From Bdellovibrio sp. (GTDB taxonomy: Bacteria > Bdellovibrionota > Bacteriovoracia > Bacteriovoracales > Bacteriovoracaceae): a stretch of DNA of 64,000 nucleotides. The notes beneath the pieces are model-generated. The model ran no database searches and was not told where the DNA came from. It was given only the letters and a program-made list of their open reading frames with translations. Positions 1 through 64,000 of the stretch are shown piece by piece; positions within the stretch are counted from its first letter, which is position 1, and the number at the start of each line of letters is the position of its first letter. The DNA lies in contig DYOQ01000001.1 in NCBI GenBank assembly GCA_020720455.1, positions 1 to 64,000 of the forward strand, given 5' to 3'. Position numbers and translations under genes: made by a program.

Positions 1-36
1 TTAATGAAATTTTAAAAAATTGACCACTTTAATTGG

Positions 37-73
37 CGTTTGACATACACGTTTGACATCACGTTTAACATCA
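37..73. repeat. three degenerate 12-13-base tandem repeats at a gene end
   Basis: Three head-to-tail copies of a unit close to CGTTTGACATCA lie at 37-49 (13 bases), 50-61 and 62-73 (one substitution). The last copy supplies the TGA stop codon of the minus-strand gene that ends at 71, so the repeat may have grown out of the gene terminus. No hairpin or terminator function is apparent. Confidence 0.6.
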
Positions 74-1687
74 CTGATCAGATAGACAAGATCTTAACTT
101 TACATTCTCATTTAGACACTTTTGCGTCTGCTCCTGTATTTTAGCTAACCGTTTTGATCTAAACTCTGAAAACGTTTTTGGATCATCTGCTGCAACCTCT
201 TCATCTTTATAATACTGCCACAAATTTTCCATAGCATAAAGTGTACATGACTCCTTTCGCTCTAGGGATAACGATGCAGTTGTTTCTAGCTGTGAAACAA
301 GGGTGTTCGCTCCACTAAATAGAGGATGCCCTCTCATCCGACAAAGATTTTCTGTTGACGGTGTTGGGTACTTATGCAAAACCTCTCGAAGACTCTCATA
401 ATTTTTCATAACTTCAATAGCAAAACTTATCGTGTCAAGATCACTCAAATTCCCAGCAAGATACGCTTCTTTAATGTCTAACATAAGTGGATTACTCCAT
501 ATCTCTATCCACAGTTTTATCTCTTCACTATCAGGAGAAGAACTAAAATCTGCTCTCTTTAAAAAAGACAACATATCCATCGACTCAACACTCACCTGAG
601 GTTTTATAGCTTCTAACCACACCCTTCTCTTTTCCTTTACGACATTCGGATCTTTCTGTGTTCGAGTAACAACTGATAGAACATTCACCAATCCAATTTC
701 TTTCCACTCATTTTTTAATGAAACCGTTAAATCCTTTGCCGTAGAGAACTTCTCTGGATTAAAACCAAGAGCTGATGCGCTCAACGAAACATCGGTCTGT
801 TCTTCGTTTCTCTTTAAAGTTGTTTTCACTGATTCTAAAAATCCCTGTTCAACAGGAACTACCGGTAAATAAGCCGTGTAGATCATCCCTCTTACCTCTT
901 CTGACAAAAGTGAAAGCTTAACATCTTCATCGACTGTTTTTGACCAAAGTGAATATAAAACCTCCTCCAGCGCAACATTAGATTTCTGGGACTCATCCAA
1001 TGCCTGTTTATAAACTTTCCAAGCAAGCTGATTAATATAACCGGCCATTTGATGATCAGGAATAATCTTAAGCTTTAAAAATTCTGCCAATCTAGGAAGC
1101 TCTCTTTTCATTGAACTATCCTGCGACCAACCTGTAATCAGTTTATCATGTTTATATATTGTGGAAATTCTACTATCTGGAAGAATAAGGCCGATACTAA
1201 TCAGCTGATCGATGTAACTAACTCCAACCATCTTATCCGTATTTAATTTTTCCATCTTCTTATCAGCATTATTTTTTAAAGAATCTATAAGTTTGATATA
1301 AGCATAAGTTGATATCGGTACAGTTATCCACTGAGTTGGTTCACGAGTAGTTTTCATAACTGTCGCAGGAACGTGCAGTGCTGCAAACACTGGATCAATA
1401 ATCCACGTAATTTTAGGAAGGGGCTCTCGCTTTTTTAAAAGAATTCTCATCTTCCCCTCTTCTCGAACAGCTTGAATAAACTTTTTAGGGTCATCATATA
1501 AAAGCATTTTGGGAAGACGTAGAACAGAAACTGTCTCTTGAGCTGCCAGCTTCACTGTAGAACTAAGAATATTCTTTAAACAGCGATTAACTTTTGAAGC
1601 TTCGCCATCGTCTGACATAGTATCAACTATTGGAGATATAAGAAAAGCGGTTATAAACAAAACCCAAAGAATATGTGGCTTAAGCAT
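71..1687 (-). CDS. exported protein of unknown function, 538 aa
   Basis: I do not recognise this family. The first ~20 residues (basic start, then hydrophobic LWVLFITAFLISPIV) look like a signal peptide or single membrane anchor; the rest is soluble and mostly helical by composition. Cysteines cluster in the last quarter (around ENLCRMRG, KESCTLYA, KCLNEN and RSCLSDQ), which could form disulfides in the periplasm. GGAA precedes the ATG at 1687. The gene stands alone on the minus strand; its upstream neighbour, ending at 1785, is also an exported or membrane unknown, so co-transcription is possible. The coding call rests on the long open frame, start signals and coherent composition; function is unknown. 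Confidence 0.8.
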   Translation of the reverse strand: MLKPHILWVLFITAFLISPIVDTMSDDGEASKVNRCLKNILSSTVKLAAQETVSVLRLPKMLLYDDPKKFIQAVREEGKMRILLKKREPLPKITWIIDPVFAALHVPATVMKTTREPTQWITVPISTYAYIKLIDSLKNNADKKMEKLNTDKMVGVSYIDQLISIGLILPDSRISTIYKHDKLITGWSQDSSMKRELPRLAEFLKLKIIPDHQMAGYINQLAWKVYKQALDESQKSNVALEEVLYSLWSKTVDEDVKLSLLSEEVRGMIYTAYLPVVPVEQGFLESVKTTLKRNEEQTDVSLSASALGFNPEKFSTAKDLTVSLKNEWKEIGLVNVLSVVTRTQKDPNVVKEKRRVWLEAIKPQVSVESMDMLSFLKRADFSSSPDSEEIKLWIEIWSNPLMLDIKEAYLAGNLSDLDTISFAIEVMKNYESLREVLHKYPTPSTENLCRMRGHPLFSGANTLVSQLETTASLSLERKESCTLYAMENLWQYYKDEEVAADDPKTFSEFRSKRLAKIQEQTQKCLNENVKLRSCLSDQ

Positions 1688-1738
1688 ACATCATTCCAGC
1701 AATAAAATTATATAACCGCTTCTTTATTGTTAAATTCT

Positions 1739-1755
1739 AAAGATATGGTATCTTT
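1739..1755. other. short AT-rich hairpin between two unknown genes
   Basis: AAAGATA and TATCTTT form a perfect 7-base stem around a 3-base loop, 30 bases downstream of the minus-strand gene ending at 1785. It is too AT-rich and lacks a clear T-run on the minus strand, so a terminator role is only a guess. Confidence 0.3.
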
Positions 1756-1784
1756 TCTGAAGGTTCAAGTAAACCAATAAAACA

Positions 1785-2768
1785 CTACTTACTTGCACCA
1801 CTGCTTCCAGATTCAGATGAACCATACTTACGTTCAAGTTCTTTGGCTTCGCTAGAATCATTTACGGTATCGAGGATATCGTAAGCTAATAAACAAGCAC
1901 CGACCGCTGTAATGGCACTATATTTCGCTAATTTATGTTCACCCTCGGCTAACGTCAACGATTGTTTATTCATTTTATTTTCTCCATCTCTTGCATTATA
2001 TCTTGCATTATCATAATTTTCTTCAGCTAAATCATATGCAGCTTTCCCTGAAAAGAACTTTCTTCGCTCTGCTAATACTTCTGATATCCTACCATCAATC
2101 GTTTCCAACCTCTTTTTTGCCTCTTCAATATTAATATTATATTTAAGAGGATATTCTCTTACGATTCTTTCTCTTTTAACATGATGCAGTAGTTTCTCAG
2201 GGCCATCGGTGAATGGAAACCCATTCTCACCAAACACCACAACGTCAACAGGAGCTCTGTCGCCATGATAATCCTCTGATTTCATTCCTTGTGGTAAATA
2301 TGTAATAGTCTCACTTCCGCTCATATTTATTATCTTTCTTTGATAGCTATCGTTATTATGTAACCTGGTAGGTATATCCTTCATCGGAACCTCTATCATA
2401 AAATCCCTTGTCACGGTATAGCCGTTCTCTGCATCGCGGATGTCTACCACTAGTTTTTCTTTCTCCTCTACCAAAACATCATACTCTCTCGACAACTCTT
2501 GATATATTCGCATCGCACCATCGGAACGCTCCATAGCTTCTTTGAGTGCTACAAAATCTGGAGCTACTCGATACTTAAGCTGCTCTAGTTCAACTCTACA
2601 AAAATTCGTAGTAGCTCGCTCTTTATCGACATTTTTCATACCGTACAAAATAAGCCCACCACCAACCACGCCGTCCAAATGGCCATTTTCTTCGGCCAAT
2701 ATTAGTGGTGAAACAACAGAAAAAATAGTTCCAATAAATAGTATCCTAGCTGTATTTAAAATATTCAT
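1785..2768 (-). CDS. exported or membrane-anchored coiled-coil protein of unknown function, 327 aa
   Basis: The start is the ATG at 2768, because AGGGGGA sits just before it; a longer frame from 2798 would add ten unlikely residues. An N-terminal hydrophobic segment (ILFIGTIFSVVSPLILA) is a likely signal peptide. A glycine-rich hydrophobic patch follows (GVVGGGLILYG), then a charged, coiled-coil-like region with many Glu/Lys/Arg, and a second hydrophobic stretch near the C-terminus (AITAVGACLLAYDI). The tail is Ser/Gly-rich (GSSESGSSGASK). No family recognised. The upstream region holds a sigma-54-type promoter (2823-2838) and a palindrome, so expression is probably activator-dependent and conditional. 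Confidence 0.75.
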   Translation of the reverse strand: MNILNTARILFIGTIFSVVSPLILAEENGHLDGVVGGGLILYGMKNVDKERATTNFCRVELEQLKYRVAPDFVALKEAMERSDGAMRIYQELSREYDVLVEEKEKLVVDIRDAENGYTVTRDFMIEVPMKDIPTRLHNNDSYQRKIINMSGSETITYLPQGMKSEDYHGDRAPVDVVVFGENGFPFTDGPEKLLHHVKRERIVREYPLKYNINIEEAKKRLETIDGRISEVLAERRKFFSGKAAYDLAEENYDNARYNARDGENKMNKQSLTLAEGEHKLAKYSAITAVGACLLAYDILDTVNDSSEAKELERKYGSSESGSSGASK

Positions 2769-2822
2769 AATGAATCCCCCTTTTATTAAATCAATCATAG
2801 CTGTTCAACTTAAAGTGGATCC

Positions 2823-2838
2823 TGCAAAGCCGATACCA
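2823..2838 (-). promoter_or_regulatory. putative sigma-54 (RpoN) promoter
   Basis: Read on the minus strand the site is TGGTATCGGCTTTGCA. It has the invariant GG and GC of a -24/-12 promoter separated by exactly 10 bases, and the full TTGCA of the -12 element; the -24 element keeps TGG and one of the next four consensus bases. Transcription would begin near 2811, about 44 bases before the ATG at 2768. Two sigma-54-activator-like genes lie in the window (41463 and 34670), though only the first looks active. Confidence 0.55.
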
Positions 2839-2898
2839 ACTTGCAATTAACAACTATACACATTTCCTAATAGTTATAATGAACGTTTTCATAAACCT

Positions 2899-2913
2899 GT
2901 CTAAAAATTAGAC
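2899..2913. promoter_or_regulatory. palindrome upstream of the sigma-54 site, possible activator site
   Basis: GTCTAA-AAA-TTAGAC is a perfect 6-base inverted repeat with a 3-base centre. Its centre lies roughly 95 bases upstream of the start predicted from the -24/-12 site, within the range typical of enhancer sites for NtrC-family activators. It could equally be the end of the transcript arriving from the gene at 3012. Confidence 0.35.
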
Positions 2914-3011
2914 AACTGAAAAAAAACTGAAAAACATTGGTGAATTAATATAAGCGAAAAACCGTAATTACTGAACGCTCTACCTCTTGAAACAACAAAC
3001 GACGAACTAGA

Positions 3012-3380
3012 TTAATACTCGTTATATTTTTTCGCGCTACCCTTTGCTAACTCAACAGGATATTTAGCTCTATTTTTTGCAATTTTTGATTCAATAGACT
3101 TAGGAATATCTATCTCTAAAATTCCGGCCATTCTAACAGCGTAAACAATAATATCAGACAGCTCATCAGCAACCCTGATTTTTTTTTCTGGATCAAATGC
3201 AACCTTGCTTGCCTCATCAAAATTAAGCCACTGGAAAATTTCCACCAACTCAGACGCCTCAACACTTAATGCCATCGCTAAGTTTTTGGGATTATGAAAC
3301 TGTTTCCACTCTCTCTCATTAGCGAACTCTTCAATTGTCTGCTTTAATTTTTTAATATCTAAAATTTCAGTGTCACTCAT
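3012..3380 (-). CDS. MazG-like nucleotide pyrophosphohydrolase (RS21-C6/dCTPase type), 122 aa
   Basis: All-alpha NTP pyrophosphohydrolases of this group remove pyrophosphate from non-canonical or surplus (d)NTPs. The protein carries the expected pattern: NPKNLAMALSVEASELVEIFQW supplies the first metal-binding Glu pair, and RVADELSDIIVYAVRMA the second acidic cluster (E..D). Length is normal for the single-domain class. The start is the ATG at 3380, preceded by AGGAG and overlapping the TGA of the transporter gene as ATGA; a longer frame from 3458 adds 26 aromatic/Cys-rich residues inside the upstream gene and is unlikely. It is the last gene of the S6-S18/L9/dnaB operon. Its exact nucleotide substrate cannot be read from sequence. 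Confidence 0.88.
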   Translation of the reverse strand: MSDTEILDIKKLKQTIEEFANEREWKQFHNPKNLAMALSVEASELVEIFQWLNFDEASKVAFDPEKKIRVADELSDIIVYAVRMAGILEIDIPKSIESKIAKNRAKYPVELAKGSAKKYNEY

Positions 3381-4729
3381 TTTGAAAAAACTCCTATCAT
3401 ATTTAAAATAACAATAAAAACAAGAATAGGACTGACATATCTTATAAGAAAATTCCATGTAGGATATATCACTCTTGCTTCAAAACTGCTTAACTCACTT
3501 CTCTTCTCATCTGCACTGAGGACAAAACCACAAAAGATAGATATCAACATTCCTCCAACAGGCAGTGTCCAGTTTGATGCCAAATAATCAAGACGAGTGA
3601 GCACATCTAAATCAGTAAAAAACTTAACCGCACCATTACTCAGAGCAGACGCAACACCGAGGAGCCAGATTATAACGGTTGAAAACAGAGTAGATTTATT
3701 TCTACTTATGTTAAATGTATCCATTGCAAATGAGACGACAGGCTCGAGCAATGAGATAGTCGAAGTTAGTGCCGCAAATGCAACTAGAAGATAAAAAATT
3801 GCGCCTACAATATTCCCACCTGGAAGAGCATTAAAATGAACACTAAGCGTAGTAAAAAGCATCGAAGATGAAGAGCTCAGTGCCATCTTTGTTCCAAAAA
3901 TAATTGGATACATCATAAAACATGCCATCAAAGCAATCAATGTATCGAGCGTAGCAATCCAAATGCCAGCACTAATCAATCGCTCCCCTTTTTTTAGATA
4001 TGACCCATAAATCACCATCGCCCCCATACCAAGCGAAAGCGTAAAAAATGAGTGGCCAACGGCCTCTAGTATTGAGCGAGGAGTAAGTTTAGAAAGATCA
4101 GATGAAAACAAAAAATTTACAGTTTCACTTGAGCCATATTTATAAATGCTTAAGCATGCAATTAAGAAGACAAAAAAACCAAGCATCGGCAATAATATCG
4201 TTACAGCTTTTTCAATTCCTTTAGTCCCCTTCCAAACGATCAATCCTGTAATACCCATAAAAGAAGAGTGATAAAAAATCTGCTTCCACCCATTACCAAC
4301 GAATGCTCCAAACCTTGGCCCAGACTGCTCAATACTCATTGAAGCAAATTCACCACGTAGTGATTGCCAAAAATAATCTAATGTCCAACCTGCAACGACT
4401 GAGTAGTAAGATAAAATTACGAATGCAGAAAAGAGACAGAGAACTCCAAGCAGTTTCCAAAACTTATTGTTTTTAGACAAATCTCGAAAGGTAGTATAAA
4501 CATTTTGGTTCCCGTGACGGCCAATCATCATTTCGGCAACTATGATTGGAAGGCCAACCACGACGATAGCGACTAGATATACTAGGACAAATGCGCCACC
4601 ACCATTTTCATAAGTGATATATGGAAATTTCCAAATATTCCCAAGCCCAACTGCTGACCCAACGCAAGCTAGAATAAACCCGATTTTTGAACCCCACTCA
4701 CCCTTACTCTCTTTAATTGTTGATGACAT
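3377..4729 (-). CDS. neurotransmitter:sodium symporter (SNF/NSS) family transporter, 450 aa
   Basis: Inner-membrane Na+-coupled importer of amino acids or related small molecules (LeuT/MhsT/TnaT-like fold). The N-terminus has the NSS signature: GSAVGLGNIWKFPYITYENG on TM1 (Na+ and substrate site), followed by IIVAEMMIGR on TM2. About eleven hydrophobic helices can be counted, the usual number for bacterial NSS proteins. Substrate cannot be assigned. The ATG at 4729 has GGAG upstream; the stop overlaps the MazG-like start by ATGA, so the two are translationally coupled. It sits 44 bases after the pabB-like gene and is probably co-transcribed with it. Confidence 0.93.
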   Translation of the reverse strand: MSSTIKESKGEWGSKIGFILACVGSAVGLGNIWKFPYITYENGGGAFVLVYLVAIVVVGLPIIVAEMMIGRHGNQNVYTTFRDLSKNNKFWKLLGVLCLFSAFVILSYYSVVAGWTLDYFWQSLRGEFASMSIEQSGPRFGAFVGNGWKQIFYHSSFMGITGLIVWKGTKGIEKAVTILLPMLGFFVFLIACLSIYKYGSSETVNFLFSSDLSKLTPRSILEAVGHSFFTLSLGMGAMVIYGSYLKKGERLISAGIWIATLDTLIALMACFMMYPIIFGTKMALSSSSSMLFTTLSVHFNALPGGNIVGAIFYLLVAFAALTSTISLLEPVVSFAMDTFNISRNKSTLFSTVIIWLLGVASALSNGAVKFFTDLDVLTRLDYLASNWTLPVGGMLISIFCGFVLSADEKRSELSSFEARVIYPTWNFLIRYVSPILVFIVILNMIGVFSK

Positions 4730-4773
4730 AATTAAGCTCCAATATTTATTTTATTATTATTATTAATTTATAA

Positions 4774-5955
4774 TTACAAAATATCCATAAAACTATCAAC
4801 TTTCAACTTCATTTCTAAATATTCATCATCAACGGAACTAAGCAGTGTTACGCCTCCGCCAGCACCATAGAATAATTTTTTATTTTTTAAATCAATATCA
4901 GCTGTTCTTATGTTGACAGAAGCTGCAACTATATTTTTGTGAAGTATTATTGTAGAACCACAATAAAATCCTCTGGACCTTTTTTCAACACTTCTTAAAA
5001 TCTCCATCACTCTTTTTTTAGGGGCGCCGGTAACACTTCCTCCAGGAAAGAGTGATTTCAAAATCTGATACAATGAGACATCATAAGATAACGAAGCGAC
5101 TATTTTTGAATACTGATGAATAATTCCAGAAACTGCAAGTGGTAATTTCTTGGCAATAACTTTTGAACATGGAGATTCAATTCGAGACAGATCATTTCTC
5201 ATTAGATCTGTAATCATAAAAAGCTCAGCCTCGTTTTTTTCTGAGGTTACAAGCTGTTTCCATTTTTTTTTAAAATCACGATTACTACCATTCCAGCGTA
5301 TACTGCCCTTTATAGGCATACTCTCTATCAGCAAGTTCTTTTGTCTTTTTTTTATTTGAAATAGACACTCAGGAGAGTTACTCATAATAAGCCTATTCAG
5401 CATAGGTAGATATGTGGCATGTCCATATCCACCGACTAAACCACTACTCGCCCAAACACGGCCAATAATCGCTTCTGGGTTATTGGTGGAAATCAAATAT
5501 TGAAAATCCTTAGTTAGATTAAATTGATAACAATCCCCTCTTTTTAAATACTCCTGGCCTACTCTATAATTATTTTTATAGATCTGTTTGCTAGGAATCT
5601 TCATCGGGCCTAGATTAATTTTCTCTTTAAACTCTTTAGGGATATAAACATCTTTATCTGAATAATCTAAAACCAACATCAAAAGCTCATCATCTTTTAT
5701 TAAATCAACACTACCTGTCCAAAAAAAACCAAGTTCGTATAAACAGTGAATCACTCTTGGCCGAACAAACTCTTGATCAAACTTAATAGAACTTAAAACC
5801 TCTTGAATGTCGCTTAGCTCTGACGACATAACTTCGTTTGTTAACAGATTAACTCGTCTATTTTTATAATACGCAATGACTGAAGTAGGATTGGCAAATT
5901 TTAGAAAACTAGTTTTATAAGGAATGAGTGTAAAACAACTACTGTTGCTGAGCAT
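4774..5955 (-). CDS. pabB: chorismate-utilising enzyme, probable aminodeoxychorismate synthase component I, 393 aa
   Basis: Converts chorismate with ammonia to 4-amino-4-deoxychorismate (folate route) or anthranilate (tryptophan route). C-terminal chorismate-binding motifs are clear: ELFMITDLMRNDLSRI, then LFPGGSVTGAPKKRVMEIL, RSRGFYCGS, and the final GAGGGVTLLSSVDDEYLEMK. The N-terminal region is shorter and more diverged than in TrpE (about 390 rather than 500 residues), which fits PabB better; no trpD/trpG-type gene is adjacent. Start chosen at the ATG at 5955, with GGAAG upstream, inside the end of dnaB (the genes overlap by 17 bases); an in-frame GTG at 5988 is the alternative. The partner glutaminase is not in the window. 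Confidence 0.82.
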   Translation of the reverse strand: MLSNSSCFTLIPYKTSFLKFANPTSVIAYYKNRRVNLLTNEVMSSELSDIQEVLSSIKFDQEFVRPRVIHCLYELGFFWTGSVDLIKDDELLMLVLDYSDKDVYIPKEFKEKINLGPMKIPSKQIYKNNYRVGQEYLKRGDCYQFNLTKDFQYLISTNNPEAIIGRVWASSGLVGGYGHATYLPMLNRLIMSNSPECLFQIKKRQKNLLIESMPIKGSIRWNGSNRDFKKKWKQLVTSEKNEAELFMITDLMRNDLSRIESPCSKVIAKKLPLAVSGIIHQYSKIVASLSYDVSLYQILKSLFPGGSVTGAPKKRVMEILRSVEKRSRGFYCGSTIILHKNIVAASVNIRTADIDLKNKKLFYGAGGGVTLLSSVDDEYLEMKLKVDSFMDIL

Positions 5956-7306
5956 ACCGAGCTTCCATCCCTTCTGGTATCGACTCACGATATGCTAAAT
6001 TTCCAAAAGATGTGTATGCTCCGACCCATGAAAGTTTGGCAGTTCCAACTTCACCAGATCTATTTTTGACAACTATAATTTCTGCAATCCCTAAATCTTT
6101 TGAATTTGGGTCATAAACCTCATCACGATAGATCATCATAACAACGTCAGCATCTTGCTCAATTGATCCAGACTCTCGAAGATCTGATAAGCTCGGACGT
6201 TTATTAGGGCGTTGTTCAACCCCTCTGTTAAGCTGAGATAACGCAATAACTGGACATTCTAGTTCTTTTGCCATCGCCTTAAGACCTCTTGAAATCTCAG
6301 CGATCTGTTGCTCTCTACTTGACGTATTTGTATGAGGAGTCATTAGTTGCAAGTAATCTATTATCACCAGACCAAGGCCATGCTCTGCCTTAATTTTTCG
6401 TGACTGACTCTGAATATCAAGAAGATTTATCTGACCAGAGTCTTCAATAAAGATTGGAAGTTTTGCAAGCGTCTGCGCGGCCATGCCTAAGCTTCTTAAG
6501 TCTGTATCTAGAAAATCTTTTGCCTTAATTTTTCTTGAATTAACTTTTGCTTTAGAAGAGAGAACTCTCATACTAAGTTCTTGGGCAACCATCTCTAGAG
6601 AAAAGATTGCTACCGGAAACTGAGTCTCTTCACATACATTGACTGCAATATTTAAAGCAAACGCAGTTTTTCCCATAGCGGGCCTTGCTGCAATAACTAG
6701 TAACTGGCCAGCTTGCATTCCAAGTAGCAGCTCATCCAATTTTTTAAAACCAGTTGGAAATCCTGAGATCTCACCTTTTTTTCTTGCGTTATCATCTAAA
6801 TCTTTAAGATTTTGCTTTATACACTCATTGAGTTTTAACATTCCAGAGTGCTTAGCATCTCCGGTTAGTTGTAAAAAACTTGTTTCAACCTCTTGGATAA
6901 AATCGGCCACAAGTCCGTCATATTGCAAACCTTTTTCGGCAACCTTCGATGCCGTTTTCACAATACGTCTCATGCTAGATTTATCTTTTACCGTTTTAGC
7001 ATAGTGGTAAACATTGGCAGCAGTCGCTTGGTCATCCACTATCTCAGTTATAAAACTCTGCCCACCAAGTTGTTCCAGTTTATCTCCGTCATTTAGACGT
7101 GAACAAACCGTTACATAATCAATGGGCATGTTTTGTTGATAGAGGTCTTTTATCGCATTAAAGATTATTCCCATTTTTGGATCGTAAAAATCATCTTTCG
7201 AAAGTTTCAAGTCAGCAATATCATCTATTGCTGTACCATCAATTATCAAACAACCGACTAGCGATTTTTCAGCTAACAAATCATGGGGAAGTTCTTTAAC
7301 GGCCAT
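5939..7306 (-). CDS. dnaB: replicative DNA helicase DnaB, 455 aa
   Basis: Hexameric 5'-3' helicase that unwinds DNA at the replication fork and recruits primase. The N-terminal domain (from PHDLLAEKSLVGCLIID) precedes a RecA-like ATPase with Walker A AARPAMGKT at residues 206-214, FSLEMVAQELSMRVLS, Walker B region LGLVIIDYLQLM, and the C-terminal LRESGSIEQDADVVMMIYRD segment. No intein interrupts it. ATG at 7306 follows GAGGT. Position after rplI is the classic rpsF-rpsR-rplI-dnaB arrangement. It overlaps the following pabB-like gene. Confidence 0.98.
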   Translation of the reverse strand: MAVKELPHDLLAEKSLVGCLIIDGTAIDDIADLKLSKDDFYDPKMGIIFNAIKDLYQQNMPIDYVTVCSRLNDGDKLEQLGGQSFITEIVDDQATAANVYHYAKTVKDKSSMRRIVKTASKVAEKGLQYDGLVADFIQEVETSFLQLTGDAKHSGMLKLNECIKQNLKDLDDNARKKGEISGFPTGFKKLDELLLGMQAGQLLVIAARPAMGKTAFALNIAVNVCEETQFPVAIFSLEMVAQELSMRVLSSKAKVNSRKIKAKDFLDTDLRSLGMAAQTLAKLPIFIEDSGQINLLDIQSQSRKIKAEHGLGLVIIDYLQLMTPHTNTSSREQQIAEISRGLKAMAKELECPVIALSQLNRGVEQRPNKRPSLSDLRESGSIEQDADVVMMIYRDEVYDPNSKDLGIAEIIVVKNRSGEVGTAKLSWVGAYTSFGNLAYRESIPEGMEARYAQQQ

Positions 7307-7339
7307 TATTTACCTCAATGTGTACCAATTTAGCTTAAA

Positions 7340-7921
7340 CTACTCTTCTGACGAATCATCTTCAGTAACTTCACCTTCACTTTGAGCGGCTTCAGCTTCG
7401 GCACCTTCTTCTTTCTTTTTAGACTTGCCTCTTTTCAAAGCCGCCTCTTGTCTTGCCTTAATCTCTTTTACCTGCTCTGGATCCATTTCAACTTTAACTT
7501 TAAATAATGCTTCAACATCTTTAAAAAGTTTAACAATAACATCTGTCTCACCAAGTGTTTTGATTGGGTCTGTAATAGCGATCAATCGTCTCTCAACTTC
7601 AATCCCTTTATCAAAAAGTTCCTTAGCAAGGTCTGTGTTAGTAACAGTTCCAAAAAGTTTTCCGTTACTTCCAATTCGCTTGACTAGTTTTAGTGTAAGT
7701 CCATCAATTTTCTTTTTCATCTCAGTAGCAGCAGCTTTTTGTGCATCAACTTTCTTTGACAAACGCTTCTGATTGTTTGCCAAAACGTTTTTGTTTGCAT
7801 CATCAGCAAGGACAGCAAGCTTTCCTGGGATAAGACAATTTCGTGCGTAACCAGCAGTAACATTGACTATCTCACCAACATTTCCGAGGGCCCTGATTTT
7901 TTCTGTTAAAATAACTTTCAT
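7340..7921 (-). CDS. rplI: 50S ribosomal protein L9 (bL9) with an acidic C-terminal extension, 193 aa
   Basis: bL9 binds 23S rRNA near the L1 stalk and helps hold the reading frame. The N-terminal domain is standard (MKVILTEKIRALGNVGEIV, then GYARNCLIPGKLAVLA), followed by the long connecting helix and C-terminal domain to about residue 150. Beyond that is an extra tail of ~40 residues: first basic (KRGKSKKK), then strongly acidic and Ala/Ser-rich, ending VTEDDSSEE. Typical bL9 is about 150 residues. AAGGAG lies 6 bases before the ATG and directly abuts a tandem heptamer array (7931-7965). Confidence 0.97.
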   Translation of the reverse strand: MKVILTEKIRALGNVGEIVNVTAGYARNCLIPGKLAVLADDANKNVLANNQKRLSKKVDAQKAAATEMKKKIDGLTLKLVKRIGSNGKLFGTVTNTDLAKELFDKGIEVERRLIAITDPIKTLGETDVIVKLFKDVEALFKVKVEMDPEQVKEIKARQEAALKRGKSKKKEEGAEAEAAQSEGEVTEDDSSEE

Positions 7922-7930
7922 AATATTCTC

Positions 7931-7975
7931 CTTAATTCTTAATTCTTAATTCTTAATTCTTAATTCAATTCAATT
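7931..7975. repeat. five perfect CTTAATT heptamers plus two CAATT pentamers in the rplI leader
   Basis: Five uninterrupted copies of CTTAATT occupy 7931-7965, followed by two CAATT copies at 7966-7975. On the coding strand this is a GAATTAA array filling most of the 62 bases between the DUF2232 stop codon and rplI, and running straight into the AAGGAG Shine-Dalgarno site. Such arrays can change length by slippage; here that would alter the stop-to-RBS distance but not a reading frame. Confidence 0.9.
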
Positions 7976-7983
7976 CAAAAAAT

Positions 7984-8961
7984 TTATTCATCTCCAACGT
8001 TATTATCAGATTTTTTGTCAAACTTATCAAAAAACTTCCTGATATCAAACCACATATCAAACATCCCAACGACCGCAACAAGCCTAAATCCAAGAACAAC
8101 TGTTATTATGATAAACATTGATCTTAAAAAACCATAAATTTTCAACTTGTTTAACAGATCGATATAAATACCAAACCCTTGGAAAAAATAGAACACACCT
8201 AACATGTAGAGAACATTCTCTCCAAGAAGAGCTAGCTCTTTCCCTGCAATTTTATCCCCGAGAAGCATCAAGGCCAACGAAGCAATAAGTGGCCATACAA
8301 AATGGTATGGAACCTTAAATTTAATTAATCCATCAACGGTGTATGGATAATCAACACCTCGAAGCCAGATTGCTGAATTGCGAAGAATCACAAAAAAAGA
8401 GAGCCACAACGTAATAAAAATACCGGTAACAATGGCCGCAGGAATTCCTTCCGTATAAGCTTTAATCATATCGGTTCTAATCTGTGTGGCCTTATCTTCT
8501 GGAAACAGGTCTGGATTTTTTACCAAAACGCTATCAACAACTTCTGTGATTACTTTTTTCAACTCAACAGATAATGAAAAATCTGTAAAGGCAACCAAAC
8601 CTCCCCAAATAGAAACCAGAACTGCTATCACAAAAAGGCCGTGATAAATAATCCCTTTTACTGGTGAGATTTTTCTAAAAAAAGATTCAGAAACCATTAG
8701 CGAAAAGATAAACGAGATGACAAAAGGTATATAAATAAATGGAGTGACAACCTTAAAGATCATCGACATTCCAATAAGAAACAGTGAGCAGACAATACCA
8801 AAAATTAAACCGATGACTCTTCCGTACTGCAAAGATGCAAGCACCATCGGCACCGGAGCAAATATTGGCAAAAAAGAGCTTAGAGAAGCAGAAACAAGGC
8901 CAAGAAAAGCCAACTTTCCAACTCCTTTATCTTTTAATAACTGCTGCGCCACTTTATTCAT
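7984..8961 (-). CDS. DUF2232 (YybS-like) integral membrane protein, 325 aa
   Basis: Polytopic inner-membrane protein with about eight hydrophobic segments, starting LAFLGLVSASLSSFLPIFAP. This opening and the location between rpsR and rplI match the DUF2232/YybS family, whose molecular role is not established. The C-terminus is cytosolic-looking and charged (DKFDKKSDNNVGDE). It lies 24 bases after the S6-S18 gene and is surely in the same transcript. The ATG at 8961 has AAAGGA close upstream. Confidence 0.82.
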   Translation of the reverse strand: MNKVAQQLLKDKGVGKLAFLGLVSASLSSFLPIFAPVPMVLASLQYGRVIGLIFGIVCSLFLIGMSMIFKVVTPFIYIPFVISFIFSLMVSESFFRKISPVKGIIYHGLFVIAVLVSIWGGLVAFTDFSLSVELKKVITEVVDSVLVKNPDLFPEDKATQIRTDMIKAYTEGIPAAIVTGIFITLWLSFFVILRNSAIWLRGVDYPYTVDGLIKFKVPYHFVWPLIASLALMLLGDKIAGKELALLGENVLYMLGVFYFFQGFGIYIDLLNKLKIYGFLRSMFIIITVVLGFRLVAVVGMFDMWFDIRKFFDKFDKKSDNNVGDE

Positions 8962-8985
8962 TATCCTTTCTCATTCTTTTGATAA

Positions 8986-9615
8986 CTACTGTTGTCTTGC
9001 TATTTCGTTATTAACATAGCTTACCAAACCTAGCTGTCTTGCTCGCTTAATCGCAGCAACTGCCTTAGTTTGATTTTGTCTTGTAATTCCAGAAATACGA
9101 GATGGAGAAATTTTCCCAAACTCATTTAACAACCATGTGTACGATGCAGGATCTTTCCAATCTGGTGCGATCTCGTATCTAGAGAACCAGCAACCTCTAT
9201 TCTTAACGAATCGTTTCTTGCTGCCGCTCGTATCATTGTCTTCTGCTTCAACAATATCTAATACCGTACCTGCGTATTTCTTTGAGAATGGAGTTCTGTA
9301 TTTTTTAACGAACTCATTTAGTTTCTCGTCAACACCAAGCTTAGTGATCATGTGTCTAACGATACCTTCTGAAATTCCTAAACGTCTAACCATCTCTTCA
9401 TTGACAGTGTTGCCACCTTTGTAAATGAAATACAAGAAATGGCCACGGCCAACACTGCCATCCATTGACTGAGCAAAATTGATATTGCCCCAATCATCTT
9501 GGACTGCGATGTCACCTTTTGCCAACTTCACGACATCTTCTACAACTGCCTTAAAACTTGATAACTTTTCTTCCCCTGAATCGGGATGAGCAACTATTAC
9601 TAGCTCATAGATCAT
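8986..9615 (-). CDS. rpsF/rpsR: single-chain fusion of ribosomal proteins S6 and S18 (bS6-bS18), 209 aa
   Basis: bS6 and bS18 normally are two proteins that pair on the platform of the 30S subunit. Here one uninterrupted frame encodes both. Residues 1-~105 are bS6-like (MIYELVIVAHPDSGEEKL start, GRGHFLYFIYKG strand, MVRRLGISEGIVRHMIT helix). Residues ~106-133 form a charged, Gly/Ser-containing linker (AEDNDTSGSKK). Residues ~134-209 are bS18-like (KKRFVKNRGCWF, then FGKISPSRISGITRQNQ and AAIKRARQLGLVSYV). There is no stop codon and no Shine-Dalgarno sequence before the S18 part. The ATG at 9615 follows AGGGGG. No second rpsR is seen in this window. First gene of the ribosomal/dnaB operon. Confidence 0.93.
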   Translation of the reverse strand: MIYELVIVAHPDSGEEKLSSFKAVVEDVVKLAKGDIAVQDDWGNINFAQSMDGSVGRGHFLYFIYKGGNTVNEEMVRRLGISEGIVRHMITKLGVDEKLNEFVKKYRTPFSKKYAGTVLDIVEAEDNDTSGSKKRFVKNRGCWFSRYEIAPDWKDPASYTWLLNEFGKISPSRISGITRQNQTKAVAAIKRARQLGLVSYVNNEIARQQ

Positions 9616-9718
9616 AAAACCCCCTGGTCTTCAATTGGCCCTGTTTTACCTATAAAAAACAGAACGAGATTAATAAATGTAAAACAACACTCAATAACAA
9701 AAAATTTATTGAAAACGC

Positions 9719-9747
9719 AACATAGCATCAAGCATAATAAAACGCAA
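9719..9747 (-). promoter_or_regulatory. putative sigma-70-type promoter of the S6-S18 operon
   Basis: On the minus strand TTGCGT (9742-9747) and TATGTT (9719-9724) are 17 bases apart. The leader to the ATG at 9615 would be about 100 bases, long enough for autoregulation by the S6-S18 product. A short hairpin (CTGTTTT with AAAACAG) lies in that leader near 9642-9663. I could not match the known S6:S18-binding leader RNA by eye. Confidence 0.4.
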
Positions 9748-9824
9748 GACAGAAATCTCTAGCTATTCAGGTGTAAAACAATGGTTTGACGTTATAAAAC
9801 CAGTTACTTAGACTTAATATCATT

Positions 9825-10586
9825 ATGATTAAACTATCTGTCGCCATTATTACTTTTAACGAAGAACTAAATATTAGAAGATGCTTGGAATCTGTTTTAG
9901 AAGTTGCTGACGAAATTGTTGTAGTCGATTCTTTATCAACAGATAACACCAGAAAAATCTGTGATGAGTTTAAGGTGATTTTTATTGAGCAAAAATTCTT
10001 AGGACATATTGGCCAAAAGAATTTTGCTCTCACAAAAACAACTCATAACCACGTACTCTCATTGGATGCCGATGAATCACTCAATTCAATGGCAATTGAG
10101 AGTATAAAAAAAGTCAAAGAGAATTGGTCAGCCGATGGATATTTTTTAAATAGACTAACCAACTATTGCGGCAAATGGATCTATCACTGCGGTTGGTACC
10201 CAGATCGCAAGCTTCGAATTCTCGACAAAAGAAAAGGAAAATGGGGTGGGGCCAATCCACACGATAAAATAGTAATGGAAGAGGCTACAAAAAGTGAACG
10301 ATTAGCTGGTAAGATTCTTCACTACAGCTATCCAACGATTCAGTCTCACATTGAACAGACAAACAAGTTCACAACTATTGCAGCAAGTGAAGCTTACAAT
10401 CGAGGTGTCAAATCCTCTCTCTCAAAAGCTTACCTTCGAGCTTTTTTTAAATTCATTCGTGACTATTTTTTTAAGTTTGGATTTCTTGACGGAAGTGCTG
10501 GCGCTACTATTTGCTATATCAATGCACTTAGTGCTTTTTTAAAATATAGCAAAATTGTTGAATTAAAAAATACGACTAAGGATTAA
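9825..10586 (+). CDS. family 2 glycosyltransferase, WaaE/KdtX-like, 253 aa
   Basis: GT-A-fold glycosyltransferase, probably acting on lipopolysaccharide core or a related glycan at the inner face of the cytoplasmic membrane. The N-terminus IKLSVAIITFNEELNIRRCL and VVVDSLSTDNT form the nucleotide-sugar site, and LSLDADESL carries the DxD (D81, D83). The middle (YFLNRLTNYCGKWIYHCGWY, then RILDKRKGKWGG) is characteristic of the WaaE-type group. Length is typical. There is no clear Shine-Dalgarno sequence; TTGACG (9786) and TAGACT (9809) 17 bases apart would place the transcript start almost at the ATG, so the message may be nearly leaderless. It runs convergent to, and overlaps by 24 bases, the next glycosyltransferase. 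Confidence 0.9.
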   Translation: MIKLSVAIITFNEELNIRRCLESVLEVADEIVVVDSLSTDNTRKICDEFKVIFIEQKFLGHIGQKNFALTKTTHNHVLSLDADESLNSMAIESIKKVKENWSADGYFLNRLTNYCGKWIYHCGWYPDRKLRILDKRKGKWGGANPHDKIVMEEATKSERLAGKILHYSYPTIQSHIEQTNKFTTIAASEAYNRGVKSSLSKAYLRAFFKFIRDYFFKFGFLDGSAGATICYINALSAFLKYSKIVELKNTTKD

Positions 10587-11513
10587 TCTATATTTTTCAA
10601 GATAGTTTTCACACATTTTCAAATGACTAAAATGCGATTCCACATAGTTTCGATAATCACTGGCGATATGTTTATATTTAAACTCTTTGATTTTAGAAAT
10701 TAAATCATCAGCGTTTTCAGCAATAAGAAACATCTCTTCTGAACCATTCATTCCTAAAACTTCCGCAACACTTCCTCTTTTATGAGCGAAAACAGGTGCT
10801 CCACACGCCATTGCTTCAATCATAACTAGTCCAAATGGCTCTTGCCACTCAATAGGAAAAAGTAGGGCCTTTGAGTTTTTTAACAATTCATATTTTTCAC
10901 TGTTATTTAAATGACCAAGATAACGGTTGTTACCAAAACTAATTCCACGTCCACCACCGATCAGAAGTTGGGTAGAACAAGCTTTTGAAATTTTTTTAGC
11001 ATTACTCAAACCTTTTCTTTTTAAAGATGCCCTCCCGAGAAAGGAGAAATATTTCCTATCAATAACTGCCGATGGCCCAACTTGAACATTTGAAAAATCA
11101 AGACCGTTATAAACGAAATGTTTTAAACTATGTCTGATAGCGTGATCATTAGAGATACCAACCGTATGACGAGCAATTTTAGAATAGTCATCAGCTTCTC
11201 GTAAATTTCCATGCAGTGTAATCAGGTAAGGTGGCATATCGTACCTCTCTTGGCCCATTGCCAAGTTAAAATGGACGATATCTGTCTTATCTGGGATAAG
11301 CCAAACTGTCTTTTGGAGCATCTCGGGATCGCTTCTTAAATGATCCAAAAATACACGCTCAATTCCATCAATCTCATAATCTCCGCGATACGACATCATT
11401 GTAACTTTATGGCCGAGTTCCCTAAATCCAAGAGCTAATGCCTCAACTATTCTCTCAGTTCCACCATAGTGTAGGACAGGCACCTTTTCAAAATGTATTA
11501 AAACTATATTCAT
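10563..11513 (-). CDS. family 4 glycosyltransferase, 316 aa
   Basis: GT-B-fold retaining glycosyltransferase. Near the N-terminus, LHYGGTERIVEALALGFREL is the usual acceptor-side helix after a glycine-rich loop; the C-terminal half has LLFPIEWQEPFGLVMIEAMA with the EX7E nucleotide-sugar motif and GAPVFAHKRGSVAEV. At 316 residues it is somewhat short for the family (350-400) but both halves are present. Donor and acceptor are unknown; neighbouring GT2 suggests a role in LPS or another surface glycan. No clear Shine-Dalgarno sequence precedes the ATG at 11513. It is transcribed from the same intergenic region as the plus-strand cassette starting at 11636. Confidence 0.9.
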   Translation of the reverse strand: MNIVLIHFEKVPVLHYGGTERIVEALALGFRELGHKVTMMSYRGDYEIDGIERVFLDHLRSDPEMLQKTVWLIPDKTDIVHFNLAMGQERYDMPPYLITLHGNLREADDYSKIARHTVGISNDHAIRHSLKHFVYNGLDFSNVQVGPSAVIDRKYFSFLGRASLKRKGLSNAKKISKACSTQLLIGGGRGISFGNNRYLGHLNNSEKYELLKNSKALLFPIEWQEPFGLVMIEAMACGAPVFAHKRGSVAEVLGMNGSEEMFLIAENADDLISKIKEFKYKHIASDYRNYVESHFSHLKMCENYLEKYRLILSRIF

Positions 11514-11635
11514 GAAAAAAGTATATAAAATATCCGACCTTTCTGTACAGTTAATCCTAGCGGAACATAATACCGATTACAAAAAAACAGTTTCTCAATG
11601 ATAATATTTAAGTGTGTTTCAAGGAGTAATAAACA

Positions 11636-13288
11636 ATGAAAAAAAATCTTATCATCGTGGCCATAACGGCAATGTTGTTTGGTTGCTCGATCTTTGTTCC
11701 AAATAGAAATCCTGCTTCAATTGAAGATATTGATCCCTCAGACATTCAGCATCAAAAAGAAAAAAATCAAAAATTTATAATATTAGCAGAAGAGACACTC
11801 TCATGGAGAGCAAAAGCAATCGATTTTCACAAGCATCTCAAAGAAACAGATGTTCTTAATAATGAAGATTTAGTCACACTTCATAGAAAAGGTAGCGATC
11901 AATATTTCAAGCTTAGAACCGAGTTATTGCGTTACATAAACGACATACAATGGGTAGCAGAAAGAAATGTTGAGATCCATGCAAACTCTAATGAAACATC
12001 TATTCACGATTCACTTATCAATACAGATGAAAATGCAAACTTAGATGGACCAGACATAACCCGGAAAATTAAGATTTTTAAAATTGATAAACATAGTGAC
12101 GCTGGTAAATACATAATCAATGATATCACCATTGGGCTTGCCGCTGCTATACTACTAAGCGATAACTATCTTCTTGCAATATCACCGTATCAAAATGACA
12201 AAAAATTTAGACGGATAATAAACGAAGATAACACTGATTATAAAAATGTATTAAGAAAGGTAACTGAATCATTTTACGATCAAAAAAATAATGAATTACT
12301 CGTAAGAACTCGTGCAATCTATGACCACATATATAAAAGCAAGGCCGTCGTAAAGGCGAGATCATATCCGATGCCAGTTAGAATTAACGGAGCTGATCAT
12401 GATCTATATTTGCGTGAACTAATCGAATCTAGTGAAACCTATAAAAATATCAAAAATTTCGGATATGAGTATTTAAGAAAAGAGCATGCTGGAACAATGC
12501 TTGCCTCCATTAAAGACCAGTTAAGAAAGCTGCTCTCAAAAACTCTCTTTGAAATTAGTAAAGATTTTGGCAATGGAGTTGGTTCTGTTCAAGAAAGAGA
12601 CGGAAAACTATACAACATGGATCCAGCACAAGAAAAAACTATCTCTGATCAGCTAAAGCCTCTTGATATCCTTCTCGAGAAAACCCCTTTTAGGCTTACT
12701 GACAAACTTATTCCGGGACACTGGGGACACGTTGCAGTTTGGGTTGGAACAGAGGTTGAACTAAAAAACTTAGGTGTCTGGGACGAACTACCATCCATCT
12801 ATGAACATGCTAAAAAATATTATGAATATGATGGTGAAGATTTTCAACAAGCAATACGAAGTGGCCATCGTATTGTCGAAGCGCTTCGACCTGGTGTTCA
12901 GATTAACACTTTGGCACATTTCCTAAACATAGATGACCTTGGAGTAATAAGAAGAAAAACTCTGACCGATCAACAAAAAAGAGAGTTCCTCATAAGAACT
13001 TTTGAACAGATTGGAAAAGAGTATGATTTCAATTTTGATGTTGAATCAGATAAAAGAATCGTCTGCTCAGAGCTTGCTTACGTAACATTTCCAGATATTG
13101 ACTGGTCTACAAAAAAGACATTAGGAAGAGAGACCATTTCTCCTGACAATATAGCCGATTTGGCCAAAAATTTAGATTCACCATTTGCACCAATACTACT
13201 CTATCACGATGGGAAACTTCTAAAAAATAGCCTCCGAGAGAACTTTAATAACTTATTAGAACTCAGTTACAACAAGATTAAATTTTAG
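11636..13288 (+). CDS. lipoprotein with a YiiX/YebB-like permuted NlpC/P60 cysteine hydrolase domain, 550 aa
   Basis: A signal peptide ends in the lipobox LFGC (Cys17), so the protein should be lipid-anchored in the envelope. Residues ~20-340 are a helical region of no known family. The C-terminal part resembles the circularly permuted papain-like NlpC/P60 group: IPGHWGHVAVWVGT carries the candidate catalytic His (H362/H365), and RIVCSELAYVTFPDIDW the candidate nucleophile C477. Relatives cleave amide or thioester bonds in peptidoglycan peptides or acyl lipids, so target is open. AAGGAG precedes the ATG. It starts a plus-strand three-gene cassette; the next gene begins 14 bases later. Confidence 0.85.
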   Translation: MKKNLIIVAITAMLFGCSIFVPNRNPASIEDIDPSDIQHQKEKNQKFIILAEETLSWRAKAIDFHKHLKETDVLNNEDLVTLHRKGSDQYFKLRTELLRYINDIQWVAERNVEIHANSNETSIHDSLINTDENANLDGPDITRKIKIFKIDKHSDAGKYIINDITIGLAAAILLSDNYLLAISPYQNDKKFRRIINEDNTDYKNVLRKVTESFYDQKNNELLVRTRAIYDHIYKSKAVVKARSYPMPVRINGADHDLYLRELIESSETYKNIKNFGYEYLRKEHAGTMLASIKDQLRKLLSKTLFEISKDFGNGVGSVQERDGKLYNMDPAQEKTISDQLKPLDILLEKTPFRLTDKLIPGHWGHVAVWVGTEVELKNLGVWDELPSIYEHAKKYYEYDGEDFQQAIRSGHRIVEALRPGVQINTLAHFLNIDDLGVIRRKTLTDQQKREFLIRTFEQIGKEYDFNFDVESDKRIVCSELAYVTFPDIDWSTKKTLGRETISPDNIADLAKNLDSPFAPILLYHDGKLLKNSLRENFNNLLELSYNKIKF

Positions 13289-13302
13289 ATCAAGGATTGT
13301 TT

Positions 13303-14556
13303 ATGAAACTAGGTATTTTTTTTGTCGTCATCATGGGTGGAATCCTTTTTGGTCTTTCTCAGTATGATGGAAAAACTGCAAGAAAAAAAGTATGGGACAA
13401 TGCCAAGCACGAAAGACTACCCGCTAGTCTCTTTAACGACATAGACCTCATTACGTTCCAAGATTTTTTCTCATCATCTTCTCTTGAAGATGGAATTAAG
13501 TACGATATCACTACAGACTTCTGGACCAATAAGGATACTGATTACTTACAAGAAAAATCGCTAGAAAGTATTCGCGAAGCTATTTTAAAAACGGCCACAG
13601 CTGCAGGCGAACAGTTACCAGATGAAAAAATAGTTCTATCAAAAATACTTAAAGATAACCTTATCGAGAGCTTTATAGGGAACTTTGTAAAAACACTTGC
13701 AGTATATAAAATTATCAATGGAGTATTTCAATTTGATATAAATTTTAATCCAAAGAATGATCACTGGACAAACTATGATAACGAACTTTCGAGTAATCAA
13801 CTCATACGAATTAATCAGACTGGACTATTGGAAGAACAGTTAAACGACGCCTCAAAATCCGTTGTCGATCACATTGTCGATACCACATTCAAAATTCCAA
13901 GTAGCGACAACACCTATCACTACGCAGGCGGCGTAGTTACACTATGGGTTAAACTCTTAGATATTTTAGCTTCACCTACCCAACCGCTAAAACTTGTCGA
14001 CTCTTTCATCAGATACAGGCGCTATTACCGCATGAACAACGCTATTGAATTTACTTCACTAGGAATCGGGGGAAACAGTGGAATGATCGATGATATCAAA
14101 AAAGCTCCAGGTGAAGATAATAAATATAATGCTGAGTTCGTAACAGTTGACGTTTACAAAAAAATAAATAGAACGACATTTGCTCCATACCTAGATAAAG
14201 CTGATGTCTATTTTGGAAAACTTATTCCATCTACCAACAGAAGAGAAAATACCATTAACAGAACAATAGCTGAAAGACCAAACATTATTAAAAGTTCAGA
14301 CTATCAAATCAATGTAAGGACAGTTAAAGACCGACAAAAATATACATATACCGTTCCACTCGGTGTACTCTCATACTCCTTCATTGATAAATCATTCTCA
14401 CACCTACTACCACCAAATGTAATTGGCAAAGATTTTGACAGTGAAGATGCCGATGTGAAATTTGCCAATAGTTTAATAAACCGATATGGCAGAGATTTTA
14501 TAAATAAACTAAAACTAGACAGATTCCACCTACTATTAAAACAGGATGCGCAATGA
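13303..14556 (+). CDS. exported or membrane-anchored protein of unknown function, 417 aa
   Basis: The start is the ATG at 13303 with AAGGA upstream (a TTG at 13297 is the alternative). Residues 1-18 (MKLGIFFVVIMGGILFG) form a signal peptide or anchor. The remainder is soluble, rich in Asp/Asn/Lys and aromatic residues, with no family I recognise; possible features are a basic YRRYYRMNNAIEF segment and a final helix KLKLDRFHLLLKQ. It lies between a putative cysteine hydrolase lipoprotein and a phospholipase D protein, overlapping the latter by ATGA, so it is translationally coupled and probably a partner, scaffold or export factor of these enzymes. Confidence 0.8.
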   Translation: MKLGIFFVVIMGGILFGLSQYDGKTARKKVWDNAKHERLPASLFNDIDLITFQDFFSSSSLEDGIKYDITTDFWTNKDTDYLQEKSLESIREAILKTATAAGEQLPDEKIVLSKILKDNLIESFIGNFVKTLAVYKIINGVFQFDINFNPKNDHWTNYDNELSSNQLIRINQTGLLEEQLNDASKSVVDHIVDTTFKIPSSDNTYHYAGGVVTLWVKLLDILASPTQPLKLVDSFIRYRRYYRMNNAIEFTSLGIGGNSGMIDDIKKAPGEDNKYNAEFVTVDVYKKINRTTFAPYLDKADVYFGKLIPSTNRRENTINRTIAERPNIIKSSDYQINVRTVKDRQKYTYTVPLGVLSYSFIDKSFSHLLPPNVIGKDFDSEDADVKFANSLINRYGRDFINKLKLDRFHLLLKQDAQ

Positions 14557-16712
14557 AACATTTAATAACAGCAGCTATCTTTTGTGTTTTGCTTTTAACT
14601 ATCATTGAGGCCAATGCAAAAAATATCAATATCAGAGACCGAATAGAAACAAAAAATTTTTACAGGTCTGTGTACGATACATTATTTGGTGAAGAAAATT
14701 ATCGAACGACAAGTAGTTTTTATAGTGTAATCAACCAACAACCAAATAATACAAAACAAAAAATTGACACATTCATCAAAAGATTAGACAGGGTACTACC
14801 TGCACAAATCTTGATGCCACTTACTTATTGGAGATTAGTTTCTCCTGAACCAGAAAAAGTTGCAGATATTATCTCATTTGCTATCCTTTATAAACTTCTT
14901 GTCATTAGAGATTACATTGATAATCCACTGACCGATCCAGCAAACGTAGACAGAGCAAAAGAGATCCTAAAAAACGTATCAGAAAATGACGAAACATCAT
15001 CTCAAAATCTATTCTCGCTAACAATTCCGAACATTAAATCTTTTTCCAAGAGAGCATCCGCAGAAAGAAGTGACGAAGCATTTATAGCAATGGTTAATAG
15101 TAATCATGTCATCAAGGAAAATATAAAAAACAACATTAGTGATATTCAAGATTATATAACAAGTTATTTAGGTTATATTCCAGGAAATATTGTTGAATTT
15201 ATCAGCAAAAATGACACCAGTACTGCACGAATTGACTGGGTCAATGAGAGAGTAGTTTTTAATGGTGGTAGCTTAGATTTTTCTAAAGATTATATGAAAA
15301 TGCCTTCTGGCCCATCACAAACTGGACATATTGCGTTTGTTCAAGATCCAATCTTTATTAAAATTAGAGATATGATTTCACAGGCAAAAGAGTCAATTTT
15401 TATCGATATTTTTCTTTTTGGTGGAACAATGGGTGGAACACTTGCTAAATATCTCATTGACCAAACACTTAACAAACGCAAACTAAATCCTTATTTTAAA
15501 ACTTTAATTTTGCATGACTACTCCACAAACTACACAATGTGGCCAGAGATGAAACCTGTTTTTGAATATATCAGAGATTCAATTAAGAGTGATCCCGAAG
15601 TTGCTGATGCGATAACACTACTTCAAGCAAACATCCAACGTCACCCGCCAGGAGTGCCATTAAGAATTACAGACTTAATTCCAAAGACGCCTGAAGTTTT
15701 TAATATCATAGAATCTAGAGATACATACTACGAGTCAAAAATTGACCACAGCAAAGTAATTGTTGTCGATGCAAAAAGTGATCGCCCTAAGGCATATTTT
15801 GGTTCAAAAAACTGGACCGATCATAGTGGCTCCTACTACTACGACAACGCAATCTATGTCGAAGGGCCAGCAGCAGCAGTTGTTCAAGCCTCTTATTACG
15901 ACGACGTAGAAGCTGCCCTAACTTCAGATCCAGCAGAACTTGAATGGTTTTATTATAAAAATCAAGGATTCGATAATAAACATTACCTCGGCAAGAAGGA
16001 TGAGATTCTCTCGTGGATGAGAATTGAACGAAATAGTTACCCATCATTAAATGATGAAATTTCAGGTATAGTTAAAATAGCTGAAGCTGATGTTGATGGT
16101 AAAATAAAGGATGTTAGAAACACACTTGTAGACATGATAAAGAAGGCCAAAAGTCATATCTACATGGAACACCTATTTTTCTACGATAGATATATCGTCG
16201 ATTCACTTTTAAAAAAGAAAAAGTCAAATCCAGATGTCGATATAAAAATCATTATTGATAAGAACGAAAATTTTGGAATGAACGGTTTTCCAAACACAAT
16301 CTTTCTAAAATCCTTAATGGATGCTGGTGTTGAAATAAGAGAAAGAGACACTGTCGGACGACCAATTCGTTTTCCAAATGGGACTGAGCGAGAATATAAC
16401 CAAGAAGACCATCGAAAAGTTAGTGACGTTGATGGTATAATGCTTCTTGGCGGATCATCCAACATAAATCCTGACACTCTCCAAGGAAGCTTTAGAGAAT
16501 TTGGCGCCCAAATTTTTGATCAAAAAGAGATCGCAAAATTTGAAAAAGATTTTTTGGCAGACTGGGATTCAAACAAAACACTTGATTGCAACATCGACGC
16601 TTTTAAATTTAAGCTAGGGGAAAAGGAACTTCCACTCGCTCTATCTGCTGCTATAAATGATTTTGCAGCAACACTCATAAGGTCAAAAGATCACCTAGAG
16701 GGCAAGCAATAA
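14553..16712 (+). CDS. exported phospholipase D superfamily protein with two HKD motifs, 719 aa
   Basis: Signal peptide residues 1-22 (ending EANA-KN). After a ~220-residue unique N-terminal region comes a PLD fold: the first half contains SIFIDIFLFGGTMGG and the HKD motif HSKVIVVD (H399, K401, D406) followed by YFGSKNWTDHS; the second half has HIYMEHLFFYDRYIVDSL and HRKVSDVD (H620, K622, D627) followed by LLGGSSNINPDTL. Both motifs are complete, so a phosphodiester- or transphosphatidylating enzyme of the envelope or exterior is expected (cardiolipin-synthase-like or phospholipase). Much longer than typical ClsA (~480). In this kind of organism it could attack host lipid or remodel its own; this is inference. 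Confidence 0.88.
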   Translation: MKHLITAAIFCVLLLTIIEANAKNINIRDRIETKNFYRSVYDTLFGEENYRTTSSFYSVINQQPNNTKQKIDTFIKRLDRVLPAQILMPLTYWRLVSPEPEKVADIISFAILYKLLVIRDYIDNPLTDPANVDRAKEILKNVSENDETSSQNLFSLTIPNIKSFSKRASAERSDEAFIAMVNSNHVIKENIKNNISDIQDYITSYLGYIPGNIVEFISKNDTSTARIDWVNERVVFNGGSLDFSKDYMKMPSGPSQTGHIAFVQDPIFIKIRDMISQAKESIFIDIFLFGGTMGGTLAKYLIDQTLNKRKLNPYFKTLILHDYSTNYTMWPEMKPVFEYIRDSIKSDPEVADAITLLQANIQRHPPGVPLRITDLIPKTPEVFNIIESRDTYYESKIDHSKVIVVDAKSDRPKAYFGSKNWTDHSGSYYYDNAIYVEGPAAAVVQASYYDDVEAALTSDPAELEWFYYKNQGFDNKHYLGKKDEILSWMRIERNSYPSLNDEISGIVKIAEADVDGKIKDVRNTLVDMIKKAKSHIYMEHLFFYDRYIVDSLLKKKKSNPDVDIKIIIDKNENFGMNGFPNTIFLKSLMDAGVEIRERDTVGRPIRFPNGTEREYNQEDHRKVSDVDGIMLLGGSSNINPDTLQGSFREFGAQIFDQKEIAKFEKDFLADWDSNKTLDCNIDAFKFKLGEKELPLALSAAINDFAATLIRSKDHLEGKQ

Positions 16713-16731
16713 AAATCAGCTCGCTACAAGA

Positions 16732-18510
16732 TCAATCTAATTTCTTTCTGATGTCACTATTCTCAGGTAGGTACCAGAAAAAATATCTGCGTTGCTCGGC
16801 CCTCTCATTCGTTTTGCTTGCAACATAAACAGCTTCGCCCGAATATGGATCAATGCCTGTGTAATACATTACTGACGATAATGTCATAGGGGTCGGCGTG
16901 AAATCTTGAATCTGTTCAAGTTTATAACCAAGGCTTTTCGTTTCCTTTGCTAAATGTTCCATCTCTTTCAAACCACAACCAGGATGGGCAGAAATAAAAT
17001 ACGGCGTAATCTCTCTTCTTTTTCCAGAAGCATTAACACGTGCTATTTTATCAAATAGTTTTTTTATTTTTTTAAACTGTTCAAATGATGGTTTTCTCAT
17101 CAACCTTAACACCTCTTCGTCACAATGTTCTGGTGCAACTTTAAACCTACCAGAGGTATGGTCATTTACCATTTTTTTCAAATACTCTTCCTGAGAACTA
17201 CCTTCACCTATTCTTTCTTCGAGAATTAAATCGTATCTAATACCGCTAGTAGTAAATAGATGTTTTATATTTGATAACTGTTCTACTGCCTTAAACAACT
17301 CCAAAATATGTGAGTGATCGATATTTAAATTTTTACAAACCTTAGGATATATACAAGAAAACCTAGAGCATTTTTCACATACAGCAAGAATCTTTCCCTC
17401 CATCATATACATATTAGCACTTGGGCCACCAAGATCACTTATCACGCCATCAAATCCATCAACTTTGGAAATTTTTTTAACCTCTTCTACTATTGATCCC
17501 TTTGACCTACTTGAAACAAATTTACCTTGATGAGCAGAAATTGAACAAAAGCTACACCCCCCAAAACACCCACGGTGAGTATTTACTGAGCCTTTAATCA
17601 TATCATAAGCAGAAATCCGGCCTTTTCCCTTATACCTAGGATGTGGTATTCTGAAAAAATCTAGATCGTAGTAACTATCAATCTCTTGAGTTGTAAGCGG
17701 TGGGTATGGTGGATTAATTACTACAATTTTCTCTCCTGTTTTTTGTAGCAATCTAGCACCACTAAGTTTATTTGACTCTGTCTCAATTATAACAAAATTT
17801 TCAGCAAACTTCTTTTTGTCTTCAAGGCAATCTTCATGTGAATTGAGTGCGAGTGTCTCCCATTTTTTATTCTCAGACAGATCACAATCATTAATCAAAA
17901 CAGACGTTTGTTTAATAGTATTAATCGTCTTAAATGGAACTCCTCGCTGAAGGAGTTTAACCAACTCTCCAAGCGGTTTTTCACCACCTCCATAAACAAG
18001 AAGGTCTGCTCCACTACTCTGCAAAATTGATGGCATTAAGCTGTTTGACCAATAATCGTAATGTGTACTTCTTCTTAGCGATGCTTCAATTCCACCAATA
18101 ACTACATTACTATCTGGATAGAGTTGCTTTAAAATTTTAGTATAAACATTAACTGCATAATCTGGCCGAAAACCTGCACGCTCTCCAGGAGTATAGGCAT
18201 CATTAGACCGCAACCGTTTATTGCCAGTATAATGGTTTACCATTGAATCCATATTTCCAGATGTAACAGCAAAAAACAAATTTGGGACACCTAATTTTTT
18301 AAAATCTCTTAAATCATCTTTCCAGTTTGGCTGAGGAACTACACCAACAGTCAAGCCTAATGATTCCAAAAAACGGGTAATGATCGCCGAACCAAAAGAC
18401 GGGTGATCAACATACGCATCACCTGTAATTAAAACAACATCAACACTTGAAAGTTGAAGATTTGCAAGATCTTTTTTGTTTATTGGAGGCCATCGCAAAC
18501 TACTCTCCAT
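16732..18510 (-). CDS. ygiQ: YgiQ family radical SAM protein, 592 aa
   Basis: Cytosolic radical S-adenosylmethionine enzyme of unknown reaction. It has the conserved YgiQ N-terminus (VLITGDAYVDHPSFG, then IGGIEASLRRSTHYDYW) and the iron-sulfur motif C315-x3-C319-x2-C322 in HRGCFGGCSFCSISAHQGK. The C-terminal FKVAPEHCDEEVLRLMRKP and DFTPTPMTLSSVMYYTG are also typical. Length is slightly below the E. coli protein (~740), lacking its C-terminal tail. The ATG at 18510 lies inside the end of the preceding propeller gene (11-base overlap), so the two are probably co-translated. Confidence 0.95.
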   Translation of the reverse strand: MESSLRWPPINKKDLANLQLSSVDVVLITGDAYVDHPSFGSAIITRFLESLGLTVGVVPQPNWKDDLRDFKKLGVPNLFFAVTSGNMDSMVNHYTGNKRLRSNDAYTPGERAGFRPDYAVNVYTKILKQLYPDSNVVIGGIEASLRRSTHYDYWSNSLMPSILQSSGADLLVYGGGEKPLGELVKLLQRGVPFKTINTIKQTSVLINDCDLSENKKWETLALNSHEDCLEDKKKFAENFVIIETESNKLSGARLLQKTGEKIVVINPPYPPLTTQEIDSYYDLDFFRIPHPRYKGKGRISAYDMIKGSVNTHRGCFGGCSFCSISAHQGKFVSSRSKGSIVEEVKKISKVDGFDGVISDLGGPSANMYMMEGKILAVCEKCSRFSCIYPKVCKNLNIDHSHILELFKAVEQLSNIKHLFTTSGIRYDLILEERIGEGSSQEEYLKKMVNDHTSGRFKVAPEHCDEEVLRLMRKPSFEQFKKIKKLFDKIARVNASGKRREITPYFISAHPGCGLKEMEHLAKETKSLGYKLEQIQDFTPTPMTLSSVMYYTGIDPYSGEAVYVASKTNERAEQRRYFFWYLPENSDIRKKLD

Positions 18511-19555
18511 CTCTTACTATTAGTCCAAGATTTACAACTATATTCTGCTCACTAGCAACAACTAGCTCTCCACTATCTTTAGATGTTACTCCTTCCATTT
18601 GAAGCTTACTACCAAGAGTAATCGTTGCTAACAACTCACCATTAATGGCCAGCTGATGTACCATATTAGAATCATCACTAACTACAAACAGCGTCCTTGT
18701 TTGTCTATCAAAATGAATGGCCGATAAATCGAGAGCTGGCCGTCCTATTTTCTCATTTCCAAGAAGAGTTTTAGTCATCGCATTTTCGACAACCACACGC
18801 TCGGACAAATCTAGGCCATCCTTAAATTTCTCAGGTAAAACAAAACTCTCAATTCTCATCGTCGGAAAATCTTTTGAATCTTTTGTATGATCTCCCTCTA
18901 TAGCAACATATACAGTTCTAGTTTCTGCATCATAAGTAATCCCTTCTGGCCCTTTATTGTTAACCAGCTTTCTGGCTTCGTCATTTCCATTATTAAATAC
19001 GACTCGAGTTAACTCATCAGGTGTAATCTTTTTCTCGTCATCTTCTATTTCGCCGATATATAGCTCACCTATTTCATTAACCAAAGCTAGTATTGGTGCT
19101 TTCTTACCCATCTCAATAAATGTTATTCCTTCAAAATCATTTTGCATCCCAGGATTTTGATTGCCAGGAGTGACTTTATTTTCAAAGCCAACCATCTTAA
19201 CCTCGTGAACTATTTTAAATTTATCATCCAAAACGTACACTTTTGGGTCAGAATCAGCATTGCCGTTTGTAATGCCGTAATAAAGAGACATCTGTGGGAT
19301 ATAGGCTATTCCTGATAGGTTCAAAATTGGCTTGCTCTCTCCAGAGTCAGTTAGAACTTCAAGTTCATAACTCTTACCGTTTCCTAATTTTTCACCGTTA
19401 CCATCAAAGGCATTAATGGAAAAAGGGATATCTGCGCCTTTTTTTGTTTTTCCAACATCATCACCACCAGCTATGGATAAATTAAGTGCTGAGATAACAA
19501 CAGGAATGATTAATATTAAAAAATAACGACCAAGCATAGTATTAAAATTTATCAT
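18500..19555 (-). CDS. exported SdiA-regulated-domain (YjiK-like) beta-propeller protein, 351 aa
   Basis: N-terminal hydrophobic segment (YFLILIIPVVISALNLSIAGG) indicates export. The rest shows repeated propeller-type strands: LSGIAYIPQMSLYYGITNG, DFEGITFIEMG, GPEGITYDAETRTVYVAIEG, DLSAIHFDRQTRTLFVVSDD and LQMEGVTSKDSGELVVASE. The repeated EGIT/SAI blades match the SdiA-regulated / phytase-like esterase propeller families, periplasmic proteins of poorly known role. GAGGA lies upstream of the ATG at 19555. It overlaps the radical SAM gene by 11 bases; a functional link is not established. Confidence 0.8.
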   Translation of the reverse strand: MINFNTMLGRYFLILIIPVVISALNLSIAGGDDVGKTKKGADIPFSINAFDGNGEKLGNGKSYELEVLTDSGESKPILNLSGIAYIPQMSLYYGITNGNADSDPKVYVLDDKFKIVHEVKMVGFENKVTPGNQNPGMQNDFEGITFIEMGKKAPILALVNEIGELYIGEIEDDEKKITPDELTRVVFNNGNDEARKLVNNKGPEGITYDAETRTVYVAIEGDHTKDSKDFPTMRIESFVLPEKFKDGLDLSERVVVENAMTKTLLGNEKIGRPALDLSAIHFDRQTRTLFVVSDDSNMVHQLAINGELLATITLGSKLQMEGVTSKDSGELVVASEQNIVVNLGLIVRDGE

Positions 19556-19734
19556 CTTTCATCCTCGAAATACGTAATGTTGTAATATTAACCTTAAAAC
19601 AGATTACTTTCTGACTATTACCCATAATTACATACCCCCCTGTAAAAAAACTAGACAAAAACAGTCAGGCAACAATCTTGGCCACCAAATTTTGCCATCT
19701 TGAAGTAAGAAAAAGATTCAGCGAGAATATAACT

Positions 19735-20415
19735 ATGTTATACAACACACCAAACACTCCTGTTTTAATCAAAAAAATTGCTCTAAAGATATGGAAAATC
19801 AGATCGGAGATTGAGGCGATAATTAGAAACAGCGTAACTGAAGATAAGCAAATAGACCTAAAAAATCTCCAAGAAAAATACGAAAAAATAACATCAAGCT
19901 CAAACGTTGATGGGGTGGCTTCTCCTAGTGGTGAAACAGAAGAGATTTTAATTTCAGCGGAAGATAATCTAGATACATCTGATTCTGCAACGAATGATAT
20001 TGAAAAAGATAGCTCGGGAATGATAGTTATAAAACAGTTTCGACCAGACATTCCAGAAAATGATTTAATGAATGCTTCGATGTTATTATCTGAAATATAC
20101 ATGGATACTGTTTTTTTCTTTACTGAGAAAAACTTGTTAGAAGGCCAAATCATTGCCATGGAATTTCTTGTACCAAAAAAGTTTATTCTAAAAGCCGAAA
20201 TCATATATTGTAGACCTTATTCTAAAGCGAGCAGAATTATTGGAAAAAACAGGCTACCTTACCGAGCATATGCAAAATTAATTTTAAGCGAAGAAGGAAG
20301 TCGTTCGATGCTACGTGAATTTCTACAGTCGATTGCCATTGATACTTCCTTGTTAGATGCTAACAAGGAAAAGAACAATGAAGATGATGATTTTAGCGAA
20401 CTAAATAATCTCTAA
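19735..20415 (+). CDS. protein of unknown function, possibly PilZ-like C-terminus, 226 aa
   Basis: The start chosen is the ATG at 19735; a TTG at 19678 would add 19 residues without a better ribosome site. Residues 1-~60 are a basic helical region, followed by a Ser/Glu/Asp-rich linker, then a ~100-residue beta-rich domain (DTVFFFTEKNLLEGQIIAME, FVLPKK-like strand, KAEIIYCRPYSKASR) reminiscent of the PilZ barrel but without a clear RxxxR or NxSxxG motif. The acidic C-terminus ends EDDDFSELNNL. It may be a degenerate c-di-GMP-type domain; confidence in that is low. It is convergent with the FecR gene, overlapping by four bases. Confidence 0.7.
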   Translation: MLYNTPNTPVLIKKIALKIWKIRSEIEAIIRNSVTEDKQIDLKNLQEKYEKITSSSNVDGVASPSGETEEILISAEDNLDTSDSATNDIEKDSSGMIVIKQFRPDIPENDLMNASMLLSEIYMDTVFFFTEKNLLEGQIIAMEFLVPKKFILKAEIIYCRPYSKASRIIGKNRLPYRAYAKLILSEEGSRSMLREFLQSIAIDTSLLDANKEKNNEDDDFSELNNL

Positions 20416-21536
20416 TAATTATAATACCTGTCATACGCGTCTTTGCCACTATCTTCAACATCATTAAGCGTAGGCTTTTCTAAGTTTTTTGGTTCTACTA
20501 CTTGCTCTGTAATTTGATTGTTAAGATTAACCATCACTGCCTTTTCACTATTCTTTACGCTCTCGCTTGCCACAAATCCTTTTTGGGCATCAAGGGCCAA
20601 ACCTTTGGGCGGAACATACTCTCCACTTACAGAGACCCCTCCTGCATTGTCATCAACAAAAACCTTTAGCTTATCATCGTAAGCACTAGCAGCACTTGGT
20701 TGAACATAGATCCCTGTATTAATATCCAAGATACCTCCAGAACGAGGATGAAACCTTGACGTTGTATTATTAAACTTACCTTCAACCTTCGCAGCTTTTT
20801 CTTTGTCTGTATCCACTTTAGCGAACTCTTGCTCAGTCTTAACAATTTCTTTTGCTATCTCTTTTTCTGATATTTTAGGTTTCTCATGAAACTCTTTATT
20901 GAGTTTAATAATCGTATACTGTTTAGGCGAAATTCTCACTGGTTCCGTCTCATTTTTAAGTCTTTCATTCACAAAACTTAGCTCACCTTTTTGTACTAAA
21001 ATTGGTGCTGCAAGTGCTTTTACTATCTCTTTTTCTTTTATCATCTCTTTCGCTTCAACCTTCTTCATTGCAACTTTTCCCTCAATAGTCAGAAGGGTCG
21101 TCATTTTATTTATTTCGTTATAGGTCGTCTGAAAATTTGTACCTCTAACTCCCATCGCTGCAGTTTTTGTCTTAACGAAAAATGAATCTTTATCATCTTT
21201 ACTATTCTTTATTACGGCCGCTCTTATTTTACCCGTCAGCAAATTTACAACGCCTTTTGCAGACTCTTCAGTGACCCTAACAACAATTTTACTATTTGGG
21301 CCAACTGTCACTTGAGATTTATCTAAATATTCAACGACGACAACACTTCTTCTCTCTGTGACAATTGAGCTATCACTTGGTAGTTTAAGTCCTTCCTTAA
21401 TCTGTTCAGCAGCTTTCATACCAGGAAGCAACACCGTTGCACTTCCTCTCGTTTTTACTATACTAGCAACATATTTCGGAGTTGCGTAAAGAGAGAGTGA
21501 CATAACAATTGTTGACAAGAATAATAAAGAACGCAT
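20412..21536 (-). CDS. exported FecR domain protein, 374 aa
   Basis: Signal peptide (MRSLLFLSTIVMSLSLYA) followed by a FecR domain at ~25-165: VASIVKTRGSATVL, SIVTERRSVVVVEYLDKSQV, VGPNSKIVVR, GVVNLLTGKIRAAVIK and the hallmark KTAAMGVRGTNFQTTY. No anti-sigma membrane helix is present, so this is the stand-alone periplasmic FecR type rather than a sigma-factor regulator. The remaining ~200 residues are low-complexity, Lys/Glu-rich. GGAGCAAAGG precedes the ATG at 21536. Partner unknown; the divergent gene at 21635 is also an envelope protein. Confidence 0.88.
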   Translation of the reverse strand: MRSLLFLSTIVMSLSLYATPKYVASIVKTRGSATVLLPGMKAAEQIKEGLKLPSDSSIVTERRSVVVVEYLDKSQVTVGPNSKIVVRVTEESAKGVVNLLTGKIRAAVIKNSKDDKDSFFVKTKTAAMGVRGTNFQTTYNEINKMTTLLTIEGKVAMKKVEAKEMIKEKEIVKALAAPILVQKGELSFVNERLKNETEPVRISPKQYTIIKLNKEFHEKPKISEKEIAKEIVKTEQEFAKVDTDKEKAAKVEGKFNNTTSRFHPRSGGILDINTGIYVQPSAASAYDDKLKVFVDDNAGGVSVSGEYVPPKGLALDAQKGFVASESVKNSEKAVMVNLNNQITEQVVEPKNLEKPTLNDVEDSGKDAYDRYYNY

Positions 21537-21593
21537 GCCTTTGCTCCATTTTTTTTAGAGAAACATATAGAAACTTCAGTCATATTAACATAA

Positions 21594-21623
21594 AATATAA
21601 ATCCATATAGAAGAATTTTTCAA
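21594..21623 (-). promoter_or_regulatory. putative sigma-70-type promoter of the FecR gene
   Basis: On the minus strand TTGAAA (21618-21623) and TATATT (21594-21599) are 18 bases apart, each matching the consensus at five of six positions. The leader to the ATG at 21536 would be about 50 bases. The -35 box overlaps the ribosome site of the divergent gene at 21635. Confidence 0.4.
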
Positions 21624-21634
21624 AGGTAGTGTGT

Positions 21635-22351
21635 ATGAAACTTATTCTCTCAACAATTGTTTTACTATTTTCAATTTCTACATTTTCTAAAGATGAGGTT
21701 GAACTCAACTATCCAGAGCTAATGGTTACCCCAAAAGCTTCTGAACGAATTACGCTTGAAGCGATGAAGGAACACAAGGAGAGATGGCACAAGGTACACT
21801 TGCCAATGCTCTCTTCTGCGATGATGACAGTAATTGCTGGTGGTGTGCAACTTAGTTACTATGACAGGCGTGATGACCCTCATAAGAAATCTGCACTTGT
21901 CGGATTGGTAGTTGGCGGTAGCTGGCTTATACTTGATACATACATGGCGAAATTTTATGAAGCTTATCAATCAAGCTATGAAGATAATAAAAAGCTTCCA
22001 GAAAGAACCGTGCGTGAAAAACTTATTAAGGAACGCTTAGCTGAAGAAGAAATAAATAGACTAAGCAGCTTAGCAACAAGAATGAAATGGCTATCAGCTG
22101 TGACAAACGTAGCAGCTGGCGGATACATGGTTGAAAACGCAAGAAAAGATTCAATTGCAAAAGTTACCGGAGCGCTAGCTATCGCAACAGCACTTGCACC
22201 TGTTGTTTTTCCTAATCGCTGGAATGATGTTGCAAAAGAGCAAAGTAATTATAAAAAGAAAATTTTTGCACCAATAGTTCACTCTACAATTTTCTCTGAT
22301 CCTAAGAGTAACAGTGCTGTTCCGGGAATCATGCTTTCGATGTTATTCTAA
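21635..22351 (+). CDS. exported/membrane protein of unknown function, 238 aa
   Basis: ATG at 21635 follows AAAGG (a GTG at 21629 is the alternative). Signal peptide MKLILSTIVLLFSISTFS. Further hydrophobic stretches occur around MLSSAMMTVIAGGVQLSYY, SALVGLVVGGSWLILDTY, LSAVTNVAAGGYM and VTGALAIATALAPVVF, giving about four weak transmembrane or amphipathic helices in two similar pairs, separated by a charged helical region. No family recognised. Its 3' end overlaps by nine bases the convergent gene at 22343. Confidence 0.75.
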   Translation: MKLILSTIVLLFSISTFSKDEVELNYPELMVTPKASERITLEAMKEHKERWHKVHLPMLSSAMMTVIAGGVQLSYYDRRDDPHKKSALVGLVVGGSWLILDTYMAKFYEAYQSSYEDNKKLPERTVREKLIKERLAEEEINRLSSLATRMKWLSAVTNVAAGGYMVENARKDSIAKVTGALAIATALAPVVFPNRWNDVAKEQSNYKKKIFAPIVHSTIFSDPKSNSAVPGIMLSMLF

Positions 22352-23143
22352 CTCTTTTTTCTTAGATGAGAGATTTGCCATCTGAAGCGAAAAACTAACT
22401 GGATCCTTTCCAACTGCCGCTGGAGCATCTCCACTAATTGCATAAGCATATGCTTTAGTAAAATTAGTATATGCAGCTGGCCCATTTTTCATTGTGCTCT
22501 CTGCGACCTCAAGCGCTTTAAATGTTGGTAAGCTTGGCCCAGAACTATCTACAAGAAAATAGTAAAGATTTGTAAACGATTCACCTATTCTCTTTTCATA
22601 CTTAGCACCATACACAGAGATCCTTCCAGCTAACTCTGAACAAGTTTGATAGGGTAAATTTAAATCTTTTTGGGTACAAAAAAGGGCCAAATGGCCAAAA
22701 TCATCCATGACGCTCTCGATGCTTCCATCAATATCAATCGTCAATTTTAGAGCTAACTTCAAAGCATCACCTGCGCTTAAGTCCAAATATTTTTGCAAAT
22801 AAGATTGTTTAAAGAGCGCAATAAATGTTTCTGCATACTTCGTCTCTTTTTCTGCAAATCTTTTTGCAATTTTCAAAGACGTATTACTATCTATACCAGA
22901 TTCAATTAACATTTTACTAACTGATATAAACCGACCAGCGGCCCCTGTACACCCAGCTGCAACACTATTAGCAATACTTACTAAGTCAGCATCTTTTAAC
23001 TTAAACTGTTTCTGTTCATTTAAAAAACCAACTACAGTTATAAACTCTCTAGTTGATAAACACTCTTCAAATTTTTCTTCTTTCTCTTTAGCAATTAGTG
23101 AAAAAGAAATGATAAATAAAACTGTCACAATTAATTTATACAT
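22343..23143 (-). CDS. exported protein of unknown function, 266 aa
   Basis: The start is the ATG at 23143 preceded by AGGGG (a longer frame from 23167 runs into the terminator hairpin). Signal peptide MYKLIVTVLFIISFSLIA, then a mature protein with several cysteines (FEECLSTREF, AAGCTGAAGRF, LALFCTQKDLN, YQTCSELAGR) that could pair in the periplasm. Predominantly alpha-helical, with no family recognised. It lies downstream of flgE but is separated from it by a strong terminator, so it probably has its own promoter or depends on read-through. Confidence 0.75.
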   Translation of the reverse strand: MYKLIVTVLFIISFSLIAKEKEEKFEECLSTREFITVVGFLNEQKQFKLKDADLVSIANSVAAGCTGAAGRFISVSKMLIESGIDSNTSLKIAKRFAEKETKYAETFIALFKQSYLQKYLDLSAGDALKLALKLTIDIDGSIESVMDDFGHLALFCTQKDLNLPYQTCSELAGRISVYGAKYEKRIGESFTNLYYFLVDSSGPSLPTFKALEVAESTMKNGPAAYTNFTKAYAYAISGDAPAAVGKDPVSFSLQMANLSSKKKELE

Positions 23144-23160
23144 AACAGGGCCCCTCATCA

Positions 23161-23194
23161 AAAACAACTAGGGTTGCTACACCCTAGTTGTTTT
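23161..23194 (-). terminator. rho-independent terminator of the flagellar operon
   Basis: A perfect 14-base stem (AAAACAACTAGGGT / ACCCTAGTTGTTTT) with a 6-base loop at 23175-23180 ends in a T-run on the minus strand, 20 bases after the flgE stop codon. The same structure also has T-residues on the plus strand, so it could act in both directions. Confidence 0.85.
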
Positions 23195-23213
23195 AAGTAT
23201 CAATTAAACGCTA

Positions 23214-24494
23214 TTAACGTTTAAGATTTAAAATCTCTTGCAACATCTGATCTGCAGTTGTGATCGTTCTTGCATTTGCTTGAAAATCCCTCTGCGTTGT
23301 CATCAAACTAACAAACTCTGAAGCGATATCAACGTTCGATAACTCTATCGATTTTGATAACAAGCTACCTCTTCCTGCTTGTCCAGGTTTACCAAATGCA
23401 GCCTGACCAGATAGCTTACTCTCTTTTAGCAAGTTCTTTCCAACTTTGAACAACCCTTCGTTGTTTTCAAACTTAGCGATACCAATTTGAGCAATATCTC
23501 TTGATTCACCGTTATTATATACAGCTGTCAAAATACCTGAGTCGTTAAAAGATAAACTTGTTAGTGTCGCAGCACTTGCTCCATCTTGAGTATGCCTTGC
23601 CACAGCGCTATTTGAACCATATTGAGTAGTCGCCTCAAGTCCGTTTCCACCTTCATTAAGAGCAATACCAAAATCAAACTTAATCTTTTGATCTTGACCA
23701 GCACCTTTATTAAAATTAAAAGAGTTATTTCCCTCTTGCTCCTCTTCTAATACACCCTTAGGTGAAAACTTTAACTTACCAGATGCCATCTCAACTAGTG
23801 TTCCTTCAGTCCCACCTTCTGCATCCTTGCCATCGGCCATAACGTGGTATTCCCACAGATTTTTATCCGTCTTATTAAAATATGCCGTTACCAGTCTTGC
23901 TGTACCAACGTTATCATAAACTGTTAAGCTAGTATTAAACGTAGAAGTATCCTCTGGCTTTTCAGGATTAAACTGAAGAACATCTGCTCTTGAATCTAGG
24001 TTCATATTTACTTTTACGAACTCTGTTGCTTGAGCTGGAATTGTTGTACTACCAAGTCTAACAGAGCCAACTTTTTCACTTATTGTTCCATCCTCTTTTG
24101 CCTCATAACCAATTACTTCATACTCATCGGATGAGACAAGAACTCCCTCTTTATTAAAGTGAAGCGATCCATCTCTCGTGTAACCAGGTCCAAACGGAGC
24201 ATTAACTCTAAAAAATCCATTTCCATTAATAGCTAAATCTGTAATATTTTCTGTTCTCTTGATACTACCCTGTGTAAAGAGTGGCTTGACGTGCGCAAGT
24301 CGTACACCGGCCCCAATCTGGTCTCCACCATCAATACCCCTAAGTGATACTGATAGTACATCTTGAAATTCTGCCCTTGATGATTTAAATCCGTTTGTTC
24401 CAGAATTGGCGATATTATCACTGATGACAGACATCCCACTTCCACTTGCCTCTAATCCAGAAATACCAGTTTGCAATGAACTTAAAATTCCCAT
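23214..24494 (-). CDS. flgE: flagellar hook protein FlgE, 426 aa
   Basis: Builds the flexible hook between rod and filament; exported by the flagellar type III system. The N-terminal rod/hook signature is complete (SLQTGISGLEASGSGMSVI, SDNIANSGTNGFKSSRAEF), the middle has the D1/D2 hook body (NITDLAINGNGFFRV, a beta-rich domain), and the C-terminus ends with ASEFVSLMTTQRDFQANARTI-type helix and LQEILNLKR. ATG at 24494 follows GGAGG; the four upstream residues of the longest frame are not needed. Last gene of the operon, followed by a terminator. Confidence 0.97.
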   Translation of the reverse strand: MGILSSLQTGISGLEASGSGMSVISDNIANSGTNGFKSSRAEFQDVLSVSLRGIDGGDQIGAGVRLAHVKPLFTQGSIKRTENITDLAINGNGFFRVNAPFGPGYTRDGSLHFNKEGVLVSSDEYEVIGYEAKEDGTISEKVGSVRLGSTTIPAQATEFVKVNMNLDSRADVLQFNPEKPEDTSTFNTSLTVYDNVGTARLVTAYFNKTDKNLWEYHVMADGKDAEGGTEGTLVEMASGKLKFSPKGVLEEEQEGNNSFNFNKGAGQDQKIKFDFGIALNEGGNGLEATTQYGSNSAVARHTQDGASAATLTSLSFNDSGILTAVYNNGESRDIAQIGIAKFENNEGLFKVGKNLLKESKLSGQAAFGKPGQAGRGSLLSKSIELSNVDIASEFVSLMTTQRDFQANARTITTADQMLQEILNLKR

Positions 24495-24520
24495 TTGTCC
24501 CTCCAAGACTCTCGTTGGGC

Positions 24521-24542
24521 CTTACACAACTTCAGGTGTAAG
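24521..24542. other. hairpin in the leader of flgE
   Basis: CTTACAC and GTGTAAG pair over seven bases around an 8-base loop, in the 83-base gap between the TIGR02530-type gene and flgE. This is the largest gap in the operon body; the hairpin may tune processing, stability or translation of hook mRNA. Confidence 0.4.
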
Positions 24543-24577
24543 ACATGGCCTCCAGGAAAGGACCGGCCACCAACGTG

Positions 24578-25036
24578 TTATATTATCAACGTAGAATCAA
24601 TTTTGGTAAATACGTTTTCACACATATCATTCTTATCGATAGCAGTGATAATTTTACTGCCGCCGACATCAACGATATAAGCTCCTTTATCCGTAATCAC
24701 CAAAGACTCTTGACCACCCTTCTCCTTTAATTTTGTAATAGCGTTTTTAAGTTTTAAGTACTCTCCGCTATCCATATCAATATTTCTTTCATGCATTCTT
24801 TTAGCAGCATGAATACTCAAATTGATTCCATGGTTCTCTTTTACTTCACCAATTTTTTCTTTTAGCAAGTTCTTAAGTTCATCTTGAAACTTTACTCCCT
24901 GCTCTAAATTTTTATTGGATTCAATATCAGACGGCCGACTATCTTTTAACTTAGTTATTTTAGGAAGGAGAATGTTATCTATCTTACTAGCGACCAAACT
25001 CTGTCTCTCCTGCTTGTTGATAAGCTTTAGCAACAT
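24578..25036 (-). CDS. TIGR02530-type flagellar operon protein, 152 aa
   Basis: Small conserved protein encoded between flgD and flgE in many flagellar operons, of unsettled role in hook assembly. The C-terminal half matches the family pattern: LSIHAAKRMHERNIDM, then LKNAITKLKEKGGQESLVIT, DVGGSKIITAIDKND and ENVFTKIDSTLII. The N-terminal half is charged and helical. The ATG at 25036 lies 50 bases inside the 3' end of flgD in another frame; a start inside the unique region is possible but the upstream ATG keeps the N-terminal helix. Confidence 0.85.
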   Translation of the reverse strand: MLLKLINKQERQSLVASKIDNILLPKITKLKDSRPSDIESNKNLEQGVKFQDELKNLLKEKIGEVKENHGINLSIHAAKRMHERNIDMDSGEYLKLKNAITKLKEKGGQESLVITDKGAYIVDVGGSKIITAIDKNDMCENVFTKIDSTLII

Positions 25037-25853
25037 TGTTCATCTGTTTACCTAAGTCTACAACTCTATCAACTTCATTATGCCTTGGAAGTTTAAATCT
25101 TTCAACATCTCTTAAAAACACCTTTTTTTGCCCATCAAGCTCCAAAACTGTTTCATCATTTTCAAAATAAACAGATGTTACAAGTCCTGAACTTTTCGTC
25201 TGTCCATTAAAAGGTGTCATCGTTTCATCCCAACCATGAACAGATACAGTATAAGGACCTTTTGCTGCTACCGTATTATCTGCTGCAACCCCATTCCATG
25301 TAATGGTTCTATTTCCTTTTGGCACCTCATCCATCTCGATCTGTTTAATCATCCCGTGGTTACCATCATTAATTCTCACTATGAGTTTTTTAGCATTTTG
25401 AGGTAAATAGATTGGAATATCAATATCACCTCTAGTACCCGTGTGTTGAATGGTCATTCCCTCTGTAATTGCTTCTCTTCCAAGAAAACTAGCAGCTACA
25501 AACTTCATCTGGGCCATATCATTCTTATGCGACTCCTTTAGAGTCGTATTCATATTTGTTAACTGTTCTAGCTGAGCAAACTGCGCCAAATCCGCTGCCA
25601 TTTTCTTTTGATCCATTGGTTGCATTGGATCTTGATTGGCAAGTTGATGAGTTAACATTTTCATAAACTCATTTTTACCGAGTTGATTATGTTTATTCCC
25701 ATCTACATACATTGGCCTATCTGTTCGTCCTGCAACTTGATTAAGTACTTCCCCAACATTTTGTTGCGTAGATTGTTTTGCCAAGCTAGGAGTTGTATCC
25801 ATCTTTATTTTATTAAAGGGGTTATGTACTTGAGGTGAACCTATTGTAGGCAT
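24987..25853 (-). CDS. flgD: flagellar hook capping protein FlgD, 288 aa
   Basis: Forms the temporary cap under which FlgE subunits polymerise. The conserved N-terminal export/assembly segment is present (GKNEFMKMLTHQLANQDPMQPMD, MAADLAQFAQLEQLTNMN), followed by the FLGD tudor/FnIII-like domain (FLGREAITEGMTIQHTG, DGNHGMIKQIEMDEVPKG, TITWNGVAADNTVAAKGPY). GAGGG precedes the ATG at 25853, which overlaps the fliK stop as TAATG. The C-terminal ~60 residues overlap the next gene. Confidence 0.95.
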   Translation of the reverse strand: MPTIGSPQVHNPFNKIKMDTTPSLAKQSTQQNVGEVLNQVAGRTDRPMYVDGNKHNQLGKNEFMKMLTHQLANQDPMQPMDQKKMAADLAQFAQLEQLTNMNTTLKESHKNDMAQMKFVAASFLGREAITEGMTIQHTGTRGDIDIPIYLPQNAKKLIVRINDGNHGMIKQIEMDEVPKGNRTITWNGVAADNTVAAKGPYTVSVHGWDETMTPFNGQTKSSGLVTSVYFENDETVLELDGQKKVFLRDVERFKLPRHNEVDRVVDLGKQMNNVAKAYQQAGETEFGR

Positions 25854-27433
25854 TAGGCATCCCTCTTCTCTTTAAACATCTCCCAAAGCATCTTTCTACG
25901 TTCACTATCAGAGTTTTGATTCTCTCTTTTAAGCATAGTATCAGCTTTACCTTCAGCAAACGGAGTGTTAGAACGGCCACTACCATCAAAAGAACTATCT
26001 TGTCCAAAAGATGAACCCTTGTCAGTAGCAAGACTCAACATTTCTTTTACACTTGATTGATGCCCAACCTTAAAGCTCGAAATATTAATTCCAGAATCAT
26101 TTAATTTTTCAATCAAGGATCTTTCATGTTCAACAAAAAAACGGTGGCCCTCTTTTGTCGCTGCCTGAATATCCATACTGATGCCATCACCTTTTGCACC
26201 ATTTGTAACAGTGAGTTTTAAAACACCCAAAGAATCATCATGGATTGCGATATCCATTCCATTCTTACTAGCTACTCCATTTTGCTGAATGTAGTCAGTA
26301 ATCTTAGTAATAAGATCTATTGGATTAGAACTGTTTGAGATCTCAGCTTTTTTGTCATTTAGTTTTGACGTCGTTCCACCTGTAACTGGCAAGTGTCCAT
26401 TAACATGTTGTTTAGCAAAAAAACTATCTTTAATGTTTTGAACATTATCACCACTACTTACATCAACATTTCTCGTAGCAATATCTTTAATTTTAAAAAT
26501 AGATTTTTCACCCTCGGCCTGTGTCATTTGCGTTACCGAATTTGACAATGTTGCATTAGCGCTACTAACTTTTTTATCACCAAAATCAAAAATAGATCCA
26601 CCAACTGCTTTTTGCTGATTAGCAAAAGCTGCAGCGGCATGCTTTTGTTCCGCAGCACTCAACCCAGCTTTTGTCGCAACATCTTTAGAAAAAATAGGTT
26701 CACCTCTATATAAGTGAGCAGTTGACATTAGTTCATCTTTTGATTGGCCACTCTCATTAACCTTTGAAATTCCATTATTACCAAACATTGACTCATTTAT
26801 ATTTTTGTTACCATACTTTAATGCAACCACATTATTCTTTAGTGAACTTGGCATGACAGGTTTTATACTTTCAGAAACTTCAGCTACGTCAGCAGTATCT
26901 AACATTTCAAGATTTTCAAGAATCTCTCCACTCTCACCTACTTTAACTTCTTTTTGATTTACAGCAATTAATCTATTACTTTTATCGGCCATCTCATTAT
27001 ACTTTTGGGCCATAACTTTTTTATCAACAAGGCCATTTATCTTTACAGGAGTTGCCGCTATATTCTGTTTAGATAAAAGTTTCTCAACTAGTTCATCATT
27101 ACCTATTTCATTACCTGTTTCATTTTTATTTTCACTTTTAGACTCAGCTTTAGGTTCTACCTTCCCTTTTGCTCCGCTAGCAGTAACAATTTTCTTATCA
27201 CTTCCTTTTAGATTTATTGGTAGGCCCTTTCCGTCTACAACTTTGCCATCTAGAGCTAGAGTCATTTGTTCTAAAAGATCGCCCTCTTCTTCCTCTCCTG
27301 ATTGTTCTTCAACAAGCCTTTTAAAAATATCTAAATCTCCCTTTTCAACTTTTTTGTTGCTAGAATCTAAAACATCCTGTTTTGCCTTGGCACCTTTTGT
27401 TACGTTGAATATGGAAGCAAGACTGCTCTGCAT
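25853..27433 (-). CDS. fliK: flagellar hook-length control protein FliK, 526 aa
   Basis: Secreted ruler that measures hook length and switches the export apparatus from hook to filament substrates. The identification rests on operon position and the C-terminal domain: GVLKLTVTNGAKGDGISMDI, AATKEGHRFFVEHERSLIEK and LNDSGINISSFKV match Flg_hook/FliK-C. The N-terminal ~370 residues are low-complexity and Asn/Lys/Ser-rich, as is normal for the ruler part; at 526 residues it is longer than the Salmonella protein (405). GAGGG lies before the ATG at 27433. Overlaps flgD as TAATG. Confidence 0.9.
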   Translation of the reverse strand: MQSSLASIFNVTKGAKAKQDVLDSSNKKVEKGDLDIFKRLVEEQSGEEEEGDLLEQMTLALDGKVVDGKGLPINLKGSDKKIVTASGAKGKVEPKAESKSENKNETGNEIGNDELVEKLLSKQNIAATPVKINGLVDKKVMAQKYNEMADKSNRLIAVNQKEVKVGESGEILENLEMLDTADVAEVSESIKPVMPSSLKNNVVALKYGNKNINESMFGNNGISKVNESGQSKDELMSTAHLYRGEPIFSKDVATKAGLSAAEQKHAAAAFANQQKAVGGSIFDFGDKKVSSANATLSNSVTQMTQAEGEKSIFKIKDIATRNVDVSSGDNVQNIKDSFFAKQHVNGHLPVTGGTTSKLNDKKAEISNSSNPIDLITKITDYIQQNGVASKNGMDIAIHDDSLGVLKLTVTNGAKGDGISMDIQAATKEGHRFFVEHERSLIEKLNDSGINISSFKVGHQSSVKEMLSLATDKGSSFGQDSSFDGSGRSNTPFAEGKADTMLKRENQNSDSERRKMLWEMFKEKRDA

Positions 27434-27450
27434 AAAAATTTCCCTCAGGT

Positions 27451-27999
27451 CTATCTTTTCATATTCATATACTGTTTTTGAAGTCGGGCAGATATTTCCT
27501 TATCCATCAGGTTGAATATTTTCGCCGACTTATCTGGAGGTAGTAGCGAAACTATTTTTACAGCGATGCCAGGTTCTTGGACACTAAGTATTGATGCTGC
27601 AGAATCTGGTCTCATGTTTGATATAATCTCTACTAAATTAGTCACCCTATTTTTTTCAGCTTTATCATTTTCGTCCATACAACTGATCAACTTTTCTTGT
27701 AACTTTTCAAAATCAGCAATTTTGGTTTTTAAGTTATCTTCATTATGAAGCAACTCTTTCTCTCTTAGTTCTAACTTATTACTTATCTCTGCAATCTTTG
27801 CTTCTTTTTCTAAAAGTTCTTCCATAAAATTTGCCATAGGCTTCTTATGCAACTTTTGCAATGAGCTTGATAGCTCTTCCTTTAGCTTAGCTTTAAATTC
27901 AGGAGAGTTAACATCAACAATCTTCTCATCTGACCACGCCATCTGCGAACAAAATAGTAGACTGATTGCGAGTATAAAAAACGAAGTAAAATATCTCAT
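27451..27999 (-). CDS. motE: MotE-type flagellar chaperone, 182 aa
   Basis: MotE proteins are periplasmic or membrane-anchored coiled coils with a MgtE-N/FliG-like C-terminal domain, reported to help the motor or its stator. Here a signal/anchor segment (YFTSFFILAISLLFCSQMAW) is followed by a long coiled coil (KIAEISNKLELREKELLHNE) and a C-terminal domain with ISNMRPDSAASILSVQEPG and ALKIV-like/LLPPDKSAKIFNLMDK, the typical sequence of that group. ATG overlaps the fliJ stop as ATGA, and fliK begins 17 bases after its stop. Confidence 0.88.
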   Translation of the reverse strand: MRYFTSFFILAISLLFCSQMAWSDEKIVDVNSPEFKAKLKEELSSSLQKLHKKPMANFMEELLEKEAKIAEISNKLELREKELLHNEDNLKTKIADFEKLQEKLISCMDENDKAEKNRVTNLVEIISNMRPDSAASILSVQEPGIAVKIVSLLPPDKSAKIFNLMDKEISARLQKQYMNMKR

Positions 28000-28448
28000 C
28001 TCTCTTCCGCCTTGCTTCCTGCCATTATAATATTCATTGAATCTCTCTCTATTGATTCTTTTCTTCGAACTGATTTTATATAATCACTTTTTCTTTTATC
28101 CTTTAAACTTCCAATCAGTTTCGTGTCTCCTCGTGCGCTATTTAACTCTACAATTTTTTTTTGATACTCCACTTCTAATTTTGCGACCTTTTCTTTTTCA
28201 ATCTTAATTTTATTTTTATTAGCACTTACTTCTTCTGGCAAAAACTGCAACATAGAACCTTTCATACTATCTCTCAACTCTCTTTCGTATGTCTTATATA
28301 TAAGAGCGCTATTTGCATTTAGCTCAACTATACGTTCCTTGCTATATTGAATTCCCTGCAAAATTTTCCCAAGTTCAATTTTGATCCGCTCTTCTTTCAT
28401 TTTATGAATTTTCAATAGGCCTTCAAGCCTAAACTTAAATTTCTCCAT
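27996..28448 (-). CDS. fliJ: flagellar export chaperone FliJ, 150 aa
   Basis: Small coiled-coil stalk protein that fits into the FliI ATPase ring and links it to FlhA. The sequence is a near-continuous charged helical hairpin (FRLEGLLKIHKMKEERIKIELG, then a long Glu/Lys heptad region), and family members have weak identity, so the call rests on length (~150), composition and position between fliI and motE. It overlaps fliI as TAATG and motE as ATGA. Confidence 0.85.
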   Translation of the reverse strand: MEKFKFRLEGLLKIHKMKEERIKIELGKILQGIQYSKERIVELNANSALIYKTYERELRDSMKGSMLQFLPEEVSANKNKIKIEKEKVAKLEVEYQKKIVELNSARGDTKLIGSLKDKRKSDYIKSVRRKESIERDSMNIIMAGSKAEER

Positions 28449-29851
28449 TAACTATTTTCCTTTGCAAACTCAGATGCAACGGTATCTTCAGCTGTTCTCG
28501 CTAACTCAATCATTCGATCATATAGCTCATCTAGGTGCAAACTTCGATACCCATTTTTTCCAGACTCGGTCGAAATCGTGATATCTTGCCTTAATAGTTC
28601 ATTCAACTGATCATGGATAACGACCGCCCTGTCAACTTTTGGATTTGAACCTTTTACATACGCTCCAACATTTATTAAATCTTCATTCTCTTTATAAGAT
28701 GCCATTAAATCTCTAAGATGAGAGGCCACAATAATATGCTCTCTTGAGACAACTTTGTTCATTACCCTTGATAGCGAACTAAGAACATCTATAGCAGGGA
28801 ATTGGTTTCTCGAAGCTAACTCTCTACTAAGAATTACGTGGCCATCAGCTATCGCTCTAACCGCATCAGCTATTGGCTCATCCATATCTCCACCTTCAAC
28901 TAAAACGGTATATACTCCGGTAATACTTCCAGAACCTCTTTTGGTTCCTACTCTCTCCATTAGTTTTGGCAACTTTGCAAAAACAGTTGGGGGATAACCT
29001 TTTTGTCCAGGTGGTTCTCCAGCAGATAGCGAAATCTCCCTTTGTGCCATTGAAAACCTAGTTATTGAATCCATCATAAACAGAACATCATTATCAAAAT
29101 CTCTAAAATATTCTGCTATCGTTGTTGCGGTATATGCTGCCTTAATCCTAATAAGCGCAGAGACATCCGATGTAGCTACGACTACTACACTTCTTTTTAA
29201 TCCTTCTTCTCCAAGATCATTATTAATAAACTCTAGTACCTCTCTTCCTCGTTCGCCAACTAACGCAATAACATTGATATCTGCCGTTGTATTTTGAGCA
29301 ATCATTCCAAGTAAAACAGATTTACCAACACCTGAACCAGCAAGAATCGAGAGTCGTTGTCCTTTGCCCAAGGTAGCAAAACAGTTAATCGCATGAACAC
29401 CAGTATCTAAAGGCTCGGTTATGGGCGTTCGCTCAAGCGGATTTACACTCTTCCCAAATATAGATCTTTTTTGAAAGGGGCCCTTAATTGGCCCCTTGCC
29501 ATCTAACGGATTTCCGTGAAAATCAATCACTCTACCAAGCATACCATGTGATATTGGAATTGAAGTTGTTAGCTCTTTTAAATAAACACGTGTTTCCGAG
29601 TTGATTCCAGAAAGATCATCATATGGACTAACTTGGCAGCGATTCTCTCTGATCCCAACAACTTCGCCCATTGAGCGTTCACCAAACTCTGTCACAAACT
29701 CAACACAATTTCCGATTACCGCTTTAGATAGATTGACTTCATAAATACTTCCCCTACTAGCACAAACTTTACCAATTTTTTGGTAGGGAGAAGCGTACTC
29801 ATACGCTTTATGAATAAGTTCCAAATCAAGTAGTTCATCATTACTACTCAT
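28448..29851 (-). CDS. fliI: flagellar export ATPase FliI, 467 aa
   Basis: Hexameric F1-beta-like ATPase of flagellar type III export. Walker A AGSGVGKS at residues 171-178, GERGREVLEFI, the Walker B region DVLFMMDSITRFSMAQREI and SAGEPPGQKGYPPTVFAKLP are all present and match flagellar (not F1) ATPases. The start is the ATG at 29851, which overlaps the fliH stop; the frame could be extended to 29872 through non-ATG codons but the overlap start is typical. Confidence 0.97.
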   Translation of the reverse strand: MSSNDELLDLELIHKAYEYASPYQKIGKVCASRGSIYEVNLSKAVIGNCVEFVTEFGERSMGEVVGIRENRCQVSPYDDLSGINSETRVYLKELTTSIPISHGMLGRVIDFHGNPLDGKGPIKGPFQKRSIFGKSVNPLERTPITEPLDTGVHAINCFATLGKGQRLSILAGSGVGKSVLLGMIAQNTTADINVIALVGERGREVLEFINNDLGEEGLKRSVVVVATSDVSALIRIKAAYTATTIAEYFRDFDNDVLFMMDSITRFSMAQREISLSAGEPPGQKGYPPTVFAKLPKLMERVGTKRGSGSITGVYTVLVEGGDMDEPIADAVRAIADGHVILSRELASRNQFPAIDVLSSLSRVMNKVVSREHIIVASHLRDLMASYKENEDLINVGAYVKGSNPKVDRAVVIHDQLNELLRQDITISTESGKNGYRSLHLDELYDRMIELARTAEDTVASEFAKENS

Positions 29852-30647
29852 TAGAAATTCCAACCTCAGCAAACAGCTTATCTAAAGCAGCTAACTGTAT
29901 TTCAAGATTACCATCAATAATACCTTTATCTGACTCTAAGACAATCCCTCTTTCTTCAACATCATAATCTATTTCAACTCGCACATTGCTAATCTCGCCA
30001 ATTTTTTTCTGTACACGCTCTAAAATTTCAGGCATCTCTTCAAAGTTTTTTTGATTAACCTGAACAAGTAAGCTACTTCTTGAACCCAACTCAATGACTA
30101 ATTTCTCAAGCAATCTTTCAATATATTTCCCATCCTCTTTTAACTCTCTAAGAACGATCCACCTTGCTAAAGTTTTAAGTAATGCGTAGATCTCCTTCTG
30201 CTTTTGCTTAACTATTTTCTCTTGTGTCTGAACAACTTCACTTATCATACTTGCAAGAGATGTTAGATTTTCGTCTGCTTTTTCAACCATTCTAGATAAA
30301 AGTTCACCTCTACCCTCTTCAACGCCTTGTTCAAAACCTTTGCGAAAAGCATCTTCCTTAATTTTATCAACTCGCTTAGACGTCTCTTCGCTTATCTTAT
30401 TCTCATACGCTCTGTTCTCTTCCGCCTTTATACCTCTTGCATTTTGAACAATATCATCAATATTAAACCCTGAACTCTTTGCCAATTTTTGTTCGATCAA
30501 AGATTTTTTTTGTTGTTCAACCACAAGATCAGTTCTATCAATATTCTTATATTTAAATTCTGTCACATGACCTAGTCCTTTACTAGGAACATTAAAATCT
30601 AAAAACTCATAACTTGAAACATTTTCGTACATGCCACTACCATGCAT
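29844..30647 (-). CDS. fliH: flagellar export regulator FliH, 267 aa
   Basis: Dimeric stator-like partner that anchors and restrains FliI. The central part is a charged coiled coil with the helix GFEQGVEEGRGELLSRMVEKA, which carries the small-xxx-small spacing typical of FliH, followed by LLKTLARWIVLRELKEDG and the C-terminal domain (RVEIDYDVEERGIVLESDKG) related to V-ATPase subunit E. ATG at 30647 follows GGAGAG. The first 60 residues are variable, as in the family. It overlaps fliI by eight bases. Confidence 0.9.
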   Translation of the reverse strand: MHGSGMYENVSSYEFLDFNVPSKGLGHVTEFKYKNIDRTDLVVEQQKKSLIEQKLAKSSGFNIDDIVQNARGIKAEENRAYENKISEETSKRVDKIKEDAFRKGFEQGVEEGRGELLSRMVEKADENLTSLASMISEVVQTQEKIVKQKQKEIYALLKTLARWIVLRELKEDGKYIERLLEKLVIELGSRSSLLVQVNQKNFEEMPEILERVQKKIGEISNVRVEIDYDVEERGIVLESDKGIIDGNLEIQLAALDKLFAEVGISNE

Positions 30648-30664
30648 AATAACTCTCCACTAGG

Positions 30665-31699
30665 TTAAACCATCGCATCACCCTCTCCACCTCTATTAAT
30701 AAACACTTTACCTTGTTGCTCCAAATCTTTACATTTTTGAATAATCTCCCCTTGTGCCTTTTCAACATCTGAAAGTTTTGTTGGCCCAAGAGCGTCGAGG
30801 TCTTCTTTGAGTAGTGTTGCTGCACGGTTTGACATATTTTTAAAGAGCTTTGCTCTAATCTCTTCAGGGGCCGTTTTAAGTGCAACAACAAGTTTTTGGT
30901 TATCAACCTCTTTAAGAAGAGTCTGAATACCTCTGTCATCGACGTAAACCAAGTCTTCAAAAACAAACATGAGTTTTCTAATCTCTTCAGCAAGCTCAGG
31001 ATCTTTCTCTTCAACTCTAGACATGATACTTTTCTCGCTTGTCTTATCCATAAGGTTAAGCATATCAGCAATTGGTCCAACACCACCCAGCTGATTAGTA
31101 TCAATACTTCCAAGAGTAGAGAGCTCAGTCTTAAGAACGTCATCAAGTTGAGCAACAAGCTCCGGTGAAACATAATCAAGATTGGCAACCCTAAGAACTA
31201 CTTCTGCCTGAAGCCCCTCTGGAAGTCTTTTTAAAACATCTACCTTACGTTCAGGATTCAAGTGAGCAACAATTAAAGATATAGTCTGCGGATGCTCATT
31301 AATTAAAAAATTTGCAAGTGTTCTTGTATCAACCAATTCTAGCGATTCTAACGTGTTTGCATTTTCAACGTTGACAATTTGACCAAGTAACTGCTTAGCT
31401 CTATTCTCACCAAGAGCATTGATAATAAAATCCTTTCCTCTGTTTTCTGAAAATAGTAATTCAGCATCCTCGTTTAAAAGCGAGTAAAAATCTTCGAGAA
31501 TCTTTTTCACCATCCAAATAGAAACCTTCTTTACATTTGCCATGGCATTTATCATTCTCTTAACATCATTATCTCTCATCGCCCCAAAAATTAATTGTGT
31601 CGTGTTGACCCCAAGGGAGCTCATTAAAATCGCCGCTTTTTCCTGTCCTGAAAGTAGCGCATACTCTACTTCTGGATCTAATGTACCTTCCGCTGCCAA
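30665..31699 (-). CDS. fliG: flagellar motor switch protein FliG, 344 aa
   Basis: Rotor protein that couples stator ion flow to rotation and direction switching. It contains the N-terminal FliF-binding domain (LLSGQEKAAILMSSLGVN), the middle EHPQ motif (LINEHPQTISLIVAHLNPER) and the C-terminal torque domain (RKLMFVFEDLVYVDDRGIQ, EVDNQKLVVALKTAPEE). Length is normal. The start is a TTG at 31699, preceded at the right distance by AGGAGG; no ATG lies near. The gene follows fliF by 13 bases. Confidence 0.97.
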   Translation of the reverse strand: MAAEGTLDPEVEYALLSGQEKAAILMSSLGVNTTQLIFGAMRDNDVKRMINAMANVKKVSIWMVKKILEDFYSLLNEDAELLFSENRGKDFIINALGENRAKQLLGQIVNVENANTLESLELVDTRTLANFLINEHPQTISLIVAHLNPERKVDVLKRLPEGLQAEVVLRVANLDYVSPELVAQLDDVLKTELSTLGSIDTNQLGGVGPIADMLNLMDKTSEKSIMSRVEEKDPELAEEIRKLMFVFEDLVYVDDRGIQTLLKEVDNQKLVVALKTAPEEIRAKLFKNMSNRAATLLKEDLDALGPTKLSDVEKAQGEIIQKCKDLEQQGKVFINRGGEGDAMV

Positions 31700-31712
31700 A
31701 GCTACCTCCTAG

Positions 31713-33401
31713 CTACGCAATCTGCTTATCTGATTCTGTTGTGTGAATCATCTCTTGAATAATCTGAGCCGCTTTTGCCGGATTATTCTCTACTAGTGAG
31801 ATGATCTTCTCTCTAAGCATATTTCCTTCAATCTTTTCTGGATTTAATTTTTCTTCAATTTGAGGAAGGGCCTCTTCTAAGCCTGGAAGCTTCTGATTTG
31901 CCTGAATCTTCTCCAACTCTTCAAGTGTCTTTGGTAAAAAATCTTCCATCGATTCAATTGTATTATCAGTGACCCATTGAATAAATGGTCTAACTAGCAA
32001 GAAGAAAAACAGAGTGATCGCTAGGCCAATGGCCAGATACTGAACGATACTTTTTATTAATGCCCTGTTCTCTTTTTCTCTAATCATTGCCTCAATTGCT
32101 TCCATATCTTCTTGAGCAAACTCCATATTTCTTATTACAACTTTGTCACCTCTTTTAGAATCGATACCTAGGGCCGAAGAAATAATTGCAGTAAAATTAG
32201 CAATGTCTGCCTCAGACCACTTCTCGTACTTCATCGTCTGTTTTCCATCTTTTCCAACAACAGGTGTGCCATTTTCATCAACTGCTGGAACTCTTCTGCC
32301 ATCGATCATTACCGCGGCCGAGATATTTGCTAGTGAAGCAGCTGGGCTACTAGACTTTGTTACTTTTGATGGAACATTGTAATTTTTTGTTGATAAATTT
32401 TTATCAACATCATTTCTTGTCTCAGGAATTCCTGGTTGCGGAGTCTCACCAGGAAGATTACTTCTAGCTCCAGGTATTCCTTGAGGTGAAGGCCTGCTTC
32501 CTGTAAGCTTCTGCGAATTATTAACCTCAGAAAGTACTGCTTTATTTTCAGAATCAAATTTTGTTTCAGTGCTTGAAGAGACGGTATAATCCATTGTTGC
32601 AGATACTTTAGCAATTACTTTACCCTCACCAACCACCTTCCCAAGTATTCCTTCAATTTGTTCTTCGTACTGTCTATTTAGCTTTGCTTCTAACGCCATT
32701 CTATTTGCTGTATATTGAGTCATGGCATCGCCAATATTTTCAGAAAGTTTTTTACCTCTTTGATCAATAATAACGACATCCTCACTTCTCATTCCATCAA
32801 TAGATGAAGATATCAATGAAGCTATTCCCTTAATCTCTTTATCTGTTAACGATACACCTCTGGCCAGAGAAATTACTACTGATGCCGAAGGTGGTTTTTT
32901 CTCAGAAACAAATGGGCTATTTTCTGGAATCGATAAATGAACTCTAGCTTTTTCTATTCCTGAAATATATTTTATCGTCTTAACTAACTCACCTTCAAGA
33001 GCTCTTTGTTTATTTACTTTTTGAATAAATGTTGTTGTACCAAACGGCTGATTGTCTAAAACTTCATAACCAACTGTTCCAGAAAACGAGACCCCCGACT
33101 TAGCAAGCTCCAATCTCCAGATCTCTACCATCCCTTCCGGAATACTGATTGATTTTCCATCTTTTGATGTTTGGTACGGAACATTTTTTTCTTCAAGCAA
33201 CCTTGCGATCTGTTTTGCGTCTTCCCTATTTAACTCTGTATAGAGCATCTTATAATTTGTTTGAGATGCCCAAACAACAATACCGATCATTGTAGCAACA
33301 ATTACTCCAACGAGGGCCAAAAAAGCAATCTTTCTTGGAGTCTCTAAACCGCTAAAAAACGTCGCAAAGTTTCGATATATTTTTTCAACTAACTCTTGCA
33401 A
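31713..33401 (-). CDS. fliF: flagellar MS-ring protein FliF, 562 aa
   Basis: Forms the membrane-embedded MS ring on which switch and export gate are mounted. Two membrane helices flank the periplasmic part: IAFLALVGVIVATMIGIVVW near the N-terminus and VQYLAIGLAITLFFFLLVRP near residue 450. The periplasmic ring domains contain MLYTELNREDAKQIARLLEE and KARVHLSIPENSPF; the C-terminal cytosolic tail is the FliG-binding part (NPAKAAQIIQEMIH). Start is a TTG at 33401 with AGGAGGG upstream. Confidence 0.96.
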   Translation of the reverse strand: MQELVEKIYRNFATFFSGLETPRKIAFLALVGVIVATMIGIVVWASQTNYKMLYTELNREDAKQIARLLEEKNVPYQTSKDGKSISIPEGMVEIWRLELAKSGVSFSGTVGYEVLDNQPFGTTTFIQKVNKQRALEGELVKTIKYISGIEKARVHLSIPENSPFVSEKKPPSASVVISLARGVSLTDKEIKGIASLISSSIDGMRSEDVVIIDQRGKKLSENIGDAMTQYTANRMALEAKLNRQYEEQIEGILGKVVGEGKVIAKVSATMDYTVSSSTETKFDSENKAVLSEVNNSQKLTGSRPSPQGIPGARSNLPGETPQPGIPETRNDVDKNLSTKNYNVPSKVTKSSSPAASLANISAAVMIDGRRVPAVDENGTPVVGKDGKQTMKYEKWSEADIANFTAIISSALGIDSKRGDKVVIRNMEFAQEDMEAIEAMIREKENRALIKSIVQYLAIGLAITLFFFLLVRPFIQWVTDNTIESMEDFLPKTLEELEKIQANQKLPGLEEALPQIEEKLNPEKIEGNMLREKIISLVENNPAKAAQIIQEMIHTTESDKQIA

Positions 33402-33426
33402 ACGAACCCTCCTGGTTCAGCTTTAA

Positions 33427-33792
33427 CTACACCTGCATTCTCATTACTTCTTTATAAGCATCTAAAACCTTCGACCTGATCTGATTCATTGTTCTAAATG
33501 CAATATCTGCCTGCTCAACGGCCAGCATCGTCTCATGAATATTTTTACTCTTTCCTGTTGCCAACCTTTGCATCGCTTCGTCTGCCTCTTTTTGCATACT
33601 ATTTACATTCTTAATTGAGTCGGCCAAGAGCTCACTAAAAGATCTCTTCGTTTCATGTTCAACCAAATTTGGAGCAGTTCCTTCGATCAACTGAGTTGGT
33701 TGAGTTATTGCTAAATCTGCACTCTTCACCCACTGATTAGCATCATATGCTTTTAACATTTTAGACATAGAACCAACAGTTTCAATCGACAT
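33427..33792 (-). CDS. fliE: flagellar hook-basal body protein FliE, 121 aa
   Basis: Adapter between the MS ring and the proximal rod. The C-terminal half carries the family pattern (FSELLADSIKNVNSMQKEAD, NIHETMLAVEQADIAFRTMN, IRSKVLDAYKEVMRMQV). Length is slightly above the typical ~105 because of an N-terminal extension. AGGAGG lies six bases before the ATG at 33792. Between flgC and fliF, as usual. Confidence 0.96.
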   Translation of the reverse strand: MSIETVGSMSKMLKAYDANQWVKSADLAITQPTQLIEGTAPNLVEHETKRSFSELLADSIKNVNSMQKEADEAMQRLATGKSKNIHETMLAVEQADIAFRTMNQIRSKVLDAYKEVMRMQV

Positions 33793-33808
33793 ACACTACC
33801 TCCTATTC

Positions 33809-34246
33809 CTATCTACCAATCTCTAAAGCTTTCATCGCCATATTTTTAGTTGTATTAATCGCAGTAATATTTGCTTCATAACTTCGCGAAGCGGAAATCA
33901 TCTCTGCCATCTCTGTCATTACGTTTACATCCGGAAAATAAACAAACCCCTTCTTGTCTGCATCAGGATGAGTCGGATCATACTTTGGTTTTGGTGGCTT
34001 ATTTGAAGAGATGACTTCTGTAGCATGAACAGATTGCGCTTGAGCATCAATCTCCCCTTCAAGTATTTCTGAAAAACTATTTCTGACAGGTTCAGAGCCA
34101 AAGACCACCTCTTTAGGACGATATGGCCCACTTTCAGCTGTCCTTGTAACTTGAGCGTTAGCAATATTTGAACTAATCGCTGCCATTCTCTTTCTGTTGG
34201 CAGAAAGACCCGATGAACTTATTTTTAAACTCGTTAACAAATCCAT
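33809..34246 (-). CDS. flgC: flagellar proximal rod protein FlgC, 145 aa
   Basis: Rod subunit with complete N-terminal signature (LKISSSGLSANRKRMAAISS, NIANAQVTRT) and C-terminal helix (YFPDVNVMTEMAEMISASRS, YEANITAINTTKNMAMKALE). Exported via the flagellar type III system and assembled between FlgB and FlgF. GGAGAG precedes the ATG at 34246, two bases after the flgB stop. Confidence 0.97.
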   Translation of the reverse strand: MDLLTSLKISSSGLSANRKRMAAISSNIANAQVTRTAESGPYRPKEVVFGSEPVRNSFSEILEGEIDAQAQSVHATEVISSNKPPKPKYDPTHPDADKKGFVYFPDVNVMTEMAEMISASRSYEANITAINTTKNMAMKALEIGR

Positions 34247-34248
34247 AA

Positions 34249-34656
34249 CTATCTCTCCGATGCAGTAATATACTTCATTAGTCCAAGCTTTTTATTAAGC
34301 AACTGAACTGTAGCATCGTACATCACCTTGTTATCGGCCATCATTGCCATCTCTTCATCTCTATCGACTGTGTTACCATCTAATCCTACATTTCCATTTG
34401 GATCATCATAAACTTCAGGTTCTAAATTATTAAAACCACCACCACCTACATCAAAATGTTGTTCATCTGTTGTATTGAGCGACTGAAGTTTATCCAGATC
34501 AATCGCTCTGGCCAAAGCCTCTTCAAAATCAATTCGCTTTGCTTTGTAATCAGGCGTATCAGCATTGGCAATATTTGAACTGAGAATCTCTTGCCTAATC
34601 TGCCTAAAGTTTAGTGCTGCCGCCAAAGTTTTTGTTGTAGTATCATCTAGCTTCAC
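34249..34656 (-). CDS. flgB: flagellar proximal rod protein FlgB, 135 aa
   Basis: First rod subunit. The N-terminal motif is LAAALNFRQIRQEILSSNIA followed by NADTPDYKAKRIDFEEALA, and the C-terminus has MMADNKVMYDATVQLLNKKL and GLMKYITASER. The start is a GTG at 34656, five bases after AAGGAG. It follows the regulator gene by 13 bases, inside the same operon. Confidence 0.96.
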   Translation of the reverse strand: MKLDDTTTKTLAAALNFRQIRQEILSSNIANADTPDYKAKRIDFEEALARAIDLDKLQSLNTTDEQHFDVGGGGFNNLEPEVYDDPNGNVGLDGNTVDRDEEMAMMADNKVMYDATVQLLNKKLGLMKYITASER

Positions 34657-34669
34657 AGCTACTCCTTAT

Positions 34670-35611
34670 CTATCTTAAGCTCATAAAATATGAGTTCCCA
34701 GCTCCTCTGTACTCATTAATTTTATTTCTTAAGGTTCTAATCGAAACACCAAGAATTCTTGCAGCTTGAGTTCTATTTTCACTAGTATGAACAAGGGCCT
34801 TCTTGATTAAAAGTCTCTCAGCATCTTTCAGAGACATTAAACGTATCCCGTCGTTATCCGTCGTCTCAGAACTCATTACCATTTGAGTCTCACCGGAAGC
34901 AGTGTCCTGCTCTCTCGCCATTGCAGAAGTATCACCACCACCGATAGTCCCTTTAATCACCTGACTTAGCTCTTTATAATTATGAGTCCAATAGTACGAA
35001 AGAATTTTGTTATAATCTTGATCTCCAAAAGCAATCTCTACACCAAACTCTTTACTATATTTTTCTACATAATAATCAGCAATCATTTTAAGATCATCTT
35101 GTCTCTCTCTTAGTGGTGGAAGAGCTATCTGAGTTCCTGCAAGCATCGTATACAGTCCTCTATAAAACCTTCCTGCGCCAACTAACTTTGATAAATTTTT
35201 AGAAGTTGTTATAACAAATCTTATATCGATATCATAATCTGCCAACTCTCCAATAATCTGGTGAAGTTTTTTCTGAAAACTCTCCTCTAGCCCGTCAATG
35301 TTTGCAAGAATGACCGTGCCACCATTACATCGCTCTAGAGCTCCTCGTACGAAATGACCAGACTCATCGTCTCTAAAACCAAGCATTGCATTTTCAACGT
35401 CTTCAGGCCCTACAAGGCAATCGACAACATCGCACACAGCTCGAGCTCTTGTTGATTGTTGATGGATATACATTCCAAGAGTCTTCTTTCCAACTCCGGC
35501 CTCTCCAACAATTAGCACTGGGGCCTTCGTTGCCGCGACATTTCTTGCAACAGTTATTGCCTTTTGAACCCTTGGATCCGTACCAAATAAATTTACGTTT
35601 ACACTATCCAT
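34670..35611 (-). CDS. degenerate NtrC-like AAA+ regulator with Fis-type HTH, 313 aa
   Basis: Resembles a receiver-less sigma-54 activator (FlrC/FlbD-like): Walker A GEAGVGKK at 36-43, a region around 100-107 aligning with Walker B, LPPLRERQDDLKMIADYY at 165-182, and a C-terminal helix-turn-helix ENRTQAARILGVSIRTLRNK at 278-297. Key catalytic elements are gone: the Walker B Asp-Glu pair reads Ala-Asn (ILANIDG) and GAFTGA is replaced by GHFVRGAL. It may bind DNA, and perhaps ATP, but should not remodel sigma-54 holoenzyme. It likely acts as a repressor, co-regulator or partner for a canonical activator. The ATG at 35611 follows AGGAGG; located just upstream of flgB. Confidence 0.85.
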   Translation of the reverse strand: MDSVNVNLFGTDPRVQKAITVARNVAATKAPVLIVGEAGVGKKTLGMYIHQQSTRARAVCDVVDCLVGPEDVENAMLGFRDDESGHFVRGALERCNGGTVILANIDGLEESFQKKLHQIIGELADYDIDIRFVITTSKNLSKLVGAGRFYRGLYTMLAGTQIALPPLRERQDDLKMIADYYVEKYSKEFGVEIAFGDQDYNKILSYYWTHNYKELSQVIKGTIGGGDTSAMAREQDTASGETQMVMSSETTDNDGIRLMSLKDAERLLIKKALVHTSENRTQAARILGVSIRTLRNKINEYRGAGNSYFMSLR

Positions 35612-35653
35612 TCGACCTCCTGTCAATCACTCCCGCCTTCCTAGCGAGAAATT

Positions 35654-38356
35654 TTATAATATACGATTCTTAATTTTCAACAAGGACAACTCCGACCTTG
35701 CCAACTCTTTCACTTGATCAGAAACAGCTTTATCTCCAACCAAGCTCTCTAACAAACTTGCGCCCACTGATTCATTATTATTTTTTATATAATGCCCACC
35801 AAGCAGCAATTTTGCTCTTCCAATATGAATTGAATCGCTATATTTTTTTATAAACGATTCAACCATGTCAACAAAGTTATTTTTTTTCTTAAGTTCATCG
35901 TTACTACTAACAATCTCTACTATATTATAAGCGATTCGTTCTTCAACGCTTAAGAAATAAGGGGTTTTCGTTTTATACGAACTCGAATCTTGCAAAATAG
36001 CAACGCCAACTTCAACATAGCGTTCAAGATTATTCGTCTTATATAGTGATTCTGAATATGCTCGCAACATATCAGCGACGCTCTTTTGATCTACAATTTT
36101 CTCTGCTTTTCCCGATGCCAACAACTTTTCAAAATACTTTATCGCATCAACATAATCATTTTTTTTATAGGATAAAATTGCACGATAATAATCATCCATT
36201 TCCTGTGGTCCACCCTTACCATTTGCACCATCAAGCAACTTTTGAACTTTATCTAAATTATTCGCACCCAATGTCCTAATAATTTCTAGCTCAGTATAAA
36301 CATCTTTTAACTCTCCAAGATTAAAACTTCCTCTACCAACCCACAGCGGGTATGCTTTAACAGGGACATCTTCATAACGTTGCAATTCGCTAATATGTTT
36401 ATCAAAACTATCCATCAGTCCCATCTCAATATATGACTTACTAACGGCAAAGTTAAGTAATGGATCTGTTGCAATTTTTTTTAAATATACATCCTTATAC
36501 TTGACCCAGTTTTTTATCACATGAGGATATTTCGAATTAGAAAAATCGTCTTTAATCATTCCATACACAAGCTCTGCTCCATCAGCAGTAAATACTCTTG
36601 CATCTGTTGGATTCATCGCTGCAACAGGTATCACACTTAAATAATCAAGCCCTTCGCTATATTTACCATCAACGATAAAACTTCTTAATCTAACAAGCCA
36701 GAGCAACTGTTTTAAATCTTTTGATTGCTTCACCATCTCTTTATCATCAAGGAAAATTCTTGTCTCTAAATCAGCAACATCAGGCTTAAATTTTCTAATT
36801 GTCTTCATTGCAACATATCTTATTTTTGACTCGACAGTAGCAGTTGGAACAGTTGACATATTGATGGCATTCAAATAAAGATTTTCAACCTTCTTTGGAT
36901 CACGCGAAAGCAGCTCATAACAAAGAGCTAGTCTAACTCTTGCAAAAGCAGACATCGAAACTTCAGACCAATTAGCAATGTACTTATCAAAAAGCTCGGC
37001 TGCTTTTTCATACTGTCCTTTCCTAAATAAAGCCTCAGCAACATTATATATTAGTGTTGAATCTATTTCTCCTTGAATACTACTTTTACTGTCATCATAC
37101 AATTTTATTGCCGAATCAAGCTCACCACGAGAAACTAGGGCATATATTCTATATGTTAAAACCTTCTGAGGTGGCATCGTCTTGCCGACTATCTTGTCCT
37201 TCATAAGATCATCAATTTTATCTATTTGCTTTAACCTAGCTAAGTTATACATAATCTCATCAAGGGCAACGACTGACTCTTCGATATCAAAATTATCTTT
37301 ACTACTAACATAAAGTCTTTTTGCTTCCTTCAATGCTCGAACATGGTCTTCTATATCCATATAAAAACTGATGGCATACTTCATAATACTTTTTTGTAAT
37401 TCATAATCCTTTGTTCTATCTGCAATATTAGATAGCATTGCCATTGCCATTTTTACTGGCCCTTCATCACCTCTATTAATATTCTCTCTTAGTATAGCGT
37501 TGGCCTTTAGATATTCATTAATGTCTTGATATTGAGTATAGACATCTTCTCCAAACTTTGTTTTAAACAAGTTGATCGATTTATTCATTAGTCCCCAATC
37601 TTTCTTTCGAAAGAGGTTTATGCTTAGTTGAATATGGGTCTCAATTTCGTTTTTATCAACTTCTCGATCTTTTATAGGATAAAAGAACTCTGGGGTTTTT
37701 CTACTATAGTCTACACTTTTTTGTATTCTAGGAATCGCTAGTTGATGGTCCCAGATAAAAGGTGCTCCATATCTAAAATCTCTATATTCGCCTTGTTCAC
37801 TAATCCTCGTTACTTTTGCAGTAACATTTTCTGCGGTCTCATTTTTAATAGGAGTAATACCTTTTTTCACCAAACTTTTCTTGGCCGCAGATACATCAAT
37901 TTTTGGAATAGCTTGAGTAACAACTGGTTTGGCCTCTTTATCATTACTCCAAAAATCTATGACAAGGACGTTTTCAGCATCTTTATAAAAATCAAAAACT
38001 TCAACGTGAGTCCCTAGTAACTCAACTTGTAACCCATTACCACCACCCAAATCAATATCACTACTGATATCTTTTATATAACGTTGATTTAAGCTTAACT
38101 TATCAAGATCGGCTTTAAACTTTTCCCACAAATCTACATTTAACGTCTTAATATAAAGTTTGGTACCGCTTCTTTGAATCTTAAATTGATCTTTATCTGT
38201 AGAGATAATCCAACGTAAATGTGTCTTGTAATTTTCTTGTTTGAAGATAGAACCCTGTACACTAGAAATTGAAAATGACAATGATAGAATAAACATCCAT
38301 GTCAAAATTTTGATTGATCTAGCTTTAATTTTCGAAACGTCCTGTTTCAATATCAC
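35654..38356 (-). CDS. large exported TPR-repeat protein, first gene of the flagellar operon, 900 aa
   Basis: Start is a GTG at 38356 with AGGTGG upstream. A signal sequence (ILTWMFILSLSFSISSVQG) precedes a ~110-residue beta-rich domain (LRWIISTDKDQFKIQRSGT, VEVFDFYKDAENVLVIDFWS) that resembles AMIN-type wall-binding domains. From about residue 230 to 890 the protein is a succession of helical hairpins of TPR type, e.g. LIYNVAEALFRKGQYEKAAE and YYRAILSYKKNDYVDAIKYF. It is predicted periplasmic and therefore a possible scaffold for the basal body passing through the envelope; its position at the head of the basal-body operon supports that. No close family recognised. Confidence 0.8.
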   Translation of the reverse strand: MILKQDVSKIKARSIKILTWMFILSLSFSISSVQGSIFKQENYKTHLRWIISTDKDQFKIQRSGTKLYIKTLNVDLWEKFKADLDKLSLNQRYIKDISSDIDLGGGNGLQVELLGTHVEVFDFYKDAENVLVIDFWSNDKEAKPVVTQAIPKIDVSAAKKSLVKKGITPIKNETAENVTAKVTRISEQGEYRDFRYGAPFIWDHQLAIPRIQKSVDYSRKTPEFFYPIKDREVDKNEIETHIQLSINLFRKKDWGLMNKSINLFKTKFGEDVYTQYQDINEYLKANAILRENINRGDEGPVKMAMAMLSNIADRTKDYELQKSIMKYAISFYMDIEDHVRALKEAKRLYVSSKDNFDIEESVVALDEIMYNLARLKQIDKIDDLMKDKIVGKTMPPQKVLTYRIYALVSRGELDSAIKLYDDSKSSIQGEIDSTLIYNVAEALFRKGQYEKAAELFDKYIANWSEVSMSAFARVRLALCYELLSRDPKKVENLYLNAINMSTVPTATVESKIRYVAMKTIRKFKPDVADLETRIFLDDKEMVKQSKDLKQLLWLVRLRSFIVDGKYSEGLDYLSVIPVAAMNPTDARVFTADGAELVYGMIKDDFSNSKYPHVIKNWVKYKDVYLKKIATDPLLNFAVSKSYIEMGLMDSFDKHISELQRYEDVPVKAYPLWVGRGSFNLGELKDVYTELEIIRTLGANNLDKVQKLLDGANGKGGPQEMDDYYRAILSYKKNDYVDAIKYFEKLLASGKAEKIVDQKSVADMLRAYSESLYKTNNLERYVEVGVAILQDSSSYKTKTPYFLSVEERIAYNIVEIVSSNDELKKKNNFVDMVESFIKKYSDSIHIGRAKLLLGGHYIKNNNESVGASLLESLVGDKAVSDQVKELARSELSLLKIKNRIL

Positions 38357-38371
38357 TGGGCCACCTTTTAA

Positions 38372-38388
38372 TAGGCCATCCTGGCCTA
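38372..38388. other. hairpin in the leader of the flagellar operon
   Basis: TAGGCCA and TGGCCTA form a perfect 7-base stem with a 3-base loop (TCC), 16 bases upstream of the GTG of the TPR gene and just before its ribosome site. It may be a regulatory structure or a protein-binding dyad. I found no convincing sigma-54 or sigma-28 promoter in the 185-base gap. Confidence 0.45.
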
Positions 38389-38541
38389 CTACTTAAAATT
38401 TTACTTTTATTTGGCGCAAGATGAAAGGAAAATTTTGCTTAGAGGAGTTTTTTTCCTACTAGGTTTTTTGACACAGTAACTGGTCCGATGACAACTAGGT
38501 CAAGAATACCGAGTAGTTATTGATAATACATAGAGTGTATA

Positions 38542-39096
38542 ATGAGTTATCTGTTTAACTTTATTAGCAGATGGAGAATAACATTGAATTGTTTTGCTCG
38601 TATATCAATTATAATTTTTTGTGTCACTTTGACACCACTCTTTCAATCCTGCTCGATCTCTTTGCTTGGTAACAATTCGGATGAATCTTCAAGTGATAAC
38701 TACACCTACAAGTTTCCAACACAGGCCTGGATTGAAATCCCAAAAGATAGATCTGACATGGCCCTAATGAATAAAGATTTCGGATCCATTATCACAATAA
38801 GCTCGACCTGCAAAAAATATATCACTGCATCTTTAAAAAATCTGGCGAACAACATATATACAGGTGTAACGGATATAATCGTTATTGACGAAAAAGAGAT
38901 TCAACTTTTTGATAGGCAAACACTAAAAAAACAAATCACAGGTAAGCTTGATGGCATTAATGTCTCTCTATTGTCATACACCCTAATTAAAAATAAATGC
39001 ATTTATGATTTCATTCTAATACATCCGCAAATCACCATTCCTGAACGAATTATAAAGGATATGGATAATTTTATTAACACGGTAACAATTAATTAA
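38542..39096 (+). CDS. small lipoprotein leading an Mla-type operon, 184 aa
   Basis: The N-terminus has a long basic segment, a hydrophobic stretch (ISIIIFCVTLTPLF) and a lipobox FQSC (Cys37), so it is probably a lipoprotein. The mature part (YKFPTQAWIEIPKDRSDMAL, then STCKKYITASLKNLANN) is unlike MlaA or MlaC and I cannot name its family. It is followed 17 bases later by MlaE, MlaF and MlaD homologues on the same strand, suggesting a role in delivering or receiving lipids for that transporter. Confidence 0.75.
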   Translation: MSYLFNFISRWRITLNCFARISIIIFCVTLTPLFQSCSISLLGNNSDESSSDNYTYKFPTQAWIEIPKDRSDMALMNKDFGSIITISSTCKKYITASLKNLANNIYTGVTDIIVIDEKEIQLFDRQTLKKQITGKLDGINVSLLSYTLIKNKCIYDFILIHPQITIPERIIKDMDNFINTVTIN

Positions 39097-39112
39097 AATA
39101 ACTGGAGTTAAC

Positions 39113-39919
39113 GTGAGAGTATCCAGTGCGGCAATAGGAGATGATAACAAAAAAGTAATTGATAAATTATTTAAAATTTTATTTAGCGTCGGAGAATACG
39201 GCAACTTAATTAAAGAGATTTCTGTCGCAACATTTAGTCGTCCATTTTACTTTAATCGATTAATCGATCAAATTGTCTCTCTTGGAATAGGTTCTATCCC
39301 AATTACTATCGTAATCGGCATCACAATGGGTGCCGTTATGACTATGAATTTTGGGCACGGATTGGCCAAATTTGGTGGAATTCTATATGTCCCAAGCGTT
39401 GTCGCAATATCATTAGTAAGAGAGATGGCCCCTATTTTCACATCACTTCTTGTTGCTGGCAGAATTGGCTCAGGAATAGGTGCCGAAATTGGCTCTATGA
39501 GTGTCACTCAACAAATAGATGCTATCAGAGCACTTGGAACTTCACCAATTAGAGTTTTAGTCGTCCCTCGAGTTCTTGCCGCATTTATCTCTCTTCCACT
39601 CCTAACACTCTTAGCGGGAGTGCTTGGTATTATTGGTGGGCTCTTTATATGTTATTATGAATTCTCAATATCTCCTGGTTTTTACTTTAATAAAGTTATT
39701 TCTGCAGTACAGATCATTGATCTATTTAGTGGCATCATAAAATCATTTATTTTCGCTGGTATTATTTCAACTGTTGCTTGCTATAAAGGGTTAAAAACCA
39801 AACATGGAACAAGAGGTGTTGGAAAAACAACTACACGTGTTGTTGTTATTTCATCAATTGTTATTTTAATTTCAGATTTTTTCCTAAGCAAAATTTTCTT
39901 GCTAACAGGAGTTAACTAG
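39113..39919 (+). CDS. mlaE: MlaE-type ABC transporter permease, 268 aa
   Basis: Inner-membrane permease of the phospholipid/organic-solvent-resistance transporter family. It has the typical five-helix layout and the conserved block SLVREMAPIFTSLLVAGRIG followed by GSGIGAEIGSMSVTQQIDAI, then RALGTSPIRVLVVPRVLAAF. The start is a GTG at 39113 with GGAG upstream. It overlaps the ATPase gene as TAGTG. The family moves glycerophospholipids between membranes; direction here is unknown. Confidence 0.93.
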   Translation: MRVSSAAIGDDNKKVIDKLFKILFSVGEYGNLIKEISVATFSRPFYFNRLIDQIVSLGIGSIPITIVIGITMGAVMTMNFGHGLAKFGGILYVPSVVAISLVREMAPIFTSLLVAGRIGSGIGAEIGSMSVTQQIDAIRALGTSPIRVLVVPRVLAAFISLPLLTLLAGVLGIIGGLFICYYEFSISPGFYFNKVISAVQIIDLFSGIIKSFIFAGIISTVACYKGLKTKHGTRGVGKTTTRVVVISSIVILISDFFLSKIFLLTGVN

Positions 39920-40668
39920 TGAGTGGCCAACCACTTTTAAAACTAACAAATATTCATAAACGTTTTGGGCAACATGTTGTCCACGATGGAATATCGTTTG
40001 AACTAAACAAAGGCGAAACGCTTGCCCTGCTTGGCAAATCTGGAACAGGAAAATCTGTACTTCTTAGAATGATTATTGGCCTAGAAAACCCAGACGAGGG
40101 GGAAATCTTTTTTCAAGATAAAGTGATAAGTACTCTTGATGAGTGTCAATATACCCAAGTAAGAATGGACATCGCATACGCTTTTCAAGGTGGGGCACTC
40201 TTTGACTCTTTAACAGTTTTTGAGAATCTTGCTTATCCTCTGCGTGAGCACACCAAAATGAAGTTTTCTGAGATCTCTGAAAAAGTTAATCAAGTTCTAA
40301 CTCTCGTTGAGTTACAAGGAATTCAAAACCTAATGCCATCAGATCTTTCTGGCGGAATGAAAAAAAGAGTTGGTCTTGCAAGAGCGATAATAATGAATCC
40401 TCAAATAATTTTATATGACGAACCGACAGCTGGTCTTGATCCACAAAATAGAAAAAATGTCCTACAAATTGTCAAAAAACTAAAACTTCAAGGCCTAGCA
40501 TCAATATATGTAACCCATGACATCCCTGCCGCAATTGAACTAGCGGATCGGATTATGGTTTTTAATAACGGCAGCGTAATTTTTAACGACAACTCTTTTA
40601 ACTTTATTAATTCTACCTCCTCAATCATAAATGAGTTCATTGAAAACGAAGGATATGGCCATGATTAA
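39919..40668 (+). CDS. mlaF: MlaF-type ABC transporter ATP-binding protein, 249 aa
   Basis: Cytosolic ATPase energising the MlaE permease. Walker A GKSGTGKS at residues 39-46, Q-loop in AYAFQGGALFDSL, signature DLSGGMKKRVGLARAI, Walker B IILYDEPTAGLDP and switch His in IYVTHDIPAA. AFQGGALFDSLTV is the Mla-specific Q-loop form. The start is a GTG overlapping the mlaE stop. Its end overlaps the MlaD gene by eight bases, so the three are translationally coupled. Confidence 0.95.
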   Translation: MSGQPLLKLTNIHKRFGQHVVHDGISFELNKGETLALLGKSGTGKSVLLRMIIGLENPDEGEIFFQDKVISTLDECQYTQVRMDIAYAFQGGALFDSLTVFENLAYPLREHTKMKFSEISEKVNQVLTLVELQGIQNLMPSDLSGGMKKRVGLARAIIMNPQIILYDEPTAGLDPQNRKNVLQIVKKLKLQGLASIYVTHDIPAAIELADRIMVFNNGSVIFNDNSFNFINSTSSIINEFIENEGYGHD

Positions 40669-41461
40669 TCAAAAAGAAAATTATAAAAATCATATCATCT
40701 CTGGTTTTTTTATTTTAACCTCTCTACTCATTCTAGTTACGTTCATAATGTTACTAGGAAAAGAAAATTCAATATTTGAAAACCAGACAAAAATTCAAAC
40801 AGTAGTTAACAATGCTCAAAATTTAAAAATCAACTCAGCTGTTTATCTCAAAGGAATCAAAATTGGACATATCGACAATATCTATATTGCACCGGCAGGA
40901 AACATCAACATAACAATGAAAATTACCATGTCACACATGCAATGGATAAAATCTGACAGTGTAATCAATGTTAGGACACATGGAGTACTTGGTGATACAT
41001 TTTTAGAAATTAATGGTGGAACAACCTCTTCTCCAAGCATACCAGAAAATGGATTAATTAAAACTGAAGAGAGCGGACAGTTTGATAGAATCATAACAAA
41101 AGGAGAAGATGTATTAGTTTCAGCTACTAGAGCAATTTTACTTTTAGAATCACTTCTAGACAAAATCCCCTCTAGCAACATAACCAGCATCATAGAAAAA
41201 CTAGATACTCTTCTTGGCACCCTCAACAAATCGGCTAAAAAAATAAACTCCCTAGATACAAACGCCATGAATAAATTCATTAATAATACCACTGAAATTA
41301 CAGAACGGGTCAAGACAGGGCCTGGAACAATGAATGAGCTCATCTATGATAGGACTCTATATGATGATTTAAGAAAGGTATTTGGAAACAACAAAAGAAA
41401 CAGTATCCTAAACTACTTTATTAGAGAGTCGATAGAAAAATCAGAAAAAATAGAAAAATAG
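40661..41461 (+). CDS. mlaD: MlaD-type MCE domain protein, 266 aa
   Basis: Periplasm-facing substrate-binding subunit of the lipid transporter. The start taken is the ATG at 40661, seven bases after AAGGA and overlapping the mlaF stop (the frame opens at 40631). One membrane helix (IISGFFILTSLLILVTFIML) is followed by a single MCE domain: NNAQNLKINSAVYLKGIKIG, HIDNIYIAPAGNINITMKIT, and INVRTHGVLGDTFLEINGGT. The C-terminal ~120 residues are helical. It ends two bases before the convergent regulator gene, so there is no room for a separate terminator. Confidence 0.92.
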   Translation: MINQKENYKNHIISGFFILTSLLILVTFIMLLGKENSIFENQTKIQTVVNNAQNLKINSAVYLKGIKIGHIDNIYIAPAGNINITMKITMSHMQWIKSDSVINVRTHGVLGDTFLEINGGTTSSPSIPENGLIKTEESGQFDRIITKGEDVLVSATRAILLLESLLDKIPSSNITSIIEKLDTLLGTLNKSAKKINSLDTNAMNKFINNTTEITERVKTGPGTMNELIYDRTLYDDLRKVFGNNKRNSILNYFIRESIEKSEKIEK

Positions 41462-41462
41462 A

Positions 41463-43019
41463 TCAATTATATAGATCGGTCGATGGTGACAGCAAACCTT
41501 TTTTGCGCATTTTTTCAATCAGTGTAGTTCTGTTCATCTGTAAAAGCTTAGATGCCCTATTTTTATTTCCATTAGTCCGATCTAGCGCTTGCAAAATAAG
41601 ATGATTCTCTATCTCTGAAATCATCTCTCTAAAATCAATTCCATCATCTGGAATATTCAACCACTTATCAAACTGATAAGTTCCAGCTCTTGCTGTAAAA
41701 AATTTAGCAGGCAAATCCTGAGGTCGAACCAACCCACCACCTCTTAAAATTACAAATCTCTCTAACAAATTTTCCAGCTCTCTAATATTTCCTGGCCAAT
41801 CATATCCAACTAAAATTTCAAGTGTCTCATCTTCAAACTTCAAACTGTTTCTTCCATCAGCACTAACTAGTCTTGAAAGAAAATATGAAATTAGTAAAGG
41901 AATATCCTCTCGCCTCTCTGATAGCGGTGGCAATTTTATCGGTATGACATTCAAACGATAAAAAAGATCTTCTCGAAAATCTCCACTTCTTACGGCCATC
42001 TCAAGATCGGTATGTGTAGCCGCTATAATTCTAATATCTACATCAATAGAACACTCACCACCAACTGGCTCAACCTTTCTAGTTTGCAAGGCCCGAAGTA
42101 GCTTAACTTGAAGCAAGAATGGCATGTCTCCAATCTCATCAAGAAAAATTGTTCCACCATCTGCAACTTCAAAACGTCCTTTTCTATTTGAGACAGCACC
42201 AGTAAATGCACCTTTTACATGGCCAAAAAGCTCACTCTCAAGCAATTCGCCAGGTATTGCGCCACAATTAACCGAGACAATTTTATTCTTATTACGTTTT
42301 GATAATAAATGAATAGCGCTCGCGACAAGCTCTTTACCTGTACCACTTGGGCCAGTGATTAATACAGTCGACTCAGACGAGGCGATTTTTTTAATATTAG
42401 AAAAAAGCTCTTTCATTTTAGCAGATCGGCCAATCATTCCACAAAAAATGTCCGTAGCTGTAGGTGGTGTAAGAACTATTGGGCCATCAAGTAGAGAACC
42501 CTTTTTTAACACTTTTGAATAAGTTGGTACTTGCTCTTTTATATCACTCCGTTTAATTCCAAATCTGATTTCAAAAATAGAAGCAACCAGTTCAAACATA
42601 ACCTCTAGCTCAAAAGGTTTTGTTAAATACTGAAATACCCCTTTTTTAGTAGCAGTGATTGCGCTCTCGATTGAAGCAAATCCTGTCATAGCAACAATTT
42701 CAAAACGGTGATTTTTACTTCTCAACAGATCTATCAGCGTTAATCCATCAATACTAGAGTTATCAAAAGTTATATCTGTTACGAGGCAATAAGCTGAAAT
42801 CTCATTTTCATCTAAATACTCAATACAGCTATTGGGGGAAGCGAAGAGAACAACTTCACTACTTAATTTTTTACTCAAAAAACGCTGCAAAATAGAACCG
42901 AAAACAGGATCATCTTCGATAATGACAACAGGAGGGATTTCGCCCTCTTCTAACTTAATCATCTCCTTACTTGAAGAGAGACCGTTAACTGCTACCTGCA
43001 AATAATTTAGATCTTCCAT
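41463..43019 (-). CDS. NtrC-family sigma-54-dependent response regulator, 518 aa
   Basis: Complete three-part activator. Receiver domain about 30-150 with acidic pocket E35-D36-D37, probable phospho-acceptor D82 and the Lys of YLTKPFE. Central AAA+ domain: Walker A GPSGTGKE 223-230, GAFTGA 270-275, Walker B IFLDEI 291-296, and [20 protein letters not shown]-terminal Fis-type HTH with [20 protein letters not shown]. It can therefore open sigma-54 promoters, possibly including the candidate at 2823. Its own promoter and a dyad lie just upstream. No sensor kinase gene is adjacent. Confidence 0.96.
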
Positions 43020-43036
43020 GTTATTTTCGCCCCACT

Positions 43037-43063
43037 CTTGCGATTAAGTGCAACAATCGCAAG
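43037..43063. promoter_or_regulatory. 27-base dyad at the start site of the NtrC-type gene, possible autoregulatory operator
   Basis: CTTGCGATT and AATCGCAAG form a perfect 9-base inverted repeat with a 9-base centre, so half-site centres are 18 bases apart. It begins just after the probable -10 box and would straddle the transcription start. The spacing suits a dimeric HTH protein. The alternative is a hairpin terminating transcription from metK and the 79-residue gene, but there is no clear T-run. Confidence 0.45.
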
Positions 43064-43065
43064 TA

Positions 43066-43095
43066 ATCGTATCAAAAAGAGTTGATCAGTGTCAA
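43066..43095 (-). promoter_or_regulatory. putative sigma-70-type promoter of the NtrC-type regulator
   Basis: On the minus strand a perfect TTGACA (43090-43095) is followed after 18 bases by TACGAT (43066-43071). Transcription would begin near 43059, giving a leader of about 40 bases to the ATG at 43019. Confidence 0.5.
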
Positions 43096-43117
43096 TTAAC
43101 TGTCACCGGCAAATTAT

Positions 43118-43357
43118 TCAGTCGGACTGTTTATGAGAGTAAATAAAATTAGATAAGATTTTAGCAGAGTTTTCAGACCCACCGGCCCAAAAATAGTAAC
43201 CGATGAAAATCATTGCTATAACGAAAATAACGAAAAACAGAGCGCTTACTCTCTTCATAGATTTTAGCCAAAATACATAGGCAAACTCAAAAGAGATCAT
43301 AGCAAGAGGTACGGCCCAGAAAGGAACGTACCTCAATAAAAAAATCGCTACTTCCAT
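43118..43357 (-). CDS. small membrane protein of unknown function, 79 aa
   Basis: Two hydrophobic helices (YVPFWAVPLAMISFEFAYVF and VSALFFVIFVIAMIFIGYYF) separated by a short basic loop (WLKSMKRV), and a hydrophilic tail ending SHKQSD. It begins six bases after metK and is probably co-transcribed, although no clear ribosome site is seen, so translation may be coupled to metK. No family recognised. Confidence 0.7.
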   Translation of the reverse strand: MEVAIFLLRYVPFWAVPLAMISFEFAYVFWLKSMKRVSALFFVIFVIAMIFIGYYFWAGGSENSAKILSNFIYSHKQSD

Positions 43358-43363
43358 AATTTT

Positions 43364-44527
43364 TTAAAAAAGAGATTTAAGCTCTTCCAATTTATCCAGT
43401 TTTTCCCAAGTAAATCCAATCTGCTCGCTTCTACCGAAGTGCCCGTAAGCAGCAGTTTTTGAATATATCGGATTTAGTAAATCAAGTCTTGTTATTATTG
43501 ACTTTGGAGTCATGGTAAAAATTTTGTTAATTGCAGAGTTTATTTTAGCAATATCACATTTTTCAGTCCCATAAGTATCAACAAGGAATGATACCGGCTG
43601 TGCAACCCCTATCGCGTAGGCAACCTGAACAAGAGCTCTATCAGCAAGTCCTGCTGCAACTATGTGCTTGGCAACATGTCTTGCCGCATATGTTGCACTT
43701 CTATCAACTTTAGATGGGTCTTTTCCAGAGAATGCTCCTCCACCATGTCCACCATGTCCACCGTATGTATCGACAATAATTTTTCTACCTGTAAGACCAC
43801 AATCACCAGTTGGCCCACCAGTTACAAACCGACCTGTTGGATTGACATAAATTTTTGTCTTAGCATCGATATACTCTCTTGGAACAACTTTTGAGATAAC
43901 CTCTTCTCTTATTCCCTCTTCCACATCCTTAATTGTCATCCAAGCTGCATGTTGAGAAGAGACAACTATCGTATCAATTCTTTTAATTACTCCATTTTCG
44001 TATTGAGCAGAAACTTGTGTTTTTCCATCAGCTCTTAGATCAGCAAGAATTCCCTCTTTCCTTACGACAGAGAGCCTATGCGCAAGCTTGTGTGATAAAT
44101 CAATTGTCATCGGCATAAAAGATTCTGTCTCATTAACCGCATAACCAAACATCAAACCTTGATCACCTGCACCTTGCTCCTTAAACGTCCCTTCTCCCTC
44201 ATTTACTCCTTGAGCGATATCTGGAGACTGCTTACCCATGGCAACCATAACAGAACAAGTATTGCAGTCAAAACCTTTTTCAGAAGAATCGTAACCAATA
44301 TCTTTTATCTTATTTCTAACAATTTGTTGAAAATCAACTGAACCCTTACTTGTAATCTCTCCTGCAAGTACAACTAATCCAGTCGTAATCATCGTTTCGC
44401 AGGCAACTCTTGAATGTTTATCTTGGGCCAAAAAAGCGTCTAGAACTGCATCACTAATCTGATCCGCCATTTTATCTGGATGCCCTTCTGTCACTGACTC
44501 TGATGTAAAAATGTAATTCTTTAACAT
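43364..44527 (-). CDS. metK: S-adenosylmethionine synthetase MetK, 387 aa
   Basis: Makes S-adenosylmethionine from methionine and ATP. The start is the ATG at 44527 after GGAGAG ([19 protein letters not shown] is the true N-terminus; 13 extra upstream residues are not family-like). Signature motifs [12 protein letters not shown] and [20 protein letters not shown] are intact, as is [20 protein letters not shown]. Length is standard. Only about 100 bases separate it from the upstream gene, too short for a SAM riboswitch, and none is seen. Confidence 0.98.
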
Positions 44528-44627
44528 AACAACTCTCCTCTTTATAATAGTACAACTACACCACACGACTAAATAAATAATACACTAACTGGCTTAGTTT
44601 TTACCACTTCTTAAGCAGATCGAAAAG

Positions 44628-46385
44628 TTATTTTTTTGAAAAGTAAGTAAAAAGGTGAGGGTTACGTTGTTTATATATCACACCATCATCTCTCGATATG
44701 ACGAAGCCATTATCACCAACCTCAATAACTTTAAATTTTTTATTATCCTCAGAAACAAAATCGTATCTATAACCATATTTTTTTGTGCTGATCGCTGTTT
44801 TGATTGATTTTGTTTGTGCTGAATCTAACTTCGCTCCAACTTTTTCAGGAACTACGTCATGCTTACCACTCCAAAGAGAACTCATATCAATTCGGCCCAA
44901 CATAGAGGCCCTAGAAAAATATCTAATATGCTTTGAACGATTACCGCTATTGTACTCTTTTAGAACGTCTAGTGCTAAATCGATATTTTCACTTCGTAAA
45001 GATTGGCCTAGTTTAGTCATCGGCTGGCAAAAAACATTTAAGTTAGCTTTTATAAAGTAATAGGTAAACGAAAACTCTCCCTCTTTAAATAAGACATTGA
45101 GCCATTTGTTTTTTTTCACCTCTTCATCTGGAACAGTTGAAAACTTTTCAAAAAGGTCATCTAACTTATCAAACATTGAATAATAATCATCATCATGTCT
45201 ATTAATAACTACTCTTACGATATCTCTTCGTTCAAGAGCGTCCCTTCCATCAATGTTACCAACCTCATTAAAGAGAATTGTATCCACAACGTATAAATAA
45301 CGGAAGATCTCCTCTTTTTTTTGCCAAAACGTATATGCCTCTTCTTGCTTTTGCAAAACAAAATCCTTGAGAGCAAATCTGGACTTCGCCCTAGCTTCAA
45401 GTAATTCACTACCTGTCTTGACATCACTATTATTTAACAAATCATCATAAAATTTATAATAGCGTCCAGTTCTATCTAACCACTCATATAATCGTTCTTT
45501 TTGTTTAGACGGCCCCATTCGCAAATATGGTTTAACTTTTTTAAAAACATAATTTAGATCAGACCTGATCATCTCACTTACAAACGGCTCATAGTAATCT
45601 CTTAACGAAATATATGCCGTATCTATTGCCGCTCGCAAAAAGTTATCTCCATCTGATCGGTCTGAATTCTGTGCGCCATCTTGAATTATTTTTCTAGCAA
45701 AGAATATCTTATTTGCCTCGTGCTTCCCCCAGTAATCGTGACGTTCTTTTAATTCATCATAACGTTTTCTCCAAGCGTAGTGGTCAACAGGAAAACGAAA
45801 ACTATGAAGAAAAGATATTTCACTCAAGAAATCTCTAACCTTCGCTCGAAACTCCTTAAATTTTTTATTAGCTTCTCTCCCCAACAAATCCTTCGCTTCA
45901 CTCTCATCCATATCATAATATTTTTCTTTCAAACTGATATGCTCTTCAAACATTTTCTCAAGAACAGATAATTTTTTTTCAAGATTATTAAAACTTGCAA
46001 CTTCCTTTAAACTGTCGATCTCTTTATTTATCCAAACTCTTTTATTTGATATTTCACTAATAAAATGAGCGACTGTTTTTTTATCTAGGGTACCATCTAA
46101 ATGAATCGGAACGTGATAACCATCCCCACGAAAATCATCAAACTTTTTCCAAAACTCTTTCTCCGTACGCCCAGTACACATCTGTTTCCTAAACATAGCG
46201 TGTAGACCTTCATACTCTTTTTTTAGAACCACTCTATTTTTATTTAAAGATAGATCAAGTGCTAACAAGCGAGTTGGCAAAACTGTCATAACTATCACTG
46301 CTAAAACCGTAGTATAGAATGATGGGTTAAACTTACTTAAGGAGGGGCTGCAATTTTTCAACAAAAGATGACTCCCATAATCCAA
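44628..46385 (-). CDS. large exported protein of unknown function, up to 585 aa
   Basis: I do not recognise the family. A hydrophobic segment (YTTVLAVIVMTVLPTRLLALD) is a likely signal peptide, but the start is uncertain: the frame opens with a TTG at 46385 inside the end of mpl, and an ATG at 46289 would leave a very short signal. The mature protein is charged and helical, rich in Lys/Asp/Tyr/Arg, with two Cys (KQMCTGR and NVFCQPMTK) that may pair. Overlap with mpl (about 50 bases) suggests one transcript. Its length and character resemble the exported protein at 71-1687, without visible sequence similarity. Confidence 0.75.
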   Translation of the reverse strand: MDYGSHLLLKNCSPSLSKFNPSFYTTVLAVIVMTVLPTRLLALDLSLNKNRVVLKKEYEGLHAMFRKQMCTGRTEKEFWKKFDDFRGDGYHVPIHLDGTLDKKTVAHFISEISNKRVWINKEIDSLKEVASFNNLEKKLSVLEKMFEEHISLKEKYYDMDESEAKDLLGREANKKFKEFRAKVRDFLSEISFLHSFRFPVDHYAWRKRYDELKERHDYWGKHEANKIFFARKIIQDGAQNSDRSDGDNFLRAAIDTAYISLRDYYEPFVSEMIRSDLNYVFKKVKPYLRMGPSKQKERLYEWLDRTGRYYKFYDDLLNNSDVKTGSELLEARAKSRFALKDFVLQKQEEAYTFWQKKEEIFRYLYVVDTILFNEVGNIDGRDALERRDIVRVVINRHDDDYYSMFDKLDDLFEKFSTVPDEEVKKNKWLNVLFKEGEFSFTYYFIKANLNVFCQPMTKLGQSLRSENIDLALDVLKEYNSGNRSKHIRYFSRASMLGRIDMSSLWSGKHDVVPEKVGAKLDSAQTKSIKTAISTKKYGYRYDFVSEDNKKFKVIEVGDNGFVISRDDGVIYKQRNPHLFTYFSKK

Positions 46386-47796
46386 GACAAGTGCTATTGC
46401 TTAATATTAGCAGAACTGATTTTGAATCAGCACTATCATCAATTTTTTTTCTAAGATCATCCAAGCTAACCGCAACAACTCCAGATCTTGATGTTTCACT
46501 TCTAAAATCTGCCGCTATCTTTTCACAATCAAGATCTGAAACATTTTTAGCACTTGTCGATTGCTCTGGCCTTACAACAATTAATTTATCTGCACGCATT
46601 GATGCTGTCGCAAACTCATTTTGAAAAATTGAACTTCTGGCAGTTGCTGATGTTGGCGCTAAAACGACAACAAGTTGTTTATCTGGATACATCATTTTAA
46701 CTGAATCAATTGTCAAATCAACAGCACGCGGGTGATGTGCAAAATCATCAATAACAATAGCTCCTTTATACAAACCTCTAACTTCTTGCCTACGTTTGGA
46801 TAATTTCAAATCACTAATAGCGCTTCGAATTTTCTTTAATTCAACCCCTTCACTAGCTGCAAACAGGATAACCGAAGTGATGTTTAAAATATTTTGCTGG
46901 CCGACTAAATTAGTTTTGAAAATCTCTTTTTTTCCGCTAACCACAAGCGAAAACTCTGTCCCTTTATGATCCATACTTACTACTTTTGGGCCAATACTAC
47001 TTCGCGATCCATATGTTAAATACTCTTTACTTTTTTCTAACCCAAACTTACTAGCAAGCTTTGTGCTTTCTGGATAATCATCGCAAAATATCTTTTTACC
47101 ACTAACATTGGGAATAAGTTCCGCAAACTGAACCACGATATCATCAACAGTGTTAAAAATATCTGCATGATCAAACTCGAGAGATGTTAGTATCAACTGG
47201 TCGATTGAATAAAGCCTAAACTTTGATATCTTTTCAAAATATGCACTATCATACTCATCCGATTCAATAAAAAAATATGACCCATCTCCTAGCTTTGCTG
47301 AAAGCTCTCCTTCGATTACACCGCCAACAAAATATCCTACATTAAACCCTATTTTTTCAAAAACTTGTTTTGCTAGATATGTCGTTGTTGTTTTTCCATG
47401 AGTTCCAGCAATACCAACGACATTGATATCATCAAGAACAAGGGCACCAATCGTTGTTGGAAATGATGCAAATTTAACGTTAGATTCTTCGATTTTCTTA
47501 GAGTCGGCCCCACTCCTTGGAACAACATTGCCAACAACAATCAAATCATATTTTTCCAAATCACTGGCCGTTATCGAAGATAAATCATGAAGGGGTATCC
47601 CCGTTCTCTCTAAATATGTACTCATTGGAGGAGCAAACTTAATATCACCTCCGTCTACACTGTACCCTTTCTCTCTTAGCAAAACAGCGGCAGCGCCCAT
47701 TCCTGTACCACAAACTCTATACATGAAAATTTTTTTAATCTTGTTTTTGTTTTTTTTAAGGTAGCTAAGTTCCACCATATTGCTTAGGTTATTCAA
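46333..47796 (-). CDS. mpl: Mpl-type muropeptide ligase (UDP-MurNAc:tripeptide ligase), 487 aa
   Basis: Joins recycled L-Ala-gamma-D-Glu-meso-DAP to UDP-MurNAc, saving peptidoglycan peptides. Motifs: N-terminal dinucleotide-type loop YRVCGTGMGAAAVLLREKGY, then VVGNVVPRSGADSKKIEES, ATP site GTHGKTTT at 131-138, FFIESDEYDSAYFEKISKFR and LEFDHADIFNT (the last two favour Mpl over MurC). Start is probably a TTG at 47796, seven bases after AAGGA; an ATG at 47778 is possible but lacks a ribosome site. Confidence 0.88.
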   Translation of the reverse strand: MNNLSNMVELSYLKKNKNKIKKIFMYRVCGTGMGAAAVLLREKGYSVDGGDIKFAPPMSTYLERTGIPLHDLSSITASDLEKYDLIVVGNVVPRSGADSKKIEESNVKFASFPTTIGALVLDDINVVGIAGTHGKTTTTYLAKQVFEKIGFNVGYFVGGVIEGELSAKLGDGSYFFIESDEYDSAYFEKISKFRLYSIDQLILTSLEFDHADIFNTVDDIVVQFAELIPNVSGKKIFCDDYPESTKLASKFGLEKSKEYLTYGSRSSIGPKVVSMDHKGTEFSLVVSGKKEIFKTNLVGQQNILNITSVILFAASEGVELKKIRSAISDLKLSKRRQEVRGLYKGAIVIDDFAHHPRAVDLTIDSVKMMYPDKQLVVVLAPTSATARSSIFQNEFATASMRADKLIVVRPEQSTSAKNVSDLDCEKIAADFRSETSRSGVVAVSLDDLRKKIDDSADSKSVLLILSNSTCLGLWESSFVEKLQPLLK

Positions 47797-47878
47797 TCAA
47801 TCATCCTTAATTAAAAGTGTATGATTTGATCTTACCGAACTTTACCAAATAGTGCAAAGTATGAGAGACTAAATCTTA

Positions 47879-48943
47879 ATGAATCACATAAACGTTAATC
47901 TTGACATAAACACACTACTATCTCCACATCTCTCTGGTATTGGAGTATATACATTAAATTTATTAAATGCTCTCAATACTAGAAGCGATATAAATCTAAT
48001 GCCCGTCTTTAAGTATACAAGATTTAGACATAGGCCCCATTTTGCTCTTCATTCTAATCTACCAGCAAAAATATATATGCCGTTTGTAACACCAATGTCC
48101 TCACAAAAAAATGATATCTTCCATGGCCCAGATTTTAAAATATATTCATCTGACAAATTTAAACGAGTATTAACTGTTCATGATTTGGCCTTTTATGAAG
48201 AAGAAATTTTAAATGATAGGTTCGCAAAAAAAGGCAGGGAAAAACTTGAATTTGTTCTAAATAGAACTAGGCCTGACCGAATTATCACAGTCTCAAATTT
48301 CATTAAAGAACAAATCCTAGATCGCTTTCCGACGTATAGTGGAAGAGTTCACACTGTTTACCATGGACACGACCATTTAAACTCCAACAATGAGGCGACC
48401 TCCATCATTCACAAAAAAAACTATCTCTTGTTTGTAGGTAACGTAGAAAAGAGGAAGAATATTTTAAGGGCCATTCAAGCATACGAAAGAGTAAAAAACA
48501 GATTTGACAATCTTAAGCTTTACATCATAGGTAAAAATGGGAATGAAGCTGAAAAAGTTGATGAATATATTTCAATATCAAAACTAGAACATGATGTAAT
48601 TCGCCTAGGTCACGTTAGCAGTAGTGAGCTACGTTCACTATACAAAAATGCCAAACTTCTCATATATCCCTCACTATATGAAGGATTTGGCATCCCAATC
48701 ATTGAAGCATTCTCATCTGGATGCCCAGTCATTACATCAAATAGTGGCGCCATGAAAGAGATTGCAGGAGACGCAGCTGCTCTTGTAGATCAATTTGATA
48801 TTGACGATATCGCGGAAAAAATTTTGCACATATTAGCGAACAACAATTTCAGGCAACGTTTAATTGATAGGGGATTAAATCGGTCTAAGATGTTCACATG
48901 GAATAACTGTGCAAATAATACTGTAACGGTATATAAATCCTAG
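47879..48943 (+). CDS. family 4 glycosyltransferase, 354 aa
   Basis: GT-B glycosyltransferase. N-terminal part NINTLLSPHLSGIGVYTLNL and the LTVHDLAFYEEEI block are typical of mannosyl/rhamnosyl-transferase-like GT4 enzymes. The C-terminal half has LLFVGNVEKRKNILRAIQAY, and LLIYPSLYEGFGIPIIEAFS with the EX7E pair, then GCPVITSNSGAMKEIAGDAA. Substrate unknown; probably envelope polysaccharide. Divergent from mpl and followed by the chemoreceptor. Confidence 0.93.
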   Translation: MNHINVNLDINTLLSPHLSGIGVYTLNLLNALNTRSDINLMPVFKYTRFRHRPHFALHSNLPAKIYMPFVTPMSSQKNDIFHGPDFKIYSSDKFKRVLTVHDLAFYEEEILNDRFAKKGREKLEFVLNRTRPDRIITVSNFIKEQILDRFPTYSGRVHTVYHGHDHLNSNNEATSIIHKKNYLLFVGNVEKRKNILRAIQAYERVKNRFDNLKLYIIGKNGNEAEKVDEYISISKLEHDVIRLGHVSSSELRSLYKNAKLLIYPSLYEGFGIPIIEAFSSGCPVITSNSGAMKEIAGDAAALVDQFDIDDIAEKILHILANNNFRQRLIDRGLNRSKMFTWNNCANNTVTVYKS

Positions 48944-48966
48944 TTAACCCATAAGTTCAAAACACC

Positions 48967-48994
48967 TTGACTGCAAAAATGGCCATGAGATAAT
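48967..48994 (+). promoter_or_regulatory. putative sigma-70-type promoter of the chemoreceptor gene
   Basis: TTGACT (48967-48972) and GATAAT (48989-48994) are 16 bases apart; transcription would start near 49001, 30 bases before the ATG at 49031. A sigma-28 (TAAA/GCCGATAA) site, common for chemoreceptors, was not found. Confidence 0.45.
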
Positions 48995-49030
48995 TCATAC
49001 AACATTATAATTATAAACAACGGAATCATT

Positions 49031-51586
49031 ATGAAGCTTACGCTTAAGAAAAAGCTACTCACAACTTATTTGTTAGTTGGACTAACTCCAGTAATAGCAA
49101 CGTCCATTGCCATTTATATTTACTCAAAAGAATTAATTAAATCTAATATAATTTCGAACCTCGAATCAACAACTAGAAGTAAGAAAATTCAGATTGAAGA
49201 TTTTTTTAATTCCCATAAACAACTAGCTATCGACGTTTCTAAGAATCCTATTGTAAAGGACACTTTTGTCAGCACACAACAAAGAGCACTCGAACTAATA
49301 AAAGAAGGAAAAAAAGGTGACGATTTCCATGATGATGACAAGTATGAAGAGAGTATCAAAAGAACAGCTACCTATCTTGGTGAATTTATCTACCGACACA
49401 AACTGTACGACGTTTTACTAATAGGAAAAGATGGAACTATTTTCTACACTTCATCAGAAGAAGCCGACTTTGGGACAAACTTAAAAGGAATAGACTCTCC
49501 ACTAACCGAAGCATTTAATAAAGTGATTGAGACAAAAAAACCGTTTTTAACTGATATCAAACAGTACTCTGTGGTAGATAATATTCCAGCTCAATTCTTT
49601 GCTGCCCCAGTAATAGAAAAAGATGAATTAATTGGTGTTGCTGCAATTCAAGTCTCCAACGAAGCTATCAACAGAATAACTCTAAACATCATTGACGAAA
49701 TAATTGGAACGATGGACCGCAGTGGGCTTGGAAAAACACAAGAGACCTACCTTGTTGGAAGTGACAAAATTGTCAGAAGCAGTTCATATTTAAGCGAGCA
49801 ATACACCTTAGAAAAATCTTTCAAAAATCAAAAAAAGATTGAAGCAAAGCAAGTTGAACTAGCACTACAAGGAACCGCGGGCAGCATTGTTAGCAAAAAT
49901 TATCTTAATACAGAAGTATTAAGTAGCTATAACTTTATCAAGATTGGAGAAACAACATGGGCAATAATCAGTGAGCTCTCAACTAAAGAGGCATATGCTC
50001 CAATTATAAAAATGGAGCTCATTACATTAGGAATAGTTATTGTCATAATAATATTAATAACGATACTTGGTACCTCTACTGCAAAAAAAATATCTACTCC
50101 AATAGTTGAATCAATCAACATTGTTAAAAAAATTGCAAAGGGAGAATATCCAACTGTCGAGATTGAAAAAACAGGTGATGAGATTGAAGACTTAAATATC
50201 TCGATTAAGGATACCATCTTTGCTCTTAAACAGTCTAGCTTCATTAATCAAAGAATGATCCAACACCTCAAGATGATTCCGACACCAATTTTTGAAGTCG
50301 ACAAAGATCTAAACATAACATTTATAAATAACTTCGGAGCAGGCCTTGCAGATCTAACACCAAGTGAATGTATTGGAAAAAAATGTTACGATCTTTTCAA
50401 GACAGGAGATTGCAACACTGAAAGATGTGCGACAATGAATGCGATCAAAAAAGGGATAATCTGCGATAGTCAAACAGTTGCAAGACCTAATATAAACTGC
50501 ACCATCCCAATAAAATATACGGGGCTTCCTGTTAAAGATTTAGATGGGAACATCTCTGGTGGACTAGAGATGATTTTTAATATGAGCGATATTTATAGCA
50601 TCGCTACCAAAATCAATGAGTCAAAAGGGACACTAGTAAATATTGGAGACTCTCTTAATAGATCCGTTTTAACATTAAGCAGTAGCTCAGAAGAATTGAC
50701 GGCCCAAACGATGTCCGTCCAAGGAGTTACTGATGATTTTATTGGTGACTCCAAAAATATGGCGGGTAACGCAAAATCTATCTCGGATGAAATATCAAAC
50801 GTTTCTAAATCTACATTTGAAATTAACAATAGAGTTGAAGAGGCAAACCTATCTGTTTCCAAACTAATAACATCGATAGACAGTATATCTAAAATGATTG
50901 ATCACGAGGACCTCGTTATCAAAGAGGCCGTCGATAATTCTCAATTCGTACTTGGATCAATGAAAGAGCTTGTCTCGCTATCAAAATCAATCGGAGAGTT
51001 CGTCGCAATAATTTCTGATATTGCTGATCAGACAAATCTTCTAGCACTCAATGCTACAATCGAAGCGGCCAGGGCCGGAGAAGCTGGAAAAGGGTTCGCT
51101 GTTGTTGCTAATGAAGTTAAGGAGCTCTCAAACATTACAGAAAAAACAACTGGCAATATATCAGCAAAAGTTAGCGCCATTCAAGATGCTGTTAATAAAT
51201 CTGAAATCCAAGTTAACAACATATCATCTCTAATGAATAAAGTTAGAACTGAAAGCCTTGAGATTAAAAAATCAACTGACGAACAACTTTCGCTCTCAAA
51301 CGTAATGGGGGCCGCAATGAGCACAGTAGTGTCATCAGTGTCTGAAATATCTAGTGGTATTGAGCTAATCAGCAAAAAAACAAAGGACATGGCAACCATT
51401 GCTAAAAATTCCACTACCAACGCTGAAACGATTGGCCTATCTCTTCATGAAGTTAACGTGGCCGGGAAACAAGTAACAGGGGATGCGATCAAGCTTGGCC
51501 AAAAATCAAAAGACGTTAACGAACTAATAAACGGATTTTCCACAATAGTTGACGAATTCACTCTTTTGTCTGAAATGAAACAATGA
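49031..51586 (+). CDS. methyl-accepting chemotaxis protein with Cache-like sensor, HAMP and cysteine-rich PAS domain, 851 aa
   Basis: Membrane chemoreceptor. TM1 about 9-29 and TM2 about 329-349 bracket a periplasmic sensor of roughly 300 residues ([20 protein letters not shown] and [20 protein letters not shown] indicate a double-Cache-like fold). A HAMP-like segment follows ([20 protein letters not shown]), then a PAS domain about 414-520 with at least five Cys ([36 protein letters not shown]). The signalling tip [20 protein letters not shown] is near 665-685. No CheR/CheB docking pentapeptide is at the C-terminus (LLSEMKQ). No che genes are nearby. Confidence 0.93.
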
Positions 51587-51657
51587 TTTTTATTAGATTT
51601 TTTATCGGCATCTTTTGATTTATAATACAAGTACCGTTTAATTTAAGGAGTTTCATT

Positions 51658-52191
51658 ATGAACAGATTTTATGTCTTATTAGTTTCATTACTATCAATTT
51701 TTTCATTAGCAACACTGGCGTGTACACTTAATCCTGGTTACGAAGGATATAATAAAGATAAGGCCAAGGGTGAACCAGTTACTGCTGGAGATCCTGCGCC
51801 TGGATTAAAACTACTAACACCTACTGATGCTTTAAATCTAATTGAAAACGATAAGTATGTTTTCATCGATACAAGACCAGAAAGACTTTATCAAAAGTGT
51901 AAAATTAAAAACTCAAAGCTTCACCCATATGCAATTCCAGGGGACGCAGAAAATACACTGACTCAAGAGATCGTAAAAGGTTATATCGATGCTGGAAAAA
52001 CAGTTGTATTTTATTGTAACGCTCTAAAGTGTTATCGCGGTCTAAACGCTGCTATTCAAGCATGCCAATGGGGAATTCCTACAGACAAAATCATATGGTT
52101 AGCAGAAGGTGTCCCAGGAGTAGTTGCGGCCGCAGGCGATAAGTTAAAAAAATATACAGATGGTAAAGGTTGCGTAAATTTCACAGAATAA
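51658..52191 (+). CDS. exported rhodanese-domain protein, 177 aa
   Basis: N-terminal hydrophobic segment (YVLLVSLLSIFSLATLAC) indicates export; the Cys may be lipidated, though TLAC is not a perfect lipobox. A rhodanese fold follows: YVFIDTRPERLYQKCKIK, VVFYCNALKCYRGLNAA with the active-site loop C120-NALK-C125-Y-R127. The loop has two cysteines and is one residue longer than the usual CX5R, which may reflect a redox rather than sulfur-transfer role. AAGGAG precedes the ATG, and TATAAT at 51621-51626 is a possible -10 box. A hairpin follows the stop codon. Confidence 0.88.
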   Translation: MNRFYVLLVSLLSIFSLATLACTLNPGYEGYNKDKAKGEPVTAGDPAPGLKLLTPTDALNLIENDKYVFIDTRPERLYQKCKIKNSKLHPYAIPGDAENTLTQEIVKGYIDAGKTVVFYCNALKCYRGLNAAIQACQWGIPTDKIIWLAEGVPGVVAAAGDKLKKYTDGKGCVNFTE

Positions 52192-52208
52192 TCCAGAGTG
52201 AAACACTC

Positions 52209-52233
52209 GGGTGTTGGCCAATCGCCAACACCC
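52209..52233 (+). terminator. GC-rich hairpin after the rhodanese gene, likely terminator
   Basis: A perfect 10-base stem (GGGTGTTGGC / GCCAACACCC) with a 5-base loop begins 18 bases after the rhodanese stop. It has no T-run, so it may act as a weak or rho-assisted terminator, or protect the 3' end of the message. It also supports starting the next gene at 52312 rather than at 52198, inside the hairpin leader. Confidence 0.55.
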
Positions 52234-52311
52234 ATTCATCAAAAATCTACTAAACCATATTTTATTACAACCGATCAGTTTACGAGGGAATATACTCTCT
52301 GGAGCGTTATG

Positions 52312-53724
52312 ATGAATGTAATAAAAATTGGTATCTTTATGGTCTGTTCTTTTTTTTACTCATGTTCAAAAGAAGAATTTGTTTCAAAAAAAGTAACCGA
52401 TAATTCAAACAGCACAAACCCTATTCAATATTTTTCTGACCAACGGTGCTCTACGTTTTCTCTAGTAAAACCTAAAGTTGATTTTTTGTTTTTATGGGAC
52501 AACTCTGGTAGCCAACTCTTTGTCACCCCGGAAACCAAAAGCGCACTCAATCAACTCATTTTGAAAATATCTTCCAGCTTCGATTTTAGGATGCTTCTTG
52601 CGCCACTACTTCCAAGCACTACTGGAAGTGATCCTCAATACTTAGTCGCTTCAAATCCAGATAACCTTAATAGCTACGCTACTGGACTTCTAACGCCTTA
52701 TGATCAGGCACCAAATAAACTTTCAACTTTTCCAACAAGTAACCTCGGTTCAAGAGAGGATGGATTAAACAGAGTTCTTACAATCATGAATACAAACAGA
52801 GCTAGTGGAACTGGAATATTTAGAAATGGTGCCTACACCATGATCGTAATAATGTCTAACGGTGACGATAATAGCTTCGTTCCTGAAGGATGGACACCAA
52901 ATGAGGCCCAAGCACTTACCTACGTTGGTAGCAAGCGAGACGATTTTCAAAATCTACGAGATAATATTTTACACTCACTACAGCTAAGATTTTTCTCACT
53001 CGTTGGACATCAAACATGTTCTGAAGTTCCAAGGGTAAACGTAGTATATAAAACTATGTCTAGCTATATGTATAGTGAGTCTGGAGCTTCAGACCAGCAA
53101 GGAACCTACCCAGATAGTTACGATATTTGCAGTATGGATTTTAGCAATATGTTTGATGGAATAAACTCATCAATATCTTATCAAGTAGTAAAGCATGTCT
53201 ATAACTATTGGCCAATCGCTACAAGTGCTTCTGTTGCAATTGACTCAAATAAAATTACCGTCACAAAAGATGGAGCAAATGTTCCAAGGAGTAGTAGTAA
53301 CGGTTATGAGTATGTTGGTTATCAGACAAATAGAAACACTAGAATTCAACCCTCTGCTGGTGAACCATTTACTGGTTACATGGTAAAACTTAATGGTAGT
53401 GCACAAGTAACTTATCCAGAATGTTTAATCATTAATACTCAAACGCCTGCTGAATATTTTGGGTATATCCACTTAGCAAATAAACCAGATGTAGGTACCG
53501 TATTTGTATCAATTGATGGAACAACAATAGGCCAGTCTACAACAAACGGTTGGGAGTATGTCGGATATAAAAATAATCAAAACGTAAAGATACTTGACCA
53601 ATCTCACCCAACAACTCCAGGAACTCCTGCTCTTAACAAAACAGGATATTTTTTAAAGATGAATGGTAATGGGATATATACAAACAACAGCAAAGTTGAA
53701 GTCAAATATCAACCAGGATTATAA
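52312..53724 (+). CDS. lipoprotein with VWA-like domain and two tandem C-terminal repeats, 470 aa
   Basis: Start chosen at the ATG at 52312, seven bases after GGAG; the frame is open from 52198 but that part contains the upstream hairpin. Signal peptide with lipobox FYSC (Cys18). A von Willebrand A-like domain begins at VDFLFLWDNSGS with the MIDAS triad D63-S65-S67 and continues through YTMIVIMSNGDDNSF. The last ~170 residues contain two similar units (from SVAIDSNKI and from FVSIDGTTI), each with NGYEYVGY/NGWEYVGY, N-x-N and GYMVKLNG/GYFLKMNG. Probably a surface or envelope adhesin-like protein binding a metal ion; partner unknown. Confidence 0.82.
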   Translation: MNVIKIGIFMVCSFFYSCSKEEFVSKKVTDNSNSTNPIQYFSDQRCSTFSLVKPKVDFLFLWDNSGSQLFVTPETKSALNQLILKISSSFDFRMLLAPLLPSTTGSDPQYLVASNPDNLNSYATGLLTPYDQAPNKLSTFPTSNLGSREDGLNRVLTIMNTNRASGTGIFRNGAYTMIVIMSNGDDNSFVPEGWTPNEAQALTYVGSKRDDFQNLRDNILHSLQLRFFSLVGHQTCSEVPRVNVVYKTMSSYMYSESGASDQQGTYPDSYDICSMDFSNMFDGINSSISYQVVKHVYNYWPIATSASVAIDSNKITVTKDGANVPRSSSNGYEYVGYQTNRNTRIQPSAGEPFTGYMVKLNGSAQVTYPECLIINTQTPAEYFGYIHLANKPDVGTVFVSIDGTTIGQSTTNGWEYVGYKNNQNVKILDQSHPTTPGTPALNKTGYFLKMNGNGIYTNNSKVEVKYQPGL

Positions 53725-53730
53725 ATTATA

Positions 53731-54792
53731 CTAGTAACCAGATCCTGATTTTGACTCATTAATTCTATTTACAGCGTTCATCATAACAATGCATGGGAAA
53801 AGTCTTTTAAACAGAGGAAGATTTAACATCGTGGTTAACTCGTTGTTGCTACCGACAAGAATATCTTCACACAACCCAGCTTCAATAGCATCCGCTAAAT
53901 CTTCTTCTAAGATCGGTACATTTTTATCTCTAAAATCTTTAAAAATAACGCTCAGATTAACTTCTACTTTATCTCCGGCCAACTGCTTTGCATTTATCTG
54001 AAGATCAATCCTAGCAAGAATCCGCTCACATTTATTAGAAATTCTCAATCTCTTCTTATCATCACTAACACGTTCTTTATTAAAAAATGCTGCCATCTCT
54101 TTAAGCTTATTAATTTTATCTGTAACATAAATCCTTGGCAGATTTTCACTATCCATCTCAACTCTGATAATGTTTTCTTCTTTTAAAAGTTTAACAAACT
54201 CCTCAAATTTTACTTCCATGACATTAAAAATATCTATCGCATAAAGCTTTATTACACTTTGATGAACAAAATATTTTCCATCTTTTGGTTCACCAACCGC
54301 TTTGAATGCTAAAAAAAACAGCGAAAACATTCTGACTATATCAATCATATGAAAAAATTTATAATCAGCTACCTTTCCGCCTTGGCCAAATCCGAGGGAG
54401 TTATTTTCTAGCGCCTTTACTTTGTCATTTGTTTTTCTAAGTCTCTCTGCCAAAGTATTTACGATCGTTTTAAACCAAGGGTTCAATCCAGTCATTGCTT
54501 TTTCAAGAGCGTTAAAAGATATTTCAATAATCTCTGTCTCAACGATAGCAGACGCTGAGCAACTTCTCTTGTTGCTACCAGAATCAAAATATGCCATCTC
54601 TCCAATAACTTCGCCAGCTCTCAAAACTGCCAACTCAACAAAACCTCTACCTTTCGGTTTATAGAGTCGCAACTGTCCCTTTTGAATAATATAAAGAGAT
54701 TTCGCAATATCATTTTCATGAAATAGGACCTGTCCTGCCTGTAGCGCGACAAGTCCTGATTTTTTTCTTTGCACAGTACTACTTTCTACCAT
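53731..54792 (-). CDS. cyclic-nucleotide-binding domain protein, 353 aa
   Basis: Residues ~12-125 form a cNMP-binding barrel: VALQAGQVLFHENDIAKSLY, IIQKGQLRLYKP, LRAGEVIGEMAYFDSGSNKR and SCSASAIVETEIIEISF, with the phosphate-binding GE...R-S pattern. A linking helix (TLAERLRKTNDKVKALE) follows as in CRP, then two further helical regions (FFHMIDIVRMFSLFFLAFKA and a C-terminal part) that may include a winged-helix segment (FVKLLKEENIIRVEMDSENL) but no clear CRP HTH. Probably a cAMP or cyclic dinucleotide-responsive regulator. Downstream of the thiolase gene (22-base gap), so likely in its transcript. Confidence 0.82.
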   Translation of the reverse strand: MVESSTVQRKKSGLVALQAGQVLFHENDIAKSLYIIQKGQLRLYKPKGRGFVELAVLRAGEVIGEMAYFDSGSNKRSCSASAIVETEIIEISFNALEKAMTGLNPWFKTIVNTLAERLRKTNDKVKALENNSLGFGQGGKVADYKFFHMIDIVRMFSLFFLAFKAVGEPKDGKYFVHQSVIKLYAIDIFNVMEVKFEEFVKLLKEENIIRVEMDSENLPRIYVTDKINKLKEMAAFFNKERVSDDKKRLRISNKCERILARIDLQINAKQLAGDKVEVNLSVIFKDFRDKNVPILEEDLADAIEAGLCEDILVGSNNELTTMLNLPLFKRLFPCIVMMNAVNRINESKSGSGY

Positions 54793-54814
54793 TAGCTAAA
54801 TCTCTCTATATAAC

Positions 54815-55975
54815 TTAAATTTTTTCTATAATCATCGCTAAGGCCTCACCACCACCAATACAGATTGAGGCCATCCCGTATTTTTTATTCTCTCTTGTTA
54901 GAGCATTCATAAGTGTCACAACGATACGTGTACCTGAACAACCAATAGGGTGCCCAAGACTAACACCTCCACCATAAATATTAACCTTATCTAGAGAAAT
55001 ATCAAACTCTTTCATCGCTGCCATAGTAACCACAGCAAACGCTTCATTGATTTCAAACAGTTCAATTTGACCAATGTTCATTTTAGCTCTGTTTAAACAT
55101 TTTTTCATCGCCTCAGCTGGAGCTGTTGTAAACCATGTTGGATTTTGAGCGTGTCCGGCATAAGCGACAATTTTAAATTTTGCTTTATCTTTATATTTTT
55201 CACCACCTAACACAACTGCCGCCGCTCCATCATTAATTGTTGAAGCGTTTGCTGCAGTAATTGTTCCGTTTTTATCAAACGCTGGCCTTAACTGAGGTAT
55301 TTTGTCAAAATCTGCTTTTAATGCACCTTCATCTTCAACTATCTCAACGTCACCCTTTTTACCTTTAATAACGACAGGAACAATTTCACTCGCAAAAATT
55401 CCATTTTTAATTGAATTTTGGGCCCGTTTAAAAGAGTTTATTGCAAATGAATCTTGGGCCTCTCTAGAAAAACTATATTTACTAACACACTCTTCTGCAC
55501 AATTACCCATTGGCCGATCAGTATACACATCCCACAAACCATCCCACTGCATAACATCTTTTAGCTTTGCCTCGCCAAATTTTATTCCAGTCCTACTACC
55601 CGGAATAAAATGAGGGGCAAGTGACATATTCTCCATTCCACCAGCAACCACCAAATCAGCATCACCAGCATTTATCGTCTGCGCTCCCATAATTATTGTT
55701 TTTAATCCTGATCCGCAAACCTTGTTAACCGTTGTACACTGAACAGACTCAGGAAGTTGAGCTCCAAGCGCTGCTTGCCTTGCAGGAGCTTGCCCCTGGC
55801 CAGCTTGCAAAACAGTTCCCATATATAACTCTTCAACCTTGTCAGCTGATACACCTGCTTTTTTCAAGGCCCCAGTTATTGCTGTTGAACCAAGCTTCGT
55901 AGCAGGTATAGTTGAAAGAGTTCCTAAAAAACTACCACTTGGGGTTCTTGCCCCACCCAAAATGTAAACGGACAT
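54815..55975 (-). CDS. acetyl-CoA C-acetyltransferase (thiolase), 386 aa
   Basis: Condenses or cleaves acetoacetyl-CoA. The start is the ATG at 55975 after AGGAG. Catalytic residues are present: nucleophile C87 in NKVCGSGLKTI, H342 in SLGHPIGCSG, and C372 in MASICIGGGEAL, plus NEAFAVV. The GHPIGCSG and MASICIGGG forms are typical of biosynthetic/short-chain thiolases (PhaA/AtoB/ThlA). With the acyl-CoA dehydrogenase, hydratase and 3-hydroxyacyl-CoA dehydrogenase nearby it completes a butyryl-CoA/acetyl-CoA interconversion set, although two unrelated genes intervene. Confidence 0.95.
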   Translation of the reverse strand: MSVYILGGARTPSGSFLGTLSTIPATKLGSTAITGALKKAGVSADKVEELYMGTVLQAGQGQAPARQAALGAQLPESVQCTTVNKVCGSGLKTIIMGAQTINAGDADLVVAGGMENMSLAPHFIPGSRTGIKFGEAKLKDVMQWDGLWDVYTDRPMGNCAEECVSKYSFSREAQDSFAINSFKRAQNSIKNGIFASEIVPVVIKGKKGDVEIVEDEGALKADFDKIPQLRPAFDKNGTITAANASTINDGAAAVVLGGEKYKDKAKFKIVAYAGHAQNPTWFTTAPAEAMKKCLNRAKMNIGQIELFEINEAFAVVTMAAMKEFDISLDKVNIYGGGVSLGHPIGCSGTRIVVTLMNALTRENKKYGMASICIGGGEALAMIIEKI

Positions 55976-56049
55976 ATACGCTCCTTTGATTAAAATTTGT
56001 TTTAGTATTTTATTATTCAACGACCAGTTAGAATAGTGTATCCGCGTTA

Positions 56050-56078
56050 TTGACTCACAAGACGTGTACCGTTATGAT
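56050..56078 (+). promoter_or_regulatory. sigma-70-type promoter of the gene at 56103
   Basis: TTGACT (56050-56055) and TATGAT (56073-56078) are separated by 17 bases, each five of six to consensus. A transcript starting near 56085 just precedes the AAGGG ribosome site and the ATG at 56103, which argues against the in-frame GTG at 56064, whose codon would be in the promoter. Confidence 0.62.
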
Positions 56079-56102
56079 GGCCCCAAAAAAGAAGGGCCAA
56101 AT

Positions 56103-56540
56103 ATGTTTTCTAGAACACATGATGACACACAAGGAACACCACTACCAACTGAGTGGCTTCAAGAATGTAAAAAGATGCTAGAATCCGCTTATAAGTTACC
56201 ATGCAAGAAATTAAACAAATATTTTGAAGTCTACGGTGAAGTATATATTGATGAACTTGTTTTTATGGTTTCAATTCAAGATAGGGATAACATTACAGCA
56301 ATTCCAACGACAATATCATTATCTGTAGCTATCAGCGACAAGAGCGACAACAAGGCAATACTTGATAATATGGTGGATGCTACAGGAATTATAATCGATG
56401 ATGTTTTTGCCTCAAAAGAAGAAGACGATATATTCGTTTTAAGTTGGACCGAACTAACGATTAAAAAACTTACAATGTTTTATAAAATAACAAGAGAGAA
56501 CATTCTCCTTACGATTGAAGCGAATAAACTCTTAAGTTAA
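56103..56540 (+). CDS. small soluble protein of unknown function, 145 aa
   Basis: ATG at 56103 is preceded by AAGGG and a good promoter. No signal peptide. The sequence reads as alternating helices and strands (LPTEWLQECKKMLESAYK, YFEVYGEVYIDELVFMVSIQ, TTISLSVAISDKSDNK, FVLSWTELTIKKLTMFYKIT), with two Cys in the N-terminal third. It does not match a family I know; it might be a small adaptor or chaperone-like fold. Convergent with the lysine-rich gene (four-base overlap). Confidence 0.7.
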   Translation: MFSRTHDDTQGTPLPTEWLQECKKMLESAYKLPCKKLNKYFEVYGEVYIDELVFMVSIQDRDNITAIPTTISLSVAISDKSDNKAILDNMVDATGIIIDDVFASKEEDDIFVLSWTELTIKKLTMFYKITRENILLTIEANKLLS

Positions 56541-57658
56541 CCGTCAAAATCCTCTGACGAATGGCCAATCCCTCTAACTGCTTCAAATGCAATATCAGTA
56601 TCATCAGCATCGTCATCTACAACTACCTCATCTTCAAAAGAGAGATCTTCGGTCAAGTCTAAATCTTTTAACACATTAAAGAATGACTTATCATCAAAAA
56701 GATCCTTTAAAACCTCTTCTACAAACTTCATCGGATACTTTCTAACTAACCCTTCAATCATTTTATGTAAGTTACCCTCTTTCAGTATCGTTTGCTTGCC
56801 TTTTATGGAATCCCAATTTTTAATGTAATGGTAACGACAATATCCTAAGGTTGTCGAAAGGTTATCACATCCTTTTTCAAAACACTCATCAGTAGATTCA
56901 TCGTGAAAAATATCCATCTCTCTAATTGTTCTAAAAATGTCATCTAATGAAATGTCCTCTGCTAACGCAACAATCTCTTCAGCAAGACCTTCTTTTAAAT
57001 CAACCTTGGCCCTATCTGCAGACTCTTGGTTTTTAATAACAGTTGCGGCCTGTTTGGCCGCTAATTTGTCAGCTTTTAATTGCTCTTTCTCTCTAATTTT
57101 TTCGGCCCTAAGTTGCTCCTTCTCTTTTTCTTTTTGAAGTTTTAACTTAGCGAGCTCTTTCTCTTTATTCTTTTTTTCTGTTTCTTTTAATTTTGCAAGC
57201 CTAACTTTCTCTTTTTCCTTCTCTTTTTTTTCTTTATCTTTCTCTTTAACAATTCTTGCTTTCTCTTGTAGTCTCAACTTTTCAAGTTTTGCCTTATCTT
57301 CTTTAGCAATCTTTTCGCTTTTCTTATGATCAATCTTAGGCGGAGGAGATACATGCTTTACAGGTTTTACAGGTTTTTTAGCTGCAACTATACTGTTCTT
57401 TATTTTACCAAGAACATTTTTAACTAGACCTTTAACTGGCGCTTGCTTTTTTTCTACACCCTTTTTAGTCATTGCTGGCCTTGTAACTTTTGCAACAACC
57501 TTTACCTTTTTATTTACCTTTTTTACAGGTTGCTTTGCCTTGGTCTTAACAGGTTTCTTGCTAGAATGGGTAGGTGCTTTAGCACTCTTTTTAACTTGTA
57601 CCTTAACATTTTTTTTAACAGCTAATTTAACATTCTTTACTGGTTTCTTCTTAACCAT
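56537..57658 (-). CDS. lysine-rich, histone-like tailed protein with C-terminal Cys/His cluster, 373 aa
   Basis: Three parts. Residues 1-~115: Lys/Val/Pro/Ala-rich, repeats like KKPVK, resembling bacterial histone H1-like tails that bind DNA or RNA. Residues ~115-225: Lys/Glu coiled coil of low complexity. Residues ~235-373: a globular acidic domain with C259-x4-C264-x9-C274-x2-H277 (in FEKGC, LGYCRYHYIKNW), a possible zinc site, and a helix LVRKYPMKFVEEVLKDLFDD, ending with a very acidic tail (EDEVVVDDDADDTD). GAGGAAGG precedes the ATG. It follows the acyl-CoA dehydrogenase gene by 28 bases. Function unknown; nucleic-acid binding is inference. Confidence 0.8.
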   Translation of the reverse strand: MVKKKPVKNVKLAVKKNVKVQVKKSAKAPTHSSKKPVKTKAKQPVKKVNKKVKVVAKVTRPAMTKKGVEKKQAPVKGLVKNVLGKIKNSIVAAKKPVKPVKHVSPPPKIDHKKSEKIAKEDKAKLEKLRLQEKARIVKEKDKEKKEKEKEKVRLAKLKETEKKNKEKELAKLKLQKEKEKEQLRAEKIREKEQLKADKLAAKQAATVIKNQESADRAKVDLKEGLAEEIVALAEDISLDDIFRTIREMDIFHDESTDECFEKGCDNLSTTLGYCRYHYIKNWDSIKGKQTILKEGNLHKMIEGLVRKYPMKFVEEVLKDLFDDKSFFNVLKDLDLTEDLSFEDEVVVDDDADDTDIAFEAVRGIGHSSEDFDG

Positions 57659-57686
57659 AACCTTCCTCTTTGAAAATTTTTATCTA

Positions 57687-58820
57687 TTATTGAAGTTCTA
57701 ATCCAGCAATTACCATTCGTTGAACCTCAGATGTACCTTCGTAAATCTCAGTAATCTTTGCATCTCTAAAATGTCTCTCAACAGGAAACTCTTTTGTATA
57801 GCCATTACCGCCACAAATTTGAATTGCCTTAGTAGATACCCACATCGCAGTCTCTGATGCCATCAACTTTGCTTGAGCACTATATTTAGAGAAATTACCA
57901 CCCTGATCCTTAATCTCACTCCCTTCTAAAATAAGAAGTCGAGACGCTGCTATTTTTGTACTCATATCTGCAATCATAAACTGAATGCCTTGAAATTCGC
58001 ATAACTGTTTACCAAACTGCACTCTCTCTTTAGAGTATTTAATAGCGTATCTAAAAGCGGCTTCTGCAATGCCTAATGCTTGTGCCGCTATACCAAGTCG
58101 TCCACCATCAAGTGTAGCGAGGGCCATCGAAAAACCTTTTTCAAGTTTTCCTAGAATATTTTCTTTTGGAACTCTAACCTTATCAAACATTATTTGAGCA
58201 GTTGAAGAACCTTTGATGCCCAACTTATCTTCACACTTCATCACTTGAAAACCTTTAGTCTTCGTTTCAACAATGAATGCAGACATCCCTTTGTGGTTTT
58301 CAGTCTTTCTTGTTTTAGCAAAAACAATGGCCACGTCGGCTTCTTTTCCGTTTGTAATAAAATTCTTTGTTCCACTTATTTCGTAATAATCACCTTTATC
58401 TTCAGCAAAAGATGTTAACGAACCAGCATCTGAACCTGCATTCGGCTCACTTAAGCAAAAACAACCGATTTTTTCACCACTAGCAAGAAGTGGTAAATAT
58501 TTTTTCTTCTGCTCCTCTGTACCATATTGTAAAATTGGCCATATCGCTAAAGAGTTTTGAGCTGAGATGATAACACCACTAGAAGCGCACCCTCTTGAAA
58601 CCTCTTCAACAATAATTGCGTATGAAACGTAATCCATTCCAGCACCGCCGTACTCTTCTGGAACAAAAATACCCATAAAACCATTTTCTGCTAATTTTTT
58701 TCTTACCGAATCAGGAATCTCTCCTTCCTTGTCAATTTTTGCAGCAATAGGAACTAGCTCCTTATCCGCAAATTTGGCGGCCATATCTCTAACCTCTTGA
58801 TAGTTACTGTTGATTCCCAT
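57687..58820 (-). CDS. acyl-CoA dehydrogenase, short-chain type, 377 aa
   Basis: FAD enzyme oxidising acyl-CoA to enoyl-CoA. Family signatures are present: GCFCLSEPNAGSDAGSL, ISGTKNFITNGKEADV, SMALATLDGGRLGIAAQALG, and the C-terminal IYEGTSEVQRMVIA with catalytic base E361, the position used by short-chain (butyryl-CoA) dehydrogenases. Length 377 is standard. GAGGGAG precedes the ATG at 58820. Electron transfer flavoprotein genes are not in the window. Third gene of a hbd-crt-bcd-type operon. Confidence 0.96.
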   Translation of the reverse strand: MGINSNYQEVRDMAAKFADKELVPIAAKIDKEGEIPDSVRKKLAENGFMGIFVPEEYGGAGMDYVSYAIIVEEVSRGCASSGVIISAQNSLAIWPILQYGTEEQKKKYLPLLASGEKIGCFCLSEPNAGSDAGSLTSFAEDKGDYYEISGTKNFITNGKEADVAIVFAKTRKTENHKGMSAFIVETKTKGFQVMKCEDKLGIKGSSTAQIMFDKVRVPKENILGKLEKGFSMALATLDGGRLGIAAQALGIAEAAFRYAIKYSKERVQFGKQLCEFQGIQFMIADMSTKIAASRLLILEGSEIKDQGGNFSKYSAQAKLMASETAMWVSTKAIQICGGNGYTKEFPVERHFRDAKITEIYEGTSEVQRMVIAGLELQ

Positions 58821-58850
58821 AACTCCCTCTTTGTTTCTCGTTATTAATTA

Positions 58851-58871
58851 TTACTTATTACTTATTACTTA
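58851..58871. repeat. three perfect TTACTTA heptamers across the enoyl-CoA hydratase stop codon
   Basis: TTACTTA is repeated three times without interruption, and a degenerate copy precedes it. The last copy contains the stop codon of the hydratase gene; on the coding strand the array gives several in-frame and out-of-frame stops in the 44-base gap before the acyl-CoA dehydrogenase gene. The unit length equals that of the rplI-leader array, but the sequence differs. Confidence 0.8.
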
Positions 58872-59662
58872 CCAGGAAAACTTGGTGCTCTTTTTTCTAT
58901 AAAAGCCTTAGTCCCCTCTTTCATATCATTGCTATTAAAAATATTTGCAAACCCTTCGGCCTCAATCTCAAGCGACTCTTTCAAGCTTAGATCATTCCCA
59001 TCGTTCATAACTTTTTTAGCAGCTGCTATTGCTACCGGGGAGTTCTTTAACATCTGACCAATCAAACTCTTGGCAGCTTTCATCATTGCAGTAATGTCAT
59101 CATGAACTGAAAGCACAAGGCCAGCTCGCAAAGCTTCTTCAGAGCTAATATTTCTTCCTGTATAAATTAACTCTTTTGCTAAATTCCTGCCAACCAACCT
59201 TGCCAATCTTTGTGTACCACCAAAGCCTGGAATCAATCCTAGCTTAACTTCAGGTTGGCCAAAAATTGCAGACTTGGTTGCAACGATAAAATCTGCACTC
59301 ATTGCCATCTCACAACCACCACCAAGAGCAAAGCCGTTTACTGCTGCAACAACTGGTATCGCAAGTTCTTCAAAAAGTAGTGTCACCTCTTGTCCAAGAA
59401 TACTCATCGCCCTTGCTTGTCCAGGCGTCATATCTGACATCTCAGAGATATCTGCCCCTGCAATAAAAGCTTTTTCACCTTCGCCTGTAACAATTATCGC
59501 TTTTGCCCCGCTCTTTCCTTCTCCAATAAAAGTTAAAAGATCCTTGAGTTCGGTGAGAACCTCTTGATTGAGAGCATTTAGTTTTTTTGGCCTACTAATC
59601 GTCAGTAACCCGATACTTTCAGTGATTTCAAATCTGATGGTGTTATAAACCTTAATACTCAT
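58865..59662 (-). CDS. enoyl-CoA hydratase (crotonase), 265 aa
   Basis: Adds water to enoyl-CoA (crotonyl-CoA) in short-chain fatty acid oxidation. Oxyanion-hole segment [14 protein letters not shown] and [15 protein letters not shown], and both catalytic glutamates (E118 and E138 in [16 protein letters not shown]), are present. The start is the ATG at 59662, close after GAGGG and overlapping the upstream gene by 11 bases; a longer frame from 59689 adds nine unsupported residues. Tandem heptamers cover its stop codon. Confidence 0.96.
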
Positions 59663-60506
59663 AAAACCCTCTGCCACTCTTTCTGCCATATCTTCCGGCC
59701 ATCACATATTTTTTTAGTAATGGACATGGTCGATATTTTGTATCACCTAGCCCTTCATGTAAAACTTCCATAATTGCTAAGCAAGTATCGAGGCCGATAA
59801 AATCAGCAAGTTCAAGTGGGCCCATTGGCTGATTAGTCCCTAGCTTCATAGCTATATCAATATCTTTAGCAGAAGCGACACCTTCATACAGCGCATAGAC
59901 TGCTTCATTTATCATCGGCATTAAAATTCTATTTACAGCAAAACCAGCTACATCATTTGCCTTAATAAAAACTTTGCCCATCTTTTCGACAACTTTTTCT
60001 ACTGCAACAAATGTCTCTTCGCCAGTCTCAAGTCCTCTGATCCCTTCAACTAACTTCATAACAGGAACTGGGTTCATAAAGTGCATACCTGCCACTTTGC
60101 TAGGCCTCTTAGTTACTGCTGCTATTTCTGTAATAGAGATAGACGATGTATTCGATGCCAAAATAGTCTCTGGCGGAGCCGCTTTATCAAGAGCTCTAAA
60201 AATATCAAATTTAATCTGTTTGTTCTCTGTTGCAGCCTCAACAATTAATTGGCAACCACTATTTGCAAATTCATCAACAGTATGAATTTTTACTATGTTG
60301 GCCAAAGTAGTTTTAACAAACTCATCATCCCACTTTGCTTTTTCAATCCCTTTAGCAAGCTGTTTTTTTATAAAATCTATCCCTTTATCAAGAAAATCAG
60401 GGGACACGTCATACATTACAACTTTGTAACCACTCATCGCTGCAACCTGAGCGATTCCTCGGCCCATCTGACCAGCACCAACAATACCTATAGTCTTAAT
60501 TTCCAT
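59652..60506 (-). CDS. 3-hydroxybutyryl-CoA dehydrogenase, 284 aa
   Basis: NAD(P)-dependent oxidation of 3-hydroxyacyl-CoA. Rossmann motif [20 protein letters not shown] at the N-terminus, the catalytic region [13 protein letters not shown] and [18 protein letters not shown], and C-terminal [18 protein letters not shown] and KSGRGFYEY are all typical. Start is the ATG at 60506 after GGAGGG; 13 upstream residues of the open frame are Cys-rich noise. It begins the beta-oxidation operon. Confidence 0.96.
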
Positions 60507-60562
60507 ACAGGCCCTCCGAAAGCAAATACACATCAAATTACACATAATGAAAGGAAAATAGC

Positions 60563-60592
60563 ATACTACTTTACGGATAGACGGCCAGTCAA
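60563..60592 (-). promoter_or_regulatory. putative promoter of the short-chain acyl-CoA operon
   Basis: On the minus strand TTGACT (60587-60592) and TAGTAT (60563-60568) are 18 bases apart, giving a leader of about 50 bases to the ATG at 60506. The -10 box matches consensus at four of six positions only. Confidence 0.35.
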
Positions 60593-60705
60593 CTTTTTAC
60601 GGTTATAAAAAAGTAAGGGGTGAAAGAAAATAGTTGTCAACTAGAGTCATTTTAGATAAACAGATCGCTTGTAAATCGTTTTAATGACATTGTTAAGGAG
60701 ATATT

Positions 60706-60966
60706 GTGGCAAATCATAAGTCATCAAAAAAAAGAAGTAAGCAAACTATTAAAAAAAACCATGTTAATACTGTTAGATCAAGTGAAGTGAAAAGTATGGT
60801 TAAAAAAGTAAGAGAAGCTATCGAAAACAAAGATAAAGCTGCTGCCGTACAAGCGTTTCCATCTGCACAGAAGCTTATTGCAAAATTAGCAAAAGCTGGA
60901 GTTATCAAACTAAATACTGCTGCTAGAAAAATTTCAAGACTATCTTCTCAGATTAACGGATTATAG
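60706..60966 (+). CDS. rpsT: 30S ribosomal protein S20 (bS20), 86 aa
   Basis: Early-binding protein of the 30S body. The basic N-terminal helix (MANHKSSKKRSKQTIKKNHV) and C-terminal KLNTAARKISRLSSQIN block are diagnostic, and length is standard. Start is a GTG at 60706, with AAGGAG upstream; non-ATG starts are common for rpsT. TTGTCA at 60634 may be its -35 box, with no clear -10. Divergent from the hbd operon and convergent with holA. Confidence 0.97.
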   Translation: MANHKSSKKRSKQTIKKNHVNTVRSSEVKSMVKKVREAIENKDKAAAVQAFPSAQKLIAKLAKAGVIKLNTAARKISRLSSQINGL

Positions 60967-61022
60967 TAATTTTCAGTTACGTTTTACTATTTCTTCTAAT
61001 TTTTGTTACTTGCAAAAAGTAT

Positions 61023-61994
61023 CTACGACGTTGCTTGGCACTCTTTCAAATAACGTAACCGAATCTCTTCCCACACTCTATACTGATTTGATTTACTCAT
61101 AATTTCTAACATTGAAATATGTTTTAATTCTAGGTCAAGCATAGCTAATTCCCAGCTTGGAGCTACTGTTAAAATCTCTCGATCAAAACTACTAACAGTC
61201 CCCTTATCTTCAACGTATGACGGATCTACGATTTTTAATAAATAAGATTGAGCAAATCTAAGAAGCTCTCTAAGCTGGTTAATATCATCAAACGAATCAA
61301 GCAACTGCTTATAAAACTCTATAAAATTCTTGTTTCCAAGAAAAGAGACGAGTTTAAATTTATCAACAACTTTGCTTGCAGTTAAATTATCAATGTCATT
61401 CTTTGTAACCTTTTCTAACGCTCTTTCTTGTTGCAAACTTTTAACCATCTTAAGCAGAGGGATAATATCTCCGCTATTTTGTTGAGCAGATTCTAAAATA
61501 TACTCTCTTGCGGAATCATCCATTTTCACGCCAATTTCTCGCTCCAAAAAACGAACATACTTGATCCATGTCCAAGGTGATGGCCGTTTAACCGATACAG
61601 AAATGATATCTGGGCTTTTCTTGCTAAAATCATGGAAGCTATTTTTACCACCAGCTGCCGAAAAAACAAGTTTAGGAACAGAGATAGAGCTAATATTGTC
61701 ACGAATAAACTCAGTCACATGTTTTGAAATTTTTTCTGAATTCCAAACAAAGTACGCATCATCGATTGAAAAGAAGCCAGAATTTAATAAATTGCTGCTT
61801 ACCCAATCAATATCTAACTCATCACCCCAAACATTAATCATTCCACTTAAAGGAAAATTACTTTTCCAAGCAACTTTAAGGGCCAAACGTTCAATGAACG
61901 GATCAAAAAAAGAAAACGAATATATTTTTTTAACTTCAGAAAAAATCTGATTAGATTTATCCCGTATCTCCCAAGGATTCAAATCAAAAGGCAT
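61023..61994 (-). CDS. holA: DNA polymerase III delta subunit HolA-like protein, 323 aa
   Basis: Clamp-loader subunit that opens the sliding clamp. The call combines length, context (downstream of an LptE-like lipoprotein, as in many Gram-negative genomes) and sequence pattern: VWGDELDIDWVSSNLLNSGF at the start of the ATPase-like part, MDDSAREYILESAQQNSGDI and LKMVKSLQQERALEKVTKND in the middle, and a C-terminal collar SFLGNKNFIEFYKQLLDSFD. The family is diverged and lacks an ATP site, as normal. Its ATG at 61994 overlaps the lptE stop by 11 bases. Confidence 0.82.
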   Translation of the reverse strand: MPFDLNPWEIRDKSNQIFSEVKKIYSFSFFDPFIERLALKVAWKSNFPLSGMINVWGDELDIDWVSSNLLNSGFFSIDDAYFVWNSEKISKHVTEFIRDNISSISVPKLVFSAAGGKNSFHDFSKKSPDIISVSVKRPSPWTWIKYVRFLEREIGVKMDDSAREYILESAQQNSGDIIPLLKMVKSLQQERALEKVTKNDIDNLTASKVVDKFKLVSFLGNKNFIEFYKQLLDSFDDINQLRELLRFAQSYLLKIVDPSYVEDKGTVSSFDREILTVAPSWELAMLDLELKHISMLEIMSKSNQYRVWEEIRLRYLKECQATS

Positions 61995-62604
61995 TTACTA
62001 TCTCATTTTTAAATCTAGTTGCCGCAGTTTTAGCTATCTCTTGTACACTTCTTTTTAGAAGTCCACTGTTTTTAGTGTAGTTTACAACACGTTCCTCGCC
62101 CATACTAACTACACGAGCAAAATCTGTCGTTAAATCTAACGTGTTATTAAAAATAATTTCAGAGTTCGTGCCTACCAATGGTTGTTGAGTAGTTCCAGAT
62201 TTTTTCCAAACAGGGTTTTTTATCATAATCAAATTAAGTTTAAAAGAAATTCTAGACTTAGATGGAACATAAAATTTATTTCTATCTCCTATTGAGACAA
62301 TTGTGTCCTCAACAGTCTTTACCGTGTCACTGATTTTTTCGGAACTTATAACACCAAGAAGAACAGCATCTGCATGTTTAGACTCACCGCTAATTGTATC
62401 TAAGTCAGAGTAATTTGTTAATACTTTGACTATCTCTGAAGCAACAGGGCCACTTACACCACTTATCGATGCGCTCGAAACAAATGTTGGAACACAAAGA
62501 GTTTTTATTCCGAACCTTTCAAAAGGATTTTTGTGATCCACAACACCATAACCAGAGCAACCTGTGAGAACTATTTGAGATAATAAAAGAATACGAAAAA
62601 TCAT
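61984..62604 (-). CDS. lptE: LptE-like LPS assembly lipoprotein, 206 aa
   Basis: Predicted outer-membrane lipoprotein that plugs and helps LptD insert lipopolysaccharide. Signal peptide with lipobox LTGC (Cys16), followed by GYGVVDHKNPFERFGIKTLC, a pattern seen at the mature start of LptE-like proteins. Then an alternating strand/helix pattern (VASEIVKVLTNYSDLDTI, ADAVLLGVISSEKI). Identity is low and the call relies partly on its position before holA. It has about five Ser/Thr-rich strands that would suit a small beta sandwich. Confidence 0.72.
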   Translation of the reverse strand: MIFRILLLSQIVLTGCSGYGVVDHKNPFERFGIKTLCVPTFVSSASISGVSGPVASEIVKVLTNYSDLDTISGESKHADAVLLGVISSEKISDTVKTVEDTIVSIGDRNKFYVPSKSRISFKLNLIMIKNPVWKKSGTTQQPLVGTNSEIIFNNTLDLTTDFARVVSMGEERVVNYTKNSGLLKRSVQEIAKTAATRFKNEIVNAF

Positions 62605-62666
62605 TTTTTAATCAACCTATATTATTGTATAGTATCAGCAATTAAACATTTTATTTAGCTTAGATA

Positions 62667-63212
62667 ATGACAAACGGCAAGGATATCGTGCTGAAACATT
62701 TTGGTGACATAGTTAGTAGTTTTGGGAAAGATGGTACGACCACTCAAAAAAAAACTAACAACTCACACTTTCAAAAAGATAGCTTCGATTTTTTCCAACT
62801 TGTAAAAAATTGGAGCAAGATTATTGGTAACCAGATTGCGAAAGAGACAATCCCTCTAAAATTACAACGTGGGAACTTAACTATCTTGGCCAGACATGCC
62901 ATCTATGCTCAGCAGCTCAGCTTTTTAGAGACTCAAATGATAGATGCTATATCAAAAGAGTTCAAACAACTAAAAGGTAAAATTGACCGCGTAACATTCC
63001 AGGTTAACGGATCTTTCTTTTCCATTAAACAGAGCAGCTCATTATTACCACCAGAAGCTGAACCAAAGAGCACAAGTAAATTTAATAAATACTCTCCTGA
63101 GTATAAAGAGGCGAAGAGAAGATCTGACGAAATCTTTTGTGATATTAATGATGAACAAATAAGAGACTCAATTAAATCAATTTTTGTACAGATGACATTG
63201 GAGAACAGATGA
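62667..63212 (+). CDS. DUF721 (DciA-like) protein, 181 aa
   Basis: DUF721 includes DciA, which helps load the replicative helicase in bacteria without DnaC. The core appears as FFQLVKNWSKIIGNQIAKET, IPLKLQRGNLTILARHAIYA and QQLSFLETQMIDAISKEFKQ. C-terminal ~70 residues are charged and variable. A dnaB gene without dnaC in this window fits such a role. ATG at 62667; the stop overlaps the next gene as ATGA. Confidence 0.83.
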   Translation: MTNGKDIVLKHFGDIVSSFGKDGTTTQKKTNNSHFQKDSFDFFQLVKNWSKIIGNQIAKETIPLKLQRGNLTILARHAIYAQQLSFLETQMIDAISKEFKQLKGKIDRVTFQVNGSFFSIKQSSSLLPPEAEPKSTSKFNKYSPEYKEAKRRSDEIFCDINDEQIRDSIKSIFVQMTLENR

Positions 63213-63463
63213 GAAGAAAAATAGAAGCGCTACTAGCTAAAGAAGTGATTCCTGCACTGGCGGCCCATGGTGGTGGTATTGAGGTTGTTGATTATGACAA
63301 CAATAAATTATACATAAAGTTAATTGGTGGATGCCAAGGGTGCGCAGGTGCAAGAATGACTCTTAAAAATGGCGTTGAGCGAGTCGTAAAGCAACATTTC
63401 CCTGAAGTGACCGAAGTCATCGACGTCACCAATCATGCTAACGGCGATAAACCATTCATGTAA
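63209..63463 (+). CDS. NifU C-terminal-domain (Nfu-type) iron-sulfur protein, 84 aa
   Basis: Small iron-sulfur scaffold or carrier. The Nfu fold begins MRRKIEALLAKEVIPALAAH, GGGIEVVDYDNNKLYIKLIG; the cluster-binding CXXC is C42-QG-C45 in GGCQGCAGARMTLKNGVER, followed by VKQHFPEVTEVIDVTNH. Standard length for stand-alone Nfu domains. Overlaps the DciA-like gene by ATGA. Confidence 0.93.
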   Translation: MRRKIEALLAKEVIPALAAHGGGIEVVDYDNNKLYIKLIGGCQGCAGARMTLKNGVERVVKQHFPEVTEVIDVTNHANGDKPFM

Positions 63464-63467
63464 AAAA

Positions 63468-64000
63468 TTATTTAAGGGCCTTAACAAATCCATGTGCATT
63501 TATTAATCCACCAGATATCGAAAAATTATCAAATGGCATTGAAATCACTTTTGTACTATCTTGGCCAGGAATTATCACTAACTCACCATCTCCAAGTGTG
63601 TAAACAGTTTGAAAAAGTTTTGCCAATAAATCATCAACATCAATTGAACGATTCTGTGTTCTTGCAAGAGAGACAACACCAGCAGTAACAGCAGCAGCAG
63701 GAATTGTTCCTGAAAAATAGATCTCTCTTTTTTCTGGAATTGCTCCAATAATCTGTTCCCCAGGAGCAAAAAGATGAACAAGCTCTTCTGAATAATTAGA
63801 TTTTTTATACACAAGATTTGATGTTTTGTTGGTTCTAGAAGATGCACCAATTTTAATACAGTTGCTTACATCTGAATTACACCGTGGGAAAGAGTCACTA
63901 CCTTTAGCAACAGGTATACCATCAACATCTACTTTTTTATAAGTAAGCGCCAAGGAGCGATCACCAGCAGGAACGATAAAAAGAACTTCTCTACCACCAG
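63468..64000 (-). CDS. C-terminal part of a subtilase-like protein, apparently catalytically inactive, truncated by the window edge
   Basis: The frame is open to the right edge, so the 5' part lies outside. It reads as the last third of an S8 peptidase domain: VLFIVPAGDRSLALTYKKVD aligns with the oxyanion strand (usually AAGN), then NCIKIGASSRTNKTSNLVYK, LVHLFAPGEQIIGAIPEKRE, and FSGTIPAAAVTAGVVSLA aligns with SGTSMAAPHVAG. The catalytic Ser position is Ile and the oxyanion Asn is Asp, so proteolysis is unlikely. It may be a pseudoenzyme with a binding or scaffold role; the upstream Asp and His cannot be seen. An in-frame TTG at 63953 is probably not the start. Confidence 0.7.
   Translation of the reverse strand, partial: GGREVLFIVPAGDRSLALTYKKVDVDGIPVAKGSDSFPRCNSDVSNCIKIGASSRTNKTSNLVYKKSNYSEELVHLFAPGEQIIGAIPEKREIYFSGTIPAAAVTAGVVSLARTQNRSIDVDDLLAKLFQTVYTLGDGELVIIPGQDSTKVISMPFDNFSISGGLINAHGFVKALK

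Follow-up and report, generated by a model that had tools for sequence, protein, structure and literature searches.

A single open reading frame encodes ribosomal proteins S6 and S18 in nearly all Bacteriovoracia

Ribosomal proteins S6 and S18 are a textbook pair, which need to pair with each other before they bind rRNA. In E. coli they are separate chains encoded in the operon rpsF-priB-rpsR-rplI, with priB lying between their two genes. The translation of rpsF is repressed there by the S6:S18 complex only and by neither protein alone, and this repression needs the contacts made by S18 residues K60 and R63 as well as two cytosines in the mRNA leader, where a hairpin and a CC lie beside the Shine-Dalgarno strand (PMC4647458). 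Ribosomal proteins within fused chains are also known, such as the eukaryotic ubiquitin fusions RPS27a and RPL40 (PMC10296562), in which one ribosomal protein is combined with ubiquitin and the chain undergoes a known cut, and the NCBIfam family NF011110, a signalling protein fused to bL9, where the partner is a non-ribosomal enzyme. The gene described here resembles both in placing a ribosomal protein in a fused chain, but it joins two mutually binding ribosomal proteins and no cut is known for it. The proteins and their partnership are thus familiar, while the covalent form is new. An earlier note on this DNA knew of no described case, and we likewise found no published S6::S18 fusion in the open-access literature, a scope outside which most subscription journals lie, and no mention of the fusion by text search of three predator genome papers. 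Such proteins may already carry a fusion label in automated databases.

The window, i.e. the whole stretch of DNA that was analysed, comprises 64,000 nucleotides of Bdellovibrio sp. (GenBank assembly GCA_020720455.1, contig DYOQ01000001.1, positions 1 to 64,000), a member of the class Bacteriovoracia, which includes many predators of other bacteria. The genome is a draft assembly of 92 contigs with 96.85% completeness. The fused gene and its operon neighbours are as follows.

8986..9615, minus strand: fused rpsF::rpsR gene, 209 amino acids, ATG start, one frame (ORF list, Pfam and NCBIfam)
9301..9615, minus strand: bS6 domain, residues 1-105 (PF01250 at residues 3-92; S6 fold in the AlphaFold2 model)
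9214..9300, minus strand: linker, residues about 106-134, made of the S6 C-terminal tail and the former S18 N-terminal tail (homologues, AlphaFold2, no in-frame start)
8989..9213, minus strand: bS18 domain, residues 135-209, with the rRNA-contact motif K190-R191-x-R193 (PF01084, TIGR00165, E. coli alignment)
7984..8961, minus strand: DUF2232 membrane protein, next gene of the operon (Pfam)
7340..7921, minus strand: rplI, bL9 (Pfam and NCBIfam)
5939..7306, minus strand: dnaB (Pfam and NCBIfam)

The locus shares with E. coli the same two proteins, the partner rplI and the KR-x-R motif of S18. The main differences are that S6 and S18 form one chain and that DUF2232 lies between S18 and L9, the order DUF2232, rplI and dnaB after the fused gene being that of the rpsF-rpsR neighbourhood in related bacteria. 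Elsewhere in the window, three adjoining ORFs at 11636-16712 on the plus strand encode a lipoprotein-like product that contains a Peptidase_C92 domain, one that has no Pfam match, and a PLD-like protein of 719 amino acids.

The core reading of the earlier note, a true S6::S18 gene fusion with a complete bS6 and a complete bS18 in one frame, is well supported. The 209 codons are uninterrupted and both Pfam domains score above their cut-offs: Ribosomal_S6 (PF01250) reaches 52.5 bits against a cut-off of 27 and covers profile positions 2-90 of 90, and Ribosomal_S18 (PF01084) matches residues 150-197 with 48.7 bits against 21. The NCBIfam model for S18 (TIGR00165) is also passed at residues 136-203 (47.5, cut-off 38.75). 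The S6 half is divergent yet complete, since TIGR00166 matched it but under the strict cut-off (31 against 42.9), while the Pfam S6 match is full-length. A second rpsR, which the note said would change the interpretation, was looked for in the whole genome and is absent; PF01084 and PF01250 each match once, both within ORF 8986-9615. Between S6 residue 95 and the Cys of the S18 C-x-F motif there is no in-frame stop, as had been claimed, and no in-frame ATG, GTG or TTG either, which leaves S18 without a separate start codon. The linker is flexible and charged and of about 28 residues, as first described. Across 80 distinct homologues, the spacing from YKxP to CxF is 22-38 residues. The linker runs from the S6 tail, which is conserved (YK-x-P...), through a middle that is acidic and variable to the former N-terminal tail of S18, (D/E)KD(K/R)(K/R)-x-F-x-(K/R)RK-x-C-x-F, which is carried by split S18 proteins too. 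This make-up is what a joining of the S6 and S18 tails would predict.

The trait had been noted in one genome, and it turns out not to be peculiar to it but to occur in nearly all Bacteriovoracia, having probably arisen after a few basal lineages diverged. An S18 match was present in 118 of the 129 Bacteriovoracia genomes sampled. In 110 of these 118, S6 and S18 matches share one open frame of 203-252 amino acids, which gives 93 distinct proteins. The named relatives, recovered with a 15-sequence alignment as the query (a single-sequence contig scan yielded none), belong to Bacteriovoracaceae and Halobacteriovoraceae, and include the cultured isolates Bacteriovorax sp. BSW11_IV and DB6_IX as well as the named Halobacteriovorax marinus 36_234_T64. 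In two genomes (G110 and G120) a contig end falls inside the gene. Five genomes of basal lineages (G020, G058, G059, G060 and G064) have separate, adjacent S6 and S18 genes, which lie 11-57 nt apart in the four loci read out (G059, G060, G064 and G020). In one genome of the fused clade that is 99% complete (G071), the linker contains an in-frame TAA (SEEDI*KDEKNKRNF; L037, 4799-4830, minus strand), and there is no ATG, GTG or TTG near the S18 part; judged from the sequence, the TAA may be an error, be read through or go together with an odd start. One draft genome has an additional S6 match that lies on a different contig and is not fused (G074:C102:487-744), possibly contamination.

The search for the fusion covered the phylum Bdellovibrionota, and we know of no S6::S18 fusion in other phyla. 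Among the matches listed for the rest of the phylum, the S18 frames have 74-161 amino acids, too short for a fusion; S6 and S18 are adjacent and separate there, or S18 lies outside the S6-DUF2232-L9 operon. The opposite of a fusion, rpsR placed away from the rpsF-DUF2232-rplI operon, is seen in several other families of Bdellovibrionota, at L172, L175 and L177 (genomes G133, G200 and G263) as against L148-L152, and genome G188 (L159 and L160) has two S18 genes, one beside S6 and one unlinked. RimI, the acetylase of the S18 N-terminus, was tested as a possible casualty of the fusion and set aside: its curated cut-off was passed by only 6 of 38 (5 of 12 outgroup genomes, and 1 of the 22 genomes that had been picked as fused), a pattern that follows ancestry and proves nothing, and RimI-like acetyltransferases are present everywhere.

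In a tree of DnaB plus L9 from 93 loci, from which S6 and S18 were left out, the split loci of G058/G059 and G060 fall into a starred clade that branches off close to the root of the class, and G020, on a long branch, joins this basal clade with lower support. When the fused rows were constrained to one clade (all fused rows, G071 and the two contig-end cases, with G064 outside), the likelihood was 12 units above that of the free quick tree, with an AU p of 0.69; G064 and G020 are both long branches in this tree. These results fit one fusion after the departure of the basal split lineages, which is the favoured though not a proven history. In such a history, rpsF and rpsR would have been adjacent ancestrally in the order rpsF-rpsR-DUF2232-rplI-dnaB, an early ancestor of most Bacteriovoracia would have lost the stop codon and a short intergenic stretch, and the C-terminal tail of S6 would thereby have been joined to the former N-terminal tail of S18 as a flexible acidic linker.

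The AlphaFold2 model of the fusion, built with 53 homologues as input, has a mean pLDDT of 82.8 and a pTM of 0.80, and its only disordered stretch (pLDDT below 50) is at residues 127-139, in the linker region. The S6 half shows the beta-alpha-beta-beta-alpha-beta order of the ferredoxin-like S6 fold, and Foldseek places this first half among S6 chains of the PDB, the best matches reaching a TMt of up to 0.91; no PDB chain spanning both the S6 and S18 halves was found. The pTM value by itself suggests a fixed mutual placement of the two domains, since so high a value would otherwise be hard to reach. The E. coli S18 residues K60, R61 and R63, which contact C719/C720 of the rRNA, align with K190, R191 and R193; in the 53 homologues K190 and R193 do not vary, and neither do W153 and K154, which belong to the DYKD/DWKD site facing S6. 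The 16S rRNA site of S18 with C719/C720 was found in two fused Bacteriovoracia relatives (ACACCAGAGGCG and ACACCGGAGGCG); a search for a 16S rRNA match in genome G000 gave none. The S6 and S18 domains would be expected to pack together as the separate chains do, and the fused chain would enter the 30S platform as one unit, with h22/h23a of the 16S rRNA as the expected binding site.

The fused gene is preceded by a leader, whose elements in the window copy are listed here.

9616-9668, minus strand: leader of the fused gene
9666..9668, minus strand: CUC, which as the proposed 5' strand of P1 would pair with the Shine-Dalgarno sequence (CUCG is nearly invariant)
9638..9665, minus strand: hairpin P2, GUUCUGUUUUUU-AUAG-GUAAAACAGGGC, covarying in the class
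9620..9627, minus strand: CC-A-GGGGG, with the CC directly 5' of the Shine-Dalgarno sequence, proposed mimic of C719/C720 (CC counts)

Throughout the class the order is CUC, a hairpin GCU...GGC, a variable spacer, CC and the Shine-Dalgarno sequence. At least eight pairs are formed in 81% of 84 distinct hairpins, against 4.3% of shuffles optimised alike, and all six standard pairs occur at pair positions 5-8; as MAFFT misaligned the hairpins, pairs were counted inwards from their ends, the CUC-G anchor setting the 5' end. Of 91 leaders of fused genes, 81 have the CC directly before the RGGAG core, but only 1 of 163 other genes with a similar Shine-Dalgarno sequence, taken from the window and from related loci, does so; the CC therefore does not belong to the ribosome site as such. 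The leader CC(A/G)GGAGG also resembles the 16S rRNA site of S18, ACACC(A/G)GAGGCG. Outgroup and E. coli leaders have the equivalent layout CCUU-hairpin-...(A)CCG-..AAGG, and the Rfam family RF02893 (RpsF_leader) is alike in holding the Shine-Dalgarno sequence in P1, a GCU..GGC-type hairpin and a bulge with CC. It differs in its P1, which is CCUU:AAGG as against CUC:GAG (a pairing assigned by inspection), and in the base after CC, which is G instead of the A of most class leaders. RF02893 gave no hit that reached its threshold, whether in the window, in 10 class loci or in 20 genomes, while the E. coli leader used as positive control was recognised as RpsF_leader with 110 bits. The naming as an rpsF leader consequently rests on layout, from which we read it as an rpsF leader that has diverged, with P1 changed from CCUU:AAGG to CUC:GAG and the S18-binding CC probably kept. 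Rfam scans of the leader returned chance matches only. Many class leaders are preceded by a recurring ACATTYA box and a TGTGCTAAATT-like promoter stretch, located 40-80 bases ahead of the start. An improved covariance model could draw on about 90 class leaders plus the outgroup leaders. The leader-RNA feedback, which the earlier note expected to be altered, looks retained rather than lost: surplus fused protein would bind the hairpin and the CC by the Shine-Dalgarno sequence and repress translation of its own mRNA, in the manner of the E. coli S6:S18 complex.

We consider it highly probable that the window gene makes an S6:S18 heterodimer with its two halves covalently tethered, which would join the 30S platform as a single unit and keep its role as repressor of its own mRNA. 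A sequencing or assembly artefact with loss of a stop codon has practically no chance: the window genome is a draft, but the same frame stands in 110 genomes of 40-odd genera, among them isolates as well as near-complete assemblies in one or two contigs, and this conservation excludes chance or the sequencing error that the earlier note had named as a refutation. It is also very improbable that a separate S18 is made in addition by internal initiation in the fused gene. Most genes of the genus Bacteriovorax do have an ATG seven codons ahead of the S18 Cys, in some cases near a weak purine-rich stretch. However, 32 of the 93 distinct fused genes lack any internal ATG, GTG or TTG, 77 of the 93 have no internal start with a Shine-Dalgarno duplex of -4 kcal/mol or better, and the window gene itself has no in-frame start in the linker, for which reason internal initiation was rejected there. 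The duplex at the first start has a median of -10.3 and is at weakest -6.4 kcal/mol. Since internal starts are absent and the main Shine-Dalgarno sequence is strong, the fused product is the sole product that the DNA of the window gene offers, and a single chain would be translated from the strong rpsF ribosome site.

A chain made as a precursor could still be cut by a protease in the disordered linker to give separate S6 and S18, like the eukaryotic ubiquitin-ribosomal protein fusions. A linker that is disordered in the model, acidic and variable in both length and sequence would tolerate such a cut; against this, it contains no cleavage motif common to the class, its conserved parts are the S6 tail and the adjoining S18 tail and not the middle, and a cut would be unnecessary for assembly as S6 and S18 are neighbours. 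We hold this cleavage to be improbable. Somewhat more room must be left for an intact fusion that is selectively neutral, an accident of operon compaction without any effect on assembly or regulation, which we regard as possible though rather unlikely. The poorly conserved linker sequence and the persistence of the operon and leader with or without the fusion speak for it, but the fusion has persisted long and class-wide with one doubtful break (G071), and it can be argued that neutral fusions might split more often. For the class as a whole, an uncut, linked S6-S18 that sits in the 30S platform and is also a direct repressor of its own mRNA is the likely state. If this is true, the formation of the heterodimer would be no separate step of assembly, and free S6 or S18 would be absent from the cell. 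Of the consequences named by the earlier note, the fixed 1:1 ratio is a direct result as long as the chain remains uncut, and a changed assembly order would be a further expectation.

The S6::S18 fusion is a near class-wide marker of Bacteriovoracia, in which automated inventories of ribosomal proteins may score one protein as missing, and it is accompanied by a regulatory RNA so diverged that it escapes current models. With this natural fusion one can examine in living cells if S6:S18 pairing is limiting for the assembly of 30S subunits, and if either protein has any activity when free.
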